From Mycobacterium sp. 050128 (GTDB lineage: Bacteria; Actinomycetota; Actinomycetes; Mycobacteriales; Mycobacteriaceae), in contig NZ_JAZGLW010000001.1 in assembly GCF_036409155.1 (NCBI RefSeq), positions 310,001 through 374,000 on the forward strand: a DNA stretch of 64,000 nt, given 5' to 3'. This document shows positions 1-64,000 of this stretch, piece after piece. The notes beneath the pieces were generated by a model. It saw only the letters and a program-made list of their open reading frames with translations. It was not told the origin of the DNA and made no database searches. Position numbers and translations under genes: made by a program. Within the stretch, counting starts at the first letter, position 1; every line of letters begins with the position of its first letter.

Positions 1-560
1 AACACTTCTGCCTGCGTCTCGGCTGCCCGTGTCGCCGAGGTCAAACCCAGGAAGCGCGCTCCCAGGAGTTCGGCCAGGGCGCCGTCGTCCTCTAGCCCTT
101 GCGCCTGCATGCTGCCGAGCAACAAGGTGTGCAACACCGACGATGCCTTCTGACTGGCCACGTCCGCGATGACGAGGATCTCCGCCGCGAGCTCCGACTC
201 GGTCATGCCCGCGGCGTCGGCCGCCAGGTCGATCCTCAGCGTCTTGCCGTCCATCAGCGCGGTCACCGACACGGTCTCGGGCGGGTTGGTCACCGTGGTC
301 CGCTCCCAGGAGAACTCGTCCTCCTCGGCGACGGTGTCCGCGGTATCGCCGGTGTCCGCGGGCAGCGTGTCGGTGGCACGCGGCTCGATCCCGCTCACGG
401 CGGGCTCGGCCGGCTCGTCGGCGGGCACGCCGTCAAAGGCCCACTCGTCGCTGGTCTGGTAGCCGGGCTCGTCGCCGAAGTCCAGCGCGGCGCTCCTGTC
501 GTGACCTGACTCGTGGCCGGGCTCGTCGCCGAAATCCAGCGCTGCGAAACTGTCTTTCAT
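1..560 (-). CDS. EspD/EspH-like ESX-1 secretion-associated protein (3' end outside window)
   Basis: Reading leftwards from an ATG at 560, this frame stays open for 186 codons to the window edge, so the C-terminus is missing. The N-terminal ~60 residues are acidic and hold two copies of an ALDFGDEPG motif. The core reads VTNPPETVSVTALMDG and later ESELAAEILVIADVASQKA, which closely match M. tuberculosis EspD (Rv3614c) and EspH (Rv3867). In those systems the small acidic EspD/EspH proteins support secretion or stability of EspA/EspC or EspE/EspF. It starts 20 nt after the EspC-like gene with an AGAAGGGA ribosome site, so it is the last visible gene of a four-gene esp operon. It cannot be assigned to EspD rather than EspH by eye. 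Confidence 0.85.
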   Translation of the reverse strand, partial: MKDSFAALDFGDEPGHESGHDRSAALDFGDEPGYQTSDEWAFDGVPADEPAEPAVSGIEPRATDTLPADTGDTADTVAEEDEFSWERTTVTNPPETVSVTALMDGKTLRIDLAADAAGMTESELAAEILVIADVASQKASSVLHTLLLGSMQAQGLEDDGALAELLGARFLGLTSATRAAETQAEV

Positions 561-580
561 AATCTCGTCGTCCCTTCTCA

Positions 581-895
581 TCAGCCGTGCAGCACTTGTT
601 GACCGAGAGCGTTACCGGTTTCTTCGTCGGTGGCGGAATAATTGGCGGCCGCCTGACGCAAATTCGCCGCCAGCGCCTCGGACACCGATTTCATCGTGTC
701 GCCCGTATATTTGCGGTCCCTGAGGAGCGCTTTCAGCGCTTGCGCTGTGTACCCACACAGGACCCCGTGGTCGTACCACAATTTGTCCGAGGTCCCCGCG
801 ACGTCCTGTGTCGCGTCCGCGATCTCTCCGGAGGCCCGGTCCTGCTGCTTCGCCAGGTCCTCGAGATAATTTGGTGTAACGCTTAAATCCGTCAT
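581..895 (-). CDS. EspC/EspF-like ESX-1 substrate
   Basis: The 104-residue product has the size and helix-turn-helix layout of EspC (Rv3615c, 103 aa) and EspF (Rv3865). The ESX export signal YxxxD is present near the C-terminus as YSATD at residues 86-90. An N-terminal TPNYLEDLAKQQD segment corresponds to the start of the EspC fold. Unlike the EspC sequence I remember, it carries one internal Cys (C47). A strong AAAGGAG ribosome site precedes the ATG at 895, and the gene begins 17 nt after the EspA-like gene. By family knowledge it should be co-secreted with its EspA/E partner through an ESX-1-type machine. No ESX core gene is visible in the window. Confidence 0.85.
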   Translation of the reverse strand: MTDLSVTPNYLEDLAKQQDRASGEIADATQDVAGTSDKLWYDHGVLCGYTAQALKALLRDRKYTGDTMKSVSEALAANLRQAAANYSATDEETGNALGQQVLHG

Positions 896-912
896 CGCTT
901 AATCTCCTTTTT

Positions 913-2073
913 CTAAACTCGCCCGACCGGGCTGGGCGCTGGTTGGATGCCATCGGCAGCGACGTCGACGGGCGCCCGCTCGGCCCCCTCGTCGCCCCCG
1001 GCCGCGCCGTGCTCCTTGGCGGGCACCGCCGGCTTGGCCGTCGACGTGACTTGACTAGCTACTCCGGCCCCTGTGGATGCCGGACTCGCCGCCTGGCTGA
1101 CTCCGGCAACCGGGTACGACCCGCGGGAGGTGGTCGGGGCGCTCGCCGTCACACCACCGCCGATGTTTTCGACGCGAGCGGCCGAGGGAGTCGCCGCCGG
1201 AGTGGCAAACGAAGCAGCCGACGGGCTCGCCGCCGCAGCGGCCCACGGGGTCGCCGCCGGAGCGGCAAAGGAAGCGGCCGTGCTGAGTGTTTCGAACTGG
1301 TCCACGGTGGACTTCGTCGTCGGTCCTACCTCCGCCGCACTCTTGCTGGTTGAGGTCAGGTCGGCGAGCGAGGCCGCTGCCCCGGCGCCTTCTGAACGAT
1401 ATGTCTCCCGGAGTTCGTGCAACTTGCCGGCATTATCCGACGAATCATCGGCCGTGCCCTTGACGATGGAGATGCTGGCCAAAACGGCGCACATTACCGC
1501 AGTCACTTGCGTTTTCAACGAAAGTGCTGGATTCGTTTTATAGACCATCGAGCAGATGGGGATCATGCAGGTGAGGCCCGTCTGTTCCCACCCGAGATTC
1601 AGGACGGCCCTTTTGACCTCTTTAGTCTCCTTCGCCAAGATGTCGTAAACATCGGCATCAAGTCCGGACATCGTCGCGGCCCGGGTCTTTTGCAGGTCAT
1701 TCTGCGTGTTGTAGTTGTCCGACCCATCGCCGGTCCATCCGCCCCAGTCCTCGGCGGTGGCGGCATCGAGCGATTGCCCGGCCGCCTCGAAGTCACCCTT
1801 CGCGGTCTTGAATTCCTTTCCGGTATCGGTGGCCTTCATGTAAAGCATCTGCAGGGACATGATGTAGAGGATCCCGTACCAGAGCACCTTCGTTTCTGCT
1901 TTGAAGGCCTCCTGGGTCTCCTTGTCACCTCGGTACCTTTTGGCCGCAAACGCGAGGAATCCGCCGGAGTTGACTAACCCCTGAGCACCTTTTTCGTAAT
2001 CGCCTTGGGTGAAAGCTGGAACAGAACCGAGAAATGCAAAGGGACCTTTTGCCCAATCCGATATTTCAGGCAT
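913..2073 (-). CDS. EspA/EspE-like ESX-1 substrate
   Basis: The 386-residue product is close to EspA (392 aa) and EspE (402 aa) in length. A WxG motif lies at W113-T114-G115, followed by SDNY as in EspA. The C-terminus has EGAERAPVDVAADG, very like the tails of EspA and EspE. Three cysteines (169, 174, 195) sit in a hydrophobic stretch; EspA dimerises through a single Cys, so the disulfide pattern may differ. Residues ~265-310 are low-complexity Ala/Pro/Ser, encoded by a 60-bp tandem repeat. A TAGGAGTG ribosome site supports the ATG at 2073. A 231-bp gap separates it from espB upstream, so it may have its own promoter. Confidence 0.82.
   Translation of the reverse strand: MPEISDWAKGPFAFLGSVPAFTQGDYEKGAQGLVNSGGFLAFAAKRYRGDKETQEAFKAETKVLWYGILYIMSLQMLYMKATDTGKEFKTAKGDFEAAGQSLDAATAEDWGGWTGDGSDNYNTQNDLQKTRAATMSGLDADVYDILAKETKEVKRAVLNLGWEQTGLTCMIPICSMVYKTNPALSLKTQVTAVMCAVLASISIVKGTADDSSDNAGKLHELRETYRSEGAGAAASLADLTSTSKSAAEVGPTTKSTVDQFETLSTAASFAAPAATPWAAAAASPSAASFATPAATPSAARVENIGGGVTASAPTTSRGSYPVAGVSQAASPASTGAGVASQVTSTAKPAVPAKEHGAAGGDEGAERAPVDVAADGIQPAPSPVGRV
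1187..1280. repeat. 60-bp-period tandem repeat inside the espA-like gene
   Basis: About 34 bp (tcgccgccggag.ggcaaa core) occurs at 1187-1220 and again at 1247-1280, exactly 60 bp apart, with a few substitutions. It encodes the repeated PAATP-containing segment of the EspA/E-like protein and keeps the frame, as expected for repeat-number variation in a disordered linker. Confidence 0.75.
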
Positions 2074-2304
2074 GAGCGCACACTCCTAATATCGCCGGTA
2101 TCGCATATTGGTAGTTGATGATCCTAGCAGCGTAACGATCCATCATGGTGCGCGAATTTTGTTCTACACCAGCGGTTTTGGCCGCGCAGCGCACGCACTT
2201 CACTGTGCCGATGCGGCGGGCACGAATTCTGTTCATCCGTGATTCTCCTCGATGCTTGTCAGGTATTAATTAACGGCGAGATTCATATTTCGTCCGTGGT
2301 CAAT

Positions 2305-3723
2305 TCAGCTGGCGGCGGGCATGGGGGCTTCCCCGCCGTCGGGAAGGTCGTTGCGCCGACGGTTTCCGATGACCGGTGCGGTCCATTGCCGGTCCTCGGT
2401 GTAGAGGGCTTCGTCCTCCTGCTGGACGCGTTTGCCCTTCTTCTCGTTCTGGTTTTGACCGCCGTGACCGCCCATCGGCATGCCACCGCCAGGGCCACCG
2501 CCGCCCATCGCACCGCGTCCGCCGGCGCCCATACCGAACAGACCCGCGGGAGGGGCCGCCCCGGTGGGCCGCGGCACCCCGTCGGGCTGAATCGGGGGCT
2601 GTAGCGGCATCGTCGGCATCCCGCCGCCGCTCACCGATGCCGGTTTGACTCCCGGCCCGGCCGACAACGGCGGGACTACCCCCGGGTACGCCGGAGGATC
2701 GGTCGGCGTCTCGTCGGTGGGGGTGTCGGCCGCGTTTGCCGCCGCCGCTCCGGCCCCACCGTGCCCGGCACCCGGGTCGGTCGGCAACGCGTCGGTGGGC
2801 TTGTTGCCGGACGGGTTGCCCGACGGCAGCCCACCGCCGCCGCCGGAGTCACCCGGCGCGCGAACGTAGGGCGGAGTCGCCGGATTTACCGGCGACAAAG
2901 GCATAGCCGACTTGTTCTGATATTCCTCCATCACCTCATCCGATTTTTCCTGCCATTTGATGTAATACTGCATATAGTCATTCCGGTATTCCGGGTACTT
3001 TTCATACATTGCTTCGAATTCGACGAGATAGCTGTACGTGATCAGCTTGTAGTCGTCCAAAATATGCTCCGACAGCGCCCAGCGCTGGGTCGATGCGAGA
3101 GCTTGGGCCTGGGCAATCATTGTCTGGCATAGGTCGGCCATTTGGTATACCCATTGCCGCTGCTGTTCCATTTCTTGCTCGAGCGCATAAGCCGCGTCGC
3201 CGTCATATGTGTCGAACGGGCGGAATCGGTCGACCGTTTCCAGCAGCGTTCTCTGGTAAGCGGTCCACGCCGCGGCAAAGTTGTCCAGCGAGGCGCCCCG
3301 GTCGGTCTGCTCGATCTCCCATGCTCGCTCTTTCAGGTCCTGGTATTCCGGGGGGAAGCTCTGCGCCGCCTGCGTGGTGGTGAGGACCACCTGGTCCAGG
3401 TCTTGGGCCGCGAAGTTGTACGACGCCGCCGACACGGACGTTTCGTTGTCCAGTGCGGTCGCGGCGTTCTCGTCGACCTCCTCGTAGGCCTTGGCCACTT
3501 GCCTGATGGTGTCGGCCAGTTTCGGCCATTCCCGTTCGATGCCCGTGCGCAGGAAGGTGCGCATGTTGTCGGCGGACAACCCGATCTGCTCGGTCGCCGA
3601 GATCGCCATTCGAAGTAGGCACGGTGCCTGGGCGTTTTCGGTGGGCAGCCCCGGCACTGGGGCCTCCACCTCGTCGGCGCGCTGCATCAATTCGTCGTAG
3701 TCGACCGTGAGCGTCGACGTCAT
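2305..3723 (-). CDS. EspB-like ESX-1 substrate
   Basis: The 472-residue product aligns along its length with EspB (Rv3881c, 460 aa). Matching blocks are LSADNMR near residue 49, AKAYEEVDENAATALDN at 77-93, QRQW near 188-191, a long Gly/Pro-rich linker, and a QQEDEALYTEDR tail. The export motif YxxxD is intact (Y80...D84). At the position of the EspB WxG (W-E-G) this protein has Y173-D174-G175, so the Trp is replaced. The ATG at 3723 is chosen because a GAGGAG site lies 9 nt upstream; a TTG at 3732 would touch that site. The gene diverges from a TetR gene with two palindromic operators between. In M. tuberculosis espB is not next to an espA/E-type gene. Confidence 0.88.
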   Translation of the reverse strand: MTSTLTVDYDELMQRADEVEAPVPGLPTENAQAPCLLRMAISATEQIGLSADNMRTFLRTGIEREWPKLADTIRQVAKAYEEVDENAATALDNETSVSAASYNFAAQDLDQVVLTTTQAAQSFPPEYQDLKERAWEIEQTDRGASLDNFAAAWTAYQRTLLETVDRFRPFDTYDGDAAYALEQEMEQQRQWVYQMADLCQTMIAQAQALASTQRWALSEHILDDYKLITYSYLVEFEAMYEKYPEYRNDYMQYYIKWQEKSDEVMEEYQNKSAMPLSPVNPATPPYVRAPGDSGGGGGLPSGNPSGNKPTDALPTDPGAGHGGAGAAAANAADTPTDETPTDPPAYPGVVPPLSAGPGVKPASVSGGGMPTMPLQPPIQPDGVPRPTGAAPPAGLFGMGAGGRGAMGGGGPGGGMPMGGHGGQNQNEKKGKRVQQEDEALYTEDRQWTAPVIGNRRRNDLPDGGEAPMPAAS

Positions 3724-3750
3724 GGGGACCAACTCCTCGGATCCGGAGCA

Positions 3751-3804
3751 CTGTAGTCAGGTGTCTACAGTGCGGTTGATGGTAGTGTAGACACGTGACT
3801 ACAC
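3751..3804. promoter_or_regulatory. Two palindromic TetR-type operators between espB-like and tetR
   Basis: CTGTAG-N8-CTACAG occupies 3751-3770 and GTGTAG-N8-CTACAC occupies 3785-3804. When the first is read on the minus strand the two 20-mers agree at 17 of 20 positions. Their centres are 34 bp apart, close to three helical turns. The second covers the GTG start of the regulator at 3795, and the first lies between the two start codons. Two matching palindromes in a divergent TetR intergenic region are typical of autoregulated TetR operators that also repress the neighbour, here the esp cluster. Confidence 0.8.
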
Positions 3805-4361
3805 CGAGTGCAAGCCCAGCAGGTGAGGTACCGACGGGACGTGATGAGGTCGTCGCCGCGATCCTCGAAAGCGCCGCGGACCTGTTCGCCGAACGCGGAC
3901 CGGCGGCCGCATCCATCCGCGATATCGCGGCCCGGGCGCGGGTCAACCACGGCCTCGTGTTCCGGCACTTCGGCAATAAAGAACAGCTGGTGGGTGCGGT
4001 GCTCAACCATGAGGCCGCAGCGCTGAGCAAGCTGATCGATGCCGGCGCGGAGTTGCCGGAGATCGCTACCGCCGGCACCCGCCAGCTGCGCATCCTCAGC
4101 CAGGCGCTACTCGACGGCTATCCGGTGGCTCAGCTACAGACGAGCTTTCCGGCCGCCGATCGTCTGCTCGACGAGGTACGACCCCTACACGACAACGACG
4201 ACGCGGCCCGGCTGGCCACCGCGCACGCCGTCGCCTTGCTGCTGGGCTGGCAGCTGTTCGAATCCTTCATCCGGTCGGCGTTCGGCCTGCAGGATTTGCC
4301 CGCCAACACGTTGCGCGACTCGATCTACGTGGAGATGGGACGGCTGACCGTCCCGCACTAA
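3795..4361 (+). CDS. TetR-family transcriptional regulator
   Basis: The 188-residue protein has a classical TetR N-terminal helix-turn-helix at about residues 20-65 (AADLFAERGPAAASIRDIAARARVNHGLVFRHFGNKEQL), shown here as separate blocks AADLFAERGPAAASI, RDIAARARVNHG and LVFRHFGNKEQL, followed by an all-helical ligand domain. The GTG start at 3795 lies inside the second palindrome upstream. It is divergent from the espB-like gene and its stop overlaps the convergent amiA1 stop by 4 bp. Position and operators suggest it represses itself and the esp operon. The ligand is unknown. Confidence 0.88.
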   Translation: MTTPSASPAGEVPTGRDEVVAAILESAADLFAERGPAAASIRDIAARARVNHGLVFRHFGNKEQLVGAVLNHEAAALSKLIDAGAELPEIATAGTRQLRILSQALLDGYPVAQLQTSFPAADRLLDEVRPLHDNDDAARLATAHAVALLLGWQLFESFIRSAFGLQDLPANTLRDSIYVEMGRLTVPH

Positions 4362-5536
4362 TCCCCGGGGGAAAGGGCCGACTGCTCGATGATGTTGACC
4401 ATCACTCGCAGTCCGACCCCGAGCGCGCGCTCGTCGAGATCGAAATTCGGCTGGTGCAGGTCCAGTTGCGGGCCCTCGCCCGGCCACACACCCAGTCGCG
4501 CCATCGCGCCGGGAATCTCCTCCAGATACCAGGAGAAGTCCTCGCCGCCGCCGGACTGCCGGGTGTCGGCCAGCGCGTCGGGGCCCACACCCTCGATCGC
4601 GTGGGTGAGGATGCGCGTCGAGACCTCCTCGTTGACCACCGGAGGCACGCCGCGCCGGTATTGCATCGTGTGTTCGATGTCCAGCGGCGCCAGCAGCGCA
4701 TCCACGGCCTGCCGGATGATCTCCTCCAGCTCGAGCCAGGTGTGCCGGCTGGCGGTGCGCACGGTGCCGGACAGCTGGCCGCTCTGCGGAATGGCGTTGG
4801 CGGCCACCCCGGCGTTGACCGCGCCCCACACCAGGACGGTGCCGTTGCGGGGGTCGAGGCGCCGCGACAGGACGCCGGGGACCCCGGTGATCAGCGTGCC
4901 GAGGCCGTAAACCAGGTCGGCGGTCAGGTGTGGCCGTGAGGTGTGCCCGCCCGGCGAATACAGCGTGATGTGGATGTGGTCGGCGGCCGAGGTGATCGGG
5001 CCCTGGCGGACCGCGACCTTGCCGACCTCGAGGCGGGGATCGCAATGCAACGCGAAGATCCGCGACACCCCGGTCAGCGCTCCGGCAGCGATCGCGTCGA
5101 TGGCGCCGCCGGGCATCAGTTCCTCGGCGGCCTGAAAGATCAACCGCACCCCGACCGGCAGTTCGGGCACCGACGCCAGCACCAGCGCGGTGCCCAGCAG
5201 GATCGCGGTGTGCGCGTCGTGCCCACAGGCGTGCGCGACGTTCGGCATCGTCGAGGCGTACGGCGCCCCGGTCCGCTCGGCCATCGGCAGTGCATCCATG
5301 TCGGCCCGCAGCGCGATCCTGGGCTCGTGTTCGGGCCCGAAATCACACGTCAGCCCGGTACCGCCGGGGAGCACCTTCGGGTTCAGACCCGCATCGGCCA
5401 ACCGCTCGGCGACGAACTGCGTGGTGGCGTACTCCTGCCGGCCCAGCTCCGGATAGCGGTGGATGTGCCGGCGCCACTCGACCATGTCGTCGTAGTGCGC
5501 GGCCAGCCAGGATTCGGCGTCGTCGACCAGGCTCAT
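4358..5536 (-). CDS. amiA1: M20-family amidohydrolase, AmiA1-like
   Basis: The 392-residue protein has the M20/amidohydrolase signature: RADMDALPM near residue 97, the metal motif ACGHDAH near 130, QAAEE near 162, and SPGGHTSRPH in the lid domain. It matches M. tuberculosis Rv3305c (389 aa) in length and in context, directly downstream of amiB1. These enzymes hydrolyse N-acyl or peptide-like amides with a two-metal centre; the substrate cannot be read from sequence. Its ATG overlaps the amiB1 stop by 4 nt, which indicates translational coupling. It meets the TetR gene tail to tail. Confidence 0.9.
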   Translation of the reverse strand: MSLVDDAESWLAAHYDDMVEWRRHIHRYPELGRQEYATTQFVAERLADAGLNPKVLPGGTGLTCDFGPEHEPRIALRADMDALPMAERTGAPYASTMPNVAHACGHDAHTAILLGTALVLASVPELPVGVRLIFQAAEELMPGGAIDAIAAGALTGVSRIFALHCDPRLEVGKVAVRQGPITSAADHIHITLYSPGGHTSRPHLTADLVYGLGTLITGVPGVLSRRLDPRNGTVLVWGAVNAGVAANAIPQSGQLSGTVRTASRHTWLELEEIIRQAVDALLAPLDIEHTMQYRRGVPPVVNEEVSTRILTHAIEGVGPDALADTRQSGGGEDFSWYLEEIPGAMARLGVWPGEGPQLDLHQPNFDLDERALGVGLRVMVNIIEQSALSPGD

Positions 5537-6720
5537 GTGGCCGCCCGACGTTGGACCCCGGCCAGCACCCGGTCACGCTCGGCGCTGTCCTGGGCGAGGT
5601 GGACAATCGTGCGCGCCAGCATCACCGCGCCCTCGACCACGGCGCGGTCGGCGCTCGGGCCGGCGGCGGCCGCGGCGAATGCGCGCTGATGCACTGTCGC
5701 GCCACCGGCGTCGACACCGATCACCGGGTGGATGCCCGGCAGCACCTGCGTGACGTTGCCCATGTCGGTGCTGCCCATCGGCAGCGCCATCTCGAATTCG
5801 GGCGACACCGGCTCCCGTCCGAGTCGGCGCATCTCTTCCCGGCAAATCTCGGCCAGCCATCGGTCGGGCTTGAGCTCGGCGTAAGCCGGTGACGGCGTGC
5901 TGATTTCGTATTCGCAGCCGGTGGCCAGGGCGCCTGCGGCAAAGCACGCAAACATCCTGCCCTCCAGCTCTGTCAACGAGTCCAGTTCGACCGCCCGCAT
6001 CGCGTACTGCAATGCAGCGTGGCCGGGGATGACGTTGACCGCCTGCCCGCCGATGGTGACGATCCCATGCACCAGCTGCCCGGGCGCCAGCTGCTGGCGC
6101 AGCACGCCGATCGCGACCTGCGCGACGGTGACGGCGTCGGCGGCGTTGACGCCCAGATGTGGGGCCACAGCGGCGTGCGATTCCTTGCCCCGGTAGTCGA
6201 CGGTCACTTCGGACAAGGCCAGCGAACGGGCGGCGGCGATATCGGTCGGCCCGGGGTGCAGCATCACCGCCGCCGCGACGTCGTCGAAGGTGCCGGCCTC
6301 CAGCAGCAGCGCCTTGCCCCCGCCGGCCTCCTCTGCGGGAGTGCCGACCAGGGCCACGGTCAGGCCGAGTTCGTCGGCCACCTCGGCCAGCGCCAGTGCC
6401 GTTCCGACCGCCGAGGCCGCGATGATGTTGTGGCCGCAGGCATGTCCGATCTCGGGCAGGGCGTCGTACTCGGCGCAGACCCCGATAACCAACGGTCCGC
6501 TGCCGAAGTCGGCGCGGAAGGCGGTGTCCAAACCGCCGGGGGCGCCGGTGACCTCGAAACCCCGCTCCGCGACCAGGGCCTGCGTTTTGGCGCAGCTACG
6601 GTGCTCGGCGAAGGCCAGCTCGGGCTCGGCGTGGATTGCGTGCGATAGCTCGACAAGATCGACGCCACGACGCCGCACCGCGTTCTCGACGCTGTCCAAT
6701 GCGGTGTTGGTGGGCATCAT
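5533..6720 (-). CDS. amiB1: M20-family amidohydrolase, AmiB1-like
   Basis: The 395-residue protein is an M20-family peptidase/amidohydrolase with GHACGHN as the first metal motif, TPAEEAGGGK around the catalytic Glu, and GSTDMGNVTQ near the C-terminal metal ligand. Length and neighbourhood fit M. tuberculosis Rv3306c (394 aa). It is paralogous to the downstream amiA1 and forms a two-gene operon with it. Two consecutive ATGs occur at 6720 and 6717. The substrate is uncertain; related bacterial enzymes cleave p-aminobenzoyl-glutamate or N-acyl amino acids. Confidence 0.88.
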   Translation of the reverse strand: MMPTNTALDSVENAVRRRGVDLVELSHAIHAEPELAFAEHRSCAKTQALVAERGFEVTGAPGGLDTAFRADFGSGPLVIGVCAEYDALPEIGHACGHNIIAASAVGTALALAEVADELGLTVALVGTPAEEAGGGKALLLEAGTFDDVAAAVMLHPGPTDIAAARSLALSEVTVDYRGKESHAAVAPHLGVNAADAVTVAQVAIGVLRQQLAPGQLVHGIVTIGGQAVNVIPGHAALQYAMRAVELDSLTELEGRMFACFAAGALATGCEYEISTPSPAYAELKPDRWLAEICREEMRRLGREPVSPEFEMALPMGSTDMGNVTQVLPGIHPVIGVDAGGATVHQRAFAAAAAGPSADRAVVEGAVMLARTIVHLAQDSAERDRVLAGVQRRAAT

Positions 6721-6767
6721 CGCAGTATCTCATCGAACGACGCCGCGGCTGACGGCCCCGACAGCGG

Positions 6768-7430
6768 CTACACCCGTCCGGCGATGAATCCCGCCGCCTG
6801 GCCGGGGTACGGCGGTGCCGAATAGTCATGGTGCGCGTCGCGGTCGCGACCGCCGACGACGCAGACCGGATCACCGGCGGCGCACAGGTCGATGGCACGG
6901 CCGGCGAATTCGCCCGCCGTCGACAGCGGGGTGTTGAACCGGTTGCCGGGATTGCCGAACACGGCGACCGCCCTGATCTTGTTGGCCAGGCCGGGGTCCA
7001 GCGCCGGGGCCGACCCGAACTCACCGACGGTGTTGCCCAGCGGCGGCACCCCCGCCAGCATCGAGACCGCGGCGGCGCCCTGCGAGAAGCCGCCCAGGAT
7101 CAGGTGGGTGGCCGGGCACTGGTCGGCCATCGCCGCGATGTGATCACGGGCGTCGTTGGCGCCGTCACCGGTCTGCAGGAAGTTGTAGCTGGCCGGATAG
7201 TTCACCGCGTAGTTGTCGAAGCTGCGCCCGCCCAGGGAGCCCTGCAGCGCACCGAAGAGCGCATCGCCCACCACACCCAGGCCGGGTGGCTCGTTGGTAC
7301 CCCGAGCGAAAATCAGCTGGACGTCCGGGCAGTCCGCCCTCGCCTTCGGTGCCGGACCACTGACGAGCGCGGCCAACGAGACCGCAACAGCAACAAGCGC
7401 GCCGACAACCGGCCACCTACCAAAACTCAT
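6768..7430 (-). CDS. Secreted cutinase-family serine esterase
   Basis: The 220-residue product starts with a signal peptide ending in a PAPKARA-D type cleavage site, so it should be exported. The mature part has ARGTNEPPG, the nucleophile motif GGFSQGA (GxSxG) and later AAGDPVC and HHDYS, which supply the catalytic Asp and His of the cutinase fold, with paired cysteines. Mycobacterial cutinase-like proteins act as esterases or lipases on lipid esters. The ATG at 7430 is preferred over the longer frame because it directly begins the signal peptide. It sits divergently 43 bp from deoD; M. tuberculosis has no cutinase at this site. Confidence 0.88.
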
Positions 7431-7473
7431 GCGGGAGATCCTGACATATATAGCGAGGCTAAGCTCGCGGAGT

Positions 7474-8280
7474 GTGACCGACGTTGCATCCGAGAGTTCA
7501 CAACTCGCGCGGCGCGCGGCTAATTCCATCCGCGAGCAAACCGGGGTTGACGAGCACGATGTCGCGATCGTTCTCGGTTCGGGGTGGTCGCCGGCGATCG
7601 CGAAGCTGGGCTCCCCCGACGTCGTGCTACCCCAGGCCGAGATTCCCGGCTTCGCGCCGCCGCGCGCGGCCGGCCATCCCGGCGAGCTGTTGTCGATGCG
7701 CGTCGGCGAGCACCGGGTACTGGTGCTGGCCGGGCGCGTGCACGCCTATGAGGGCCACGACCTGAGCCATGTCGTGCACCCCGTGCGGGCGGCCTGTGCG
7801 GCCGGCGCCGGCATCGTGGTGCTGACCAACGCGGCCGGCGGATTGCGCACCGACCTGCGGGTCGGCCAGCCGGTGCTGATCAGCGATCACCTGAACCTGA
7901 CCGCGCGTTCGCCGTTGGTCGGCGCCCAGTTCGTGGATCTCACCGATGCCTACAGCCCGCGGCTGCGCGACCTCGCCCGCGACGCCGACCCCGAGCTGAC
8001 CGAAGGCGTGTACGCCGGCCTGCCCGGGCCGCACTACGAGACGCCGGCCGAGATCCGGATGCTGCGGACCCTGGGCGCCGACCTGGTCGGCATGTCGACG
8101 GTGCACGAAACGATCGCGGCGCGCGCGGCCGGTGCCGAGGTGCTGGGCATCTCGCTGGTGACCAACCTGGCGGCCGGGATCACCGGTGCTCCGCTGAGCC
8201 ACGCCGACGTGATGGCAGCCGGGGCGGCGTCGGCGGCCCGGATCGGCGCACTGCTGGCCTTGATCATCGAGCGGATTTAG
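7474..8280 (+). CDS. deoD: Purine nucleoside phosphorylase
   Basis: The 268-residue protein matches M. tuberculosis Rv3307 in length and sequence. Motifs include [51 protein letters not shown], the substrate-loop [12 protein letters not shown], and [12 protein letters not shown]. It catalyses phosphorolysis of inosine and guanosine to free base plus ribose-1-phosphate, and the next gene encodes a phosphopentomutase/phosphomannomutase-type enzyme that can act on the sugar phosphate. The GTG at 7474 is chosen because it gives the family length; the open frame runs further upstream through the divergent cutinase gene. Confidence 0.93.
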
Positions 8281-8295
8281 CAGAATGGTCGTGTG

Positions 8296-9873
8296 ATGCC
8301 GCAGGAGTGGATCGCACACGACCCCGACCCGACGACTGCCGCCGAGCTCGCGGCGTGCTCACCCGAGGAACTTCGCGCGCGATTCGCCCGCCCCCTGACG
8401 TTCGGCACCGCGGGATTGCGCGGCCCGGTACGCGGCGGCCCGGACGCCATGAACGTCGCGGTCGTCTCGCGCGCGACTTGGGCAGTGGCGCAGGTGCTTA
8501 CGGATCGCGGCCTGGCCGGCTCGCAAGTGATCGTCGGGCGTGACGCCCGGCACGGTTCGGCGATCTTCGCCACAGTGACCGCGGAAGTCCTTGCCGCCGA
8601 GGGATTTTCGGTCCTACTACTACCGGGCGCGGTGCCCACGCCGGTGGTCGCCTACGCGGTACGCCACACCGGTGCCGCCGCCGGGATCCAGATCACGGCC
8701 TCACACAACCCGCCGGCCGACAACGGCTACAAGGTGTACTTCGACGGCGGCATCCAGATCATCTCCCCCACCGACACCGAGATCGAAACCGCAATGGCCA
8801 CTTCGCCTCCCGCCGATCAGATCGCCCGCAAGCCGGTCGCGGCCGCCGACACCGAACTGGTTGCGCGCTACATCGAACGCGCTGCCGGGGTGCGGCGCGC
8901 CAGCGGCTCGGTGCGGGTGGCCCTGACCCCGCTGCACGGGGTCGGCGGCGCGGTGGCCGTCGAGACGCTGCACCGCGCCGGCTTCGAGCAGGTGCACACC
9001 GTCGGCGCCCAGTACGCACCGGACCCCGACTTCCCCACCGTCGCGTTCCCGAACCCCGAGGAGCCCGGCGCCGCCGACGCGCTGCTCACCCTGGCCGCCG
9101 AGATCGACGCCGACGTCGCGATCGCCCTGGACCCCGACGCCGACCGTTGCGCGGTGGGCATCCCCACCGCGGCGGGATGGCGGATGCTCTCCGGCGATGA
9201 AACCGGTTGGCTGCTAGGCGATTACATCCTCGCCCACGATCGATCGGACAACGCGGTGGTTGCCAGCACCATAGTGTCCTCCCGGATGCTCGCGCAGATC
9301 GCCGGCCACTACGGTGCGACCCACGTCGAAACCCTCACCGGCTTCAAATGGCTGGCGCGCGCCGATTCGACGGTGCCCGGCGGCAGCCTGGTCTACGCCT
9401 ACGAAGAAGCGATCGGCCACTGCGTCGACCCGGCCGCGGTGCGCGACAAGGACGGCATCAGCGCCGCGGTGCTGGTGTGCGACATGGTGGCTTCGGCGAA
9501 ACAGCAGGGCCGTTCGATCCCTGACGGGCTCGACGAGCTCGCCCGGGTATACGGCGTGCACGAAGTTGCGGCGGTCTCGCGCCGGGTCGCCGACAGCACC
9601 GAGGCCGTCGCACTCATGGCCCGGCTGCGCGCCGACCCGCCCACGCAACTGGCCGGGTTCGCGGCCACCCTCACCGACATCACCGACGCGCTGATCTTCA
9701 CCGCCGGCGACGACGACACCTCGATCCGCGTGGTGGTGCGGCCTTCCGGGACTGAGCCAAAGCTCAAGTGCTACTTGGAGATTGGCTGCGCCGCTTCCGA
9801 CGAGTTAACTTCTTCTCGGACTTACGCCGCCGCGCTGCGCGCTGAGTTGGTTGCTTCGGTGGAACGCTGGTGA
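8296..9873 (+). CDS. pmmB: Phosphomannomutase/phosphoglucomutase (alpha-D-phosphohexomutase family)
   Basis: About 525 residues, with the four-domain phosphohexomutase layout: GTAGLRGP near the N-terminus, the phosphoserine loop [15 protein letters not shown], the metal loop DPDADR, the sugar loop around EEAIG, and the C-terminal phosphate-binding [10 protein letters not shown]. It corresponds to Rv3308. GTG at 8293 and ATG at 8296 are adjacent starts, 15 bp after deoD, so the two are probably one transcript. Its last 110 bp overlap the 3' end of upp on the opposite strand. Confidence 0.92.
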
Positions 9874-10498
9874 AGATGCGGGGCCCGAACTGGCGGTCGC
9901 CGGCATCGCCGAGCCCGGGCACGATGTACGCCGACTTGTTGAGTCCCTTGTCGACCGCCGCGGTGAACACTCGCGCGTCCGGCGCGATTTCCTCAACCGC
10001 CGCAAGCCCTTCCGGCGCGGCCACCACACACAGCACGCTGATATCCGTTGCGCCACGGCGCTGTAGCAGTTCGATGGCATACGTCATCGACCCGCCGGTG
10101 GCCAGCATCGGGTCAAGCACGATGACGGGCCGGTGTTTGAGCTTTTCGGGCAGCGACTCCATGTACGGGAAGGGCAGATGGGTTTCCTCGTCGCGGGCCA
10201 CCCCGACGAAGCCGACCTGGGCGTCCGGGATCAGGGCGTGCGCCTCGCTGACCATCCCGAGCCCGGCCCGCAACACCGGCACCAGCAACGGCGGCTTGGC
10301 CAATCGCTTTCCGAAGGTCTCAGCCAGGGGCGTGCGGATCCTGATCGGCGCGGTCGCCGCGTCCCGGGTGGCCTCGTAGACCAGCATCAGCGTCAGCTCA
10401 CGCAGCGCGGCCCGAAAGCCCGCGGCATCGGTGCGTTCGTCGCGCAGCACCGTCAGCCGAGTGGCGGCCAACGGGTGGTCGATCACGCGCACTTCCAT
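9764..10498 (-). CDS. upp: Uracil phosphoribosyltransferase with basic C-terminal extension
   Basis: The first ~207 residues are a canonical Upp: [33 protein letters not shown], the PRPP loop [15 protein letters not shown], and the terminal uracil-binding [15 protein letters not shown]. It converts uracil plus PRPP to UMP. M. tuberculosis Upp (Rv3309c) ends right after FGPR; here the frame continues ~37 more residues, very rich in Arg/Lys ([13 protein letters not shown]), to a stop at 9764 inside pmmB on the other strand. The tail lies antisense to the conserved pmmB end, so it probably arose by loss of the ancestral stop. ATG 10498 gives 244 aa; ATG 10504 is an alternative. Confidence 0.92.
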
Positions 10499-10601
10499 GC
10501 GCATGAGGGTATATAACGATCCGACCTCGGTTGGCTAAAGTGCAGTTCACCCGCATGCGCGCCTGCCGTCCGTCGCGCGTGTCGGCCCATATGCTCCCCG
10601 G

Positions 10602-11474
10602 GTGTTTCGCGAGATTCGAAGTCTTGGAAGGTTGGTCGCCGCGGTGGGGCTGACTTGGTTGGCGGCCACCCCGTTGGCTCCCCGCGTGAGCGCCGCGGCT
10701 GCGCTTCCCCGGCCCGCGCACGTCGTAATTGTGGTGGAAGAGAACCGTTCTGAAGGCCACATCATCGGCAGCCCGCAGAACCCGTTCATCAACGCACTGG
10801 CCTCCCACGGCGCCAACATGATGCAGTCGTTCGCCGAAACCCACCCCAGCGAACCGAACTATCTGGCGATGTTCGCCGGCAATACCTTTGGTCTGACCAA
10901 GGACTCGTGCCCGATCAACGCCGGCAACGCCCCCAACCTGGGTTCTGAATTGCTCGGTGCCGGTTACACATTCATCGGTTATTCGGAGGACCTGCCCGCG
11001 GTCGGCTCGCCGGTGTGCAGCGCGGGCAAGTACGCGCGCAAGCACGTGCCGTGGGCCAATTTCACCAACGTGCCGCCGACGAGTTCCGTGCCGTTCTCCG
11101 CTTTTCCGCAGGGGAACTACGCCGGCCTGCCGACGGTGTCGTTCGTCATTCCCAACAACGACGACAACATGCACGACGGCTCGATCGCACAGGGCGACGC
11201 CTGGCTGAATCGACAGATGTCCGGATACGCCAACTGGGCGGTCGCCAACAACAGCCTGCTGATCGTGACTTGGGACGAAGACGACGGATCCGGTTCGCCA
11301 GGCGGTCACAATCAGATCCCGACCATCATCTACGGCGCCCATGTACAGCCGGGCAGTTACCCCGAGCAGATGAGCCACTACAACCTGCTGTCCACCATCG
11401 AGCAGATGTACGGCTTGCCCAAGACGGGCAACGCGGCCAACGCCCCCGCGATCGCCAGCATTTGGGCGGGCTAG
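10602..11474 (+). CDS. sapM: Secreted acid phosphatase SapM
   Basis: The 290-residue protein matches SapM (Rv3310, 299 aa) with a signal peptide cleaved near SAAAALP and the phosphoesterase signatures VVIVVEENRSEGHIIG, HPSEPNYLAMFAG, NNDDNMHD, and TWDEDDGSG...GGHNQIP. In M. tuberculosis SapM is a secreted phosphatase that dephosphorylates PI3P and slows phagosome maturation. It starts with GTG at 10602, divergent from upp with a ~100-bp promoter region between. Confidence 0.93.
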   Translation: MFREIRSLGRLVAAVGLTWLAATPLAPRVSAAAALPRPAHVVIVVEENRSEGHIIGSPQNPFINALASHGANMMQSFAETHPSEPNYLAMFAGNTFGLTKDSCPINAGNAPNLGSELLGAGYTFIGYSEDLPAVGSPVCSAGKYARKHVPWANFTNVPPTSSVPFSAFPQGNYAGLPTVSFVIPNNDDNMHDGSIAQGDAWLNRQMSGYANWAVANNSLLIVTWDEDDGSGSPGGHNQIPTIIYGAHVQPGSYPEQMSHYNLLSTIEQMYGLPKTGNAANAPAIASIWAG

Positions 11475-11532
11475 GCCGGCTGGTCCGGCACCGGACCCGG
11501 CGCCCCGGTCGGCCGTCGCTATTCTGTGCCGC

Positions 11533-12855
11533 ATGGCTGCTGACCTCGTACCCATCCGCCTGAGCCTGTCCGTCGGTGACCGATACACCGTCTGGGCACC
11601 GCGCTGGCGCGACGCAGGCGACGAGTGGGAGGCGTTCCTGGGCAACGAAGACGACCTGTACGTCTTCGAGGCCGTTGCCGATCTCGTCGCGTTCGTACGT
11701 TCCGGCGCCGAGAACGACCTGACCGATCACCCGGCGTGGAATGACCTGACCACAGCCCACGCGCACGACTTCGAGCCCACCGACGCCAACCAGTTCGACC
11801 TGATCGCGGTCGAGGAGCTGGTGGCCGAGAAGCCGACCGAGCAATCGGTGACCGCGCTGGCCGGCGCACTGGCGATCGTGTCGTCGATCGGGTCGGTGTG
11901 CGAGCTGGCCGCGGTGTCGAAGTTCTTCAACGGCAACCCCAGCCTGGGCACGGTGTCCGGCGGCATCGAACACTTCACCGGCAAGGCGGGCGCCAAGCGC
12001 TGGAATTCGATCGCCGAGGTCATCGGGCGCAGCTGGGACGACGTGCTCAGCGCCATCGAGGGCATCATCAGTACTCCCGAGGTCGATGAGGCGGCGGTGA
12101 AGAAGGCCGCCGAAGAGTTAGACGAAGAGCGCGAAGAAGCCGAGGAAGAAGACGACGAGGAGGCCACCGAATCCGAGGAGGAGGACTCCGACGACGACGA
12201 CGAGGACGACGCCGAGGAAGACGAAGAGGACGACGCCGAGGCCGACGAGGAAGACGACGCCGAGGAGGAGGACCGCGCGCCCGGCGACACTGTCGTCCTC
12301 GGCAGTGACGAGGACTTCTGGATGCAGGTCGGCATCGACCCGGTCCGCATCATTACGAGTTCGGGCACGTTCTACACGCTGCGCTGCTACCTCGACGACC
12401 GCCCGATCTTCCTGGGCCGCAACGGGCGCATCAGCGTGTTCACCTCCGAGCGGAGCCTGGCTCGCTACCTCGCCGACGAGCACGACCACGACCTGTCCGA
12501 TCTGAGCACCTACGACGACATCCGCACCGCCGCGACGGACGGATCGCTGGCCGTGGAGGTCGCCGACGAGAACATCTACGTGCTCAGCGGGCTGGTCGAC
12601 GACTTCGCCGACGGCCCCGACGCCGTCGATCGTGAGCAACTCGACCTGGCCGTCGAACTGCTCCGCGATATCGGCGACTACTCCGAGGAGAGCACCGTCG
12701 ACAAGGCCCTGGAAACCGGCAAGCCACTGGGCAAGCTGGTGGCCTACGTGCTCGAGCCCGGCTCGGTGAGCAAGCCCGCGTCGCCGTATTCGGCGGCGGT
12801 GCGCGAATGGGAAGAACTGGAGAGGTTCGTCGATTCCCGGCTCAGGCGTGAATAG
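11533..12855 (+). CDS. Conserved mycobacterial protein, Rv3311-like, with a long acidic tract
   Basis: The 440-residue protein has no enzyme motif I recognise. It corresponds by position and size to Rv3311 (420 aa). The N-terminal ~190 residues (VGDRYTVWAPRWRDAGDEWEAFLG) and the C-terminal ~190 residues (DFWMQVGIDPVRIITSSGTFYTLRCYL) look like two related globular domains. Between them, about residues 196-250, is an almost pure Asp/Glu stretch encoded by GAC/GAG/GAA repeats. There is no signal peptide, so it is probably cytoplasmic. The acidic linker is a likely site of length variation. Confidence 0.85.
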   Translation: MAADLVPIRLSLSVGDRYTVWAPRWRDAGDEWEAFLGNEDDLYVFEAVADLVAFVRSGAENDLTDHPAWNDLTTAHAHDFEPTDANQFDLIAVEELVAEKPTEQSVTALAGALAIVSSIGSVCELAAVSKFFNGNPSLGTVSGGIEHFTGKAGAKRWNSIAEVIGRSWDDVLSAIEGIISTPEVDEAAVKKAAEELDEEREEAEEEDDEEATESEEEDSDDDDEDDAEEDEEDDAEADEEDDAEEEDRAPGDTVVLGSDEDFWMQVGIDPVRIITSSGTFYTLRCYLDDRPIFLGRNGRISVFTSERSLARYLADEHDHDLSDLSTYDDIRTAATDGSLAVEVADENIYVLSGLVDDFADGPDAVDREQLDLAVELLRDIGDYSEESTVDKALETGKPLGKLVAYVLEPGSVSKPASPYSAAVREWEELERFVDSRLRRE

Positions 12856-12954
12856 GGCGCTACTAGCGTTCGTTTGACGGGTGTCCGAGTCTCCTCTTTA
12901 CTGGCGGCAGCGCCCGCCCGAGGTCCGCGGCGGCCCGACGGGGAGGTCAACTGA

Positions 12955-13938
12955 ATGTCGCTTCCCGTGATCGGACCGCTGCCGCTCTACGGATTTCAGC
13001 GTCCGGTCCTGCTGCTGTTCGGGCTGATCCCGCTGGTCTTGCTGGCCGTGTATGTCGTCGTTCAGGCCCGGCGCCGCCGCCGCCTGCGCCGCTACACCGA
13101 TGCGGAGGTACCGCAGTCGCTATGGCGGCATCTGCCGATAGCCGTATCGCTGCTCAGCCTGGCGCTGTTGACCATCGCGCTGGGCACCCCGACCCACGAC
13201 ATGAAGATCCCGCGCAACCGCGCCGTCGTGATGCTCGTGATCGACATGTCGCAATCCATGCGGGCGACCGACGTCGAGCCCGACCGGCTGCGGGCCGCCG
13301 AGCAAGCCGCCAGCAAGTTCGCCGCCGCGCTGACGCCGGGCATCAATCTCGGGCTGGTCGGCTTCGCGGGGACGCCGTACCTTTTGGTGCCGCCGACCCC
13401 GCAGCACCAGGCGACCATCGATGCCCTGCCGAAGCTGCAATTCGGCGACGGCACGGCGACCGGTGAAGCCCTCTACACCGCCCTGCACGCGATCGAGGCG
13501 AGCAACACGACCGGAGGGGACACTCCGCCGCCGGCCCGGATCGTGCTGCTGTCCGACGGCGGGGAGAACAGGCCGACCGATCCCAGTGATCCGCACGACG
13601 GTGTCTACACAGCGTCGCGTCTGGCCAAGGATCAGGGCGTGCCCATCTCGACGATCTCGTTCGGCACCAAGAGTGGCAGCATCAGCCTGGACGGGGTGCA
13701 GGTGAACGTCCCGGTGTCGACGGACCAGATGAAGAAGGTGGCGCAGCTGGCGGGCGGCCAGGCCTATACCGCGTCCAACCTCGACGAGCTCACCAAGGAC
13801 TACGAAGCCATCCAGAAGGAGATCGGGTATCGCATCGTGCCCGGGCCCGGAGGATCCGGGTGGTTGCGCCTCGGGGTGCTCACCGCGTTGGTCGCCACGG
13901 TGTTGGCGCTGCTGATCAACCGCAGGCTGCCTACTTAG
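12955..13938 (+). CDS. Membrane VWA-domain protein (Rv1481-like), copy 1
   Basis: The 327-residue protein has an N-terminal membrane segment (~18-38), a second at ~60-80, a VWA domain with the metal-site motif DMSQS at ~94-98, and a C-terminal membrane helix ending INRRLPT. This is the Rv1481/BatA-type architecture linked in other bacteria to MoxR-family ATPases; no MoxR gene is in the window. It lies tail to tail, 16 bp from a clear paralogue on the minus strand. The conserved [16 protein letters not shown] block is nearly the same in both. Confidence 0.9.
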   Translation: MSLPVIGPLPLYGFQRPVLLLFGLIPLVLLAVYVVVQARRRRRLRRYTDAEVPQSLWRHLPIAVSLLSLALLTIALGTPTHDMKIPRNRAVVMLVIDMSQSMRATDVEPDRLRAAEQAASKFAAALTPGINLGLVGFAGTPYLLVPPTPQHQATIDALPKLQFGDGTATGEALYTALHAIEASNTTGGDTPPPARIVLLSDGGENRPTDPSDPHDGVYTASRLAKDQGVPISTISFGTKSGSISLDGVQVNVPVSTDQMKKVAQLAGGQAYTASNLDELTKDYEAIQKEIGYRIVPGPGGSGWLRLGVLTALVATVLALLINRRLPT

Positions 13939-13954
13939 CGGCCCGCCCAGCTCG

Positions 13955-14962
13955 TCAGGCGGGCAGCCTGCGGTTGAGGAACAGCCCGGCCAGCACCGCG
14001 CCGGCCAGCAACACCGAACCGAGCAGCAACCAGGCCAGACTCGCATCGCCCTTGACGGTCTCGTAGCCGATCTGGCGCTGCAGCGTCCCGTAGACCTCCT
14101 TCAGGGACTGCAGGCTGTCGGCGTGGAACGCCTGGCCGTCGGTGATCTTGCAGATCTCCTGCAGCGTCTGGTCGTCGACCGGAACCGGAATCGTCGCGCC
14201 TTGGTAGACGACGGTGCCGTCGGGCGTACCGAACGAGATCGTCGAGATCTGTACGCCCTCGGACTTGGCCGCGCGCGCCGCGGTGAACGCTCCCTGCGGG
14301 GCGTTGGGATCCAGCGGCACGTTCTCGGCGCCGTCGGACTCCAACACGATGCGTGCCGGGGGCGGTCCGTCGCCGCCGCCCATCACCGCACCGACCGTAG
14401 CGATCGCCTGTAGCGCGGTGAAAATGCCTTCTCCGGTGGCGGTTTTCGGAGCCGGTTGCAGGCCGTCGATCGCGGCCTTGACGGCACCGCGGTTGGTCGT
14501 CGGCGACACCAGGAGGGTGGCGTTGGCCGCGAACGCCACCAGCCCGAGGTTGATCGCGGGAGTCAGCTCGTCGGCGAACTGCTTACCGGCCTCTTGCGCG
14601 GCGACCAGCCGGTTCGGAGACACATCGGTGGCGGCCATCGACTCCGAGACGTCGATGACCAACATCACCACCGCGCGGTTGAGCGGAATGCGGACATCGG
14701 TCGTCGGCCCGGCCATCGCCGTCGTCAGCAGTACCAGCGACACCGCGAGCAGGATCGTCGGGATGTGACGCCACCGGGACAGCCGCGCGGGCGCGACGCG
14801 CTCGAGCACTTCCATGTTGGCGAATCGCAGCACGCGTCGGCGTCGGGCGAATTGCTGGACGACGTAGAGCCCGATCACCAGCAGCACGGCCAGCAGGAGC
14901 AGGAAGAACCATCCGTGCTGAAAGCCCGTGAGCGACACCGGACCCAGCAGTGGCAACTTCAT
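13955..14962 (-). CDS. Membrane VWA-domain protein (Rv1481-like), copy 2
   Basis: The 335-residue protein equals Rv1481 in length and begins [14 protein letters not shown] like it. Membrane helices lie at ~15-38, ~60-80 and at the C-terminus (ending LNRRLPA), with a VWA metal-site motif DVSES in the middle. ATG 14962 is preferred over GTG/ATG options a few codons upstream because it aligns with the family start. It is paralogous to, and convergent with, the copy ending at 13938. This arrangement could reflect an inverted duplication or insertion of one copy beside the other. Confidence 0.9.
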
Positions 14963-15009
14963 GCCACGACACACTATTCACCAAACGCCGGCGGTGCACG
15001 GCACCCCGG

Positions 15010-16014
15010 TCAGCCGGCGACGAGGTCCCGGCGCTCAGTGAATTTGATGTCGAGACTACGCAGGTGGGTCTGCAGCCCGGCGTCCTGAACGGGAATCAGG
15101 TGAGCGGGCTGACCGGTCTCGTTGAAGTGGGCGTGCCACATGCCCGGCGGAGTGGTGAACGCCCCACCGGCCTGCCAGTCCACCCGGATCGGGTCGACGA
15201 TGTCGCCGCGCTCGTCGAGGCGGGTGCCCAGCAACGAGTAGCAGCCGCGGGGCGGCGCATCGAGAATGAGATCCAATGCGACCGATTGGTGCCGATGCGG
15301 GCGCTGCTCCTGGTTGGGCGGCAGCACGCCGAACATTGCCCACAGGACGTGGGTGATGGTCAGCGTCTGCTCCTGGTTCTCGTTGGCCAGCAGCACGCTC
15401 ACCCGGCTCTTGTCGTTGGCGCCGGGACGCGACGCGATCTCGTCCAGCTTGGTCACCGCGTCCGTGCGGCAGAACTTGGTCGCGGCGAACCTCGGCTCGC
15501 GCGCCTCGGCGCCCAGGTAACGCAGCAGCGGCTCGTCGTGCACCCAATACATGGCCGCCTCCGAGTCGGCGTAGAACACCGAGCGCGAACCGGCGGGCAG
15601 GGTCAGGAAGTCACCCTTCTCCCACTTGACCAGCTGCCCGTTGACCGCGGCGAAGCCGTGCCCGAACAGCACGTAGTACAGCTGCGAGGTGGCGTTGGGA
15701 TGGGTGTCGATCTGCTCACCGGCACGGATGCGCAGGAAGTTGGCCAGCAGTGCGGGACTCGTCGCCGCGCCGGTGATGCCCAAGTCGGAGGACAGATCCA
15801 GCGGCACGATGCCGGTCGGCTGGTCCATGTAGACCTCGGGTCCGAACTGGGTAATCGGAACCTGCGGCGCATACCCGGAGCCGATCGGATTGGCGGCCTT
15901 GGAGTACTCGAAGTAGCGCGCTTCATCGGCCCAGTCGGCGAAACGCCCCTCGAACCCGTACTCGGCCACGTTGGTCATCGGAGCGGGAATCGTCGGGTCC
16001 AAGTTCACGGACAT
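15010..16014 (-). CDS. Bicupin protein, possible ring-cleavage dioxygenase-like enzyme
   Basis: The 334-residue protein has two cupin domains. The first includes IDTHPNATSQLYYVLFGHG and FLTLPAG; the second includes RPHRHQSVALDLILD and TPPGMWHAHFNETGQPA. His residues in both suggest at least one metal site. Size and double-cupin layout resemble gentisate or 1-hydroxy-2-naphthoate dioxygenases, but I cannot fix the substrate. The gene diverges from an FCD-type GntR regulator, which often controls catabolic genes in response to an organic acid, and inverted repeats lie in the shared promoter region. Confidence 0.75.
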   Translation of the reverse strand: MSVNLDPTIPAPMTNVAEYGFEGRFADWADEARYFEYSKAANPIGSGYAPQVPITQFGPEVYMDQPTGIVPLDLSSDLGITGAATSPALLANFLRIRAGEQIDTHPNATSQLYYVLFGHGFAAVNGQLVKWEKGDFLTLPAGSRSVFYADSEAAMYWVHDEPLLRYLGAEAREPRFAATKFCRTDAVTKLDEIASRPGANDKSRVSVLLANENQEQTLTITHVLWAMFGVLPPNQEQRPHRHQSVALDLILDAPPRGCYSLLGTRLDERGDIVDPIRVDWQAGGAFTTPPGMWHAHFNETGQPAHLIPVQDAGLQTHLRSLDIKFTERRDLVAG

Positions 16015-16067
16015 CGCGCATCTCCTTAATGCTCGGTTTCATCTTGTGTTTAAATCGTATCTATCTT

Positions 16068-16119
16068 GTATCTCAGTGTCAATCGCGATGTCGGGTACAG
16101 TACTGACACCCTGAGATAC
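16068..16119. promoter_or_regulatory. Inverted repeat in the cupin/GntR divergent promoter
   Basis: GTATCTCAG at 16068-16076 is the exact reverse complement of CTGAGATAC at 16111-16119, with 34 bp between. A partial copy (GTATCTATC) begins at 16057. The arms lie 50-105 bp from the cupin start and 20-75 bp from the GntR start, so they are candidate binding sites for the GntR protein. Confidence 0.6.
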
Positions 16120-16142
16120 GACTGAGCTACAAGGGGGCGCCC

Positions 16143-16802
16143 GTGGCAGCGACCGCCAAGGACCGCGCGCTGGAGTACGTCAAGACCCAGGTGCTCACCG
16201 GAGCGTTTCCCGGCGGCGAACTGATCAGCGAGGGTGACGTCGCGACCGCACTGGGCATGTCGCGGACCCCGGTGCGCGAGGCCTTCCTGCGCATGGAGGC
16301 CGAGGGCCTGCTGCGGCTGTATCCGCAACGCGGGGCGCTCGTCGTGCCCGTCTCCCCCGACGAGGTTCGCTCGGTGATCGAGGCCCGGTTGATGCTTGAG
16401 CAGCATGCCGCGCGGAAAGTGGTCGGCCGCGGGCCCGCCGTGTGTGCCGCGGTGTTCGAACGGTTGACCGCCGAGCTGCAACGGCAGCGCGAGACCGCGG
16501 CGGCGGGCGACTGGCGGCAATTCCTGGATTCCGACCGCGCCTTCCACGCCATCACTCTCGAAGAGTCGGGAAACGCGATTCTGTCCGGCTTCTACTCCTC
16601 GCTGCGCGACCGTCAGATGCGGATGATCGGCGAATCGGCGCTGCGCGAACAAGATCGGGTCGCGACGATCATGCGTGAGCATCTCGCGATCGCCGAGGCA
16701 CTGCGCGACGGCGATCTGCCACGAGCTCAGCAGGCGGTGCGGACGCACCTGGCCAGCACCGTGCGCGCGATCGGTCTCGCCGTCGACTCGTCGTTGATCT
16801 GA
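16143..16802 (+). CDS. GntR-family regulator with FCD domain
   Basis: The 219-residue protein has an N-terminal winged helix (GELISEGDVATALGMSRTPVREAFLRME, seen in blocks ISEGDVATALGMSRTPVREA) and a C-terminal helical FCD domain with the metal/ligand pattern SDRAFHAI ... MREHLAIAEAL ... RTHL. This is the FadR subfamily architecture that senses organic acids. The start is GTG at 16143. It is divergent from the bicupin gene and probably regulates it and itself via the repeats at 16068-16119. Confidence 0.9.
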   Translation: MAATAKDRALEYVKTQVLTGAFPGGELISEGDVATALGMSRTPVREAFLRMEAEGLLRLYPQRGALVVPVSPDEVRSVIEARLMLEQHAARKVVGRGPAVCAAVFERLTAELQRQRETAAAGDWRQFLDSDRAFHAITLEESGNAILSGFYSSLRDRQMRMIGESALREQDRVATIMREHLAIAEALRDGDLPRAQQAVRTHLASTVRAIGLAVDSSLI

Positions 16803-16843
16803 CTCCAGCGCGGGCCGACACGGTCTTACACACACGCCCAAAA

Positions 16844-16904
16844 CCGCCCGAAGCCCAATCATGCGTGCTAGAAATCCCTACAAGGGGTCGACCTCTTCGG
16901 GCGG
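16844..16904. repeat. Perfect 10-bp inverted repeat upstream of the PPE gene
   Basis: CCGCCCGAAG at 16844-16853 and CTTCGGGCGG at 16895-16904 are exact reverse complements with a 41-bp spacer. The right arm is followed by GGGTTT. It may be a structured 5' leader of the PPE mRNA, a binding site, or a weak terminator for the GntR gene. Confidence 0.5.
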
Positions 16905-16961
16905 GGGTTTAACCAAAGCGCTTCGCCGATTTTACTGGTCCGTCCGAAAGGCAACGACGCC

Positions 16962-18215
16962 ATGGACTTTGGATTGCTCATGCCGGAAATCAACTCCGCT
17001 CGCATGTATTCCGGACCCGGGTCGGGCCCGCTGCTCGCCGCCGCGGCGGCCTGGGACGAACTGGCCGCTCAGCTGGAATCGGCTGCCAGCGGTTACTTTT
17101 CGGAAGTCTCCGGTTTGACCGGGCAGACGTGGTTCGGTCCGTCGTCGATGCGGATGGCCGCCGCCGCCACACCCTATGTGGCCTGGCTGGAGGCGGCCGC
17201 CGCGCAGGCCGCCCAAACCTCGGCTCAGGCCTATGCGGCGGCAGCGGCCTACGAGGCGGCGTTCGCGATGACGGTGCCCCCGCCGGTGATCGCGGCCAAC
17301 CGGGCCCAGCTGATGGCGCTGGTCGCGACCAACTTCTTCGGGCAGAACACCCCGGCGATCGCGGCTACCGAAGCCCAGTACGGGGAGATGTGGGTGCAAG
17401 ACGCCACCGCGATGTACACCTACGCCGGCGACGCCGAGGTCGCGAGCACCCTGGCCCCGTATGACGAGGCCCCGCAGACCACCAACCCGAACGGGCAGGC
17501 CGATCAGGCCCGCACGATGGCCCAGAACGCGGGCAATCTCACCAGCGCGCGCACCCAATCCCTGGTGCAGCAGGTATCGACCAACACCACCGGGCCCGGT
17601 GGCATCGACTACACGCCCGTCGGCGACGCCGACCCCCCGATCCCGCCCGGAACCTCGGCCAACGTGCCGCCGCTGAGCATCATCTCCGTCGGGACCAACT
17701 CGCACCTGATCGTCGACGCCGGGTCGGTCACCATGGCACCCACCGGCGTCGCCGGCTTCGTCGAAGTCACTGCCCAGAGCGGTTCGGTCATCACCCTCAA
17801 CCCGGGCAGCGTCTTTACCGCCGGCGGAATTGTCCCGCAGTGGGTGAACGTGGCGACCGGCGCCAATGTGAGCGGCGTCGTCACCGCTGACGCCGGAGGC
17901 CTCACGCTTACCCCCAAATTCGCCATCGGGGCCTTCGGCTTCATCAACTCGGGCTCCGTCACGCTCGGTCCGGGCACCGGCCTCATCACCGTGAACGACA
18001 CCGCCGTCGGATTTGCCGGCCTGTCCGGCGCGACCCTCACCAATGCCGCGGGCTCCGTCTCCTACAGCGCCGTCCCGGCACCCGCGTTGGCCTCCGCACC
18101 CGGCCTGGCCGGAACCGCCGGAATTCAGCCCCAGCTCAATGCGGAGGGGCTCGCCGACTGGGCCCGCCGCCTCGTCGCCCCCGAGGAAGAACTTGCGGCG
18201 GCGGCCCTGGGGTAA
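16962..18215 (+). CDS. PPE-family protein without a PE partner
   Basis: The 417-residue protein has the ~180-residue PPE domain: [20 protein letters not shown] at the start, then [16 protein letters not shown] and [18 protein letters not shown], with the WxG motif as WFG at W52-F53-G54. The C-terminal ~230 residues are Gly/Thr/Val-rich with no SVP or MPTR hallmark and may form a beta-rich domain ([22 protein letters not shown]). PPE proteins normally pair with a PE protein for ESX-5-type export; the upstream gene is GntR, so no PE partner is encoded here. Confidence 0.9.
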
Positions 18216-18245
18216 ATAGCGCCGGGTAAGCGGTAGCGTCGAACC

Positions 18246-18509
18246 ATGAAGCGCTGCATCGTCGGCGGATTGGCCGTCGTGCTGATCACCGGAGGGCTGC
18301 TGACCGCGGCGCCGCCGGCCAGCGCCGGCTGCCAGTACGGCGGACTCGTTATCAGCAAATGCGACGGGCCCATTGCGCCCGACGGCACCTGGCAGCGGTG
18401 CGTGGTAACACACAATCTGGTGGCCAACGGCGCCAGCTCCTTCTTTGTGCCCGAGCGGACCTGCAACGTGATGGGCCCCGGCGGGCTGGACCCGCACATC
18501 GACGATTAG
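18246..18509 (+). CDS. Small secreted four-cysteine protein (CDGP motif)
   Basis: The 87-residue product has a clear signal peptide (MKRCIVGGLAVVLITGGLL... ending PPASAG). The mature ~58 residues hold four Cys (GCQYGG, KCDGP, RCVV, TCNV), consistent with two disulfides, and the CDGP motif found in a family of small exported mycobacterial proteins. Function is unknown. It starts 30 bp after the PPE gene on the same strand and may be co-transcribed. Confidence 0.8.
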   Translation: MKRCIVGGLAVVLITGGLLTAAPPASAGCQYGGLVISKCDGPIAPDGTWQRCVVTHNLVANGASSFFVPERTCNVMGPGGLDPHIDD

Positions 18510-18648
18510 CCGCACCGCTAGCCGAACGCCGTCGTGTCGGAAGCCCAGGCCGCGGCGACACGCCTACTGGCGATCGGCGAGCGCGTCGACAAATGTAGTC
18601 GCTACCGGCGTCTTCTTAAGTCGGACCATGTCAGACCACAGCCGCGAG

Positions 18649-18771
18649 GTGTAGCGTGAGCGTTGCTGAGGATTCCAGCCAGTCCGGAATGAGGCCAGCC
18701 GCATCGCCGCTTCCCTCACTGAGCAGTAGCTCGTGCCGAACGCACACTGCAGACAACCGCATACGGACATC
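18649..18771 (+). promoter_or_regulatory. Conserved structured leader RNA, copy A (upstream of kinase-like gene)
   Basis: The element starts with GTGTAGCGTGAG, then hairpin P1 (18665-18679, GCTG/CAGC), the core AGTCCGGAAT (18681-18690), hairpin P2 (18690-18718, TGAGG/CCTCA and AGC/GCT, 9-nt loop) and hairpin P3 (18721-18732, GAGC-AGTA-GCTC). It ends at the ATG at 18772. It shares P1-P3 geometry with copies B-E. The last, start-blocking hairpin of copies B-D is not clear here; only a small CCG-CATA-CGG stem is seen. Confidence 0.65.
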
Positions 18772-19479
18772 ATGAACCCCTTTCGAGCCGAAAATGTCGC
18801 CCTCGGGACCGACTTCCTCGACCATGCCGGGGTGGCGCTGGAGCTGGACAATGCCCTAGAACACGCTCGCCATCTGACTGTGCTGGCCGACCGTGAGCGG
18901 ATCGCACATAAGCTCAACGACCATGTGATTCAGCAGATCTTCGCTATCGGTTTGGATCTGCAGGGCACCATCGCCCGGTCTCGATCGAGCGAGATCGCCG
19001 CTCGGCTGAACCGGTCGGTCACCGACCTGCAGAACGTGATCGAGGACATTCGCACCACCGTCTTCGAATTGCACGTCACCGGCACACAGCGGATCGGCTT
19101 TCCACAGCGGATTCGCGCTGCAGTCGCCGACCTGACCGAAAACCGCGATATCGCCACGACACTACGGATGCGCGGGCCAATGAGCGTGATCGGCGACGAC
19201 CTGGCCGCACACGCTGAGCGGGCCATTCTGGAAGCGGTCAGCTACGCCGTCCGACGCTCTGGGGCAACACAATTGACCATCGCGGTGACCGTTGCCGACG
19301 CACTAGACGTCACGGTCACCGACGACGGCTGCGCAATCAGCGCCGAGAATGTGGGTCGCAACGGACTGGCCAACATGACATCCCGCGCCGAAGAGATCGG
19401 CGGGAACTGCTACCTCACAACACCACCGGGAGGCGGCACCGAAGTGAACTGGACCGCACCGTTGCTCGCCTGCCATTGA
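18772..19479 (+). CDS. DosS/DosT-like histidine kinase core, catalytically degenerate
   Basis: About 235 residues corresponding only to the HisKA_3 plus HATPase_c part of DosS/DosT; the GAF sensor domains are absent. The dimerisation box reads ADRERIAHKLNDHVIQQIF, where DosS has ...ARDLHDHVIQRLF: the phospho-accepting His is Asn (N49). The N-box reads EAVSYAV where DosS has EAVSNAV, so the ATP/Mg-binding Asn is Tyr (Y158). The D-box is DDGCA instead of DNGRG. These changes make autophosphorylation unlikely. The ATG at 18772 directly follows leader copy A and is preferred over a GTG at 18733 lying in the leader. It could be a pseudokinase partner or a decaying gene; no frameshift is present. 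Confidence 0.8.
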   Translation: MNPFRAENVALGTDFLDHAGVALELDNALEHARHLTVLADRERIAHKLNDHVIQQIFAIGLDLQGTIARSRSSEIAARLNRSVTDLQNVIEDIRTTVFELHVTGTQRIGFPQRIRAAVADLTENRDIATTLRMRGPMSVIGDDLAAHAERAILEAVSYAVRRSGATQLTIAVTVADALDVTVTDDGCAISAENVGRNGLANMTSRAEEIGGNCYLTTPPGGGTEVNWTAPLLACH

Positions 19480-19518
19480 CCTCAGGCCACCCCAGTGAAC
19501 CGGCGCCGGGCTAGGCGG

Positions 19519-20769
19519 TCAGCACCGCGTAGGGCACCGACGCCACTGGCGGACCGCTGCGATCGCCGTGTTGAGCCCGCGGCGGCGTCCTGTTGCTGGA
19601 TCGGTCCCCCCGAAACCGGGCCCCAGTTCGGCGAACATCCGCTCGCTGCGGGTCTCCGGAGCATCGTCGGCGGTATCGCGCAAGTAGCGGTCCGGCAGTG
19701 ACAGTTTGGCGATGGTGCGCCACGTCTTGCCGTACTGCATCAGGAAAGAGCCTGTGGTGTAGGGCAAGTCGTACTTCTCGCAGACGTGCCTGACCCGCAC
19801 CGAGATCTCGTGCAAACGGTTACTGGGCAGATCAGGGTAAAGGTGATGTTCGATCTGATAGCAGAGGTTGCCGCTCAGGAGCCGCAACACCGGCCCGGCC
19901 TCAAAGTTGGCACTGCCCAGCATCTGGCGCAGATACCACTGCCCCATCGTTTCGCTGATCATGTCGATCTTGCTGAATTTCTCTGCGCCATCAGGAAAGT
20001 GACCACAAAAGATCACCGCGTCGGCCCAGATGTTGCGGATCACATTAGCCAGCACGTTGGCCCTGAACACCGACTTATAGGTCGCCGCCGGCGACAGCGA
20101 CGTCAGCGCCGGGAACGCGACGTAATCCTTGACCAACTGTCTGACGGCCTTGATCGAGAACTCACGCACCTGTTCCAACGTGATGTCGCGCTCCGCACCA
20201 GCCTTCAAGAGCTTGCCGAGCTCGATGGGCTGAAAACCAATTCCCCACTCAAAGCCGACCGCAAGGACGGCGTTGAACAGCAGGTTGCCGACGTTATACG
20301 GCTCCCACGGTTGATCACGAGTAACACGCAGGATCGCGTAGCCCACGTCGTCATCCATCCCGACGATGTTGGTGTACTTGTGATGCTGAAAGTTGTGGGT
20401 CGATCGCCAATGCTTAGACACCGCACTCATGTCCCACTCCCATGTCGAGGAATGGACCTCGGGATCATTCATCCAGTTCCACTGACCGTGCATCACGTTG
20501 TGGCCGATCTCCATATTCTCGATGATCTTCGCCACACCCAAGGTCACGGTTCCCGCCCACCACACCGAACGTTTGGAGGCACCGGCCAGCAGCAACCGAC
20601 CGGCGACATCGAGGGCACGTTGCGCACCAATGGTGCGACGGATATAGCGCGCATCACGCTCACCCAGCGAATCCTCAATATCCAGCCGAATCGCATCCAG
20701 CTCAACACCCAGACTCTCGATGTCAGCCTCAGTCAAATGGGCGAAGGCCGGAATGTCAGTAATCGCCAT
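19519..20769 (-). CDS. desA3: DesA3-like membrane fatty-acyl desaturase
   Basis: The 416-residue protein closely resembles DesA3 (Rv3229c, 427 aa), the stearoyl-CoA delta-9 desaturase. The three His clusters are present: GHNVMHGQWNWM, HNFQHHKYTN and YQIEHHLYPD. The end APETRSERMFAELGPGFGG...GRRRGLNTAIAAVRQ follows DesA3 and then differs, giving a C-terminus ~11 residues shorter that ends CPTRC. The NADPH reductase partner gene (Rv3230c) is not adjacent. ATG 20769 gives the family start MAITD. It converges on the kinase-like gene with a 39-bp gap. Confidence 0.92.
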   Translation of the reverse strand: MAITDIPAFAHLTEADIESLGVELDAIRLDIEDSLGERDARYIRRTIGAQRALDVAGRLLLAGASKRSVWWAGTVTLGVAKIIENMEIGHNVMHGQWNWMNDPEVHSSTWEWDMSAVSKHWRSTHNFQHHKYTNIVGMDDDVGYAILRVTRDQPWEPYNVGNLLFNAVLAVGFEWGIGFQPIELGKLLKAGAERDITLEQVREFSIKAVRQLVKDYVAFPALTSLSPAATYKSVFRANVLANVIRNIWADAVIFCGHFPDGAEKFSKIDMISETMGQWYLRQMLGSANFEAGPVLRLLSGNLCYQIEHHLYPDLPSNRLHEISVRVRHVCEKYDLPYTTGSFLMQYGKTWRTIAKLSLPDRYLRDTADDAPETRSERMFAELGPGFGGTDPATGRRRGLNTAIAAVRQWRRCPTRC

Positions 20770-21105
20770 GGTTTTCCCCTCTAAGTCTGGTTTCTGTGTC
20801 GGATTCCCCAGCATTGATCGGCAACGATGAACTCGGGGTTACCGCGGCTGTTGCGGCCAAGCCAACGACAAGCGTCCTATCGATAGGCCAGGCCACAACT
20901 GGCTACGGCTGTTTCGGTTCCTGCTAGGCAGCGGGCTCAGGTGTTTCCGATGCCTGTCCGGCTTACCCAATTTGTCAGCCCGCCAACATTATTCGTTGTT
21001 TTGACGGCGACCGGTGACTGCCCCGCGGTGATAAGAGGCGGCGGCTCGTCGCGGAGCGCGGCCTCGACCGTCCGAGCCCGGCCGTCACTGGATAAATCTG
21101 GCCGG
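20770..21105. other. Gene-free interval upstream of desA3-like gene
   Basis: These 336 bp lie between the desaturase start and the end of the DUF6131-type gene, both on the minus strand. Only an AGAGGGG ribosome site before desA3 is recognisable. The leader-RNA motif found five times elsewhere in the island is not visible on either strand, and open frames across it have no protein-like character. Confidence 0.6.
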
Positions 21106-21285
21106 TTAGTAGTAGTGGCGGCGGCCGCCGACAGCGTGTCCCGTCCGTCCCGCCACCGCGAGTATCACGCCGACCACCAGGAGGATGACCCCGATGACCA
21201 AGCAAATATGGGCGTAGGCGAAGGTGGGGACGAGGGCAGGGAGGAGCAGCCCGAGGACGATAAGGACGATTCCGAGAGTGATCAT
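21106..21285 (-). CDS. Small two-helix membrane protein, DUF6131-type
   Basis: A 59-codon frame starts ATG at 21285 and ends TAA at 21108-21106. The product begins MITLGIVLIVLGLLL, continues with a second hydrophobic helix (CLVIGVILLVVGVIL) and ends VGGRRHYY. This pattern of two short hydrophobic helices with a terminal GGRRHWY-type tail fits the DUF6131 family of tiny actinobacterial membrane proteins. Leader copy E lies ~198 nt upstream in the same orientation. Function is unknown; the family recurs near stress genes, in my recollection. Confidence 0.7.
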   Translation of the reverse strand: MITLGIVLIVLGLLLPALVPTFAYAHICLVIGVILLVVGVILAVAGRTGHAVGGRRHYY

Positions 21286-21482
21286 GACGTTACCTAGCTT
21301 CTTTCTAGAAGTTTGAAAAGAGAAGGCCCGAGTCGGAGCGTGAAGGTCTCATTCGGCTTGCTCTGCAACTGATTTGGGTTGCGTGCCGATCGTCGCGGCC
21401 TTGCGGGTGCGACGCGGCTTGTCCCGCCGGCACCGGTCACATGGCCGGCAAACCGACGGGCGAACCGGGTGAACGGGGTGTT

Positions 21483-21611
21483 GGTGGCCGTCCGAGTTCG
21501 GGGATAACCGGAGGAATATACGGCGCGAGCAAGACGCTCATCAAGTTCAGCGGCGTACAGCCAAACTCTCACCGGACTGGCTGAAGGACTCAGCAACAAC
21601 AACATTACCCC
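21483..21611 (-). promoter_or_regulatory. Conserved structured leader RNA, copy E (upstream of DUF6131-type gene)
   Basis: Read on the minus strand from 21611: GGGGTAATG, hairpin P1 (21594-21580, GCTGA/TCAGC), core CCAGTCCGGT, hairpin P2 (21568-21543) in which GAGTTTGGC pairs fully with GCTGAACTT across the conserved loop TGTACGCC, and hairpin P3 (21539-21527, GAGC/GCTC). The terminal hairpin is weak (GGT/ACC) and no start codon follows at once, unlike copies B-D. A further ~198 nt separates it from the DUF6131-type gene, so an intervening gene may have been lost or the leader is longer. Confidence 0.6.
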
Positions 21612-21856
21612 TCTCGGGGACCCCCGGCTAGTTGACGGCCGAGCGCGGCACGGCCGCGGCGGTTCACCGCACGCTGCGCGCTGAGCAACCCCGTCGGTAT
21701 GCCGCCGGGAGCCTGCGTAAAGTACGCTATACCTGCGCTGAATAATCTTGCTGGAACTGGACATCCACGCCGAGGCCCGGCGCCGTACACGAGTCAAATC
21801 GGCCCCCAGCCGTAGGGAGCCGATAAGGAAATTGGTCGCTACGCACAGTCCAATGC

Positions 21857-21982
21857 GCGTAGTGTCAAGGGGGCTGAGAATTTCAGCTGGTCCGGGATGA
21901 GTTCGGCCGTCCGCCGCCCAACTCAAGGAGCATCGGCTCCGAGCCCCCACACGCCGGTGATTAATAGCACGTCGGGTCACCC
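21857..21982 (+). promoter_or_regulatory. Conserved structured leader RNA, copy B (upstream of slipin-phosphoketolase)
   Basis: GCGTAGTGTC is followed by P1 (21873-21887, GCTGA/TCAGC), core TGGTCCGGGATGA, P2 (21899-21924, GAGTT/AACTC and GGC/GCC around loop CGTCCGCC), P3 (21927-21940, GGAGC-ATCG-GCTCC) and P4 (21956-21981, GGTGA/TCACC). P4 ends one base before an ATG at 21983 and buries the GTCGGGT that would serve as ribosome site. That ATG is in frame with the slipin gene whose usual start is at 22112. Confidence 0.7.
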
Positions 21983-22111
21983 ATGACCACTTCACGTGCT
22001 TGCCGTCAACCACCCACCTGCTGGCGCACCAGATTTCGACGACGGCTGCCGCGCGGGCTTCCTCACGCACAACAACGGCTTCGATTCCCTGATATCTGTG
22101 AAGGACGCGCC

Positions 22112-22981
22112 ATGAGATTTTTGATCATTCTGGTCGCGGTGCTCCTCGTTGCCACCCTGATCGCGTTGCCACTGTCGATAAAAGTCGTGACCCAGTACGA
22201 GAAGGGTGTGTTATTCCGCCTCGGCAAGGTGGTCGGGGTTAAGGACCCCGGGCTGGCCGTGATCATCCCGGTCATCGATCGGCTGATTAAGGTGGCGCTG
22301 CGAATTGTGACGATGCCGATCCAGTCTCAGGGCATCATCACCCGCGACAACGTCAGCGTTGATATTTCGGCGGTCGCTTACTTCCGGGTTATCGACGCGG
22401 TGAAATCGGTGGTCGCCATCGAGAACGTCCACGCCGCGATCAACCAGATCGCGCAGACCACGCTGCGCAAGGTTGTCGGCCAGCACACCCTTGACCAGGC
22501 GCTGTCGGAGACCGACACCATCAACGCCGATATTCGAAAGATCCTCGACATCGCGACACTCGAATGGGGTGTCGAAGTGACACTGGTCGAGCTCAAGGAT
22601 ATCCAGTTGCCCGACAGCATGAAGCGCGCGATGGCTCGGCAGGCTGAGGCTGAGCGCGAGAAACGCGCCAAAATCATTGCGGCAGAGGGCGAGTCGATGG
22701 CCGCGGCCGCGTTGGGCGAGGCGTCGGACACGATGATGGCGCACCCGTTGGCCCTGCAGCTGCGCAACCTGCAAACGCTTGTCGAACTCGGCGTGGAGAA
22801 GAACACCACCATCGTGTTCCCGGCGCCTCTAATGAGCGCGATCGGTGAACTGGGCGCCTTCCTTGCCAGAGAAAGTGCTGCCGCCGCGCCCGTACCCCAA
22901 CCGGCCAACGCGAATAGGGCGGACACGTCAACGCAACCCGGGCACCGGCCCGCGAACGGCCGGGCTTCGGAGTCAAAATGA
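22112..22981 (+). CDS. Slipin/stomatin-like SPFH-domain membrane protein
   Basis: The 289-residue protein has one N-terminal membrane helix ([19 protein letters not shown]), an SPFH/PHB domain ([64 protein letters not shown]) and a charged coiled-coil ([21 protein letters not shown]). These proteins form oligomeric membrane microdomains. ATG 22112 has an AAGGA site and gives the family start, but the frame is open from ATG 21983 immediately after leader copy B, which would add an Arg-rich 43-residue N-terminus. Its stop overlaps the phosphoketolase start by 4 nt. Confidence 0.9.
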
Positions 22982-25452
22982 CAAGCAGCACAATGACGAC
23001 CCGAACCCTCGAACCCGAACTCCTGCACCAGATGGACGCCTACTGGCGGGCGGCGAATTATCTGTCGGTCGGCCAGCTCTACCTGTATGACAACCCGTTG
23101 TTGAAACGACCGCTGCGGCTATCGGATGTGAAACCGCTCGTCGTCGGCCATTGGGGAACGACGCCGGGTCAAAACTTCATCTACGTGCACCTGAACCGGG
23201 TCATCACGAAGTACGACCTGGACATGTTCTACGTCGCTGGCCCGGGCCATGGCGGCCCGGCCCTGGTCGCCAATACCTACCTCGAGGGCTCCTACACTGA
23301 GATCTATCCCGACATCAGCCAGGACGAATCCGGCCTCAAGAAGTTGTTTACCCAATTCTCTTTTCCCGGAGGCATTTCCAGCCACGTGGCACCCACGACG
23401 CCGGGTTCGATCCACCAAGGTGGGGAGCTGGGCTACTCGCTGAGTCACGCGTTTGGCGCTGTTTTCGACAATCCCGGCCTAGTCGTCGCGTGCGTGATCG
23501 GTGACGGTGAGGCCGAGACCGGGCCACTGGCCACGGCCTGGCATTCCACCAAGTTCCTCAACCCGATCGGCGATGGGGCGGTGCTGCCGATCCTGCATCT
23601 GAACGGCTACAAGATCAGCAATCCCACCGTGCTGGCCCGCATCGAACACGAAGAGTTGGACCAGTTCCTGCGCGGCTGCGGTTGGGAGCCCCGCTACGTC
23701 GAGGGTGAGGATCCCGAGTATATGCATGAGCTGATGGCCACCGCCCTCGATGAGACGGTGGAGGCCATTCACGGGATCCAACGCGACGCTCGAACCGCCG
23801 GCGATACCACCCGCAGACCCTGGCCCGTGATCGTGCTGCGCTCCCCCAAGGGCTGGACCGGACCCAAAGAGGTCGACGGTCGGCAGATCGAAGGCACCTT
23901 CCGGGCACACCAGGTGCCATTACTCGTCGACGAGCAGCATCCCGGGCACGTCGAGCAACTGGAGAGCTGGATGCGCAGCTACAGACCCGACGAGTTATTC
24001 GACCAGGCCGGACGGCTGCTGCCCGAGCTGGCTGCGCTGGCTCCTGTTGGGCCACGGCGGATGGGCGCCAACCCGCACACCAACGGCGGAGTGTTGCTGC
24101 GTGACTTGCGGATGCCCGATTTCCGCACCCACGCCGTGGCAGTCACCTCGCCGGGCGCGGTGGAAGCAGAGGACACCGCCGTGCTCGGCACTTTCCTCCG
24201 CGACGTCATCGCGCTCAACGACGAGACACGCAACTTCCGGATCTTCGGGCCCGACGAAACCCTGTCGAACATGCTCGGCGCGGTCTTTGAGGTCACCGAC
24301 CGACAGTGGCAGGCGCGCACCACCGCGAACGACGAGTTCCTCGCGCCACAGGGGCGCGTGCTGGATTCGATGCTCAGTGAGCACCAAAGTGAAGGCTGGC
24401 TGGAAGGTTATCTGCTCACCGGGCGGCACGGGCTGTTCAACTGCTACGAGGCGTTCATCCACATCGTTGACTCGATGTTCAACCAGCACGCCAAATGGCT
24501 CAAGGTCACCGCGCAACTGCCGTGGCGCCGCGACATCGCGTCGCTGACTTACCTACTCGCCTCCCATGTCTGGCAGCAAGACCACAACGGCTTCACCCAC
24601 CAAGATCCCGGCTTCCTAGACCATGTCGTAAACAAAAAGGCTGACGTCGTACGGGTCTACCTGCCGCCGGACGCCAACTGCCTACTCTCGGTTGCGGACC
24701 ACTGTCTGCGCAGCCGCCACTACGTCAACGTCGTGGTCGCCGGGAAGCGCGCGATGCCGCAATGGCTCAGCATGGACGACGCGGTGGTCCACTGCACCGA
24801 GGGCATCGGCATTTGGGAATGGGCCGGAAACGACCGCGGCGTGGAACCGGATGCGGTCCTGGCTTGCTGCGGAGATACTCCGACCCTCGAGGTACTCGCG
24901 GCCGTGTCGATCCTGCGGGAACACCTGCCCGAGTTGAAGATCCGGGTGGTCAACGTCGTGGACCTGATGAGGCTGCAGTCGGCCACCGAGCACCCGCACG
25001 GGCTAAGCGACCGCGACTACGACACCCTGTTCACCACCGACAAACACATCATCTTCGCGTTCCACGGCTACCCGAGCCTGATCCACCGACTCACCTACCG
25101 CCGGACCAACCGCAATCTGCATGTGCGCGGCTACAACGAAGAGGGCACCATCACTACCGCCTTCGACATGCGGGTGCAGAACCGCTTGGACCGTTTCCAC
25201 CTCGTCGCAGACGTCATCGACCGGATGCCCCAACTCGGCGCAACCGGCGACTACCTCAAGCAGGCGATGGCCGACAAGCTCGTCGAACACAGCCTCTACA
25301 TCAACACCCACGGCCAAGACCTGCCCGAAATCCGCAACTGGAGCTGGAATCCACCGCGAGTGACTTCGACACCGCCGATCGGCGGACGAACAGTGTTCGC
25401 AGAGTTTCCGTCGGCCAGAGCCCTCCCCGTCACACGCCGACGTCCGACATAA
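22978..25452 (+). CDS. xfp: Xylulose-5-phosphate/fructose-6-phosphate phosphoketolase
   Basis: The 824-residue protein is a complete phosphoketolase. It has [36 protein letters not shown], the thiamine-diphosphate region [16 protein letters not shown]...[10 protein letters not shown], and [17 protein letters not shown] and [16 protein letters not shown] near the C-terminus. It cleaves xylulose-5-P or fructose-6-P with phosphate to acetyl-phosphate plus a sugar phosphate, a glycolysis bypass. The ATGA overlap with the slipin stop implies coupled translation, so leader copy B probably controls both genes. Typical enzymes are ~800 residues. Confidence 0.95.
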
Positions 25453-25509
25453 GGAACAACCGGCATAATCGCTGACGCGCCCAATTCTCGGATCAGGCCG
25501 GACACATTG

Positions 25510-25800
25510 ATGGGTAGCGACATATCAGGAACGCGGCGCAGTTGGCGTGCCGCGCCCCGTCGTTGCACAACAGCCAGCCCTGGCAATGGATCGCCGAGGA
25601 TGCACGGCTACACCTCTACGTTGATCGCAACCGGATTCTCTACTCCGCCGACGAGCCGACGAGCTGCAGCTGGAACTGGCGAAGGCGTCGAAACTCACCG
25701 AATCGCTACGAGCGTACGATACCTCGTATCGTAATGAATTAAATTGTTGGACAGGTCATTTCGAAAAACCAGGTGGTCGAATTTCGGGTCCGGCATGGTG
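25510..25800 (+). pseudogene. Remnant of an Acg/Rv2032-type nitroreductase-like gene
   Basis: Two fragments in different frames match the Acg family in order. At ~25524-25660 the frame reads IRNAAQLACRAPSLHNSQPW and then IAEDARLHLYVDRNRILYSA, near-identical to the N-terminus of Rv2032. From ~25668 another frame reads LELAKASKLTESLRAYDTSY followed by NELNCWTGHFEKP, matching the Rv2032 segment around ELAAASKLTESLRLYDSSYHAE. Roughly 120 residues between them are missing, the rest of the C-terminus is absent, and the probable start (ATG 25510, MGSDI) is offset by one base from the first fragment. Acg genes belong to the DosR regulon in M. tuberculosis. The 3' end runs up to the convergent glycosyltransferase. 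Confidence 0.8.
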
Positions 25801-25805
25801 GCGGT

Positions 25806-26984
25806 TCATACCAGCGCCCGACGCTTAGCGAGAAGGCGGTGTGCCAAGTCCAGATAGGCATTGGCCACCACCGGCCAGGACATCGCCGGGGCCAACCGGC
25901 GTGCCTCCGCGGCCATCGAGCCAGCAAGGCGCGGCTCGGTCAGCACTCGGCGCAGGGCGGATGTCAGCGCATCGGGATCATTGTGCCCGACAACGATGCC
26001 CGCCCCACTGCCGAGGAGTTCGAGGGCGTGCGGGAACGCGGTCGCAACGACCGGCCTCCCGCTCGCGATGGCATCGACCAGAACACCGGAAGTGACCTGA
26101 TCCGTCGAGTCGTAGGGCAGCACCACCACGGCCGAGGACTGGACAAGCGCCGCCAGCGACGATGCATCGCGGTAGTTGGCGTCAAAGCACACCGAGTCCG
26201 CGACGCCACGCAGTCGCGCCTGTTCGGCGCGGGCGTCACGGTATGCCTCGCCATCGGCGGCCAGAACCTTTGGGTGCGTGCGGCCGGCAATCAGGTAACG
26301 CGGCCGGCCATGGAGCTCATGCAGCGAACCCATCGCCTCGATGACCCGTTCGATGCCCTTGCCCGGACCCAGCAGACCCCAGGTCAGCAAAGTCGGTCGG
26401 CCGGAACGCTTCACGGGCGTGTTCCTCGGGACGGTCGCGCCATGCGCGATCGTGGTGACTTTCCGGCGATCAACGTCGTAGCCTAGGCACAGGCGTTGCC
26501 TGGCCGCCTCCGACATAACAACCACCTGAGCGGCCGTCGCCGCGATCGTCTCGAGCACCGAACGCTGGTGAGGGGTCGGGTCTTTGAGAACCGTGTGGGC
26601 GACCACGATCGACGGGATGCGCAGCGCGCCGATGATATCCACGACTTCGTCTCCGTCGACGCCGCCGTAGATGCCGTACTCATGCTGCACGACCGCGATG
26701 TCGCTCTCGTTCAGCAATTCGGAGGCTGCAGCCACCGACGTCGCGGAACCGTTGACCAGCTCTCCGATCACCCGAGCGTCAGAAGACAACGACCCGTCGG
26801 CCACCCGTACGACGCTGACGTCAGAACCATTCGCGTGCAGCCCTTCTGACAAGGCCGCACTGAACGTCGCCAACCCACACGGTGTCGGTGCATACGTACT
26901 GAGAATGCCGAAACTCGTTGGGCCGCAACGGCCTTGCCGAACGAAAGCAGAATTCGATGATCGAAAGAGGGATAGAGCACTCAA
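25806..26984 (-). CDS. Glycosyltransferase, GT4-like
   Basis: The 392-residue protein has a GT-B layout. The N-terminal half holds GILSTYAPTPCGLATFSAALSEGL (seen in blocks STYAPTPCGLATF) and VVQHEYGIYGG; the C-terminal half holds LLTWGLLGPGKGIERVIEA and ASGRPVVATAFPHALELLGSGAG, the nucleotide-sugar binding region. Donor and acceptor are unknown; trehalose or glycolipid synthesis would fit the family. Translation probably starts at TTG 26984, directly after the last base pair of leader copy D, which fixes the start. The 3' end meets the acg remnant. Confidence 0.88.
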   Translation of the reverse strand: MSALSLFRSSNSAFVRQGRCGPTSFGILSTYAPTPCGLATFSAALSEGLHANGSDVSVVRVADGSLSSDARVIGELVNGSATSVAAASELLNESDIAVVQHEYGIYGGVDGDEVVDIIGALRIPSIVVAHTVLKDPTPHQRSVLETIAATAAQVVVMSEAARQRLCLGYDVDRRKVTTIAHGATVPRNTPVKRSGRPTLLTWGLLGPGKGIERVIEAMGSLHELHGRPRYLIAGRTHPKVLAADGEAYRDARAEQARLRGVADSVCFDANYRDASSLAALVQSSAVVVLPYDSTDQVTSGVLVDAIASGRPVVATAFPHALELLGSGAGIVVGHNDPDALTSALRRVLTEPRLAGSMAAEARRLAPAMSWPVVANAYLDLAHRLLAKRRALV

Positions 26985-27106
26985 GGTGATCCCAATTGAC
27001 GGTTATCACCGGCGTGCCCGGCGCGAGCCGTTGCTCTGCGAGATCAGCGGCGGACAGCTGACTTCATTCCGGACTGGCTGGATGCCCAACGTCACTCACA
27101 CTACAC
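26985..27106 (-). promoter_or_regulatory. Conserved structured leader RNA, copy D (upstream of glycosyltransferase)
   Basis: On the minus strand from 27106: GTGTAGTGTGAG, P1 (27090-27077, GTTGG/CCAGC), core CCAGTCCGGAATGA, P2 (27065-27040, GAAGTCAGC/GCTGATCTC around loop TGTCCGCC, one A-C mismatch), P3 (27036-27025, GAGC-AACG-GCTC) and P4 (27010-26985, GGTGAT/ATCACC). P4 ends at the base before the TTG start of the glycosyltransferase and contains its TTGGGA ribosome-site candidate in the 3' arm. Confidence 0.7.
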
Positions 27107-27117
27107 GCGATGACCGG

Positions 27118-27750
27118 CTATCGCCGCGTGAGCCCGGCCAGTATGCGCAGGCCGACGGCGTGCCGACTGATACCGGCGTCGGCACCCTCAACCGTGAGGT
27201 GGCATTCGGCTTGCTCGGGCGTGTAGCCCCGACCGACGAGGACTCCGATTGCTTGATTAATGACCGACGCCTCTAAACGGCTTGTCGCGGAATCCCGTTC
27301 GGCAGGCACCGCCAGGTGCTGATCGAGGACGAAGTCACTCAGGGGCCGGCCGGTCAGCCACGCGAGGTCCGCGGCGAGGTCGACAAAGGTTCCCGGCGAC
27401 CCCGCGTACAGGACGAGGACGACGGTCGGGAGAAGACCGACGTCACCGACACCTGGCACCGCGAGCCTGAGCGAGGTGCGGACATCACCCGTCCCGGCAC
27501 TGTCGACGAATGTGGTGAACGCGAACGGCGGATCAATGCCGTCGACGGTCACGCTCAACCCCATGAAGGTGGGTATTGCCGCGGCGGCATCGGCCGTGAG
27601 CCGGCGCAGACTATCGGCGACATCGGCGCCCGGCTCATCCAACGCCGCGGTGAGGATGCCTAGGTCTGCGGCTAGCGCCGCTGCGATCTCCACAAGGGAC
27701 TGCTCCGCTGCGCGCTCCCGAGCGCGATCGAGCGTGCCGGCGCCGCGCAC
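27118..27750 (-). CDS. ANTAR-domain protein
   Basis: From GTG 27750 the product has ~210 residues: a helical lead (LDRARERAAEQSLVEIAAALAADLG), a central GAF-like region with VTVDGIDPPFAFTTFVD, and a C-terminal ANTAR domain (LEASVINQAIGVLVGRGYTPEQAE...HAVGLRILAGL). ANTAR domains bind RNA hairpins and act as antiterminators. The frame is open to 27897, but that overlaps the upstream GAF-ANTAR gene, so the start is uncertain. It probably forms a two-gene unit with that gene. Leader copy D begins 12 bp beyond its stop, on the same strand. Confidence 0.78.
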   Translation of the reverse strand: MRGAGTLDRARERAAEQSLVEIAAALAADLGILTAALDEPGADVADSLRRLTADAAAAIPTFMGLSVTVDGIDPPFAFTTFVDSAGTGDVRTSLRLAVPGVGDVGLLPTVVLVLYAGSPGTFVDLAADLAWLTGRPLSDFVLDQHLAVPAERDSATSRLEASVINQAIGVLVGRGYTPEQAECHLTVEGADAGISRHAVGLRILAGLTRR

Positions 27751-27823
27751 GGCCGGTCGCTGTGCGTGGTGAGGATTCTCAAGACGCGAGTCAGGACCCG
27801 TCCCGTAACTGTTTCCCCGCTTG

Positions 27824-28708
27824 TTACGGTACGCCGGATGGACTCTCCGGCGTGGGTCGAGCGCGGGCGCGGGCGCGGCGCACGGCTTCATCGACAATGT
27901 GTTGGGCCACGTCGGCCAATTTGCGGTGCTGAGATTGGCTCATCGCTCGCAGTTGGGTGAACGCGTCCTCGGCGCTGCGCCCGGTACGTCCGCGGATCAG
28001 ACCGATCGCTTGATCGATCACTGGGCGGGTGGACAACGCCGTCTGCAACTGGACAGTAAGAGCAAGCGCGTCCGCAAGGATCTGCGCGTTGTGTACGGCG
28101 ACCGCCGCTGGTTTGGCGAACAACTCCCCAAACTCGGCGGCGTGCTCATCGAAAACGTCTTTGCCGTAGGCGTATACGTTGATCGCCCCGACCACGCGAT
28201 CGGGCAGCAGCAGCGGCAGCGACAGCGCGCTGTGCACCCCCAACCTGCCGACCCGTGGACCGAACCGCGGCCACATCTTCTCCCCGCCCAACGACCCCGA
28301 GCGCACCGTGCGACGTTCCAGCGCCGCCGTGATGCAGGGCCCTTCGTTGAGGGTGACGTACTGAATTTCGTCAATCTCGGCGACAAAGGGAGCGCTGGCC
28401 GCCAACGCCGCGACCATGTCGTCCACCCGGTCGACATTGAGCAGCGTGACTCCGGCACCATCGGCCCCCGGTATCGCGCGGACGGCGAACGACGCTACCT
28501 CCGCCAGCAACTCGGGCAAGCGCCGATGACCGGCGACCAGACCCGCGAGATTGCTGATCGCCGCCTGTAAATCGGCATCGTCGGCACTGAGCTGCGCCGG
28601 TGTCCGCGATCCCAGCGGTGGGTCATCAGCGTCCTCGGTGGACTCCACCATTGCCGGTACCTGCCTCATAACCTGCTGGAGCCCGGCGGCACCGGCGACC
28701 AGCCACAT
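27824..28708 (-). CDS. GAF-ANTAR regulatory protein
   Basis: Up to 294 residues. After a variable N-terminus it has a GAF domain (LLAEVASFAVRAIPGADGAGVTLLN through ALSLPLLLPDRVVGAINVYAYGK) and a complete ANTAR domain (RPVIDQAIGLIRGRTGRSAEDAFTQLR...LADVAQHIVDEAV). This is the common mycobacterial GAF-ANTAR type: a ligand- or redox-sensing GAF linked to an RNA-binding ANTAR. ATGs at 28708, 28669 and 28651 are possible starts; 28669 has an AGCAGG site. It diverges from the STAS gene, whose leader (copy C) begins 113 bp away. Confidence 0.85.
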   Translation of the reverse strand: MWLVAGAAGLQQVMRQVPAMVESTEDADDPPLGSRTPAQLSADDADLQAAISNLAGLVAGHRRLPELLAEVASFAVRAIPGADGAGVTLLNVDRVDDMVAALAASAPFVAEIDEIQYVTLNEGPCITAALERRTVRSGSLGGEKMWPRFGPRVGRLGVHSALSLPLLLPDRVVGAINVYAYGKDVFDEHAAEFGELFAKPAAVAVHNAQILADALALTVQLQTALSTRPVIDQAIGLIRGRTGRSAEDAFTQLRAMSQSQHRKLADVAQHIVDEAVRRARARARPTPESPSGVP

Positions 28709-28821
28709 ACCCAGGGCGTACCCGCCGCGAGTTGCCTACCATCCTAGGGCGAAACTGGTTGGCCGGCCTAAGGCGAGGGTGGCTGATGGCTTCCCGACTT
28801 TGGGCACTCCGGCCGACCACG

Positions 28822-28946
28822 GTGTAGCGTGAGAGCTGCTGAGAATCTCAGCTGGTCCGGGACGGGTTCAGCCGTACGCTGCTCAACCCAAGGAGCGTTG
28901 CTCCGAGCCCTGACAATCCGGTGATCGCCCGCACGACGGGATCACC
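28822..28946 (+). promoter_or_regulatory. Conserved structured leader RNA, copy C (upstream of STAS gene)
   Basis: The best-formed copy. GTGTAGCGTGAG is followed by P1 (28839-28851, CTGAG-AAT-CTCAG), core TGGTCCGGGACGGG, P2 (28864-28889, GGGTT/AACCC plus AGC/GCT around loop CGTACGCT), P3 (28892-28904, GGAGC-GTT-GCTCC) and P4 (28920-28946, GGTGAT/ATCACC enclosing CCCG-CACGA-CGGG). P4 ends at the base before ATG 28947 and hides the ACGGGA ribosome site, so the start should be blocked unless P4 opens. Confidence 0.75.
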
Positions 28947-29408
28947 ATGACCAAGACACTGTTAGACTCGGCCGCCCTGCCGGGCGATGCCATCTTCTCG
29001 ACACCTTTCTCGACGCCTTTCCCCAAGTCGCGCAACGGTCAATTGGCGTATTGGGACACTCGCTGGATGAAGTCGTCGGTGGTCATCGTCAGCGCCCACG
29101 GCGACATCGACACTACGAACGCGCATACCCTGGCCGAGTATCCACTCGCCCACCTGATGCGTTGCCGCGGACTGATCCTCGATCTGACCCGTCTGGAATT
29201 CTTTGGTGCCGCGGGCTTCTCGGCGCTGCGCAGAATCTCGGTGAGCTGCGCGGGCGCTGGAATCGCCTGGGCGTTGGTCCCGGGTGCCGCGGTATCCCTG
29301 GTGCTGCGAATCTGCGATCCGGACCGCTTGGTGCCAACCGCCGATACCGTCAGCGCGGTACTAGCGAGCCTGCACGCAGCGGCGGCCGATTCGCACTACT
29401 CCGAATAA
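28947..29408 (+). CDS. STAS-domain protein (anti-sigma factor antagonist-like)
   Basis: The 153-residue protein has a disordered ~40-residue lead and a STAS domain (SSVVIVSAHGDIDTTNAHTL ... GLILDLTRLEFFGAAGFSALRRI). In SpoIIAA-type antagonists the phosphorylated Ser lies in a DSSG motif; here the matching segment is GAAG (residues 87-90), so that switch is absent. It may be a constitutively active antagonist or a binding scaffold. The ATG directly follows the P4 hairpin of leader copy C. Confidence 0.82.
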   Translation: MTKTLLDSAALPGDAIFSTPFSTPFPKSRNGQLAYWDTRWMKSSVVIVSAHGDIDTTNAHTLAEYPLAHLMRCRGLILDLTRLEFFGAAGFSALRRISVSCAGAGIAWALVPGAAVSLVLRICDPDRLVPTADTVSAVLASLHAAAADSHYSE

Positions 29409-29482
29409 CGGGTCCGAATAACGGGCGCAAAGTGCGGTGATGCCGGGAGACACCGATCAACGATGTCGTGAGCTTTTGTCGC

Positions 29483-29641
29483 TCAGCGAATCTGCTCAGG
29501 GATCGAATTCAGTGCGTCCAGTACGTGCACCGCAAGCTCGCCCGCGGCGGCATCATCGATTTTCGAGTGCGTTTTCAACGTCTCCTTGACGAGTCTTACA
29601 CGCTTTTCATAAGGCGAGATAAGTGTTGACCGAGATACCAT
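29483..29641 (-). CDS. 52-residue protein, DUF6307-type
   Basis: Starting at ATG 29641 with an AGGAATG ribosome site, the product reads MVSRSTLISPYEKRVRLVKE and ends LAVHVLDALNSIPEQIR. It is a small helical protein without membrane segment or signal peptide. The pattern ISPYE.R..LVKETL ... LAVHVL..L..IP fits the DUF6307 family found in mycobacteria, from memory. A longer frame upstream to 29803 has no comparable support. Function unknown. Confidence 0.65.
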   Translation of the reverse strand: MVSRSTLISPYEKRVRLVKETLKTHSKIDDAAAGELAVHVLDALNSIPEQIR

Positions 29642-30013
29642 GATTTCATTCCTATTCCGTCCAGTTTGTTCAGTCAAGGAAAACCCCTCGACAGTATCGA
29701 TCTTAGTCCGTGAATGGGCTGGCGTCTCCCCCCGCGTTGAGGAGGAATTTGACGGGTTGAATATCGTCGGACAACAGGAAGGCGCCGAAGCCAGAATAAT
29801 CAAAACCCTCTTGACACGTCACTCGTCGATGATCGCCAAAATCTGGAAAATCCAGTCAGAAAGGTGCCGAATAGCTCGAGGTCCCCCGGTTGGCCGGCCG
29901 GGGCTGATAAAGCACGATTTCGAGTGCGAAAACCCCCCGAGGTCGACCAACAAAGGCGTCCACGACGAAGCAAGTCAATGCCCGATCGCCCCAGGGGTTT
30001 TCGTGTCGAACGG
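29642..30013. other. Gene-free interval between DUF6307-type gene and cold-shock gene
   Basis: These 372 bp have lower GC than the flanks. A plus-strand frame spans 29640-30017 but its composition is not protein-like and it has no ribosome site. A CCCCGG...CCGGGG stem (about 29883-29902) is visible. No leader-RNA copy, tRNA or mobile-element end is seen. Confidence 0.5.
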
Positions 30014-30217
30014 CTAGATGGCGGTCACTCCCACCGCTTGGGGGCCTTTATCCCCTTGGGCGATCTCGAACTGGACTCGCTGATTCTCCTCGAGCGAGCG
30101 AAAACCGCCTGATTGGATCTCAGAATAGTGGACGAACACGTCCTTTGCGCCACCGTCAGGGGCGATAAAGCCGAAGCCCTTTTCGCCGTTGAACCATTTC
30201 ACGGTCCCCTGTGTCAT
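30014..30217 (-). CDS. csp: Cold-shock protein
   Basis: The 67-residue protein is a standard CspA-type single OB-fold: [20 protein letters not shown] with RNP1 (KGFGFI), RNP2 (VFVHYSEI), ending [10 protein letters not shown]. It binds single-stranded RNA/DNA and melts RNA structure. ATG 30217 follows a GGAGAAAG ribosome site; the frame continues 14 codons upstream without support. A 9-bp inverted repeat at 30257-30301 lies in its 5' region. An RNA chaperone next to structured leaders is a suggestive, untested association. Confidence 0.95.
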
Positions 30218-30256
30218 ACTAATTTCTTTCTCCTTCACATGGATGTAATTGAGATA

Positions 30257-30301
30257 CATCCCTGTTCTCAGGGTAACATACTTGTAAAATACACAGGGAT
30301 G
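30257..30301 (-). promoter_or_regulatory. Inverted repeat in the cold-shock gene 5' region
   Basis: CATCCCTGT at 30257-30265 and ACAGGGATG at 30293-30301 are exact reverse complements with a 27-bp loop, 40 bp upstream of the csp start. It may form a hairpin in the 5' leader or be a protein-binding site. A second GGATGTA/TACATCC pair lies closer to the gene. Confidence 0.5.
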
Positions 30302-30614
30302 GCAGGTTCCAGTGACCTTGGGGGCGCTGGATGTTCTTTGACTATTTTGTGTCCAGACGTCCTTCTAGCCCTGGAAGTTCGTTCTCCAGCTCAACCACGG
30401 CGTGTGCGATGACGCTGGATGCTAAGGATGCGCGCGGCCGCCGAGATGGGCCCCGAGATTGTTGGATTTCTCGATCTTCAAGTCGGCGAAGCATGCGCCG
30501 AGAAACTCCTGCGTAGCGGGGTACGTCGTAGACACTGAAATCGCTACGAAGCCAAATCCTTCGAAATCGGCGACGACACAACTTGGAATAGTCGTGTAAC
30601 GAACCGCCGCAGTG
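30302..30614. other. Gene-free interval between cold-shock gene and add
   Basis: The 313 bp upstream of csp and downstream of add hold only short frames on both strands (for example minus 30342-30581, 79 codons), none with a recognisable domain or ribosome site. This is the right border of the accessory island; no direct repeat, integrase or tRNA marks the junction. Confidence 0.5.
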
Positions 30615-31703
30615 CTAGCCGATCAGCACCGCATACCGCGGCTTGATCACGTCGTCGATCAGCGCCAGCCGCTGGTCGAACGGAATGAACGCCGACTTCA
30701 TCGCATTGATGGTGAACCGCTCGAGGTCGCTCCATCCGTAGCCGAAAGCCTCTACCAGCCGGTGCATTTCGAGACTCATCGTGGTGTCGCTCATCAGCCT
30801 GTTGTCGGTGTTGACGGTCACTCGGAACCGCGCCCGGGCCAGCAGATCGAACGGGTGGTCGGCGATGCTCTTGACCGCGCCGGTCTGCACGTTCGAGCTC
30901 GGGCACAATTCGAGAGGAATTCGCTTGTCGCGCAGGATCGATGCCAGCCTGCCCAACTCGACACCGCGGCCCTCGACGACTTCGATGTCGTCGACGATGC
31001 GCACGCCATGGCCGAGCCGGTCGGCCCCGCAGAACGCGATCGCCTCGTGAATGGACGGCAGACCGAACGCTTCACCGGCATGAATAGTGAAGCGCGCGTT
31101 ATGGTCTCGCATGTATTCGAACGCGTCCAGGTGTCGCGTCGGCGGATAGCCGGCCTCGGCACCGGCGATGTCGAAACCGACAACGCCCTTGTCCCGGAAG
31201 CGAATTGCCAGCTCGGCAATCTCTCGCGACATCGCGGCGTGCCGCATCGCGGTGACCAGAAGACGCGTGACGATCGGGCGGCCCGCCGCGGCGGCGGCCT
31301 TCTCGCCGGCGGCGAAGCCCTCCAGCACGGCATCGACGATCTCGTCGAAGGAAAGCCCGCGGTTGATGTGGAGCTCTGGCGCGAAACGGATCTCGGCGTA
31401 CACCACGGAGTCGGCAGCCAGGTCTTCCACGCACTCGTAGCCGACCCGGAACAGCGCGTCCGGCGTCTGCATCACGGCCACGGTGTGCGAGAACGGCTCC
31501 AGATAACGCTCCAGTGAACCGCTGTGCGACCGAGTGCGAAACCAGGTCGCCAGCTCGTCGGCGTCGGTGGCGGGCAGCTCGTCGTAGCCGATCTGGCCGG
31601 CGATGTCCAGCACGGTCGACGGGCGCAATCCCCCGTCGAGGTGATCGTGCAGCAGTGCCTTCGGCGCTTTCTGGATCTGCCGCAATTCCAGTGGGGCGCT
31701 CAC
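30615..31703 (-). CDS. add: Adenosine deaminase
   Basis: The 362-residue protein matches Rv3313c (365 aa). It has the metal-binding [12 protein letters not shown] (HxH), [29 protein letters not shown] and [13 protein letters not shown] motifs of the adenosine deaminase barrel. It deaminates adenosine and deoxyadenosine to inosine forms, feeding DeoD. Its ATG overlaps the deoA stop by 4 nt; cdd-deoA-add is one operon. Confidence 0.95.
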
Positions 31704-32998
31704 GAGGCCATCCCAATGATCAGCGGTCGCGGCGGCGGTGCCTTGTCGCCCACGCTCCAGCCGCGGTCCAGCTCGGCCATCGCGGCGCCGAGGCGTTCGG
31801 GGGTGTCGGTGTACAGCGTGAACAACGGCTCACCGGCGGCAACCGGCTGCCCCGGGCGCCGATGGATCCGGACGCCGGCGCCGGGCTGCACCTGCCCACC
31901 CGGACGGGATCGTCCCGCGCCGAGTCGCCAAGCTGCCAGCCCCACTGCCATAGCGTCGATGTTCCCCATTGTGCCGCTCCGCGGCGCGATCACGGTCTCT
32001 GAATGTGAACCGATTGGCAACGGTAGCGACAAGTCACCGCCCTGGGCCGCGACCAACCGGCGGAAGCGGTCCATCGCGGTGCCGTCGTGCAGGGTCTGGG
32101 CGGGATCACGGCCGTCGATCCCGGCCAGCTCGAGCATCTCGACGGCCAGCCGGATCGTCAGCTCCACGACGTCGGGCGGTCCGCCGCCGCCCAGCACCTC
32201 GAGCGCCTCGGCGACCTCGAGCGCATTGCCGACCGTCGCGCCCAGCGGGCTGTCCATATCGGTCAGCACCGCACGCGTGGGCACACCGTGTGCCACACCG
32301 AGCCCGACCATGGTTTCGGCCAGTTCGCGGCATTGCTCCTCCGACGACAGGAAGGCGCCGCCACCGACCTTGACGTCGAGCACCAGCGCGCCGATGCCCT
32401 CGGCCAGTTTCTTGCTCATGATCGAGCTGGCGATCAACGGCAAGGAGTCGACCGTGGCGGTGATGTCGCGCAGCGCGTAGATCTTCTTGTCGGCGGGGGC
32501 CAGCTCACCGGCGCCGAAGATCGCCGCCCCGATATCGCAGAGTTGTTGGTGCACTTGATGTTTGGATATCGTCGCGCTGAACCCCGTGATGGATTCCAGC
32601 TTGTCCAGAGTACCGCCGGTATGGCCGAGACCACGGCCGGAGACCTTGGGCACCGCACCACCACAAGCGGCGACGACGGGCACCAACACCAGCGTGGTCT
32701 TGTCGCCGACCCCGCCGGTCGAATGCTTGTCCACGGTGGCCAGCGGTTTACCACCGGACCGCAGATCGCTGAAATCCAGCCGGTCGCCCGAAGCCAGCAT
32801 CGCCGCTGTCCACCTGACGATCTCGCCGTGGTCCATGCCACGCCAGAAGATCGCCATCAACAGCGCCGCCATCTGCTCCTCGGCCACGCGACCATCGGTA
32901 TAGGCCGCCACGACCCAATCGATTGCGGCATCGGACAACCGAGCCCCGTCACGTTTGGTCCTGATGACCGTCGGGGCGTCGAATGCGAAGTCAGTCAA
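31700..32998 (-). CDS. deoA: Thymidine phosphorylase
   Basis: The 432-residue protein matches Rv3314c. The family signature is clear: [20 protein letters not shown] and [16 protein letters not shown], plus [11 protein letters not shown] and the C-terminal barrel-sandwich domain ([19 protein letters not shown]). It phosphorolyses thymidine and deoxyuridine to base plus deoxyribose-1-phosphate. It overlaps cdd and add by 4 nt each. Confidence 0.95.
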
Positions 32999-33396
32999 GG
33001 GCGTTCCCGGGTGAGATCATCGGCATCGAACGGATCGGGCAGTAGCTCTTCGAGGCGGCGGGGGCCGACCGGATGCGCGATCAGCAGGTCGCGTCCGCCG
33101 TGCTCCAGCAGGACTTGGCGGCATCGCCCGCACGGCATCAACAGCACTCCCTGTGAGTCGACGCACACCAGGGCAACCAACCGGCCGCCACCTGTCGCAT
33201 GCAGGGCGGACACCACGCCGCATTCGGCACAGAGACCAAGGCCATATGAGACATTCTCCACATTGCAGCCGGCGACCACGCGACCGTCGTCGACCAACGC
33301 GGCCGCACCCACCGGGAACTGCGAATATGGGGCATAAGCCCCCGCTGCTGCCTGTATTGCTTTGTCCCGCAGCACATCCCAATCAATATCAGGCAT
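32995..33396 (-). CDS. cdd: Cytidine deaminase
   Basis: The 133-residue protein equals M. tuberculosis Cdd (Rv3315c) in length. Zinc-site motifs are CNVENVSYGLGLCAE and PCGRCRQVL, with AYAPYSQFPVGAAAL for nucleoside binding. It deaminates cytidine and deoxycytidine. ATG 33396 is chosen for family length; the frame is open 33 codons upstream without similarity. It leads the cdd-deoA-add operon and is divergent from sdhC. Confidence 0.94.
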   Translation of the reverse strand: MPDIDWDVLRDKAIQAAAGAYAPYSQFPVGAAALVDDGRVVAGCNVENVSYGLGLCAECGVVSALHATGGGRLVALVCVDSQGVLLMPCGRCRQVLLEHGGRDLLIAHPVGPRRLEELLPDPFDADDLTRERP

Positions 33397-33555
33397 ACCG
33401 CAACCCCAATCACCGATCGGCCGAGTCGAGAAAGCCACCCTAACCCTGGCACGAAAGCGCCGTTGGCGAACGATGTTGGCTGGTTCCGGACCCATCGTTG
33501 CCGGGCTAAGCTCGATTGCCCGGCTTTAGTTTCGCGGATGAATAAGGGAACTGGT

Positions 33556-33999
33556 TTGAGCACGCAAGCGACGACCACAGATTCGGCATTACCGACACCG
33601 CCACCGGAGCCATCACGCAAGCGGCGGCCACCACGGACCCTGTATCGGGGAGATCCGGGGATGTGGTCGTGGGTGCTGCATCGCATCAGCGGCGCGACGA
33701 TCTTCTTCTTCCTGTTCGTGCACGTCCTGGACACCGCTCTGGTGCGGGTGAGCCCGCAGACGTACAACGAAGTGATCACGACCTATAAGACGCCGATCGT
33801 CGGCCTGATGGAGTTCGGTTTGGTCGCCGCGGTGGGATTCCACGCGCTCAACGGGATCCGCATCATCTTGATCGACTTCTGGGCGGAAGGCCCCCGCCAC
33901 CAGAAGACGATGCTGTGGATCGTCGCCGTCGTCTACCTGTTGGTCATGGTGCCCGCGGCGGTGGCCATCGGCATCCACATGATGGAGCACTTGCGATGA
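33556..33999 (+). CDS. sdhC: Succinate dehydrogenase cytochrome b subunit
   Basis: From TTG 33556 the product has 147 residues. The core WSWVLHRISGATIFFFLFVHVLD with its HRxSG quinone-site motif and haem His, plus three membrane helices, matches Rv3316. The N-terminal ~35 residues are Pro/Arg-rich and extra to the M. tuberculosis sequence I recall. TTG 33556 has AGGGAACTGG upstream; ATG 33538 is an alternative. First gene of sdhCDAB. Confidence 0.9.
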   Translation: MSTQATTTDSALPTPPPEPSRKRRPPRTLYRGDPGMWSWVLHRISGATIFFFLFVHVLDTALVRVSPQTYNEVITTYKTPIVGLMEFGLVAAVGFHALNGIRIILIDFWAEGPRHQKTMLWIVAVVYLLVMVPAAVAIGIHMMEHLR

Positions 34000-34466
34000 G
34001 CAGCCCCGACCTTCAGCTCGGCCGCGGCGAAGTAGCGCCGGTTCTGCAGCGCAGCCACGATCGTCCACCCAGCCTGGACAACCCGCGCTCACCGCGGCGG
34101 CGGTCCGGCATCCCCAACTTCGAGAAATTCGCCTGGCTGTTCATGCGGTTCTCCGGCGTCGCGCTGGTGTTCCTGGCGATCGGGCACCTGTTCATCATGC
34201 TGATGTGGGACGACGGCGTGTACCGCATCGACTTCAACTACGTGGCCCAGCGCTGGGCGTCGCCGTTCTGGCAATTCTGGGACCTGTCGCTGCTGTGGCT
34301 GGCGCAGTTGCACGGCGGTAACGGCCTGCGCACCATCATCGACGACTACAGCCGCAAGAACAGCACCCGGTTTTGGCTGAACAGCCTGCTGCTGTTGTCG
34401 ATGGGATTCACGTTGGTGCTGGGCACCTACGTGTTGATGACGTTCAACCCCGATGTCGGAGGCTAA
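33996..34466 (+). CDS. sdhD: Succinate dehydrogenase membrane anchor subunit
   Basis: The 156-residue protein has three membrane helices (FMRFSGVALVFLAIGHLFIML, AQLHGGNGLRTIIDDYSR, SLLLLSMGFTLVLGTYVLM) and the RxSGxxL...H pattern of the SdhD/SdhC fold, like Rv3317. Its ATG at 33996 overlaps the sdhC stop by 4 nt. It anchors SdhAB and helps bind haem and quinone. Confidence 0.92.
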   Translation: MSSPDLQLGRGEVAPVLQRSHDRPPSLDNPRSPRRRSGIPNFEKFAWLFMRFSGVALVFLAIGHLFIMLMWDDGVYRIDFNYVAQRWASPFWQFWDLSLLWLAQLHGGNGLRTIIDDYSRKNSTRFWLNSLLLLSMGFTLVLGTYVLMTFNPDVGG

Positions 34467-34469
34467 CCC

Positions 34470-36224
34470 GTGATCCAGCAACACCGATACGACGTGGTGA
34501 TCGTCGGCGCGGGCGGTGCCGGGATGCGGGCGGCCGTCGAGGCCGGACCCCGGGTGCGGACCGCCGTGCTGACCAAGCTCTACCCGACCCGCAGCCACAC
34601 CGGCGCCGCCCAGGGCGGCATGTGCGCCGCGCTGGCCAACGTCGAGGACGACAACTGGGAGTGGCACACCTTCGACACCGTCAAGGGCGGTGACTATCTC
34701 GCCGACCAGGACGCCGTCGAGATCATGTGCAAGGAAGCCATCGACGCGGTGCTCGACCTGGAGAAGATGGGGATGCCGTTCAACCGCACCCCCGAGGGCC
34801 GGATCGACCAGCGCCGCTTCGGCGGTCACACGCGCGATCACGGCAAGGCACCGGTGCGCCGGGCCTGCTACGCCGCGGACCGCACCGGCCACATGATCCT
34901 GCAGACGCTCTACCAAAACTGCGTGAAGCACGACGTGCAGTTCTTCAACGAGTTCTACGCGCTGGACCTGGTGATCACCCAGACGCCCAGCGGCCCGGTG
35001 GCCACCGGCGTCGTCGCCTACGAATTGGCCACTGGACGTATCCACGTCTTCCACGCCAAGGCCGTCGTGCTCGCGACCGGCGGCTCGGGCCGCATGTACA
35101 AGACCACCTCCAACGCACACACGCTGACCGGCGACGGCATCGGCATTGTGTTCCGCAAGGGATTTCCGTTGGAGGACATGGAGTTTCACCAGTTCCACCC
35201 GACAGGCCTGGCCGGACTGGGCATCCTGATCTCCGAGGCCGTGCGCGGTGAGGGTGGCCGGTTACTCAACGGCGAGGGTGAGCGTTTCATGGAGCGCTAC
35301 GCCCCGACGATCGTCGACCTGGCACCCCGTGACATCGTGGCCCGCTCGATGGTCCTGGAGGTCCTGGAGGGCCGCGGCGCCGGCCCGCTCAAGGACTACG
35401 TCTACATCGACGTCCGCCACCTGGGCGAGGATGTGCTGGAATCCAAGCTGCCCGACATCACCGAGTTCGCCCGCACCTATCTGGGCGTGGACCCGGTCAA
35501 GGAGTTGGTGCCGGTCTACCCCACCTGCCACTACGTGATGGGCGGCATCCCCACCACGGTCACCGGACAAGTGTTGCGGGACAACACATCCACCGTCCCG
35601 GGCCTGTACGCGGCCGGCGAGTGTGCATGCGTCTCCGTGCACGGCGCCAACCGGCTGGGCACCAACTCGCTGCTGGACATCAACGTGTTCGGCCGCCGCG
35701 CCGGCATCGCCGCGGCCAGTTACGCCCGGGGCCACGACTTCGTCGACATGCCGCCGAGTCCGGAGGCGATGGTGGTCAGCTGGGTGGCCGACATCTTGAG
35801 CGAGCAAGGCAACGAGCGCGTCGCCGACATCCGCGGCGCCCTGCAACAGACGATGGACAACAACGCCGCGGTGTTCCGCACCGAGGAAACACTCAAGCAG
35901 GCGCTCACCGACATCCATGCGCTCAAGGAGCGCTACTCGCGAATCAGCGTGCACGACAAGGGAAAACGGTTCAACAGCGACTTACTGGAAGCCATCGAGC
36001 TGGGCTTCCTGCTGGAATTGGCCGAAGTCACCGTCGTCGGCGCCCTGAACCGCAAGGAGTCCCGCGGCGGGCACGCCCGCGAGGATTACCCGAACCGGGA
36101 CGACGTCAACTACATGCGGCACACGATGGCCTACAAGCAGGGCAGCGAGCTGTTGAGCGACATCGCGCTCGACTTCAAACCCGTCGTGCAGACGCGCTAC
36201 GAACCCAAGGAGCGGAAGTACTGA
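34470..36224 (+). CDS. sdhA: Succinate dehydrogenase flavoprotein subunit
   Basis: The 584-residue protein has the FAD-binding VVIVGAGGAGMRAAVEA, the flavinylation segment KLYPTRSHTGAAQGG (covalent His), the active-site RRFGGHTRDHGKAPVRRACYAAD, EFHQFHPTGLAG and HGANRLGTNSLLDINVFGR. It oxidises succinate to fumarate. GTG 34470 lies 3 nt after sdhD. Matches Rv3318 (590 aa). Confidence 0.97.
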   Translation: MIQQHRYDVVIVGAGGAGMRAAVEAGPRVRTAVLTKLYPTRSHTGAAQGGMCAALANVEDDNWEWHTFDTVKGGDYLADQDAVEIMCKEAIDAVLDLEKMGMPFNRTPEGRIDQRRFGGHTRDHGKAPVRRACYAADRTGHMILQTLYQNCVKHDVQFFNEFYALDLVITQTPSGPVATGVVAYELATGRIHVFHAKAVVLATGGSGRMYKTTSNAHTLTGDGIGIVFRKGFPLEDMEFHQFHPTGLAGLGILISEAVRGEGGRLLNGEGERFMERYAPTIVDLAPRDIVARSMVLEVLEGRGAGPLKDYVYIDVRHLGEDVLESKLPDITEFARTYLGVDPVKELVPVYPTCHYVMGGIPTTVTGQVLRDNTSTVPGLYAAGECACVSVHGANRLGTNSLLDINVFGRRAGIAAASYARGHDFVDMPPSPEAMVVSWVADILSEQGNERVADIRGALQQTMDNNAAVFRTEETLKQALTDIHALKERYSRISVHDKGKRFNSDLLEAIELGFLLELAEVTVVGALNRKESRGGHAREDYPNRDDVNYMRHTMAYKQGSELLSDIALDFKPVVQTRYEPKERKY

Positions 36225-37039
36225 TGTCTGTCGAAGCGCCCGACGCGCCAGAGGCCCGGCCCGGGGAACCACCCCTGCCCGCAGTCCCGGACGGCGCGGT
36301 GATGGTGACGCTCAAGATCGCCCGGTTCAACCCCGACGACCCCGACGCGTTCGCGAAAACCGGTGGCTGGCAAAGCTTTCGGGTGCCGTGTCTGCCCAGC
36401 GACCGGCTGCTCAACCTGCTGATCTACATCAAGGGCTACCTGGACGGCACGCTGACCTTCCGGCGCTCCTGCGCCCACGGCGTCTGCGGATCCGACGCGA
36501 TGCGGATCAACGGCGTGAACCGGCTGGCCTGCAAGGTGCTGATGCGCGACCTGCTCCCTCAAAAAAAGAAGGGGCAGCCGGGCAAGTCCCTGACGATCAC
36601 GGTCGAGCCGATCCGCGGGCTGCCGGTGGAGAAGGACCTGGTCGTCGACATGGAGCCGTTCTTCGACGCCTACCGGGCGGTGAAGCCGTACCTGATCACC
36701 AGCGGCAACCCGCCGACCCGCGAGCGTATTCAAAGCCCGACCGACCGCGCCCGCTACGACGACACCACCAAGTGCATCCTGTGCGCGTGCTGCACCACCA
36801 GCTGCCCGGTGTTCTGGAGCGAGGGCACCTACTTCGGCCCGGCCGCGATCGTCAACGCGCATCGGTTCATCTTCGACAGCCGCGACGAGGCCGCCGCTGA
36901 GCGCCTCGACATCCTCAACGAGGTCGACGGTGTGTGGCGCTGCCGGACCACGTTCAACTGCACGGAGTCCTGCCCGCGTGGAATTCAGGTCACGAAGGCG
37001 ATCCAAGAGGTCAAGCGCGCGCTGATGTTCTCACGCTGA
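36224..37039 (+). CDS. sdhB: Succinate dehydrogenase iron-sulfur subunit
   Basis: The 271-residue protein has the [2Fe-2S] ligands in FRRSCAHGVCGSDAM...NRLACK and the [4Fe-4S]/[3Fe-4S] clusters in CILCACCTTSCPVFW and CTESCPRG. It passes electrons from SdhA to quinone. The ATG overlaps the sdhA stop by one base. Its last 29 bp overlap the convergent small gene on the minus strand. Matches Rv3319 with a few extra residues. Confidence 0.96.
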   Translation: MSVEAPDAPEARPGEPPLPAVPDGAVMVTLKIARFNPDDPDAFAKTGGWQSFRVPCLPSDRLLNLLIYIKGYLDGTLTFRRSCAHGVCGSDAMRINGVNRLACKVLMRDLLPQKKKGQPGKSLTITVEPIRGLPVEKDLVVDMEPFFDAYRAVKPYLITSGNPPTRERIQSPTDRARYDDTTKCILCACCTTSCPVFWSEGTYFGPAAIVNAHRFIFDSRDEAAAERLDILNEVDGVWRCRTTFNCTESCPRGIQVTKAIQEVKRALMFSR

Positions 37040-37457
37040 GTCCGGCGGAGTTGCACTCGGCGACCAGGTCGTCGACCACCGCCCGCCAGGCCGCTTCGTC
37101 GATGCAGAGCTGGCTGGCGGTCAGCACCAGGCGGTCGGGTTCGCCCGGCAGCAGCGAGACCGCGAACAACCGGCCGGTGTGCATGTCGAAGCTGGCCAAA
37201 TGCCGGGCGATGACGTCGGTGACGCTGCCGCCGGGCGGTTCGACGCCCCACGCCCAGCCGCCGCCCGGGCGGGTCATCCAGATCTTCAACTTCGACTCGA
37301 ACACGGTGCCAAGGTCGGGGTGAGCAGCGAAAACCGCGTCGACCGCGGCGCGGACGCGCGCCTGGTCCAGCCGCGGTTCGGCGACCAGCACCTCGCTGTG
37401 GGTGGCGGGCTCGATGTCTTCCAGGCGGGGCGGCTCGTCGAAATAGCAGTAAGTCAT
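37011..37457 (-). CDS. Condensation-domain-like fragment protein
   Basis: The ~148-residue product resembles part of an NRPS condensation domain: LDQARVRAAVDAVFAAHPDL and FDMHTGRLFAVSLLPGEPDRLVLTASQLCIDEAAWRAVVDDLV. At the place of the catalytic HHxxxDG it reads SQLCIDEAAW, so both His are missing and catalysis is unlikely. It is a free-standing piece, far shorter than a full domain (~450). It overlaps the sdhB 3' end by 29 bp. It could be a relic or a small regulatory protein. ATG 37457 or GTG 37463 may start it. Confidence 0.6.
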   Translation of the reverse strand: MTYCYFDEPPRLEDIEPATHSEVLVAEPRLDQARVRAAVDAVFAAHPDLGTVFESKLKIWMTRPGGGWAWGVEPPGGSVTDVIARHLASFDMHTGRLFAVSLLPGEPDRLVLTASQLCIDEAAWRAVVDDLVAECNSAGLSVRTSARA

Positions 37458-37525
37458 CACCACACACTTGCCGGCGATCCTTATCGGATTCTTGGCAAAT
37501 TCTTGGGATCAAGATCGTCTGCGTC

Positions 37526-37552
37526 GGTCACACTTGCTGAAGCTGTGTCGTC
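37526..37552 (+). promoter_or_regulatory. Candidate SigJ (ECF41-type) promoter
   Basis: GGTCACA at 37526-37532, exactly 16 nt, then CGTC at 37549-37552, 8 nt before ATG 37561. The ECF41 consensus as I know it is TGTCACA-N16-CGTC, so one base differs. SigJ belongs to ECF41, and carboxymuconolactone decarboxylase-like genes are classic ECF41 targets. The short leader it leaves would mean an almost leaderless mRNA. Confidence 0.7.
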
Positions 37553-37560
37553 TGAGGGGT

Positions 37561-38160
37561 ATGACGCAGAAAACACGCATCGAGCCCCTACCACCCAAGC
37601 GCGCCGGCCTGATGACCCGTGCCATGTACCGGATCGCCAAGCGCCGCTACGGCCAGGTTCCCGAACCGTTCGCGGTGGCCGCGCATCATCGCCGGCTGAT
37701 GGTCGCCGGCGCCGTGCACGAGACCCTGGTCGACCGGGCGTCCCGCACCCTACCGGTCAGTGTGCGCGAGCTCGCCGTGTACTGGACCGCGCGCGCGATC
37801 GGCTGCTCGTGGTGCGTCGACTTCGGGTCCATGTTGCAGCGCCTGGACGGCCTGGACATCAAGCGGCTCAAGGAGATCGACGACTACGCCACCTCGGCGG
37901 CGTTCACCGACGACGAGCGCGCCGCGATCGCGTACGCCGACGCGATGACCACCGATCCGCACACCGTCACCGACGAGCAGGTGGCCGACCTGCGGGCGCG
38001 GTTCGGCGACGCCGGGGTGATCGAGCTGACCTATCAGATCGGCGTCGAGAACATGCGGGCCCGGATGAACTCGGCGCTGGGCATCACCGAGCAGGGCTTC
38101 AATTCGGGTGCTAGTTGCCGTATTCCGTGGGCGACCGACGACGAAGCGGGGATCCGCTGA
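37561..38160 (+). CDS. Carboxymuconolactone decarboxylase/AhpD-like protein linked to SigJ
   Basis: The 199-residue all-helical protein has the CMD/AhpD fold with a CxxC pair (IGCSWCVDFGSML) and ELAVYWTARA and AAIAYADAMT helices. The AhpD proton-relay His after CxxC is Gly here, as in many ECF41-linked members. It probably acts as a thiol-based reductase or decarboxylase; substrate unknown. It is convergent with sigJ, overlapping by 50 bp, and preceded by a candidate ECF41 promoter, so it is likely the SigJ target. Confidence 0.85.
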   Translation: MTQKTRIEPLPPKRAGLMTRAMYRIAKRRYGQVPEPFAVAAHHRRLMVAGAVHETLVDRASRTLPVSVRELAVYWTARAIGCSWCVDFGSMLQRLDGLDIKRLKEIDDYATSAAFTDDERAAIAYADAMTTDPHTVTDEQVADLRARFGDAGVIELTYQIGVENMRARMNSALGITEQGFNSGASCRIPWATDDEAGIR

Positions 38161-39052
38161 ACTTGTCGGGGTTGGCGACATCCCACAGGGCACAAACCTT
38201 TCCGTCGCGAACCGTCATCGCCATGATCCGGGGCATCATCTCGCGATACCCATCGCTGGCGGGCACACCCGCGGTGTAGCCGCCCAGTTCGCCATTGACC
38301 AGCCCGAGCTGATACGTCGTAAACATCGCCGGGCCGTAGCGGTTGGCCAGACCGAAGAAGAATCGGGCCACCTTGTCCGCCCCGTGGATGACGTTGATTG
38401 CGGTGGGCGCCTTGCCATTCGCATCGCCGGTCAATGTCACGTCCGGATGCAGCAGCGCCACCACTGCTGCCAGGTCGCCGGAGGCCATCGCGGCCATCAG
38501 CTTGCCGACCACCTCGTTGTGCGACGGATCGGGCTGCCCGGATATCGAGGGCGGCTGTGCGCTGACGGCCTTGCGGGCCCGCGACGCCAGCTGCCGCGCG
38601 GCGGGCTCGTTGGTTCCCAGCACCTCGGCCACTTCGGAGAACGGCATCGAGAACCCGTCGTGCAACACAAAGGCGACCCGCTGATCCGGGGACAGCCGCT
38701 CGAGCACCACCATTGCCGCGAAGCGGGCGTCCTCACGCGCCACCACGGCAGACAGCGGATCGGTGCCGTCAAAGCCGGTCACCACCGGCTCGGGCAGCCA
38801 GTTGCCGGTATAGGTCTCGCGCCGGTGGGCGGCCGACCGCAACCGATCCAGTCCGAGCCGACTCACCACGGTGGTCAGCCAGGCGCGCAGGTCGGCGATC
38901 TCTGACCCTTTCTTGGCGTCCTGTTTGTCGAGGCGAAGCCAGGCTTCCTGGACGATGTCTTCCGCGTCGGCCACGGTGCCCGTCACCCGGTAGGCAACGG
39001 CCATCAGGTGTGAGCGCAGAGCTTCGAAATCGGTGACCTGCGTTGCGGTCAT
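38111..39052 (-). CDS. sigJ: ECF sigma factor SigJ (ECF41 type with C-terminal SnoaL-like domain)
   Basis: The 313-residue protein closely matches SigJ (Rv3328c, 312 aa). Sigma region 2 is FEALRSHLMAVAYRVTGTVADAEDIVQEAWLRL; the linker and region 4 contain SPDQRVAFVLHDGFSMPFSEVAEVLG. The C-terminal ~130 residues (MAAMASGDLAAVVALLHPDVTLTGDANGK...GKVCALWDVANPDKF) form the SnoaL-like domain that replaces an anti-sigma factor in ECF41 proteins. In M. tuberculosis SigJ responds to peroxide. Confidence 0.95.
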   Translation of the reverse strand: MTATQVTDFEALRSHLMAVAYRVTGTVADAEDIVQEAWLRLDKQDAKKGSEIADLRAWLTTVVSRLGLDRLRSAAHRRETYTGNWLPEPVVTGFDGTDPLSAVVAREDARFAAMVVLERLSPDQRVAFVLHDGFSMPFSEVAEVLGTNEPAARQLASRARKAVSAQPPSISGQPDPSHNEVVGKLMAAMASGDLAAVVALLHPDVTLTGDANGKAPTAINVIHGADKVARFFFGLANRYGPAMFTTYQLGLVNGELGGYTAGVPASDGYREMMPRIMAMTVRDGKVCALWDVANPDKFSGSPLRRRSPTEYGN

Positions 39053-39116
39053 GCCCCGAGCCTATAAGGCCATTGCTCAAGTGATCGTTGCCCGTGGCGT
39101 TACGCTCACGGACACG

Positions 39117-40448
39117 ATGACTGACAACCTCTGGCTGCACTTCGCCCGGCACGGCGCGGGAATCACGCCGCCGATCATCACGCGCGGCGAGGGCGTCATG
39201 ATCTTCGACGACCGCGGCAAGAGCTACCTGGACGGGCTGTCCGGACTGTTCACCGTGCAGGTGGGCCACGGCCGCACCGAGCTGGCCGAGGTCGCGGCCC
39301 GGCAGGCGAGCACGCTGGCGTTCTTCCCGCTGTGGGGATACGCCACCCCGACCGCGATCGAGCTGGCCGAACGCCTGGCGCACTACGCCCCGGGCGACCT
39401 GAACCGGGTCTTCTTCACCACCGGCGGCACCGAGGCCGTCGAGACGGCATGGAAACTGGCCAAGCAATACTTCAAGCTCACCGGCAAACCCGGTAAGCAC
39501 AAGGTGATTTCGCGTGCGATCGCCTACCACGGCACCACCCAGGGTGCACTCGCGATCACCGGGCTACCGCGCTTCAAGGCACCGTTCGAACCCGTCACGC
39601 CGGGCGGCTTCCGGGTGCCCAACACGAACTTCTACCGCGCGCCGGAACCCTTTCACACCGACGCAAAAGCCTTCGGGCAGTGGGCTGCCGACCGAGTCGC
39701 CGAGGCGATCGAGTTCGAGGGGCCCGAGACCGTGGCCGCGGTCTTCCTGGAACCGGTGCAGAACGCCGGCGGCAGCATCCCCGCTCCCCCAGGCTATTTC
39801 GAGCGGGTCCGCGAGATCTGCGACGCCTACGACGTGCTGCTCGTCTCCGACGAGGTGATCTGCGCGTTCGGCCGGATCGGCTCGATGTTCGCCTGTGACG
39901 ACATGGGTTACGTGCCCGACATGATCACCTGCGCCAAGGGCATGACTTCGGGCTACTCGCCGATCGGCGCGATGATCGCCAGCGAGCGGTTGTTCGAGCC
40001 GTTCAACGACGGCGAGACGATGTTCCCGCACGGGTATACCTTTGGCGGCCACCCGGTTTCGGCCGCCGTCGGGCTGGCCAACCTCGACATCTTCGAGCGT
40101 GAGGGCCTCAACGACCATGTCAAGGCCAACGCGCCGGCCTTCCGCGCCACCCTGGAGAAGCTGTACGACCTGCCGATCGTCGGCGACGTGCGCGGCGAGG
40201 GCTTCTTCTACGGCGTCGAACTGGTCAAGGACAAGGCGACCAAACAGACCTTCACCGACACCGAACGCCGGACGCTGCTGGGCCACGTGTCCTCGGCGCT
40301 GTTCGAGGCCGGATTGTATTGCCGCACCGACGATCGCGGCGATTCCGTCGTCCAGTTGGCGCCGCCGCTGATCAGCGGTCAGGCCGAATTCGACACGATC
40401 GAATCGATCCTGCGCGGCGTGCTCAGCGAGGCGTGGAAGCGGTTCTAG
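39117..40448 (+). CDS. Class III omega-aminotransferase (Rv3329-like)
   Basis: The 443-residue PLP enzyme has FFTTGGTEAVETAWKLAKQY, AYHGTTQGALAITG, the VSDEVICAFGRIGSMFA block and the cofactor Lys in DMITCAKGMTSGYSPIGAM, followed by FGGHPVSAAVGLANLD. It transfers an amino group from an amine or omega-amino acid to pyruvate or another keto acid; the amine is not evident. ATG 39117 fits the family start. It diverges from sigJ with a 64-bp gap. Confidence 0.92.
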   Translation: MTDNLWLHFARHGAGITPPIITRGEGVMIFDDRGKSYLDGLSGLFTVQVGHGRTELAEVAARQASTLAFFPLWGYATPTAIELAERLAHYAPGDLNRVFFTTGGTEAVETAWKLAKQYFKLTGKPGKHKVISRAIAYHGTTQGALAITGLPRFKAPFEPVTPGGFRVPNTNFYRAPEPFHTDAKAFGQWAADRVAEAIEFEGPETVAAVFLEPVQNAGGSIPAPPGYFERVREICDAYDVLLVSDEVICAFGRIGSMFACDDMGYVPDMITCAKGMTSGYSPIGAMIASERLFEPFNDGETMFPHGYTFGGHPVSAAVGLANLDIFEREGLNDHVKANAPAFRATLEKLYDLPIVGDVRGEGFFYGVELVKDKATKQTFTDTERRTLLGHVSSALFEAGLYCRTDDRGDSVVQLAPPLISGQAEFDTIESILRGVLSEAWKRF

Positions 40449-40481
40449 ACCCGGCGAAGCCGGAGCGCAGAGGCCGCGACC

Positions 40482-40895
40482 TCAACGATTCAGCGCGGCT
40501 CTAGCGGTGCCGGTCGCCATCACCAGCTGGCGGGCGTGCGCCGCGCTCGGGTTGCTCACGAACCGCGACAGCGAGTTGCACAGCCAGGCGAGCGCCGACC
40601 GCGCCTCGGGATCGTCGCTGGTGTCGCGATGCATCTCCAACTCGGCCAACACCTGGTCGAGTCCGGTCCGCCGCACCTGGGTCGACTTCTCCACCTGCTT
40701 GAGCAGCTGATCCAGCGATCGCGGCGAGCTGCCGGATCCGTTGGTGCCCTCGCGGCGCCGCAATTTCGACCACAATCGCTCGCGTGGAATGGCACACCCT
40801 TTTCGACGGTGATGGCTGTTGACCCCTGCCAGCGTAGTGGGTGGCCGTGGCCTGCGCCCCCCGGATGAACTTGTCACATACGCCCCAGCAGTCAC
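40482..40895 (-). CDS. Uncharacterised helical protein
   Basis: A frame of up to 137 codons from GTG 40895. The C-terminal ~80 residues look like a genuine helical protein ([56 protein letters not shown]); the N-terminal ~40 residues look like non-coding sequence, and a TTG at 40775 would give a shorter product. No family recognised. It converges on the aminotransferase and diverges from dacB1. Confidence 0.5.
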
Positions 40896-40943
40896 AGCGC
40901 GGCTCCCGCGGATCGGGCGCCCAATCGCCTAGTCTGCACACCA

Positions 40944-42188
40944 ATGCCCCGCTCAAGAGCTCGCCTACGGTCTGCATCCTGCCTGGCTGCGGCGGTTTTC
41001 ATGACCGCCACCCCGGCGGCTTTGGGCATGCCCGCCGCGCTGGCGGAGCCGAGCCCCGGGGCCAACGCCGGGGCACCCAGCTGCCCGTACAAGGTGAACA
41101 CACCACCGGCGGTGGACTCGTCTGAGGCGCCGCAGGCCGGCGATCCGCCGATCCCGCTGGCGGTACCCGCCAAGCCGGTCGGCGGCGAGGCACTGTCCAG
41201 CTGCGGCATCGTCACCGCGCCCGACACCCCGGCGCTGCCAACCGACGTCTCCGCCGAGGCCTGGCTGGTCGCGGATCTGGACAGCGGCGCGGTGATCGCG
41301 GCCAAGGATCCGCACGGCCGCCACCGCCCGGCCAGCATCATCAAGGTGCTGGTCGCGATGGCCTCGCTGAACGCACTGCCGCTCAACAAGTCGGTGACCG
41401 GCACCGCCGACGACGCCTCCGCCGAAGGCACCAAGGTCGGCGTGGACGACGGCGGCGTCTACACCGTCAATCAGCTGCTGCACGGGTTGTTGATGCACTC
41501 CGGCAACGACGCGGCACACGCACTGGCCATGCAGCTGGGCGGGATGCAGCAGGCGGTGGAGAAGATCAACGTGCTGGCCGCCAAGCTCGGCGGCCAGGAC
41601 ACCCGGGTGGCGACACCGTCGGGACTGGACGGACCCGGCATGAGCACCTCGGCCTACGACATCGGCCTGTTCTACCGATACGCCTGGCAGAACCCGACTT
41701 TCGCCGACATCGTCGCGACGAAGACCTTCGACTTCCCCGGTCACGGCGACCACCCGGGCTACGAGCTGGAAAACGACAACCAGCTGCTCTACAAATATCC
41801 CGGCGCGCTCGGCGGCAAGACCGGCTACACCGACGACGCCGGCCAGACGTTCGTCGGCGCGGCAAACCACGACGGCCGACGGCTGGTGGCGATATTGATG
41901 CACGGCACCCGCCAGCCGATCGCGCCCTGGGAGCAGGCGGCGCATCTGCTCGACTACGGCTTCGCCACCGCGCAAGGCACCCAGGTCGGCGCGCTGATCG
42001 CACCCGACCCGTCGCTGGCGCCCAAGCAAGACCCCGCCGCTGACCGGCCCGGGGCCGGGTCCCAGGCGGCGGGGCTGCTGCCGTCGGCCGACGCGTTGCC
42101 GGTGCGGGTGGGCGTGGGGATCATCGGAGCGATCGTCGTGTTCTCGTTGATCATGGTCGCCCGCTCGATGAACCGCCGCGCCATATAA
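40944..42188 (+). CDS. dacB1: D-alanyl-D-alanine carboxypeptidase
   Basis: The 414-residue protein matches Rv3330 (405 aa). It has a signal peptide, the penicillin-binding motifs SIIK (nucleophile Ser, in [12 protein letters not shown]), SGN ([10 protein letters not shown]) and KTG ([12 protein letters not shown]), a low-complexity stretch and a C-terminal membrane helix ([19 protein letters not shown]). It trims the terminal D-Ala of peptidoglycan stems outside the membrane. Confidence 0.95.
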
Positions 42189-42297
42189 CGATTGGCCGAA
42201 ACCCTCGATGCTTTAGCGCATTGACGGTAGCGTAAGTCGCCAACGCAACGAAACATCAAATTGTTTTGCGACCCGGTGACAAACCACGGGGGTAAAG

Positions 42298-42735
42298 ATG
42301 GTTTCGGTTACCCGAGTCGTGAAACGAATGTGGTTGCTGCTGGCCGTTATCGCGATCGCGAGCGTCGCGGGGCTGGCAATCTATCGCCTGCACAGCATGT
42401 TCGGCGTTCACGGACATCCCGTGGTCAGGGTCAAGGCCGATCTCGACGATCCGGTGTTCGACCCGAAACAAGTCACTTATGAAGTCTTCGGTCCTGCCCC
42501 GACCGCAAAGATCGCGTATTTAGACCCCGACGCGCGCGTACAACGTCTGGAAAATATTCCGCTGCCGTGGTCGCAAACGGTATCAACCACACTGACTTCG
42601 GTCACCGTGAACCTTTTGGCGCAAAGCAACGGCGGCGTCATCGGCTGCCGGATCAAGGTGAACGGCACGACCAAGGACGAGCGATCCGAAACCGGGCCGA
42701 AAGCCTTGACCTTCTGCCAGGTGAATGCCGGATGA
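42298..42735 (+). CDS. MmpS-family membrane protein
   Basis: The 145-residue protein has one N-terminal membrane helix and the MmpS extracytoplasmic beta domain: VTYEVFGP near residue 60, [19 protein letters not shown], and two Cys ([15 protein letters not shown]) that should form a disulfide. It most resembles MmpS4-type proteins. Its stop overlaps the mmpL start by 4 nt. MmpS proteins assist their MmpL transporter. No mmpSL pair lies here in M. tuberculosis. Confidence 0.9.
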
Positions 42736-45635
42736 GCGAAACTGCCGCCGCACCCGCCTCCAGTCCCCCATTGTTGCCAAAGATAATCCGCCGATCTGCG
42801 GTGCCCATCGTCTTGGTCTGGCTCGGGATCACGGCCGTGCTCAACCTCGCCATCCCGCAGCTGGAAGCGGTCGGCAAAGCGCACTCCGTTTCGATGAGCC
42901 CCAAGGGCGGCGCTTCGATTCAGGCGCTCAAGCGAGTGGGACAGGTATTCGGAGAGTCCGGTACCGATAACGCGGCCACGATAGTGCTGGAAAGCGACAA
43001 ACCACTCGGCGACGACGATCACCGTTACTACAGCGAGCTGTTGCGGCGCCTTTCGGCTGATACCCGGCATGTCGCGCATATCCAGGACTTCTGGAGCGAC
43101 CCGCTGACCGCGGGCGGATCGCAAAGTGCCGACGATAAGGCCGCGTATGTGGTGGTCTACCTCGCCGGCAAGAGTGAAACTGCGGCATACAACTCGGTCG
43201 ACGCCGTCCGCCATATCGTGGACACCACGCCGGCGCCGCATGGGCTCAAGGCCTATGTCACCGGCTCGATGGCGCTGATCGCGGATCAGTCCGAGGCCGG
43301 CGACAAGAGTATCGCCAGGGTCACCCTGATCACCGGGGTGGTGATCGCCGCGATGTTGCTCTTCATCTACCGGTCCTTCGTCACGATGATCCTCGTCGTG
43401 GCCATGGTCGGGATTGAGCTCGGGGCAATTCGCGGAGTCGTCAGTTTTCTGGTCTATCACGGCGTTTTCGGCCTTTCGACCTTCGCGGTCAACTTGCTCA
43501 CGCTATTGGCCATTGCCGCCAGCACGGATTACGCGATCTTCCTGCTCGGCCGCTACCACGAGGCCCGCTACGCGGGTAAGGACCGAGAAGCCGCGTACTT
43601 CGCCATGTTTCACGGGACCGCCCATGTGATTCTGGGCTCCGGGTTGACCATCGCCGGCGCCATGTATTGCCTCAGCTTTGCCCGGCTGCCGTACTTCAAG
43701 TCGCTCGGGCCGCCGTGTGCGGTGGGCATGTTGGTCGCGGTCCTGGCCGCGCTCACGCTCGGGCCGGCGGTGCTGACCGTCGCCAGCTTCTTCAAATTTT
43801 TCGAACCCAAGCGGAGGATGGCCACCCGGCGGTGGCGGCGGGTGGGAACCGCGATCGTGCGCTGGCCCGGCCCGGTGCTCGCGGCGACCTGCGCGGTGGC
43901 GTTCGTCGGGCTATTGGCCCTACCGAATTACCGCACAACTTACGATCTGCGCAGATTCGTGCCGGCCAGCATGCCGTCCGTCGTCGGGGATGCGGCCGCG
44001 GGCCGGCATTTTTCCGAGTCGTGGCTGAACCCCGATGTGCTGTTGATCGAGACCGATCACGATATGCGCACTCCCGTTGACATGCTGATCTTGGACAAGG
44101 TCGCAAAAAACATCTTTCACAGCCCCGGAATCTCACAGGTGAAATCGATAACCCGGCCCCTGGGAACGTCGCTCAAACATACGTCGATTCCGTTCATCAT
44201 GAGCATGCAAGGCGTCTCGCAGGCCGAGAACATGGAATTCACGAAGGACCGCTTGGACGACATGGTGGTCCAAGCGCAGGCGATGACGGTATCCATCGAC
44301 ACGATGAAGCACATGTATCAACTCATGGGTGAAATCGTGGACAACACCGTCGATATGGATCACCTCACGCACGATATGTCGAACACCACCGACACCATCA
44401 GGGATCATCTTGCGGACTTGTCGGACTTCCTGCGGCCGATTGGCAGCTTTTTCTACTGGGAGAAGCACTGTTTCGATATCCCGGCCTGCTGGGCTATCAG
44501 GTCGATATTCGAAACGTTCGACAACGTCGATCAGCTGAGTGAGAAATTGGAGTCTCTCGTCAAGGATATGGACGTCCTCATCCGGCTCTTACCGGAAATG
44601 CGCGCGCAGATGCTGCCGATGATTTCGACGATGACGATCATGCGCGACATGCTGGTCGTCTGGCACGGCACGCTGGTGTCTTTCTACAAAGAGCAGGAGA
44701 TGAATAGCAAAGACCCGGGCGCAATGGGCCGGGTCTTCGACGCCGCCCAGGTCGACGATTCGTTCTATCTGCCGCAGTCGGCCTTTGAGAATCCGGCTTT
44801 CAAGCGGGGCCTGAAGATGTTCTTGTCGCCGGACGGCAAGGCGGCCCGCTTCATCATTGCGCTGGACGGGGATCCCGCAACGCCCGAGGGCATCTCGCGC
44901 GTCGAGCCGATCCAGCAAGCGGCCAAGGAGGCCATCAAGGGAACCCCGATGCAGGGCGCGGCGATCTCGATGGGCGGCACCGCCTCGACGTACCGGGACA
45001 TCCAGGAGGGCTCCTTTTACGATCTGCTCATTGCGGGAGTCGCCGCGATCAGTCTCATTCTGATCATCATGATGATCGTGACCCGCAGCGTGATCGCCGC
45101 TGCCGTCATCGTCGGCACCGTGTTGGTTTCGTTGGGCTCTTCCTTCGGCCTGTCCGTGCTGCTCTGGCAAGACATTCTCGGCATGGACTTGTACTGGCTG
45201 GTGCTGGCGATGTCGGTGATCCTGCTGTTGGCCGTCGGGTCGGACTACAACCTGTTGCTGATCTCACGCCTCAAAGAGGAAATCGGTGCCGGGCTCAATA
45301 CCGGAATCATCCGCGCGATGGCCGGCACCGGCGGCGTCGTCACCGCCGCCGGCATGGTATTCGCCGTCACGATGTCGCTCTTCGTGTTCAGCGATCTGCG
45401 GATCATCGGCCAAATCGGCACCACCATCGGCCTGGGCCTACTCTTCGACACCCTGATCGTGCGCTCGTTCATGACACCGTCAATCGCCGCGCTGCTCGGA
45501 CGCTGGTTCTGGTGGCCACAACAAGTACGCCCCCGCCCGGCCAGCCACATGCTCAGATCGTCCGGACCCCGCCGATTGGTACGTGCCCTGTTGCTGCCGC
45601 CGGCCGAAAAGTCACCGGAGATAGCGCGACCTTAG
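42732..45635 (+). CDS. MmpL-family RND transporter
   Basis: The 967-residue protein has the two-repeat RND layout with ~12 membrane helices. Each half carries a proton-relay Asp-Tyr motif: [16 protein letters not shown] and [15 protein letters not shown]. Porter domains follow helices 1 and 7, with a long helical segment ([20 protein letters not shown]). Length and MmpS pairing match MmpL4/MmpL5, which export siderophores or drugs; the cargo here is unknown. ATG 42732 overlaps mmpS; the longer frame to 42567 is inside mmpS. Confidence 0.93.
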
Positions 45636-46870
45636 GCGGCGTGCGGTCGCCGCGGTGCGCCCAAAGACACCAGGGCGGCGATGACGGACAGGATCAGCAC
45701 CACGGCGACCGGCCAGATCGTGGTGTGCTTCTGGGCGATGCCGCCCAGCGCCCCTCCCAGCACCGTGGACACGACAGCAACCAACGTCGAGCAAAAGCCG
45801 ATCAGTGTGCCGCGGTGCTGTTCGGCGGCGAGCACGCTGATCCACGAGATCCCGGCAGCGACGACAGCCGCAGTGGCTACCGTCGCCAGCAGGAACACCG
45901 AGCCGTACGCCCAGATGTGAAGCCACAGGCCGCACGACTCGGCCACGATGCACAGCGCGGCGGCCAACGCGCTGACCAGGGCACTGCCCACCAGCATGCC
46001 GCGCACTCCGTAGCGGCGGTGCACCCTACTCCACAGCGGCGAACCAAAAACCAGTCCGATGCTGGTAACGATCACCAGTACGTGCAGACCGCCGCCCTGA
46101 TGGGCAGTGCGCAACGCATAGAAAGTGGTGCCCAGGCCGACCGGAGCGAACAGCAGCGACGTGATCACATACCGGCGAAACCACGGCTCGGAACGGGCCA
46201 CCGCGAAGCCCTGCCGGTAGGTCTCCCGAAATGACATCTGGGTGGTCACCGATATGGCCCGTACCGGGCCGAGGAACAACGCCGCGATGCCGGAGGCGGC
46301 CAGTCCGGCTGCGCCCAGCCACAGCAGACCGCGGTGATATGCCATCGTGTCGCCATGGCCCAGCATCGGCACAACGAACAGCGTGAGAGCGACTGCCAGC
46401 ACCGAACCGATGGCCCCCTTGACCAGCAGCAGCTCGCCCCGCCGAAACACAGATAGCTTGCTGGAAATCAGGTCGAGGTAGGCGACGCGGGAAACCGCGA
46501 CGACCACTCCTCCACCCGCGGACACCAGCACAAACACCGCCGCGGCGAAAACACCGGTCCAGGGGACGACGGCGTCACAGACAATCAGTGCGGCCGAGAT
46601 CGCCGCCGACACCGCCAACAGCAGGTGCCGCATCTGGCCTGCTCGCTGCAGGGCCGCCGGCGACAACGAATGTCCCGCGATCGAGCCGATGCTGTACGCC
46701 GGAAATAGCATCGCGGCCGCCCAGGTGAGGCCGTGGTGCGCGGCAATGAACGGCAACACCACGGCACCGTTGCTGAGCTGCATCCCGGCGGTGTGAATCG
46801 TGCCCTGGGAGAGCAGTAGCCAGAACGGGTTCGTTTGTGCCGAGAAGGCAGGCGCCAACGATACGCCCAT
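45632..46870 (-). CDS. MFS transporter, tandem copy 2
   Basis: The 412-residue protein has ~12 membrane helices in the MFS fold and no recognised substrate signature. It is a clear paralogue of the gene upstream: shared blocks include [14 protein letters not shown].xRRGELxL, YRxGFAVARSxPWF and AxExHRGTLIxFxST. Its 3' end overlaps mmpL by 4 bp. The two copies lie head to tail, 78 bp apart. Confidence 0.88.
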
Positions 46871-46948
46871 GGCTGGTGACAGTACCGGGCGCTGAACTGG
46901 CAGAACTATCGTTTGATCGGATGGATTCGGCGAGTTGACGGCGCAACG

Positions 46949-48250
46949 CTAGGCGGCCTGCAGGCTCACCGCCGGTGAGACGGCCGGGAAGGACCGGCGA
47001 AGAGGAGTGACCGTACGCCGTGTTTCCGACGGCGGCGCGCCCAGCGAAGCCAGCGCGGCGCCGATGGCCAGGATCAGCACCACGACGTCGGGCCAAATGG
47101 TGGAGTGGTTCTGCGCGATGTTCCCGAGCACCGCTGCCAGTGCCATGGTTTCGACGGCAACCACCGTCGAGCTGAACGCGATCAGTGTCCCGCGGTGCGA
47201 CTCCTCGGCGACCAGGCTGAGCCACGAGATCGCCGCGGCGAAGACGGCCTGGGCGGCCACCGTCGCCAGCAAGAACACCGTGCCGTACGCCCAGATGTGG
47301 GTCCACTGGCCGCAGACTTCGGCCGTCAGGGTCAGCGTGGCGGCGGCGATGCTGAGCAGCGCGCTGCCCAGCATCATGCCGCGCACCCCGAAGAAGCGGT
47401 AAACCTTGCGCCACAGCGGCGACCCGAAGACCAGTCCGATGCTGGACAGGATCACCAGCACATGCAGGCTGCGGCTGTGGTGGGCGGTACGTAGGGCGTA
47501 GAAGGTGGTGCCCAGGGTGACCGGGCCGAACAACAGGCAGGCGACCATGTACCGGCCAAACCACGGCTGGGACCGGGCGACCGCGAAGCCCTCCCGGTAG
47601 GTGTCACGCATCGACATCCGGGTGGTGATGGACGTGGACCGCACCGGGCCGACGAAGAGCGCCGCGATGGCCGAACCGGCCAGCCCGACCGCGCCCAGCC
47701 ACAACAGATCGCGGCGATACGCCATCTCGTTGCCGTGGGCCAGCAGCGGCACGACGACAAGCGTGACAACGGTGGCCAGCACCGACCCGATGGCACTCTG
47801 GAACAGGAAAAGCTCGCCGCGCCGCGTACCGGACAGCTTGCTGGAGACCATGTCGGGGTAGGCGACGCCGGCGACCCCGAGCAGAACTCCCGCGACCGCG
47901 CAGGTCAGCAGAAACACCACCGCGGTGGTGGCGCCGCGCCAGGGAATCAGCGCGTCGCACAGGGTCAGCGCGGCCACGCTGGCCACGATCACGGCCAGCA
48001 GCCGGTGCCGCATCTGGCCCACTCGCTGCAGCACCAGTGGAGACACCGAGTTTCCGACGATGTCGCCGAGGCTGAAGGCCGGAAAGAGCAGCGCTGCCAC
48101 CCAGCTCAGACCCTGGTGTACGCAGATCAACGGCAGTATCACGGTGCCATTGCTGAGTTGCATGCCCGCGGTGTAGAAGGTGCCCTGGGAAAGCAGCCGC
48201 CCGAACACGCGCGGCTGCGCCTCGGGGGCGGGAACCAGTGCGACGGGCAT
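46949..48250 (-). CDS. MFS transporter, tandem copy 1
   Basis: The 433-residue protein has the same 12-helix MFS pattern as the following copy, with an extra ~20-residue C-terminal tail (TVTPLRRSFPAVSPAV). Substrate unknown; small-metabolite or drug export is plausible. It begins at ATG 48250, divergent from the small gene at 48400. Neither copy has a neighbour in M. tuberculosis at this place between dacB1 and sugI. Confidence 0.88.
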   Translation of the reverse strand: MPVALVPAPEAQPRVFGRLLSQGTFYTAGMQLSNGTVILPLICVHQGLSWVAALLFPAFSLGDIVGNSVSPLVLQRVGQMRHRLLAVIVASVAALTLCDALIPWRGATTAVVFLLTCAVAGVLLGVAGVAYPDMVSSKLSGTRRGELFLFQSAIGSVLATVVTLVVVPLLAHGNEMAYRRDLLWLGAVGLAGSAIAALFVGPVRSTSITTRMSMRDTYREGFAVARSQPWFGRYMVACLLFGPVTLGTTFYALRTAHHSRSLHVLVILSSIGLVFGSPLWRKVYRFFGVRGMMLGSALLSIAAATLTLTAEVCGQWTHIWAYGTVFLLATVAAQAVFAAAISWLSLVAEESHRGTLIAFSSTVVAVETMALAAVLGNIAQNHSTIWPDVVVLILAIGAALASLGAPPSETRRTVTPLRRSFPAVSPAVSLQAA

Positions 48251-48399
48251 AACAACAAAATCTAAGGTTGGTCAAGAATTACTAACATCCTCCGATCGGG
48301 TGCCGTGGGTGGAATTGTTTGTCCCCCGATCGGTGGACAGCTCGGGATCGATGCGCGCCAGCGTTGACCGCCAATGTTTGCTGTGGCACCGTCGTGCGG

Positions 48400-48729
48400 G
48401 TGAGCGAAGCCCTATACGAGGATTCCGGCCTGCGGCTCGACGAGGACGGAATTACCATCCGGCGCTACTACTTTCCGTTGGCCGGGGCCAAGCGGATCCC
48501 CTACAGCGAGATCCGCGCCATCAAGACCGAAGAGATGACCTGGAATTCCGGCAAGGGCCGCGTCTGGGGCGCCGGCGACCCGCGCTACTGGTTTCCCCTC
48601 GATATCCGCCGGGCCGGCAAGCAGATCCTGATCGTGCTCGAGCTCGGCCGACACGTGCGGCCGTGCATCACGCCCGACGACCCAGACCGTGTCATCGAGT
48701 TGCTGCGCGATCGGGCGCCGATCACTTGA
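48400..48729 (+). CDS. Small PH-like domain protein
   Basis: The 109-residue product from GTG 48400 reads as a beta-rich domain: GITIRRYYFPLAGAKRIPYSEI, TWNSGKGRVWGAGDPRYWFP, AGKQILIVLELGRHVRPCIT, then DDPDRVIELLRDRAP. This pattern is typical of bacterial PH-like domains. No signal peptide or membrane helix. Its stop overlaps the sugI start by 4 nt, so the two are translationally coupled. Confidence 0.75.
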   Translation: MSEALYEDSGLRLDEDGITIRRYYFPLAGAKRIPYSEIRAIKTEEMTWNSGKGRVWGAGDPRYWFPLDIRRAGKQILIVLELGRHVRPCITPDDPDRVIELLRDRAPIT

Positions 48730-50063
48730 GAGGTCCGCGCATTGGGCTCACCGGCGCCAGCGTCGGTCTCATCTACGGGTACGACCTGTCCATCATCGCC
48801 GGCGCGCAGCTGTTCATCACCGAAGATTTCGCCCTCACCACATCCCAACAAGAACTGCTGACGACGATGGCGGTGATCGGGCAGATCATCGGAGCGCTCG
48901 GAGCCGGTGTGCTCGCCAATGCGATCGGCCGCAAGAAATCGATCGTGCTGATCCTGGTCGCCTACGCGACGTTCGCACTGCTGGGCGCGTTTTCGACGTC
49001 GTTTCCGATGCTGCTGGCGGCACGGCTGCTGCTGGGCGCGACCATCGGCGTGATGGTAGTGGTCGTCCCGGTGTTCATCGCGGAATCAGCTCCGGCGGCG
49101 GTACGCGGCGCGTTGCTGACGACCTACCAACTGGCGATCGTCAGCGGCCTGATCGTCGGGTACCTCGCCGGTTATGGCTTGGCCGGCGGCCACAGCTGGC
49201 GCTGGATGCTGGGGCTGGCCGCGGTGCCGGTGATCCTGTTGCTGCCGTTGGTGATTCGGCTGCCCGACACCGCCCGGTGGTACCTGCTCAAAGGGCGGGT
49301 CGACGACGCCCGGCGCGCGCTGCTGCTGGTGGAGCCCGCCGCCAACGCCGACGACGAGCTTGCCGAGGTCGGCCGGGCGTTGGGCGAAGGGACTGGCGGC
49401 ATCGCCGAGATGCTGCGACCGCCGTATCTCCGGGCCACCGTGTTCGTCATCACGCTCGGCTTCCTGCTCCAGATCACCGGCATCAACGCGATCATCTACT
49501 ACAGCCCCCGGATATTCGAAGCCATGGGATTCACCGGCAACTTCGCGCTGCTGGGCCTGCCGGCACTGGTGCAGGTCGCCGGTTTGGCTGCGGTGGGCGC
49601 CGCGATGACGCTCGTGGACCGCGTGGGCAGGCGACCAATCCTGTTGTGCGGCATCGCCATGATGATCGTCGCGGACATCGTGCTGACGGTCGTGTTCGCC
49701 CGTGGCTCCGGTGGCGCGGCGCTCGGGTTTGCCGGCATTCTGCTGTTCATCATCGGCTACACCCTCGGTTTCGGCTCGCTGGGCTGGGTGTACGCCAGCG
49801 AGAGCTTCCCCACCCGGTTGCGGTCGATCGGCTCGAGCACCATGCTGACCTCCAACTTGATCGCTAACGCGATCGTCGCGGCGGTTTTCCTGACCATGTT
49901 GCATTCCTTGGGCGGCGCAGGCACTTTCGCGGCATTCGGGGTGTTGGCCGTGGTCGCGTTCGGGTTCGTCTACAAGTTTGCGCCGGAGACCAAGGGGCGA
50001 CAGCTCGAGGAAATCCGGCGCTTCTGGGAAAACGGCGGCCGGTGGGAAGACCCGTGCACCTGA
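48726..50063 (+). CDS. sugI: Sugar MFS transporter SugI-like
   Basis: The 445-residue protein is a sugar-porter MFS protein: GYDLSIIAGAQLFITEDF, ANAIGRKKSIVLI (loop 2-3 motif), RLPDTARWYLLKGR, LQITGINAIIYYSPRIFEAMGF, LVDRVGRRPILL and FAPETKGRQLEEI (PETKG). It is shorter than annotated Rv3331 (502 aa). The likely start is TTG 48726 overlapping the upstream stop. It precedes nagA with overlap, suggesting uptake and use of an amino sugar. Confidence 0.9.
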   Translation: MRGPRIGLTGASVGLIYGYDLSIIAGAQLFITEDFALTTSQQELLTTMAVIGQIIGALGAGVLANAIGRKKSIVLILVAYATFALLGAFSTSFPMLLAARLLLGATIGVMVVVVPVFIAESAPAAVRGALLTTYQLAIVSGLIVGYLAGYGLAGGHSWRWMLGLAAVPVILLLPLVIRLPDTARWYLLKGRVDDARRALLLVEPAANADDELAEVGRALGEGTGGIAEMLRPPYLRATVFVITLGFLLQITGINAIIYYSPRIFEAMGFTGNFALLGLPALVQVAGLAAVGAAMTLVDRVGRRPILLCGIAMMIVADIVLTVVFARGSGGAALGFAGILLFIIGYTLGFGSLGWVYASESFPTRLRSIGSSTMLTSNLIANAIVAAVFLTMLHSLGGAGTFAAFGVLAVVAFGFVYKFAPETKGRQLEEIRRFWENGGRWEDPCT

Positions 50064-51181
50064 TCCGGGCGGGCGCCGTCATCCTCGACGGCCAGGTCTG
50101 CCGGCCGGGATGGCTACAGATCGACGGTGCCCGGATTCTGTCCTGCGGGGCCGGTGCGCCCCCCGGGCAGCCCGACCGAGATTTCCCGGATTGCCTTGTG
50201 GTGCCCGGATTTATCGACATGCACGTGCACGGCGGTGGTGGGGCCTCTTACCTGGACGCCGAGCACATCGCCGAAGCCGCGCAGTTCCACCAGCGTCACG
50301 GCACCACCACGACACTGGCCAGTGTGGTCACCACCTCGCCCGACAAGCTGATCGCGGCAGTGCGCGCGCTGGCCGAGGCCACCCGATCCGGCGTCGTCGC
50401 GGGCATCCACCTGGAGGGGCCGTGGCTGTCGACGGCACGATGCGGAGCCCACGATCCGACCCAGATGCGCGATCCCGAGCCCGCCGAGATCGACGACGTC
50501 CTGGCCGCCGGTGAGGGCACCATCCGGATGGTCACGCTGGCACCGGAGCGGTCCGGCGCCAGCGAGGCGATTCGGCGCTTTCTGGACGCGGGTGTTGTTG
50601 TCGCCGTGGGGCATACCGACGCGACGTATGAGCGCACCCGACAGGCGATCGCCCTGGGCGCCACGGTCGGCACGCATCTGTTCAACGCGATGCCGCCGCT
50701 GCACCACCGCGCGCCCGGGCCGGCCCTCGCGCTGCTGGAACATCCCGATGTGATCGTCGAGCTGATCCCCGACGGTGTGCACGTGCACCCGGCCGCGGTG
50801 CACGCGGTCGTCCGGGCGGCCGGGCCCGCGCGGGTCGCCGTCATCACCGACGCCATCGCCGCCGCCGGATGTCACGACGGCGCATACCAGCTCGGCGCGG
50901 TGCGCATCGACGTGGAGTCGGGCGTGGCCCGGGTGCACGCAACGTCGACGATCGCCGGCAGCACCGCGACGATGGACCGGCTGTTCGGCACGGTTTCGCG
51001 GCTCGGCCCGGACGCCGATGCCGCGCTGGTAGCCGCGGCGCAGATGACCTCCGCGACACCGGCGCGAGCGCTCGGGCTCGAGCGGGTGGGGACGCTGGAG
51101 GCCGGCTTCGACGCCGATCTCGTGGTGCTGGATCGCGATTTGCGCGTCACGGCCGTCATGGCGCAGGGCGTCTGGCGTTAA
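50042..51181 (+). CDS. nagA: N-acetylglucosamine-6-phosphate deacetylase
   Basis: The 379-residue amidohydrolase has PGFIDMHVHGGGG (metal HxH), GIHLEGPWLS (Glu ligand), VAVGHTDATYERT, GTHLFNAMPPLHHRAPG, DGVHVHPAAVHAV, VITDAIAAAG and EAGFDADLVVLD. It deacetylates GlcNAc-6-P to GlcN-6-P. GTG 50042 or GTG 50054 may start it; both overlap sugI. Matches Rv3332. Its stop overlaps the convergent YihY gene by 4 bp. Confidence 0.93.
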   Translation: MGRPVHLIRAGAVILDGQVCRPGWLQIDGARILSCGAGAPPGQPDRDFPDCLVVPGFIDMHVHGGGGASYLDAEHIAEAAQFHQRHGTTTTLASVVTTSPDKLIAAVRALAEATRSGVVAGIHLEGPWLSTARCGAHDPTQMRDPEPAEIDDVLAAGEGTIRMVTLAPERSGASEAIRRFLDAGVVVAVGHTDATYERTRQAIALGATVGTHLFNAMPPLHHRAPGPALALLEHPDVIVELIPDGVHVHPAAVHAVVRAAGPARVAVITDAIAAAGCHDGAYQLGAVRIDVESGVARVHATSTIAGSTATMDRLFGTVSRLGPDADAALVAAAQMTSATPARALGLERVGTLEAGFDADLVVLDRDLRVTAVMAQGVWR

Positions 51182-52206
51182 CGCCGCCACCGGGTCAGCC
51201 GGGAAAAGGCCAGCACACCAACGGCTCCCATCGCCATCGCGGTCAGCGTCTGCCGGGTGCTGATCCCCTCGTCGAGCAGGACGCGCGGAGCGATGATCGC
51301 GGGCGCCGGCGGCGGAGCGTACTTGCTGCGCGGGTCGTTGGAAAGCGTGGCCGCCCAGGCCGTGGCGAAGAGCACGAGATACCCGGTGATGTAGGAGAAC
51401 ACCATCAAGCCCAGCACCGGCCCGAACGTCGCACCCGCCGGGCTGCGCAGCACGACGCTCAAGTAGATCGAGGCCACCAGTTTGAACAGCTCGAAGCCGA
51501 TCGCCGCGAGTAGGCCGGCGCGCGCCGAGTTGGGCAAGTTGACCTTGTGTCGCGGCAGCCGGCCGATCATCCAGGTGAACAGCATCCACGACACCAGCAG
51601 CGACACCAGTATCGAGAGGAACCGGAAGATCTCGCCGAATATCGAGAAATCCGGTACGCCAAGCCATTTCAATACCGCGCGCATCGGCGCCGCGTGCCCT
51701 AGTGCGGTGAGCGCTACGGTCGCGAGGATGACCACGAACGTCGACACCATCGCGACCAGATCGGACAGCTTGTCGCGCAGGAAGCCCGGCGACTGGATCG
51801 GTTCGTCCCACCACATCTCGGTCACCGCCGCGCGCGTGTGCGACATCCAGCCCAGACCGGCCCACGCAGCGGTGGCCAGACCGATCACACCGACCGATGC
51901 GCGCGCGTTGATCGCCGAGTTCATCAAGTCCACCAGCTGCTGTCCGAGTGTGCCCGAGACCGCGTCGCGGATATGGCCGTCGATGGTGCCGAGCAACTTT
52001 GGATCTCGGGCCAGTATGAAACCGACGACCGCGAAACTGACCATCAGCAAAGGGAATAGCGCGAAGATCGTGTAGTAGGTGAGCCCGGCCGCCAAGAAGC
52101 CGCCGTTGCGCTGGTCGAAATGTTTGTAGGCACGCAGCAAATGGTCGAGCCATCCGAACCGGGCCCGCAACCGGTCAAGGATTCCAGGCTTGGCCGGCTC
52201 GTCCAT
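51178..52206 (-). CDS. YihY/UPF0761-type membrane protein (Rv3335c-like)
   Basis: The 342-residue protein has six membrane helices and the YihY signature NGGFLAAGLTYYTIFALFPLLM, AWAGLGWMSHTRAAVTEMW, and GATFGPVLGLMVFSYITGYLVLFATAWAAT. Function of the family is not established. ATG 52206 is preferred over the open frame to 52290, which overlaps trpS. It is probably co-transcribed with trpS 10 bp upstream. Confidence 0.88.
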   Translation of the reverse strand: MDEPAKPGILDRLRARFGWLDHLLRAYKHFDQRNGGFLAAGLTYYTIFALFPLLMVSFAVVGFILARDPKLLGTIDGHIRDAVSGTLGQQLVDLMNSAINARASVGVIGLATAAWAGLGWMSHTRAAVTEMWWDEPIQSPGFLRDKLSDLVAMVSTFVVILATVALTALGHAAPMRAVLKWLGVPDFSIFGEIFRFLSILVSLLVSWMLFTWMIGRLPRHKVNLPNSARAGLLAAIGFELFKLVASIYLSVVLRSPAGATFGPVLGLMVFSYITGYLVLFATAWAATLSNDPRSKYAPPPAPAIIAPRVLLDEGISTRQTLTAMAMGAVGVLAFSRLTRWRR

Positions 52207-52216
52207 GTTGAGCGCA

Positions 52217-53263
<1,047 letters not shown>

Positions 53264-53330
53264 TCACGCGCGCTTTCCCCGCCGCGCCCTCGCTTGCGGT
53301 ACCGGCGGTACCGCCTTTAATGTCGGCTGT

Positions 53331-54176
53331 ATGACGACTCGCGATCCGATCCACCTGGGTTCTGGGGAGCCGGTCCTACTGCTGCATCCGTTCCTGCTTT
53401 CCCAGACGGTCTGGGAGGACGTCGCGCGGCAGCTGGCGGACACCGGCCGCTACGAGGTATTCGCCCCGACCATGGCAGGTCACAACGGTGGACCGTCGGC
53501 CGGGACCTGGTTTCTCAGCTCGTCGGTGCTCGCCGACCACGTCGAGCAGCAGATGGACGAGCTGGGCTGGGAAACCGCACATATCGTGGGCAACTCGCTG
53601 GGCGGCTGGGTCGCGTTCGAGCTCGAGCGGCGCGGGCGCGCGCGCAGCGTCACCGGCATCGCCCCGGCCGGCGGATGGACGCGCTGGGCCCCGGCGAAGT
53701 TCGAGGTCATCGCCAAGTTCATCCTCGGCATCCCGCTGCTGGTGGCCGCCTGGGCGTTCGGGCCGCGCGTGCTGCACCTACCGTTCAGCCGGCAGTTGGC
53801 CACCTACGCGATCAGCGCCAAACCGGACGGCGTCAGCGAGCGCCAGCTGTCCGCCATTATCGACGACGTCGCGCACTGCCCCGCCTACTTCCAGCTGCTG
53901 GTCAAGGCGACGCTGCTGCACGGCCTGCGGGAGGTCGCCCAGAACGCCGTTCCGGCCCACCTGGTGGTCTGCGAAAAGGACCGGATCCTGCCCGCACCCA
54001 GGTTCAGCCGGCACTTCACCAACCAGCTGCCCAAGGACAGTCACCAGGTCACCAAGCTCGACGGCGTCGGGCATGTCCCGATGTTCGAGGCGCCCGAACG
54101 CGTGACCAAGGTGATCACCGGATTCCTCGAGGAGTGCAGCCGGGCGGACTCGCGCACGCAGCAATCCACCGGCTAG
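53331..54176 (+). CDS. Alpha/beta hydrolase (Rv3338-like), intact
   Basis: The 281-residue protein has the alpha/beta hydrolase fold: VLLLHPFLLSQTVWEDVARQL, the nucleophile elbow GNSLGGW, VCEKDRILPAP for the acid and GVGHVPMFEAPE with the His. Substrate unknown. In the M. tuberculosis reference the matching region is, from memory, split into Rv3337 and Rv3338; here it is one open frame. It converges on icd1 with a 12-bp gap. Confidence 0.9.
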   Translation: MTTRDPIHLGSGEPVLLLHPFLLSQTVWEDVARQLADTGRYEVFAPTMAGHNGGPSAGTWFLSSSVLADHVEQQMDELGWETAHIVGNSLGGWVAFELERRGRARSVTGIAPAGGWTRWAPAKFEVIAKFILGIPLLVAAWAFGPRVLHLPFSRQLATYAISAKPDGVSERQLSAIIDDVAHCPAYFQLLVKATLLHGLREVAQNAVPAHLVVCEKDRILPAPRFSRHFTNQLPKDSHQVTKLDGVGHVPMFEAPERVTKVITGFLEECSRADSRTQQSTG

Positions 54177-54188
54177 TCAGGCCCGCGC

Positions 54189-55418
54189 CTATCCGGCTAA
54201 AGCCTTGTTCAGGTTCTCGGCGATCGAGGCGAGGAACTCCTCGCTCTGCTGCCACTTCTGATCGGGGCCGATCAGAATGGCGAGGTCCTTGGTCATCTTG
54301 CCGCTCTCGACCGTGGCGATGACGACGGATTCCAGCTTCTGCGCGAAGTCGATGACGGCGGGCGTGTTGTCCAGCTTGCCGCGGTGCTGCAGTCCCCGCG
54401 TCCAGGCGAAGATCGAGGCGATCGGGTTGGTCGACGTCGGCTTGCCGGCCTGATACTGCCGGTAGTGCCGGGTGACGGTGCCGTGCGCGGCCTCGGCCTC
54501 GACCGTCTTGCCGTCCGCCGTCATCAGCACCGAGGTCATCAGCCCCAGCGAGCCGTAACCCTGTGCGACGGTGTCGGACTGGACGTCGCCGTCGTAGTTC
54601 TTGCAGGCCCAGACGTAGCCGCCGTCCCACTTCAGGCAGGCGGCCACCATGTCGTCGATCAGCCGGTGCTCGTAGGTCAGGCCCTCGGCTTCGAACTGCG
54701 CCTTGAACTCCTCGTCGTAGATGCGCTGGAACTCGTCCTTGAACATGCCGTCGTAGGCCTTGAGGATGGTGTTCTTCGTCGACAGGTAGACCGGCCATTT
54801 GGCGTTGAGCCCGTAAGCGAATGACGCCCGGGCGAAGTCGCGGATGGAGTCGCGGAAGTTGTACATCCCCATCACGACGCCACCGTTCTCGGGGATGTCC
54901 ACCATCTCGTGCACAACCGGCTCGCCGCCGTCGGCGGGCGTGAAAGTTATTGCGACAGTGCCGGGTTTCTCGACCTTGAAGTTGGTCGACCGGTACTGGT
55001 CACCGAATGCATGACGGCCGATGACGATCGGCTTGGTCCAGCCCGGCACCAGGCGAGGCACGTTCGAGATCACGATCGGCTCGCGGAAGATGGTGCCGCC
55101 CAGTATGTTTCGGATCGTCCCGTTCGGCGAAAGCCACATCTTCTTGAGGTTGAACTCGGTGACGCGCGCCTCGTCGGGGGTGATCGTGGCGCACTTGACA
55201 CCCACACCGTGCTTCTTGATCGCATACGCCGCGTCGATCGTCACCTGGTCGTCGGTGCGGTCTCGGTGTTCGATGCCCAGGTCGTAGTAGTCCAAGTTGA
55301 TGTCGAGGTGCGGAAGGATCAGCATGTCTTTGATCATCTTCCAGATGACCCGGGTCATCTCGTCACCGTCGAGCTCGACTACGGTGCCCTTGACTTTGAT
55401 CTTGGGTGCGTTAGGCAT
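54189..55418 (-). CDS. icd: NADP-dependent isocitrate dehydrogenase, dimeric type
   Basis: The 409-residue protein equals Icd1 (Rv3339c) in length and is highly similar: [80 protein letters not shown] and [13 protein letters not shown]. It oxidises isocitrate to 2-oxoglutarate. ATG 55418 lies 26 bp after the icd2 stop, so both enzymes probably share a transcript. Confidence 0.96.
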
Positions 55419-55444
55419 CGTCGCCCGACCCTCCTCGCGGCTCG

Positions 55445-57691
55445 CTAGCCTTGGGAGCCCTGCGAAGCCGCCAGCGCCTCGTTGAACTTCTTGCTCGGCC
55501 GCATCACGGCAGTCGTCTTCTCGTTGTCCGGCTGATAGTAACCGCCGATGTCGACCGGTTCGCCTTGTACCCCGGCCATTTCGGCCACGATGGATTCCTC
55601 GTTCTTGCTCAACGAGTCGGCCAGCGAGGCGAAGTGCTTGCGCAGCTCGTCGTCGTCGGTTTGCGCGGCAAGTTCGGAGGCCCAGTACAGGGCCAGATAG
55701 AACTGACTGCCCCGGTTGTCGAGTTCGCCGGTCTTGCGTGACGGACCCTTGTTGTTGTCCAACAACTTGCCGATCGCGGCGTCCAGCGTCTTGGCCAGAA
55801 TCTCGGCGCGCGCGTTGTCGGTCTTGATCCCGATGTCTTCGAAACACGCTCCGAGAGCGAGGTATTCGCCAAGGGAGTCCCAGCGCAGATGGTTCTCCTC
55901 GACCAATTGGTGCACGTGTTTCGGCGCCGAACCGCCCGCCCCGGTTTCGTACATTCCGCCGCCGGCCATCAACGGCACGATGGACAGCATCTTGGCGCTG
56001 GTGCCCAGCTCCAGGATCGGGAACAGGTCAGTGAGATAGTCGCGCAGGATGTTTCCGGTCGCGGCGATGGTGTCCTGCCCACGCATGGCGCGTTCGATCG
56101 TGTGCCGCATGGCACGTTCCTGCGACATGGTCTGGATGTCGAGGCCCTCGGTGTCGTGGTCGGCAAGATAAGTGTTGACCTTCTTGCGCAATTCGTTCTC
56201 GTGGGGACGCTCCTGGTCCAGCCAGAACACCACCGGCATGCCCGAATTGCGCGCGCGGTTGACGGCCAGCTTGACCCAGTCGCGGATCGGTTCGTCCCGG
56301 ACGATGGGCATGCGCCAGATGTCGCCGGCTTCCACGTTCTGGCTCAGCAGAATGTCACCGGTGTCGAGGTCGACGATGTTGGCCACGCCGTCTTCGGGGA
56401 TTTCGAACGTCTTGTCATGCGAGCCATACTCTTCGGCCTGCTGGGCCATCAGGCCGACGTTGGGGACGGTGCCCATCGTCGTCGGATCGAAGGCGCCGTG
56501 GGTCTTACAGAAGTTGATGATCTCTTGGTAGATGCGGGCGAACGTCGACTCGGGGTTGACGGCCTTGGTGTCCTTCGGCCGTCCGTCGGCGCCGTACATC
56601 TTGCCGCCGGCGCGGATCATCGCCGGCATCGACGCATCCACGATCACGTCGCTGGGCGAGTGAAAGTTGCTGATGCCCTTGGCCGAATCGACCATGGCCA
56701 GTTCGGGACGGTGCTCGTGGCAGGCGTGCAGGTCACGGATGATCTCGTCGTGCTGCGACGCCGGCAGCGACTCGATCTTGTTGTACAGATCGACCAAACC
56801 GTTGTTGACGTTGACGCCGAGCTCGTCGAACAGCGCCTGATGCTTGGCGAAGGCGTCCTTGTAGAAGACCTTGACCGCGTGGCCGAAGACGATCGGGTGG
56901 GAGACCTTCATCATCGTGGCCTTGACGTGCAACGAGAACATCACGCCGGTCTCGTAGGCGTCCTCGATCTGCTCCTCGTAGAACTCGCAGAGCGCCTTCT
57001 TGCTCATGAACATGCTGTCGATGATGTCGCCGTCGCGCAGCGACACCGTGGGCTTGAGCACGATCTTCTTGCCGCCCTTGGTCTCCAGCTCCATCTTCAC
57101 GCTGCGCCCGCGATCCAGCGTCATCGATTTCTCGCCGTGGTAGAAGTCGCCGTGCTTCATCGTCGCGACATGCGTACGCGACGCCTGAGACCACTCCCCC
57201 ATGCTGTGCGGGTGTTTGCGCGCGTACTCCTTGACCGCGTTCGGCGCGCGACGGTCCGAGTTGCCTTGGCGTAACACCGGGTTGACCGCGCTACCAAGGC
57301 ATTTCGAATAGCGTTCGCGAATTTCGGAGTCCTCATCGGTCTTCGGGCTCTGCGGGAAGTCCGGGATCTTGTAGCCCTTGCCTTGCAGCTCCTTGATCGC
57401 GGCCACCAGCTGAGGCACCGAGGCGCTGATGTTCGGCAGCTTGATGATGTTGGTGTCGGCCAGCTTGGTCAGCCGGCCCAGTTCGGCCAGGTTGTCCGGC
57501 ACCCGCTGCTCTTCGGTCAGGTGCTCGGGGAACTCGGCGAGGATCCGGGCGGCCAGCGAGATGTCGCTCGTCTTGATCTCGATGCCGGCCGGCTCGGCGA
57601 AGGCCCGCACGATCGGTAGGAACGCGTAGGTCGCCAGCAACGGCGCCTCGTCGGTCAGCGTGTAGATGACGGTCGGCTTATCGGCGCTCAC
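55445..57691 (-). CDS. icd2: NADP-dependent isocitrate dehydrogenase, monomeric type
   Basis: The 748-residue protein matches Icd2 (Rv0066c, 745 aa): [77 protein letters not shown] and [14 protein letters not shown]. The monomeric and dimeric enzymes are unrelated folds doing the same reaction. The start is GTG 57691. In M. tuberculosis icd2 lies far from icd1; here they are in tandem. Confidence 0.96.
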
Positions 57692-57818
57692 GGACGGTCC
57701 CTCTCCCGATCAGATTTTGGGGGGCTCAGCGTTGTCCTTGCCACGTTATCAAGGGCGTTTGAGCAGGTGTCGACCTGCCGTTGGCATCCGGTCGGCTCGG
57801 TAAGATAGTCTTCGTATT

Positions 57819-57940
57819 GGTCATGAGCGCCAGCATCAAGCCCCGGCTTGCTGGCCGGCAACCCTCCAACCGCGGTGGGGTGCCCCGGGTGATGACCAGG
57901 TTGAGTAGCCATAGCACCGGCTATCCGGCAAGCGCGGGTC
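57819..57940 (+). promoter_or_regulatory. SAM-IV riboswitch upstream of metC
   Basis: From GGTCATGAGCG at 57819 through CAAGCCCCGGCTTGCTGGC, GGCAACCCTCC, GGTGGGGTGCCCCGGGTGATG and GGCAAGCGCGGGTC at 57940, the sequence follows the mycobacterial SAM-IV riboswitch almost base for base, including the P1 closing stem, the SAM-binding core and the pseudoknot partner. It lies 174 bp before metC and should reduce expression when SAM is plentiful. Confidence 0.95.
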
Positions 57941-58114
57941 CGCCATGACGGGCCCCTGAGTAGACAGGGAACGTGATGTGCAGTCACCCTCCTCATCCGC
58001 GTCTGTTCGTGTGTCGGTGCTGAACCACCGGCCCCCGGCCGGCGTCTTCGATGCAGGCGTCCCGGGCGGCTACCAGCACCTCGATACGTCCCCTTCCAGC
58101 AGAAAGCCCCGCTC

Positions 58115-59452
58115 ATGAGCGCCGATACCGACAGCGATCCGACCGCGCATTGGTCGTTCGAAACCAAGCAGGTTCACGCCGGCCAGCAACCCGACCCGAC
58201 CACCAACGCCCGTGCCCTGCCGATCTACCAGACCACCTCGTACGTCTTTAACGACACCAGCCACGCCGCCGCCCTGTTCGGACTCGAGGTTCCGGGCAAC
58301 ATCTACACCCGGATCGGCAACCCGACCACCGATGTCGTCGAGCAGCGGATCGCCGCACTCGAAGGCGGCGTCGCCGCACTGTTCCTGTCCTCCGGACAGG
58401 CCGCTGAGACATTCGCCATATTGAACCTCGCATGTGCCGGCGATCACATTGTGTCCAGCCCTCGCCTCTACGGCGGCACCTACAACCTCTTCCATTACTC
58501 GCTGCCCAAGTTCGGCATCGAGGTCACCTTCGTCGAGGATCCCGACGACCTGGATTCGTGGCAGGCGGCGGTGCGACCCAACACCAAGGCCTTCTTCGCC
58601 GAGACGATCTCCAATCCGCAGATCAACATCCTGGACACCCCCGGTGTCGCCGGGGTGGCCCACGCCAACGGTGTACCGCTGATCGTCGACAACACGATCG
58701 CCACGCCGTACCTGATCCAGCCGTTCACGCAGGGCGCCGACATCGTGGTGCACTCCGCGACCAAGTACCTGGGCGGTCACGGCTCCGCGATCGCCGGGGT
58801 CATCGTCGACGGCGGCACCTTCGACTGGACGCAGGGCCGCTTCCCCGGGTTCACCACACCCGACCCGAGCTACCACGGCGTGGTATTCGCCGAGCTGGGA
58901 CCGCCGGCGTTCGCGCTGAAGGCGCGCGTGCAATTGCTGCGCGACCTGGGGTCCGCGGCGTCGCCGTTCAACGCTTTCCTGGTGGCCCAGGGTCTGGAGA
59001 CGCTGAGCCTGCGCATCGAGCGCCACGTCGCCAACGCGCAACGGGTCGCCGAGTTCCTCGAGGGCCACGACGGCGTGGTGTCGGTCAACTACGCGGGGCT
59101 GCCCAGCTCGCCGTGGCATGAGCGGGCAAAGAAGCTGGCGCCCAAGGGAACCGGTGCCGTGCTGGCGTTCGAGCTGGCCGGCGGGATCGAGGCCGGCAAG
59201 GCGTTCGTGAACGCGCTGCAACTGCACAGCCACGTCGCCAACATCGGCGACGTGCGGTCGCTGGTGATTCACCCGGCGTCGACCACCCACGCCCAGCTGT
59301 CCCCCGCCGAGCAGCTGAGCACCGGCGTCACGCCGGGACTGGTGCGGTTGGCCGTCGGCATCGAGAACATCGACGACATCCTGGCCGACCTCGAGCTCGG
59401 GTTCGCCGCCGTCCCGAAGAGCTCTGACCCGCATTCCGTGGCGGCCTTCTAG
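58115..59452 (+). CDS. metC: O-acetylhomoserine sulfhydrylase
   Basis: The 445-residue PLP enzyme of the Cys/Met metabolism family has [48 protein letters not shown]-type strand ([16 protein letters not shown]) and the cofactor Lys in [17 protein letters not shown]. It makes homocysteine from O-acetylhomoserine and sulfide. Matches Rv3340. It is downstream of the SAM-IV riboswitch and 10 bp before metX. Confidence 0.95.
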
Positions 59453-59462
59453 GGACTCTGAC

Positions 59463-60611
59463 ATGACGATCTCCGACGTCCCAACGCAAACGTTGCCCGC
59501 CGAAGGCGAGGTCGGCCTGGTCGACATCGGCTCGCTGACCACGGAAAGCGGCGCGGTCATCGACAACGTCTGTATCGCCGTGCAGCGCTGGGGCGAGCTG
59601 TCACCGACGCGCGACAACGTCGTGGTGGTACTGCACGCTCTCACCGGCGATTCCCATATCACCGGCCCGGCCGGGCCGGGGCACCCCACCCCCGGTTGGT
59701 GGGACGGAATCGCGGGGCCGGGCGCACCGATCGACACCAACCGCTGGTGCGCGGTCGCGACCAATGTGCTGGGCGGGTGCCGTGGTTCCACCGGGCCGAG
59801 TTCGCTTGCCCGAGACGGCAAGCCATGGGGTTCCCGGTTCCCGCTGATCACCGTGCGCGACCAGGTCGAGGCGGACATCGCCGCGCTGGACGCGCTGGGA
59901 ATAAACCAGGTCGCCGCCGTCGTTGGCGGATCCATGGGCGGCGCAAGGGCTTTGGAATGGATGGTCGGCCACCCCGAGCGGGTTCGGGCCGGATTGCTGC
60001 TGGCGGTCGGGGCGCGTGCCACCGCCGACCAGATCGGCACCCAGACCACCCAGATCGCGGCCATCAAGGCAGACCCGAATTGGCAAGGCGGCGATTATCA
60101 CGACACCGGCCTGTCCCCGGACGCCGGACTGGCGATCGCCCGGCGCTTCGCGCATCTGACCTACCGCGGCGAGGTCGAGCTCGACAACAGGTTCGCCAAC
60201 GACAGCCAGAGCGACGAGGACCCGGCCCCCCCGTTTGGCGACGGGCGCTACGCGGTGCAGAGCTACCTGGAACACCAGGGTGACAAGATCCTGGCCCGTT
60301 TCGACGCCAGCAGCTACGTAATCCTGACCGAGTCGCTGAACAGCCACGACGTCGGCCGAGGCCGCGGCGGGGTGAGCAAGGCGCTGCGCAGGTGTCCGGT
60401 GCCGGCCGTGGTCGGCGGCATCACCTCCGACCGGCTGTATCCGCTGCGCTTGCAGCAGGAGATGGCCGACTTGCTGCCCGGCTGCAGCGGCCTACAGGTC
60501 GTCGACTCGATCTCCGGGCATGACGGGTTTCTGGTGGAGACCGAGGCGGTGGGCGAATTGATCCGCGAGACACTGGATTTGGCCGCGAACGAAGGTGCGG
60601 GTCGGCGGTGA
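59463..60611 (+). CDS. metX: Homoserine O-acetyltransferase
   Basis: The 382-residue alpha/beta-hydrolase-fold enzyme has [32 protein letters not shown], the nucleophile elbow [32 protein letters not shown] and SGHDGFLVE with catalytic Asp/His. It makes O-acetylhomoserine, the substrate of the preceding enzyme. Matches Rv3341. Overlaps the next gene by 4 nt. Confidence 0.95.
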
Positions 60612-61342
60612 CCCGGTCGAGGCACGACCGCTCGCTGTCCTTCGGCTCAGCGGCCGCAGCCTACGAGCGTGGCCGCCCATCGTATCCACCCGAGGCGATT
60701 GACTGGCTGTTGCCGCGGGGTGCGCGCCAGGTGCTCGATCTGGGCGCGGGCACCGGCAAGCTCACCACCAGGCTGGTGGAACGTGGCCTCGACGTGGTGG
60801 CGGTGGACCCGATTCCGGACATGCTCGAAGTGCTGAGCGCCTCGCTGCCGGAAACTCGTGCGGTGCTGGGCACCGCCGAAGAGATTCCGTTGGAGGACAA
60901 CAGCGTTGATGCGGTGCTGGTCGCCCAGGCGTGGCACTGGGTGGACCCGGAACGAGCGATTCCCGAAGTGGCCCGCGTATTGCGTCCCGGCGGACGGCTG
61001 GGCCTGGTGTGGAACACCCGCGACGAGCGGCTCGGCTGGGTGCGGGAACTCGGTGAGATCATCGGAAGCGATGGCGACGGCCGTCGTTTCGACGTGACGT
61101 TGCCGGCGCCGTTTGCCGAGCGGCAGCGTCATCAGGTGGAGTGGACGAATTACCTTACGCCGCAAGCATTGATCGACCTGGTGGCTTCGCGCAGCTACTG
61201 CATCACTTCGCCGACCGAGGTTCGTACGCAGACCCTCGACCAGGTTCGTCAGCTGCTGGCCACTCACCCGGCGCTGGCGAATTCGACCGGGCTGGCGATG
61301 CCTTACGTCACCGTCTGCATCCGGGCGACGCTGGCCGGCTGA
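60608..61342 (+). CDS. SAM-dependent class I methyltransferase (Rv3342-like)
   Basis: The 244-residue protein has the Rossmann methyltransferase motif [16 protein letters not shown], motif [38 protein letters not shown] and [14 protein letters not shown]. The substrate is unknown. Its GTG overlaps the metX stop by 4 nt, placing a SAM user at the end of a SAM-controlled operon. Confidence 0.92.
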
Positions 61343-61449
61343 CGAATCCGGGACATCTAACAACCGAACTCCATCTTAAAGTTGAGCGCGGGTCGCAAAT
61401 CGCCCATCGTCGCAGCGAACGATGATGTCGCGCAGGGTATCTTGAGCTC

Positions 61450-62805
61450 GTGCCTAGGGCCGCAGAGTACGCCTCCGCGGTACAGGATTATCCAGCCGCG
61501 AAAGTTGCGGATCCCCAGCGTGCCCCGCGATGGAAGCCAATCGTGCTGCTGGCTTTGGTAGTTGGGCTGCAAAGCGCCGACGCCGGCACCGTGGGGGCAC
61601 TGGTTGTCCCACTCACGCGGTCATTGCACATCAACAACATTCAGGTTGGCCTGCTGGTTACCGTGTCGACCGGCGTCGGCGCCGTGGCCACCCTGGTGGC
61701 CGGACCGCTCGCCGACCGCACGGTGCGGGTGCGCCTGCTGTGGACGGCGCTGCTGCTGTGTTCGGCGGCGATGGCGCTGAGCGCGGCCAGCCCCAACTAC
61801 GGCTGGCTGCTCGGGTGCCGGGTGGCCCTCGGCGCCGGGATCGCGGTATCCGGGCCCGTGGTCGCCTCGCTGGTCGGTGACTACTTCAAACCGGCTGAGC
61901 GCGGTCGCGTCTACGGGCTCGTCCTCGCGGGCGAGGGCACGTGTACGGCCATCGGGCTGCTGGTCGCGGGCGAACTCGGTGCCGTCAGCTGGCGGCTGGG
62001 CTTCGGCTGGCTGGCCGTGGTGGGTCTCGTCCTCAGCGTCGCGGTGGGGACGCTGCTGCGCGAACCGTCGCGTGGCAGCCGCCTCGGCGACCGGATGACG
62101 GATGGACCGCGCCGCTCGGTCTGGCGGGAACTGCGCTGGGTGCTCTCGATCCGCACCAATGTCGTTCTGATCGCGGCATCCTCGTTCGGCTACTTCTTCT
62201 CCACCGGGTTGAGCACGTTCGGTGTCGCCCTGCTGTGCGGCCGGTTTGAGATCGGTCAGTCGGTGGCGACCATGCTGATCGCCGTCCTCGGGGTCGGTGC
62301 GCTGACCGGCGTGCTCACCACCGGACGCCTGGCCGACCGGCTGACCCATCGGGGTCACATCAGCGCACGGATTGTGGTGGGCGGGGCGGCTTTTCTCGCC
62401 GCGGCGGTGTTCATCCTTCCGACACTGCTCGCGGACAGCCTGCTGTTGGCGCTGGTATTCGCGTTCTTCGCGGGGACCGCGATGGGCGGGGTGAACCCGC
62501 CGCTGAATGCGGCGAGGCTGGACATCGTCCATTCACGGCTGTGGGGCACCGCGGAGGCGGTGCGTAGCACCCTGGTGTCGGTATCGACGGGGTTGGCGCC
62601 GGTGGCCTTCGGCGGGGTGTCCACGGCGCTGGGGGGCACCCCCGGCGCATTGGGCGACACCTTCCTGATCATGCTGGTCATGCTGATCGTCGCCGCGGGG
62701 CTGTTGCTGGTCGTGGCCCGGCGTACCTACCCGCGCGATGTCGCGACGGCGATGGCTTCCGAGGTCCTGACGGCTACTACCGAACCGGCGCGGTGCCGAA
62801 CTTGA
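61450..62805 (+). CDS. MFS transporter
   Basis: The 451-residue protein has 12 predicted membrane helices after a ~30-residue cytoplasmic lead. It shows GPLADRTVRVRLLW (MFS loop 2-3), RVALGAGIAVSGPVVASLVGDYF and GRLADRLTHRGH. Substrate unknown. The start is GTG 61450, 107 bp after the methyltransferase. Its last 29 bp overlap the convergent flavin split-barrel gene. Confidence 0.88.
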   Translation: MPRAAEYASAVQDYPAAKVADPQRAPRWKPIVLLALVVGLQSADAGTVGALVVPLTRSLHINNIQVGLLVTVSTGVGAVATLVAGPLADRTVRVRLLWTALLLCSAAMALSAASPNYGWLLGCRVALGAGIAVSGPVVASLVGDYFKPAERGRVYGLVLAGEGTCTAIGLLVAGELGAVSWRLGFGWLAVVGLVLSVAVGTLLREPSRGSRLGDRMTDGPRRSVWRELRWVLSIRTNVVLIAASSFGYFFSTGLSTFGVALLCGRFEIGQSVATMLIAVLGVGALTGVLTTGRLADRLTHRGHISARIVVGGAAFLAAAVFILPTLLADSLLLALVFAFFAGTAMGGVNPPLNAARLDIVHSRLWGTAEAVRSTLVSVSTGLAPVAFGGVSTALGGTPGALGDTFLIMLVMLIVAAGLLLVVARRTYPRDVATAMASEVLTATTEPARCRT

Positions 62806-63193
62806 ACCGGCGCCCGGAGATCTCCATCGGCACCACCCGGACGAAGTGGGGCTTCACCGTTGCCGGCCACGCCAGCAACGGCGCTTCCTCGGCGTCGAGG
62901 ATCTCGTCGGCGGCCGTCAGCAGGTGTGCCCTGCCCTGGATGATCACACTCCACCCCTCGACGTCGGTGTAGCCGTCGGCCTCGAAAGCTATCTGGTCGC
63001 TCATGACGGCCTGGTAGAGCTTGGTACCCGTAGCAGTTCGGAAGACCAGCGTCCGGCGCTGGGTGATGTAGTTGATCGGAAAGATCTCGGCGCGGCCGTT
63101 CGTGACGACGACAAAACGGCCTAATGCCGCGCTCGATAGCAAGTCCCAGCTGTCTTCTTCGCTGAGCACAGTCACCGGATCGTCTGCAGGCAT
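62777..63193 (-). CDS. Flavin/F420-binding split-barrel protein (PPOX family)
   Basis: The 138-residue protein has the pyridoxamine 5'-phosphate oxidase-like split barrel: LSSAALGRFVVVTNGRAEIFPINYI, TLVFRTATGTKLYQAVMSDQIAFEADGY, GWSVIIQGRAHLL and FVRVVPMEISGRRFKF. Members bind FMN or F420; which one cannot be told here. It overlaps the MFS gene 3' end tail to tail. Confidence 0.85.
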   Translation of the reverse strand: MPADDPVTVLSEEDSWDLLSSAALGRFVVVTNGRAEIFPINYITQRRTLVFRTATGTKLYQAVMSDQIAFEADGYTDVEGWSVIIQGRAHLLTAADEILDAEEAPLLAWPATVKPHFVRVVPMEISGRRFKFGTAPVR

Positions 63194-63369
63194 GGCTCAG
63201 CCTAACCCGATCGGGATTCGGCGTGGTTGCTGAGACGGCGCGCGAAGGCCGGATCGCTTAGTCGGCGTGGGTGACACCCGACTGATATCCAAAGCACTCT
63301 CGGCGGCAATCATTACTGCGTCGCCCGAAATGCCTGGCGCACATAGACTTCCGTCGCGGTTATGCGTCG

Positions 63370-64000
63370 CTACTCGTCGAGGTCGTAGAGCATTCGTTTG
63401 GGGTGGTGGTAGGTGTTGGTGCGGGGTTGGCCGTGGTCGAGATGCGGTGGTGGGATCCATTGGGTGTCGCCGTTGGGGTGTTGTCGGGTGGTCCAGCCGT
63501 GGGGTTGGAGCAGGCGGTGGTGCGGGCCGCAGGCCAGGGTGAGGTTGTCGATACCGGTGCTGTGGCAGGTGGCGTAGTCGGTGATGTGGTGGACTTCGCA
63601 GTAGTAGCCGGGCACGGTGCAGCCCGGTGCGGTGCAGCCACGGTCTTTGGCGTACAACACGATTCGTTGTCCGGGTGAGGCGAGTCGTTTGGTGTGATGC
63701 AGGGAAACAGCTTTGCCCTTGTCGAAGATGGCCAGGTAGTGGTGGGCGTGGCGGGCCAGGCGGATGACGTCGCTGATCGGCAGCCGGGTGCCTCCGCCGG
63801 TGATCCCGTGGCCGGCGGCGGCGTCGAGCTCTTGCAGGGTGGTGGAGACGATGATGGCGGCGGGCAGCCCATTGTGCTGACCGAGCTCGCCGGAGGCCAG
63901 GACCGCGCGCAGGGCGGCGTTGAGTCCGTCGTGGTGGCGTTGGGCTGCTGAGCGGGGGTCGTGATCGATGGCGTCTTGGCTGGGTGTGCCGTCGATACAG
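63370..64000 (-). CDS. DUF222/HNH endonuclease-like protein (13E12 REP family), 5' end outside window
   Basis: The minus-strand frame ending at 63370 is open through 64000, giving 210 C-terminal residues. It shows [20 protein letters not shown] (DUF222 part) and the HNH motif [20 protein letters not shown] then [15 protein letters not shown], with Cys pairs for zinc. This is the repeated 13E12 family common in mycobacteria and often linked to mobile or variable loci. Whether it cuts DNA is unproven. Ends LYDLDE. Confidence 0.88.

Follow-up and report, generated by a model that had tools for sequence, protein, structure and literature searches.

A 5'-leader RNA family of mycobacteria absent from Rfam, with predicted translational control and a GAF-ANTAR protein as candidate partner

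Our preferred reading of five structured elements found in a stretch of 64,000 nucleotides from Mycobacterium sp. 050128 (the window) is that they belong to a 5'-leader RNA family absent from Rfam, predicted to control translation through its last helix and probably directed by a neighbouring GAF-ANTAR protein; we give this reading as a whole a probability of roughly 45%. The original prediction had described five copies of an element, at the places where we find them, with their parts in a fixed order and each pointing at the next gene, and all of this was confirmed. Its proposal that these are selected, structured leader RNAs also held, as pairs are kept and two-sided changes exceed both shuffled and slid controls.

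Results

Searching the window with the full-length covariance model R3, whose training set included all five copies, returned exactly five matches, copies A to E. The best of these is copy D (26981..27106, minus strand; 120.5 bits), in which a -10-like TAGTGT (27103-27098) precedes P1 (27090-27077), P2 (27074-27069 with 27021-27016), P3 (27065-27043), P4 (27036-27025) and P5 (27010-26985), followed by the start codon TTG (26984-26982); its minimum-energy fold is that of the model. All five helices are likewise present in the minimum-energy fold of copy E (28822..28950, plus strand; 106.0 bits), with TAGCGT at 28825-28830, P1 at 28838-28852, P2 at 28855-28861 with 28908-28914 (one mismatch), P3 at 28864-28889, P4 at 28892-28904, P5 at 28920-28946 and ATG at 28947. 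Copy C (21857..21986, plus strand; 95.0 bits; TAGTGT at 21860-21865) carries P1, P3 and P4, a P2 with two mismatches, and a 7-bp P5 that adjoins the ATG at 21983; P1, P3, P4 and the outer part of P5 are seen in its minimum-energy fold, which differs at P2. P5 is kept in copies C, D and E, and lost in A and B. Copy A (18649..18775, plus strand; TAGCGT at 18652-18657; ATG at 18772) has P1 to P4, has lost the outer P5 and failed the P5 test, its 75.2 bits being reached with a mismatched P5. Copy B (21487..21610, minus strand; 78.7 bits; TAATGT at 21607-21602) also has P1 to P4, and a comparison by eye indicates that the P5 and start codon of its close relative L041 have been lost. These folds were computed at 37 C, and the folding energy was ordinary in three of five leaders tested. 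A sixth copy lies elsewhere in the genome (C5:52008), upstream of a second GT4 glycosyltransferase.

Each leader sits downstream of a -10-like box, TAnnnT, mostly with 7 nt between this box and P1; TA...T is present in 77 of 81 leaders, at 6-8 nt upstream of P1 in all 81, and no strong -35 motif common to the leaders was found. The motif GTGTAGYGTGAG, originally taken as the start of the element, is indeed there, but it is such a -10-like box and is probably not transcribed. At the other end, the parts described before do exist, but they cover only the first two thirds of the element, which runs past the hairpin then called P3; intact leaders extend as far as the start codon. What had been regarded as an invariant unpaired core, GUCCGG, is in fact paired: together with CCGGAC, which lies just 3' of that same hairpin, it forms a covarying helix, P2, of which it is the 5' strand. 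The three-way junction closed by P2 contains two hairpins, P3 and P4, with a G(UNCG)C loop on most copies of P3. The two strands of P2 change together, as GUUCGG/CCGAAC, GUGCGG/CCGCAC and GUACGG/CCGUAC also occur. The 5' strand of P5 was considered as a second partner of the core and rejected, since leaders with GUUCGG or GUGCGG covary, by eye, with CCGAAC or CCGCAC and not with the P5 strand. The core motif alone was also rejected as a signal, being at chance level: the bare pattern YRGTCCGGRAYGRRG gives 11 matches at no more than 2 mismatches versus 10.5 expected, copy B not among them, and it is the ordered, paired element that is significant. The last helix, P5, pairs GGUGA with UCACC and reaches to the start codon; its 3' strand includes a GGA that is likely a Shine-Dalgarno sequence. 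In 114 of 152 leaders, against 33% in shuffles, a P5 helix of 4 bp or more is followed by a start codon after 0-2 nt, and 91 of these 114 start codons stand 39-43 nt behind P4. One match (L127:131-201) of a 39-match search was left out of the 152.

For the covariation analysis, 81 of the 152 leaders were aligned without structure (A5), after removing 12 poorly aligned ones by hand and thinning the rest at 83% identity. Here, 84.6% of 2700 cells are paired, and two-sided changes number 213, as opposed to 89.8 in shuffled and 44-86 in slid controls. A second set, A7, comprises 50 of 59 matches from genomes outside the model, nine lower-scoring or irregular ones having been left out, and shows 87.4% pairing with 83 two-sided changes versus 32.8 shuffled and 36-56 slid. 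Its 37 Mycobacterium leaders were chosen by R2, a model without P2 and P5; the other 13 come from outside the genus, and 11 of these were found with R3, which biases the pair test in favour of the model in their case. One P2 pair fails to match in 21 of the 80 rows of A5 and in 24 of the 49 of A7, and P5 is the weakest helix (74.8% paired; 59.9% in its inner part). RNAalifold on A5 gave P1, P4 and the inner part of P3, with two unlikely pairs inside the P3 loop, and predicted neither P2 nor P5, and covariation computed all against all without structure yielded helix pairs mixed with subtype signal.

Rfam 15 at gathering score found only SAM-IV, at 57819-57940, in the whole window. Permissive searches gave one unrelated sub-threshold match in 18600-29000, and one sub-threshold match among nine loci with other leaders. 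Covariation, a start codon at a nearly fixed distance after the last helix and the lack of an Rfam match are all in line with what had been foreseen, namely a leader RNA of no known class. It is, in turn, not the local five-copy repeat family that had been supposed: R1 has matches in 68 of 198 Mycobacterium genomes and R2 in 157 of 396, with up to 11 copies per genome, and relatives occur patchily in other Actinomycetes. In a scan of named genomes, 21 among the matches listed (80 loci) are mycobacterial and 2 are from Pseudonocardiales, and the others look like chance.

The genes behind the leaders of the window were identified by Pfam. The commonest gene behind the leader is a GT4-type glycosyltransferase (71 of 152), found in the window behind copy D (25806..26984, minus strand). 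Copy E precedes a STAS-domain protein (28947..29408, plus strand), and copy C an SPFH/Band 7 protein (21983..22981, plus strand) that is in frame with the ORF from the leader's start codon and is followed by a phosphoketolase with XFP domains (22978..25452, plus strand). Behind copy A lies the C-terminal part of a histidine kinase (HisKA_3, HATPase_c; 18772..19479, plus strand), relatives of which, such as one of 609 aa in L051, carry GAF domains on the N-terminal side. Copy B is followed by a small DUF6131 membrane protein (21106..21285, minus strand) and, as the second gene, a fatty-acid desaturase (19519..20814, minus strand). Across genomes, the genes that recur behind the leader are those for the GT4 glycosyltransferase, SPFH-phosphoketolase, STAS, desaturase, GAF-kinase and cation ATPase. 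The presence of phosphoketolase, arginine deiminase, GAF-type kinases, a cation ATPase, an S30AE/HPF-like protein and a desaturase in the gene set suggests energy or redox stress.

The gene at 27824..28708 (minus strand) encodes a GAF-ANTAR protein (Pfam ANTAR 7.2e-17, GAF_2 1.6e-15), which we propose as trans-acting partner on the basis of co-occurrence and proximity. Among 198 genomes, 65 have both protein and RNA, 11 the RNA only, 6 the protein only and 116 neither; the RNA is thus present in 65 of 71 GAF-ANTAR genomes (Fisher 3e-33, uncorrected for shared descent, which inflates the association). Of 60 genomes that have both, 36 carry the gene within 3 kb of a leader and 48 within 15 kb, and outside the genus a homologue is found in 6 of 14 leader-bearing stretches. 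As expected of ANTAR-target RNAs, the leaders stand before genes that lie near an ANTAR protein gene or occur in the same genomes as one.

The RNA targets of actinobacterial ANTAR proteins had long gone unidentified; the motif since described (PMC8164766) consists of two stem-loops with hexaloops bearing A at position 1 and G at position 4, joined by a linker of 2-25 nt, and the minimal motif (PMC8934654) is a single such A1/G4 hexaloop. The canonical double motif occurs in 1 of 131 leaders versus a shuffled mean of 2.3, and with one loop relaxed in 25 of 131 versus 23.7. Within the RNA, a single A1/G4 hexaloop reaches at most 9 of 81 leaders at any one alignment column (133, in P5), and one at column 5, in 11 of 81, lies inside the -10 box.

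Discussion

How could such a leader act? Transcription would start at P1, about 7 nt downstream of the TAnnnT box, and P5 is predicted to fold the start region of the downstream gene, thereby hiding its start signal and controlling translation. The GAF-ANTAR protein, as candidate partner, may bind the P1-P4 part on a signal and shift the formation of P5, and with the canonical hexaloop absent it would do so through a new mode of recognition. This may repress or promote translation, repression being the precedent that PMC8164766 reports for mycobacterial ANTAR RNAs from earlier work. For glycosyltransferase and STAS genes the P5 start codon is mostly that of the gene itself. Many SPFH, ATPase and kinase genes are preceded by a short ORF that begins at this codon, so that control would there have to be passed on by coupling or polarity.

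Compared with the ANTAR-target RNAs of actinobacteria (PMC8164766), ours are likewise leaders tied to ANTAR proteins, with translational control proposed there too. Those RNAs consist of a pair of short stem-loops, each with an A1/G4 hexaloop. Here the leader has five helices, A1/G4 loop pairs do not exceed chance, and the contact residues of the ANTAR domains are altered. Set against EutV (PMC8934654), the ANTAR domain is complete here too, R142 being kept in 53 of 53 and R168 in 47 of 53 orthologues, but several RNA-contact residues are replaced in a shared way: Met172 by Gln in 53 of 53, Lys147 by Gln in 52 of 53 and Lys143 by Pro in 48 of 53. Moreover, EutV combines a receiver domain with antitermination and a dual-hexaloop RNA, while our protein has a GAF domain. 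The atypical B12 riboswitches with uORFs of Mycobacterium tuberculosis (PMC11260477) are also structured leaders with control involving a short ORF, but their structure and genes are different, and the leader has no cobalamin-riboswitch match in Rfam.

Taken further, and more tentatively than the reading above, the leaders may define a genus-wide post-transcriptional stress regulon, in which one GAF-ANTAR sensor family would recognise, in place of A1/G4 hexaloops, a leader with a three-way junction and a UNCG-type loop, and set the translation of up to 11 genes per genome. If true, ANTAR proteins would have a second way of recognising RNA, and a single leader RNA, standing upstream of as many as eleven genes in a genome, would define a large regulon in mycobacteria. 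All three components, the leader, its gene set and the candidate sensor, are found here inside a dozen kilobases, so that it can be tested directly in vitro whether ANTAR proteins read more than hexaloops.

Ribosome-binding-site-sequestering riboswitches combine a junction domain with a downstream helix that covers the start region, and metabolite aptamers are expected to have a conserved unpaired core. Our leaders have the same layout, a conserved structured domain in the 5' leader followed by an expression platform. They could accordingly be orphan riboswitches. In that case P1-P4 would bind a small molecule made under stress, P5 would be the platform, and the GAF-ANTAR gene would be no more than a common companion in the same stress islands. 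The many unlinked genes per genome would fit this, as would the 11 of 76 RNA-bearing genomes without a close GAF-ANTAR homologue. We nevertheless consider it unlikely: only five unpaired columns behind the -10 box are at least 85% conserved in A5, of which two belong to the P3 loop and three lie within or beside P5, fewer than expected of a metabolite aptamer, no obvious metabolite is common to the gene set, and here there is a candidate protein partner.

Somewhat less probable still is a constitutive module without a specific trans factor, in which the 5'-terminal hairpin and compact fold would protect stress mRNAs or fix a low rate of translation, and temperature or growth state may open P5. 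In its favour, P1 would sit at the extreme 5' end, and the genes downstream are very varied; yet a covarying three-way junction exceeds what a protective hairpin or simple thermometer needs, and the association with one GAF-ANTAR family also speaks against it. That the leader, or its short ORF, decides whether transcription terminates (through Rho or intrinsically) or continues into the gene seems improbable. In 45 of 114 leaders the P5 start codon does open an ORF of less than 90 aa rather than the called gene, and ANTAR proteins elsewhere work by antitermination (PMC8934654 and PMC8164766). P5, however, reaches directly to a start codon, and the ORF that begins there shares the frame of the called gene in 63 of 114 leaders, so that a terminator would not fit between them. 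A DNA-level element without RNA function, be it a promoter with operator repeats or a small mobile repeat, would account for several, often clustered copies per genome behind a common -10 box, but is made very improbable by covariation in a helix enclosing two hairpins, by the element's constant position from the -10 box to the start codon, and by leader D having no match in plasmid or phage records.

An origin from a plasmid or phage was rejected on that same blastn search with leader D; the island as a whole has no more than partial matches in plasmid records, named phosphoketolase, slipin or desaturase where they are annotated. Membership of the DosR regulon was likewise rejected, as the window holds no DosR-like box at up to 2 mismatches from the consensus. 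Genome-wide, 93 such boxes are found at this threshold versus 99 for the reversed-pattern control, and they cluster at C3:553-569 kb and C4:360-366 kb.

Structure of the leader RNA

The leader is a conserved, folded RNA with a set position, a set of genes behind it and an association with one GAF-ANTAR protein family. Its five copies (A to E) in the window, C1:310001-374000 of the source genome, have the positions, strands and order of parts given by the original prediction. That prediction ended the element at its third hairpin; conservation runs on to the start codon. Helix P1 comes first, P2 (GUCCGG with CCGGAC) encloses P3 and P4, previously taken as the second and third hairpins, and P5 (GGUGA with UCACC, often plus an inner CCG...CGG) terminates at the start codon.

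In a MAFFT alignment of 81 leaders made without fitting to structure (A5), 84.6% of 2700 cells are paired (P1 94.4, P2 87.8, P3 86.9, P4 88.6, P5 74.8 and inner P5 59.9%). Two-sided changes occur at 29 of the 34 pairs and fill 213 cells, compared to 89.8 in shuffled and 44-86 in slid controls. A second MAFFT alignment (A7) comprises 50 leaders whose genomes did not contribute to the full-length model R3; 37 are mycobacterial and were chosen by the earlier model R2, which lacks P2 and P5, but the leader ends were set by R3. Here 87.4% is paired, with 83 two-sided-change cells versus 32.8 shuffled and 36-56 slid. A structure-fitted alignment of all 59 leaders agrees (186 two-sided changes versus 67.3).

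Single-sequence folds of D, E and a further leader, L281, reproduce the model itself. The fold of C retains P1, P3, P4 and the outer P5 with a different P2, and that of L283 has neither P2 nor P5; z-scores for the five (D, E, L281, C, L283) are -0.49, -2.00, -2.41, -0.11 and 0.57. The model has two weak points: P2 and P5 are absent from the RNAalifold consensus of A5, and a single pair within P2 fails to match in 21 of 80 A5 rows and 24 of 49 A7 rows, for the most part, as judged by eye, in leaders of SPFH, STAS and desaturase genes. The P3 loop YGUMCGCY takes the form G(UNCG)C above a pyrimidine mismatch in 81 of 131 leaders, compared to 1.5% of shuffled loops, and its sequence suggests a UNCG tetraloop. 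Downstream of the -10 box, five unpaired columns are at least 85% conserved.

Position relative to the probable promoter and the start codon

The -10 box reads TA...T upstream of P1 in 77 of 81 leaders, and across all 81 the gap to P1 is 7 nt in 66, 8 nt in 10 and 6 nt in 5. Going by usual promoter spacing, transcripts would begin at or beside P1; no strong -35 motif shared by the leaders was found. At the other end, 114 of 152 leaders have a P5 of at least 4 bp followed after 0-2 nt by a start codon, compared to 33% of mononucleotide shuffles, and in 91 of these 114 the codon is 39-43 nt downstream of P4. It is in frame with the called gene in 63, opens an ORF shorter than 90 aa in 45 and belongs to another ORF in 6. 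The GGA located 5 nt upstream of the start codon is likely a Shine-Dalgarno sequence, and P5 may control translation.

In four SPFH leaders (L283, L285, L293 and L294) the start codon at P5 begins a short ORF, 31-41 aa long, upstream of the SPFH gene. The N-termini of these ORFs are similar, and they are possibly a conserved leader peptide.

Distribution and novelty

The core motif by itself is no more frequent than expected by chance; the whole element is above chance. A covariance model of the five copies (R1), as the original prediction proposed, matches six places in the 6.73-Mb source genome and 68 of 198 Mycobacterium genomes (E <= 0.001). R2, built from 114 matches, has hits in 157 of 396 Mycobacterium genomes (E <= 1e-4), with up to 11 copies per genome. 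At the family level R1 matches 6 of 201 genomes, one of them outside the genus. R3 matches 21 of 298 in the order, nine from outside the genus, and 11 of 246 in the class, seven from outside the order. Two of these seven are strong (88.7 bits in G843, 82.2 bits in G828); the other five, at 36-43 bits, all belong to one family. At L080, L111, L124 and L126, back-to-back leader pairs 78-195 nt apart drive divergent genes.

In line with the original prediction, which recognised no known riboswitch class, Rfam 15 yields no match to the leader. Searches of an open-access library for structured leaders of mycobacteria, for ANTAR RNAs and GAF-ANTAR, for conserved RNA motifs and for the gene set listed no paper that describes the element in its title or abstract opening; most subscription journals and supplements lie outside that scope, and may hold an earlier description. 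The sole Rfam match in the window is a SAM-IV riboswitch at 57819-57940 (+), scoring 114 bits.

Genes behind the leader

The nearest listed family downstream on the same strand was assigned for 152 leaders: GT4 in 71, STAS in 16, SPFH in 15, DUF6131 in 10, a GAF-type kinase in 7, a desaturase in 6, and other or unassigned in 27. The rest include single representatives of a cation-transporting P-type ATPase, arginine deiminase, amino-acid permease, S30AE/HPF-like protein, cutinase, CRP-type regulator, GH130 protein, HAD hydrolase, cupin and cyclase-like protein, and one GAF-ANTAR protein itself.

In the window, Pfam places a truncated HisKA_3/HATPase ORF behind A, DUF6131 and then a fatty-acid desaturase behind B, an SPFH protein and phosphoketolase behind C, a GT4-type glycosyltransferase behind D and a STAS protein behind E. 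Copies A (18649-18775) and B (21487-21610) have lost P5 at the start codon, A through substitutions and B apparently through a short deletion relative to L041, and the kinase gene behind A lacks the GAF part present in relatives. Both look like decaying members of the family.

A candidate trans-acting partner

The GAF-ANTAR gene, whose protein may act on the leader, lies between D and E. Of 198 genomes, 71 carry a homologue (E <= 1e-40). When either R1 or R2 is used to call the RNA, 65 genomes have both, 11 only the RNA, 6 only the protein and 116 neither (Fisher 3e-33, a p-value inflated by shared descent); with R1 alone the counts are 60, 8, 11 and 119. Of those 60 genomes, 36 have a GAF-ANTAR gene no more than 3 kb from an RNA and 48 no more than 15 kb, and 49 of 152 leaders have GAF-ANTAR within 1.5 kb in the retrieved DNA. 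Outside the genus, 6 of 14 stretches carry a GAF-ANTAR homologue (L265, L268, L269, L271, L274, L276) and 5 of 14 an SPFH homologue (L265, L267, L269, L271, L276).

The canonical ANTAR motif was looked for in the leaders and is absent. Among the RNA-contacting positions that PMC8934654 gives for the ANTAR protein EutV are R142, K143, K147, K149, Y164, R168 and M172. With this numbering carried over by alignment, R142 is kept in all 53 GAF-ANTAR orthologues and R168 in 47. The other positions differ: M172 is replaced by Q in 53, K147 by Q in 52, K143 by P in 48, K149 by I or V in 53, and Y164 by F or L in 52. It has been suggested that Met172 of EutV may exclude smaller loops (PMC8934654); its replacement would fit recognition of another RNA.

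An ORF at 27118-27897 (-), flanked by leader D and the GAF-ANTAR gene, has no Pfam match; its homologues adjoin the GAF-ANTAR gene in many relatives, and by eye its C-terminus looks ANTAR-like. The island ends at 30014-32998 with a cold-shock-like gene followed by what we take to be add and deoA homologues. This cold-shock and add border is kept in L041, and the island genes are otherwise arranged in other genomes. Elsewhere in the source genome, DosR-like boxes cluster at C3:553-569 kb and C4:360-366 kb, probably marking the DosR regulon.
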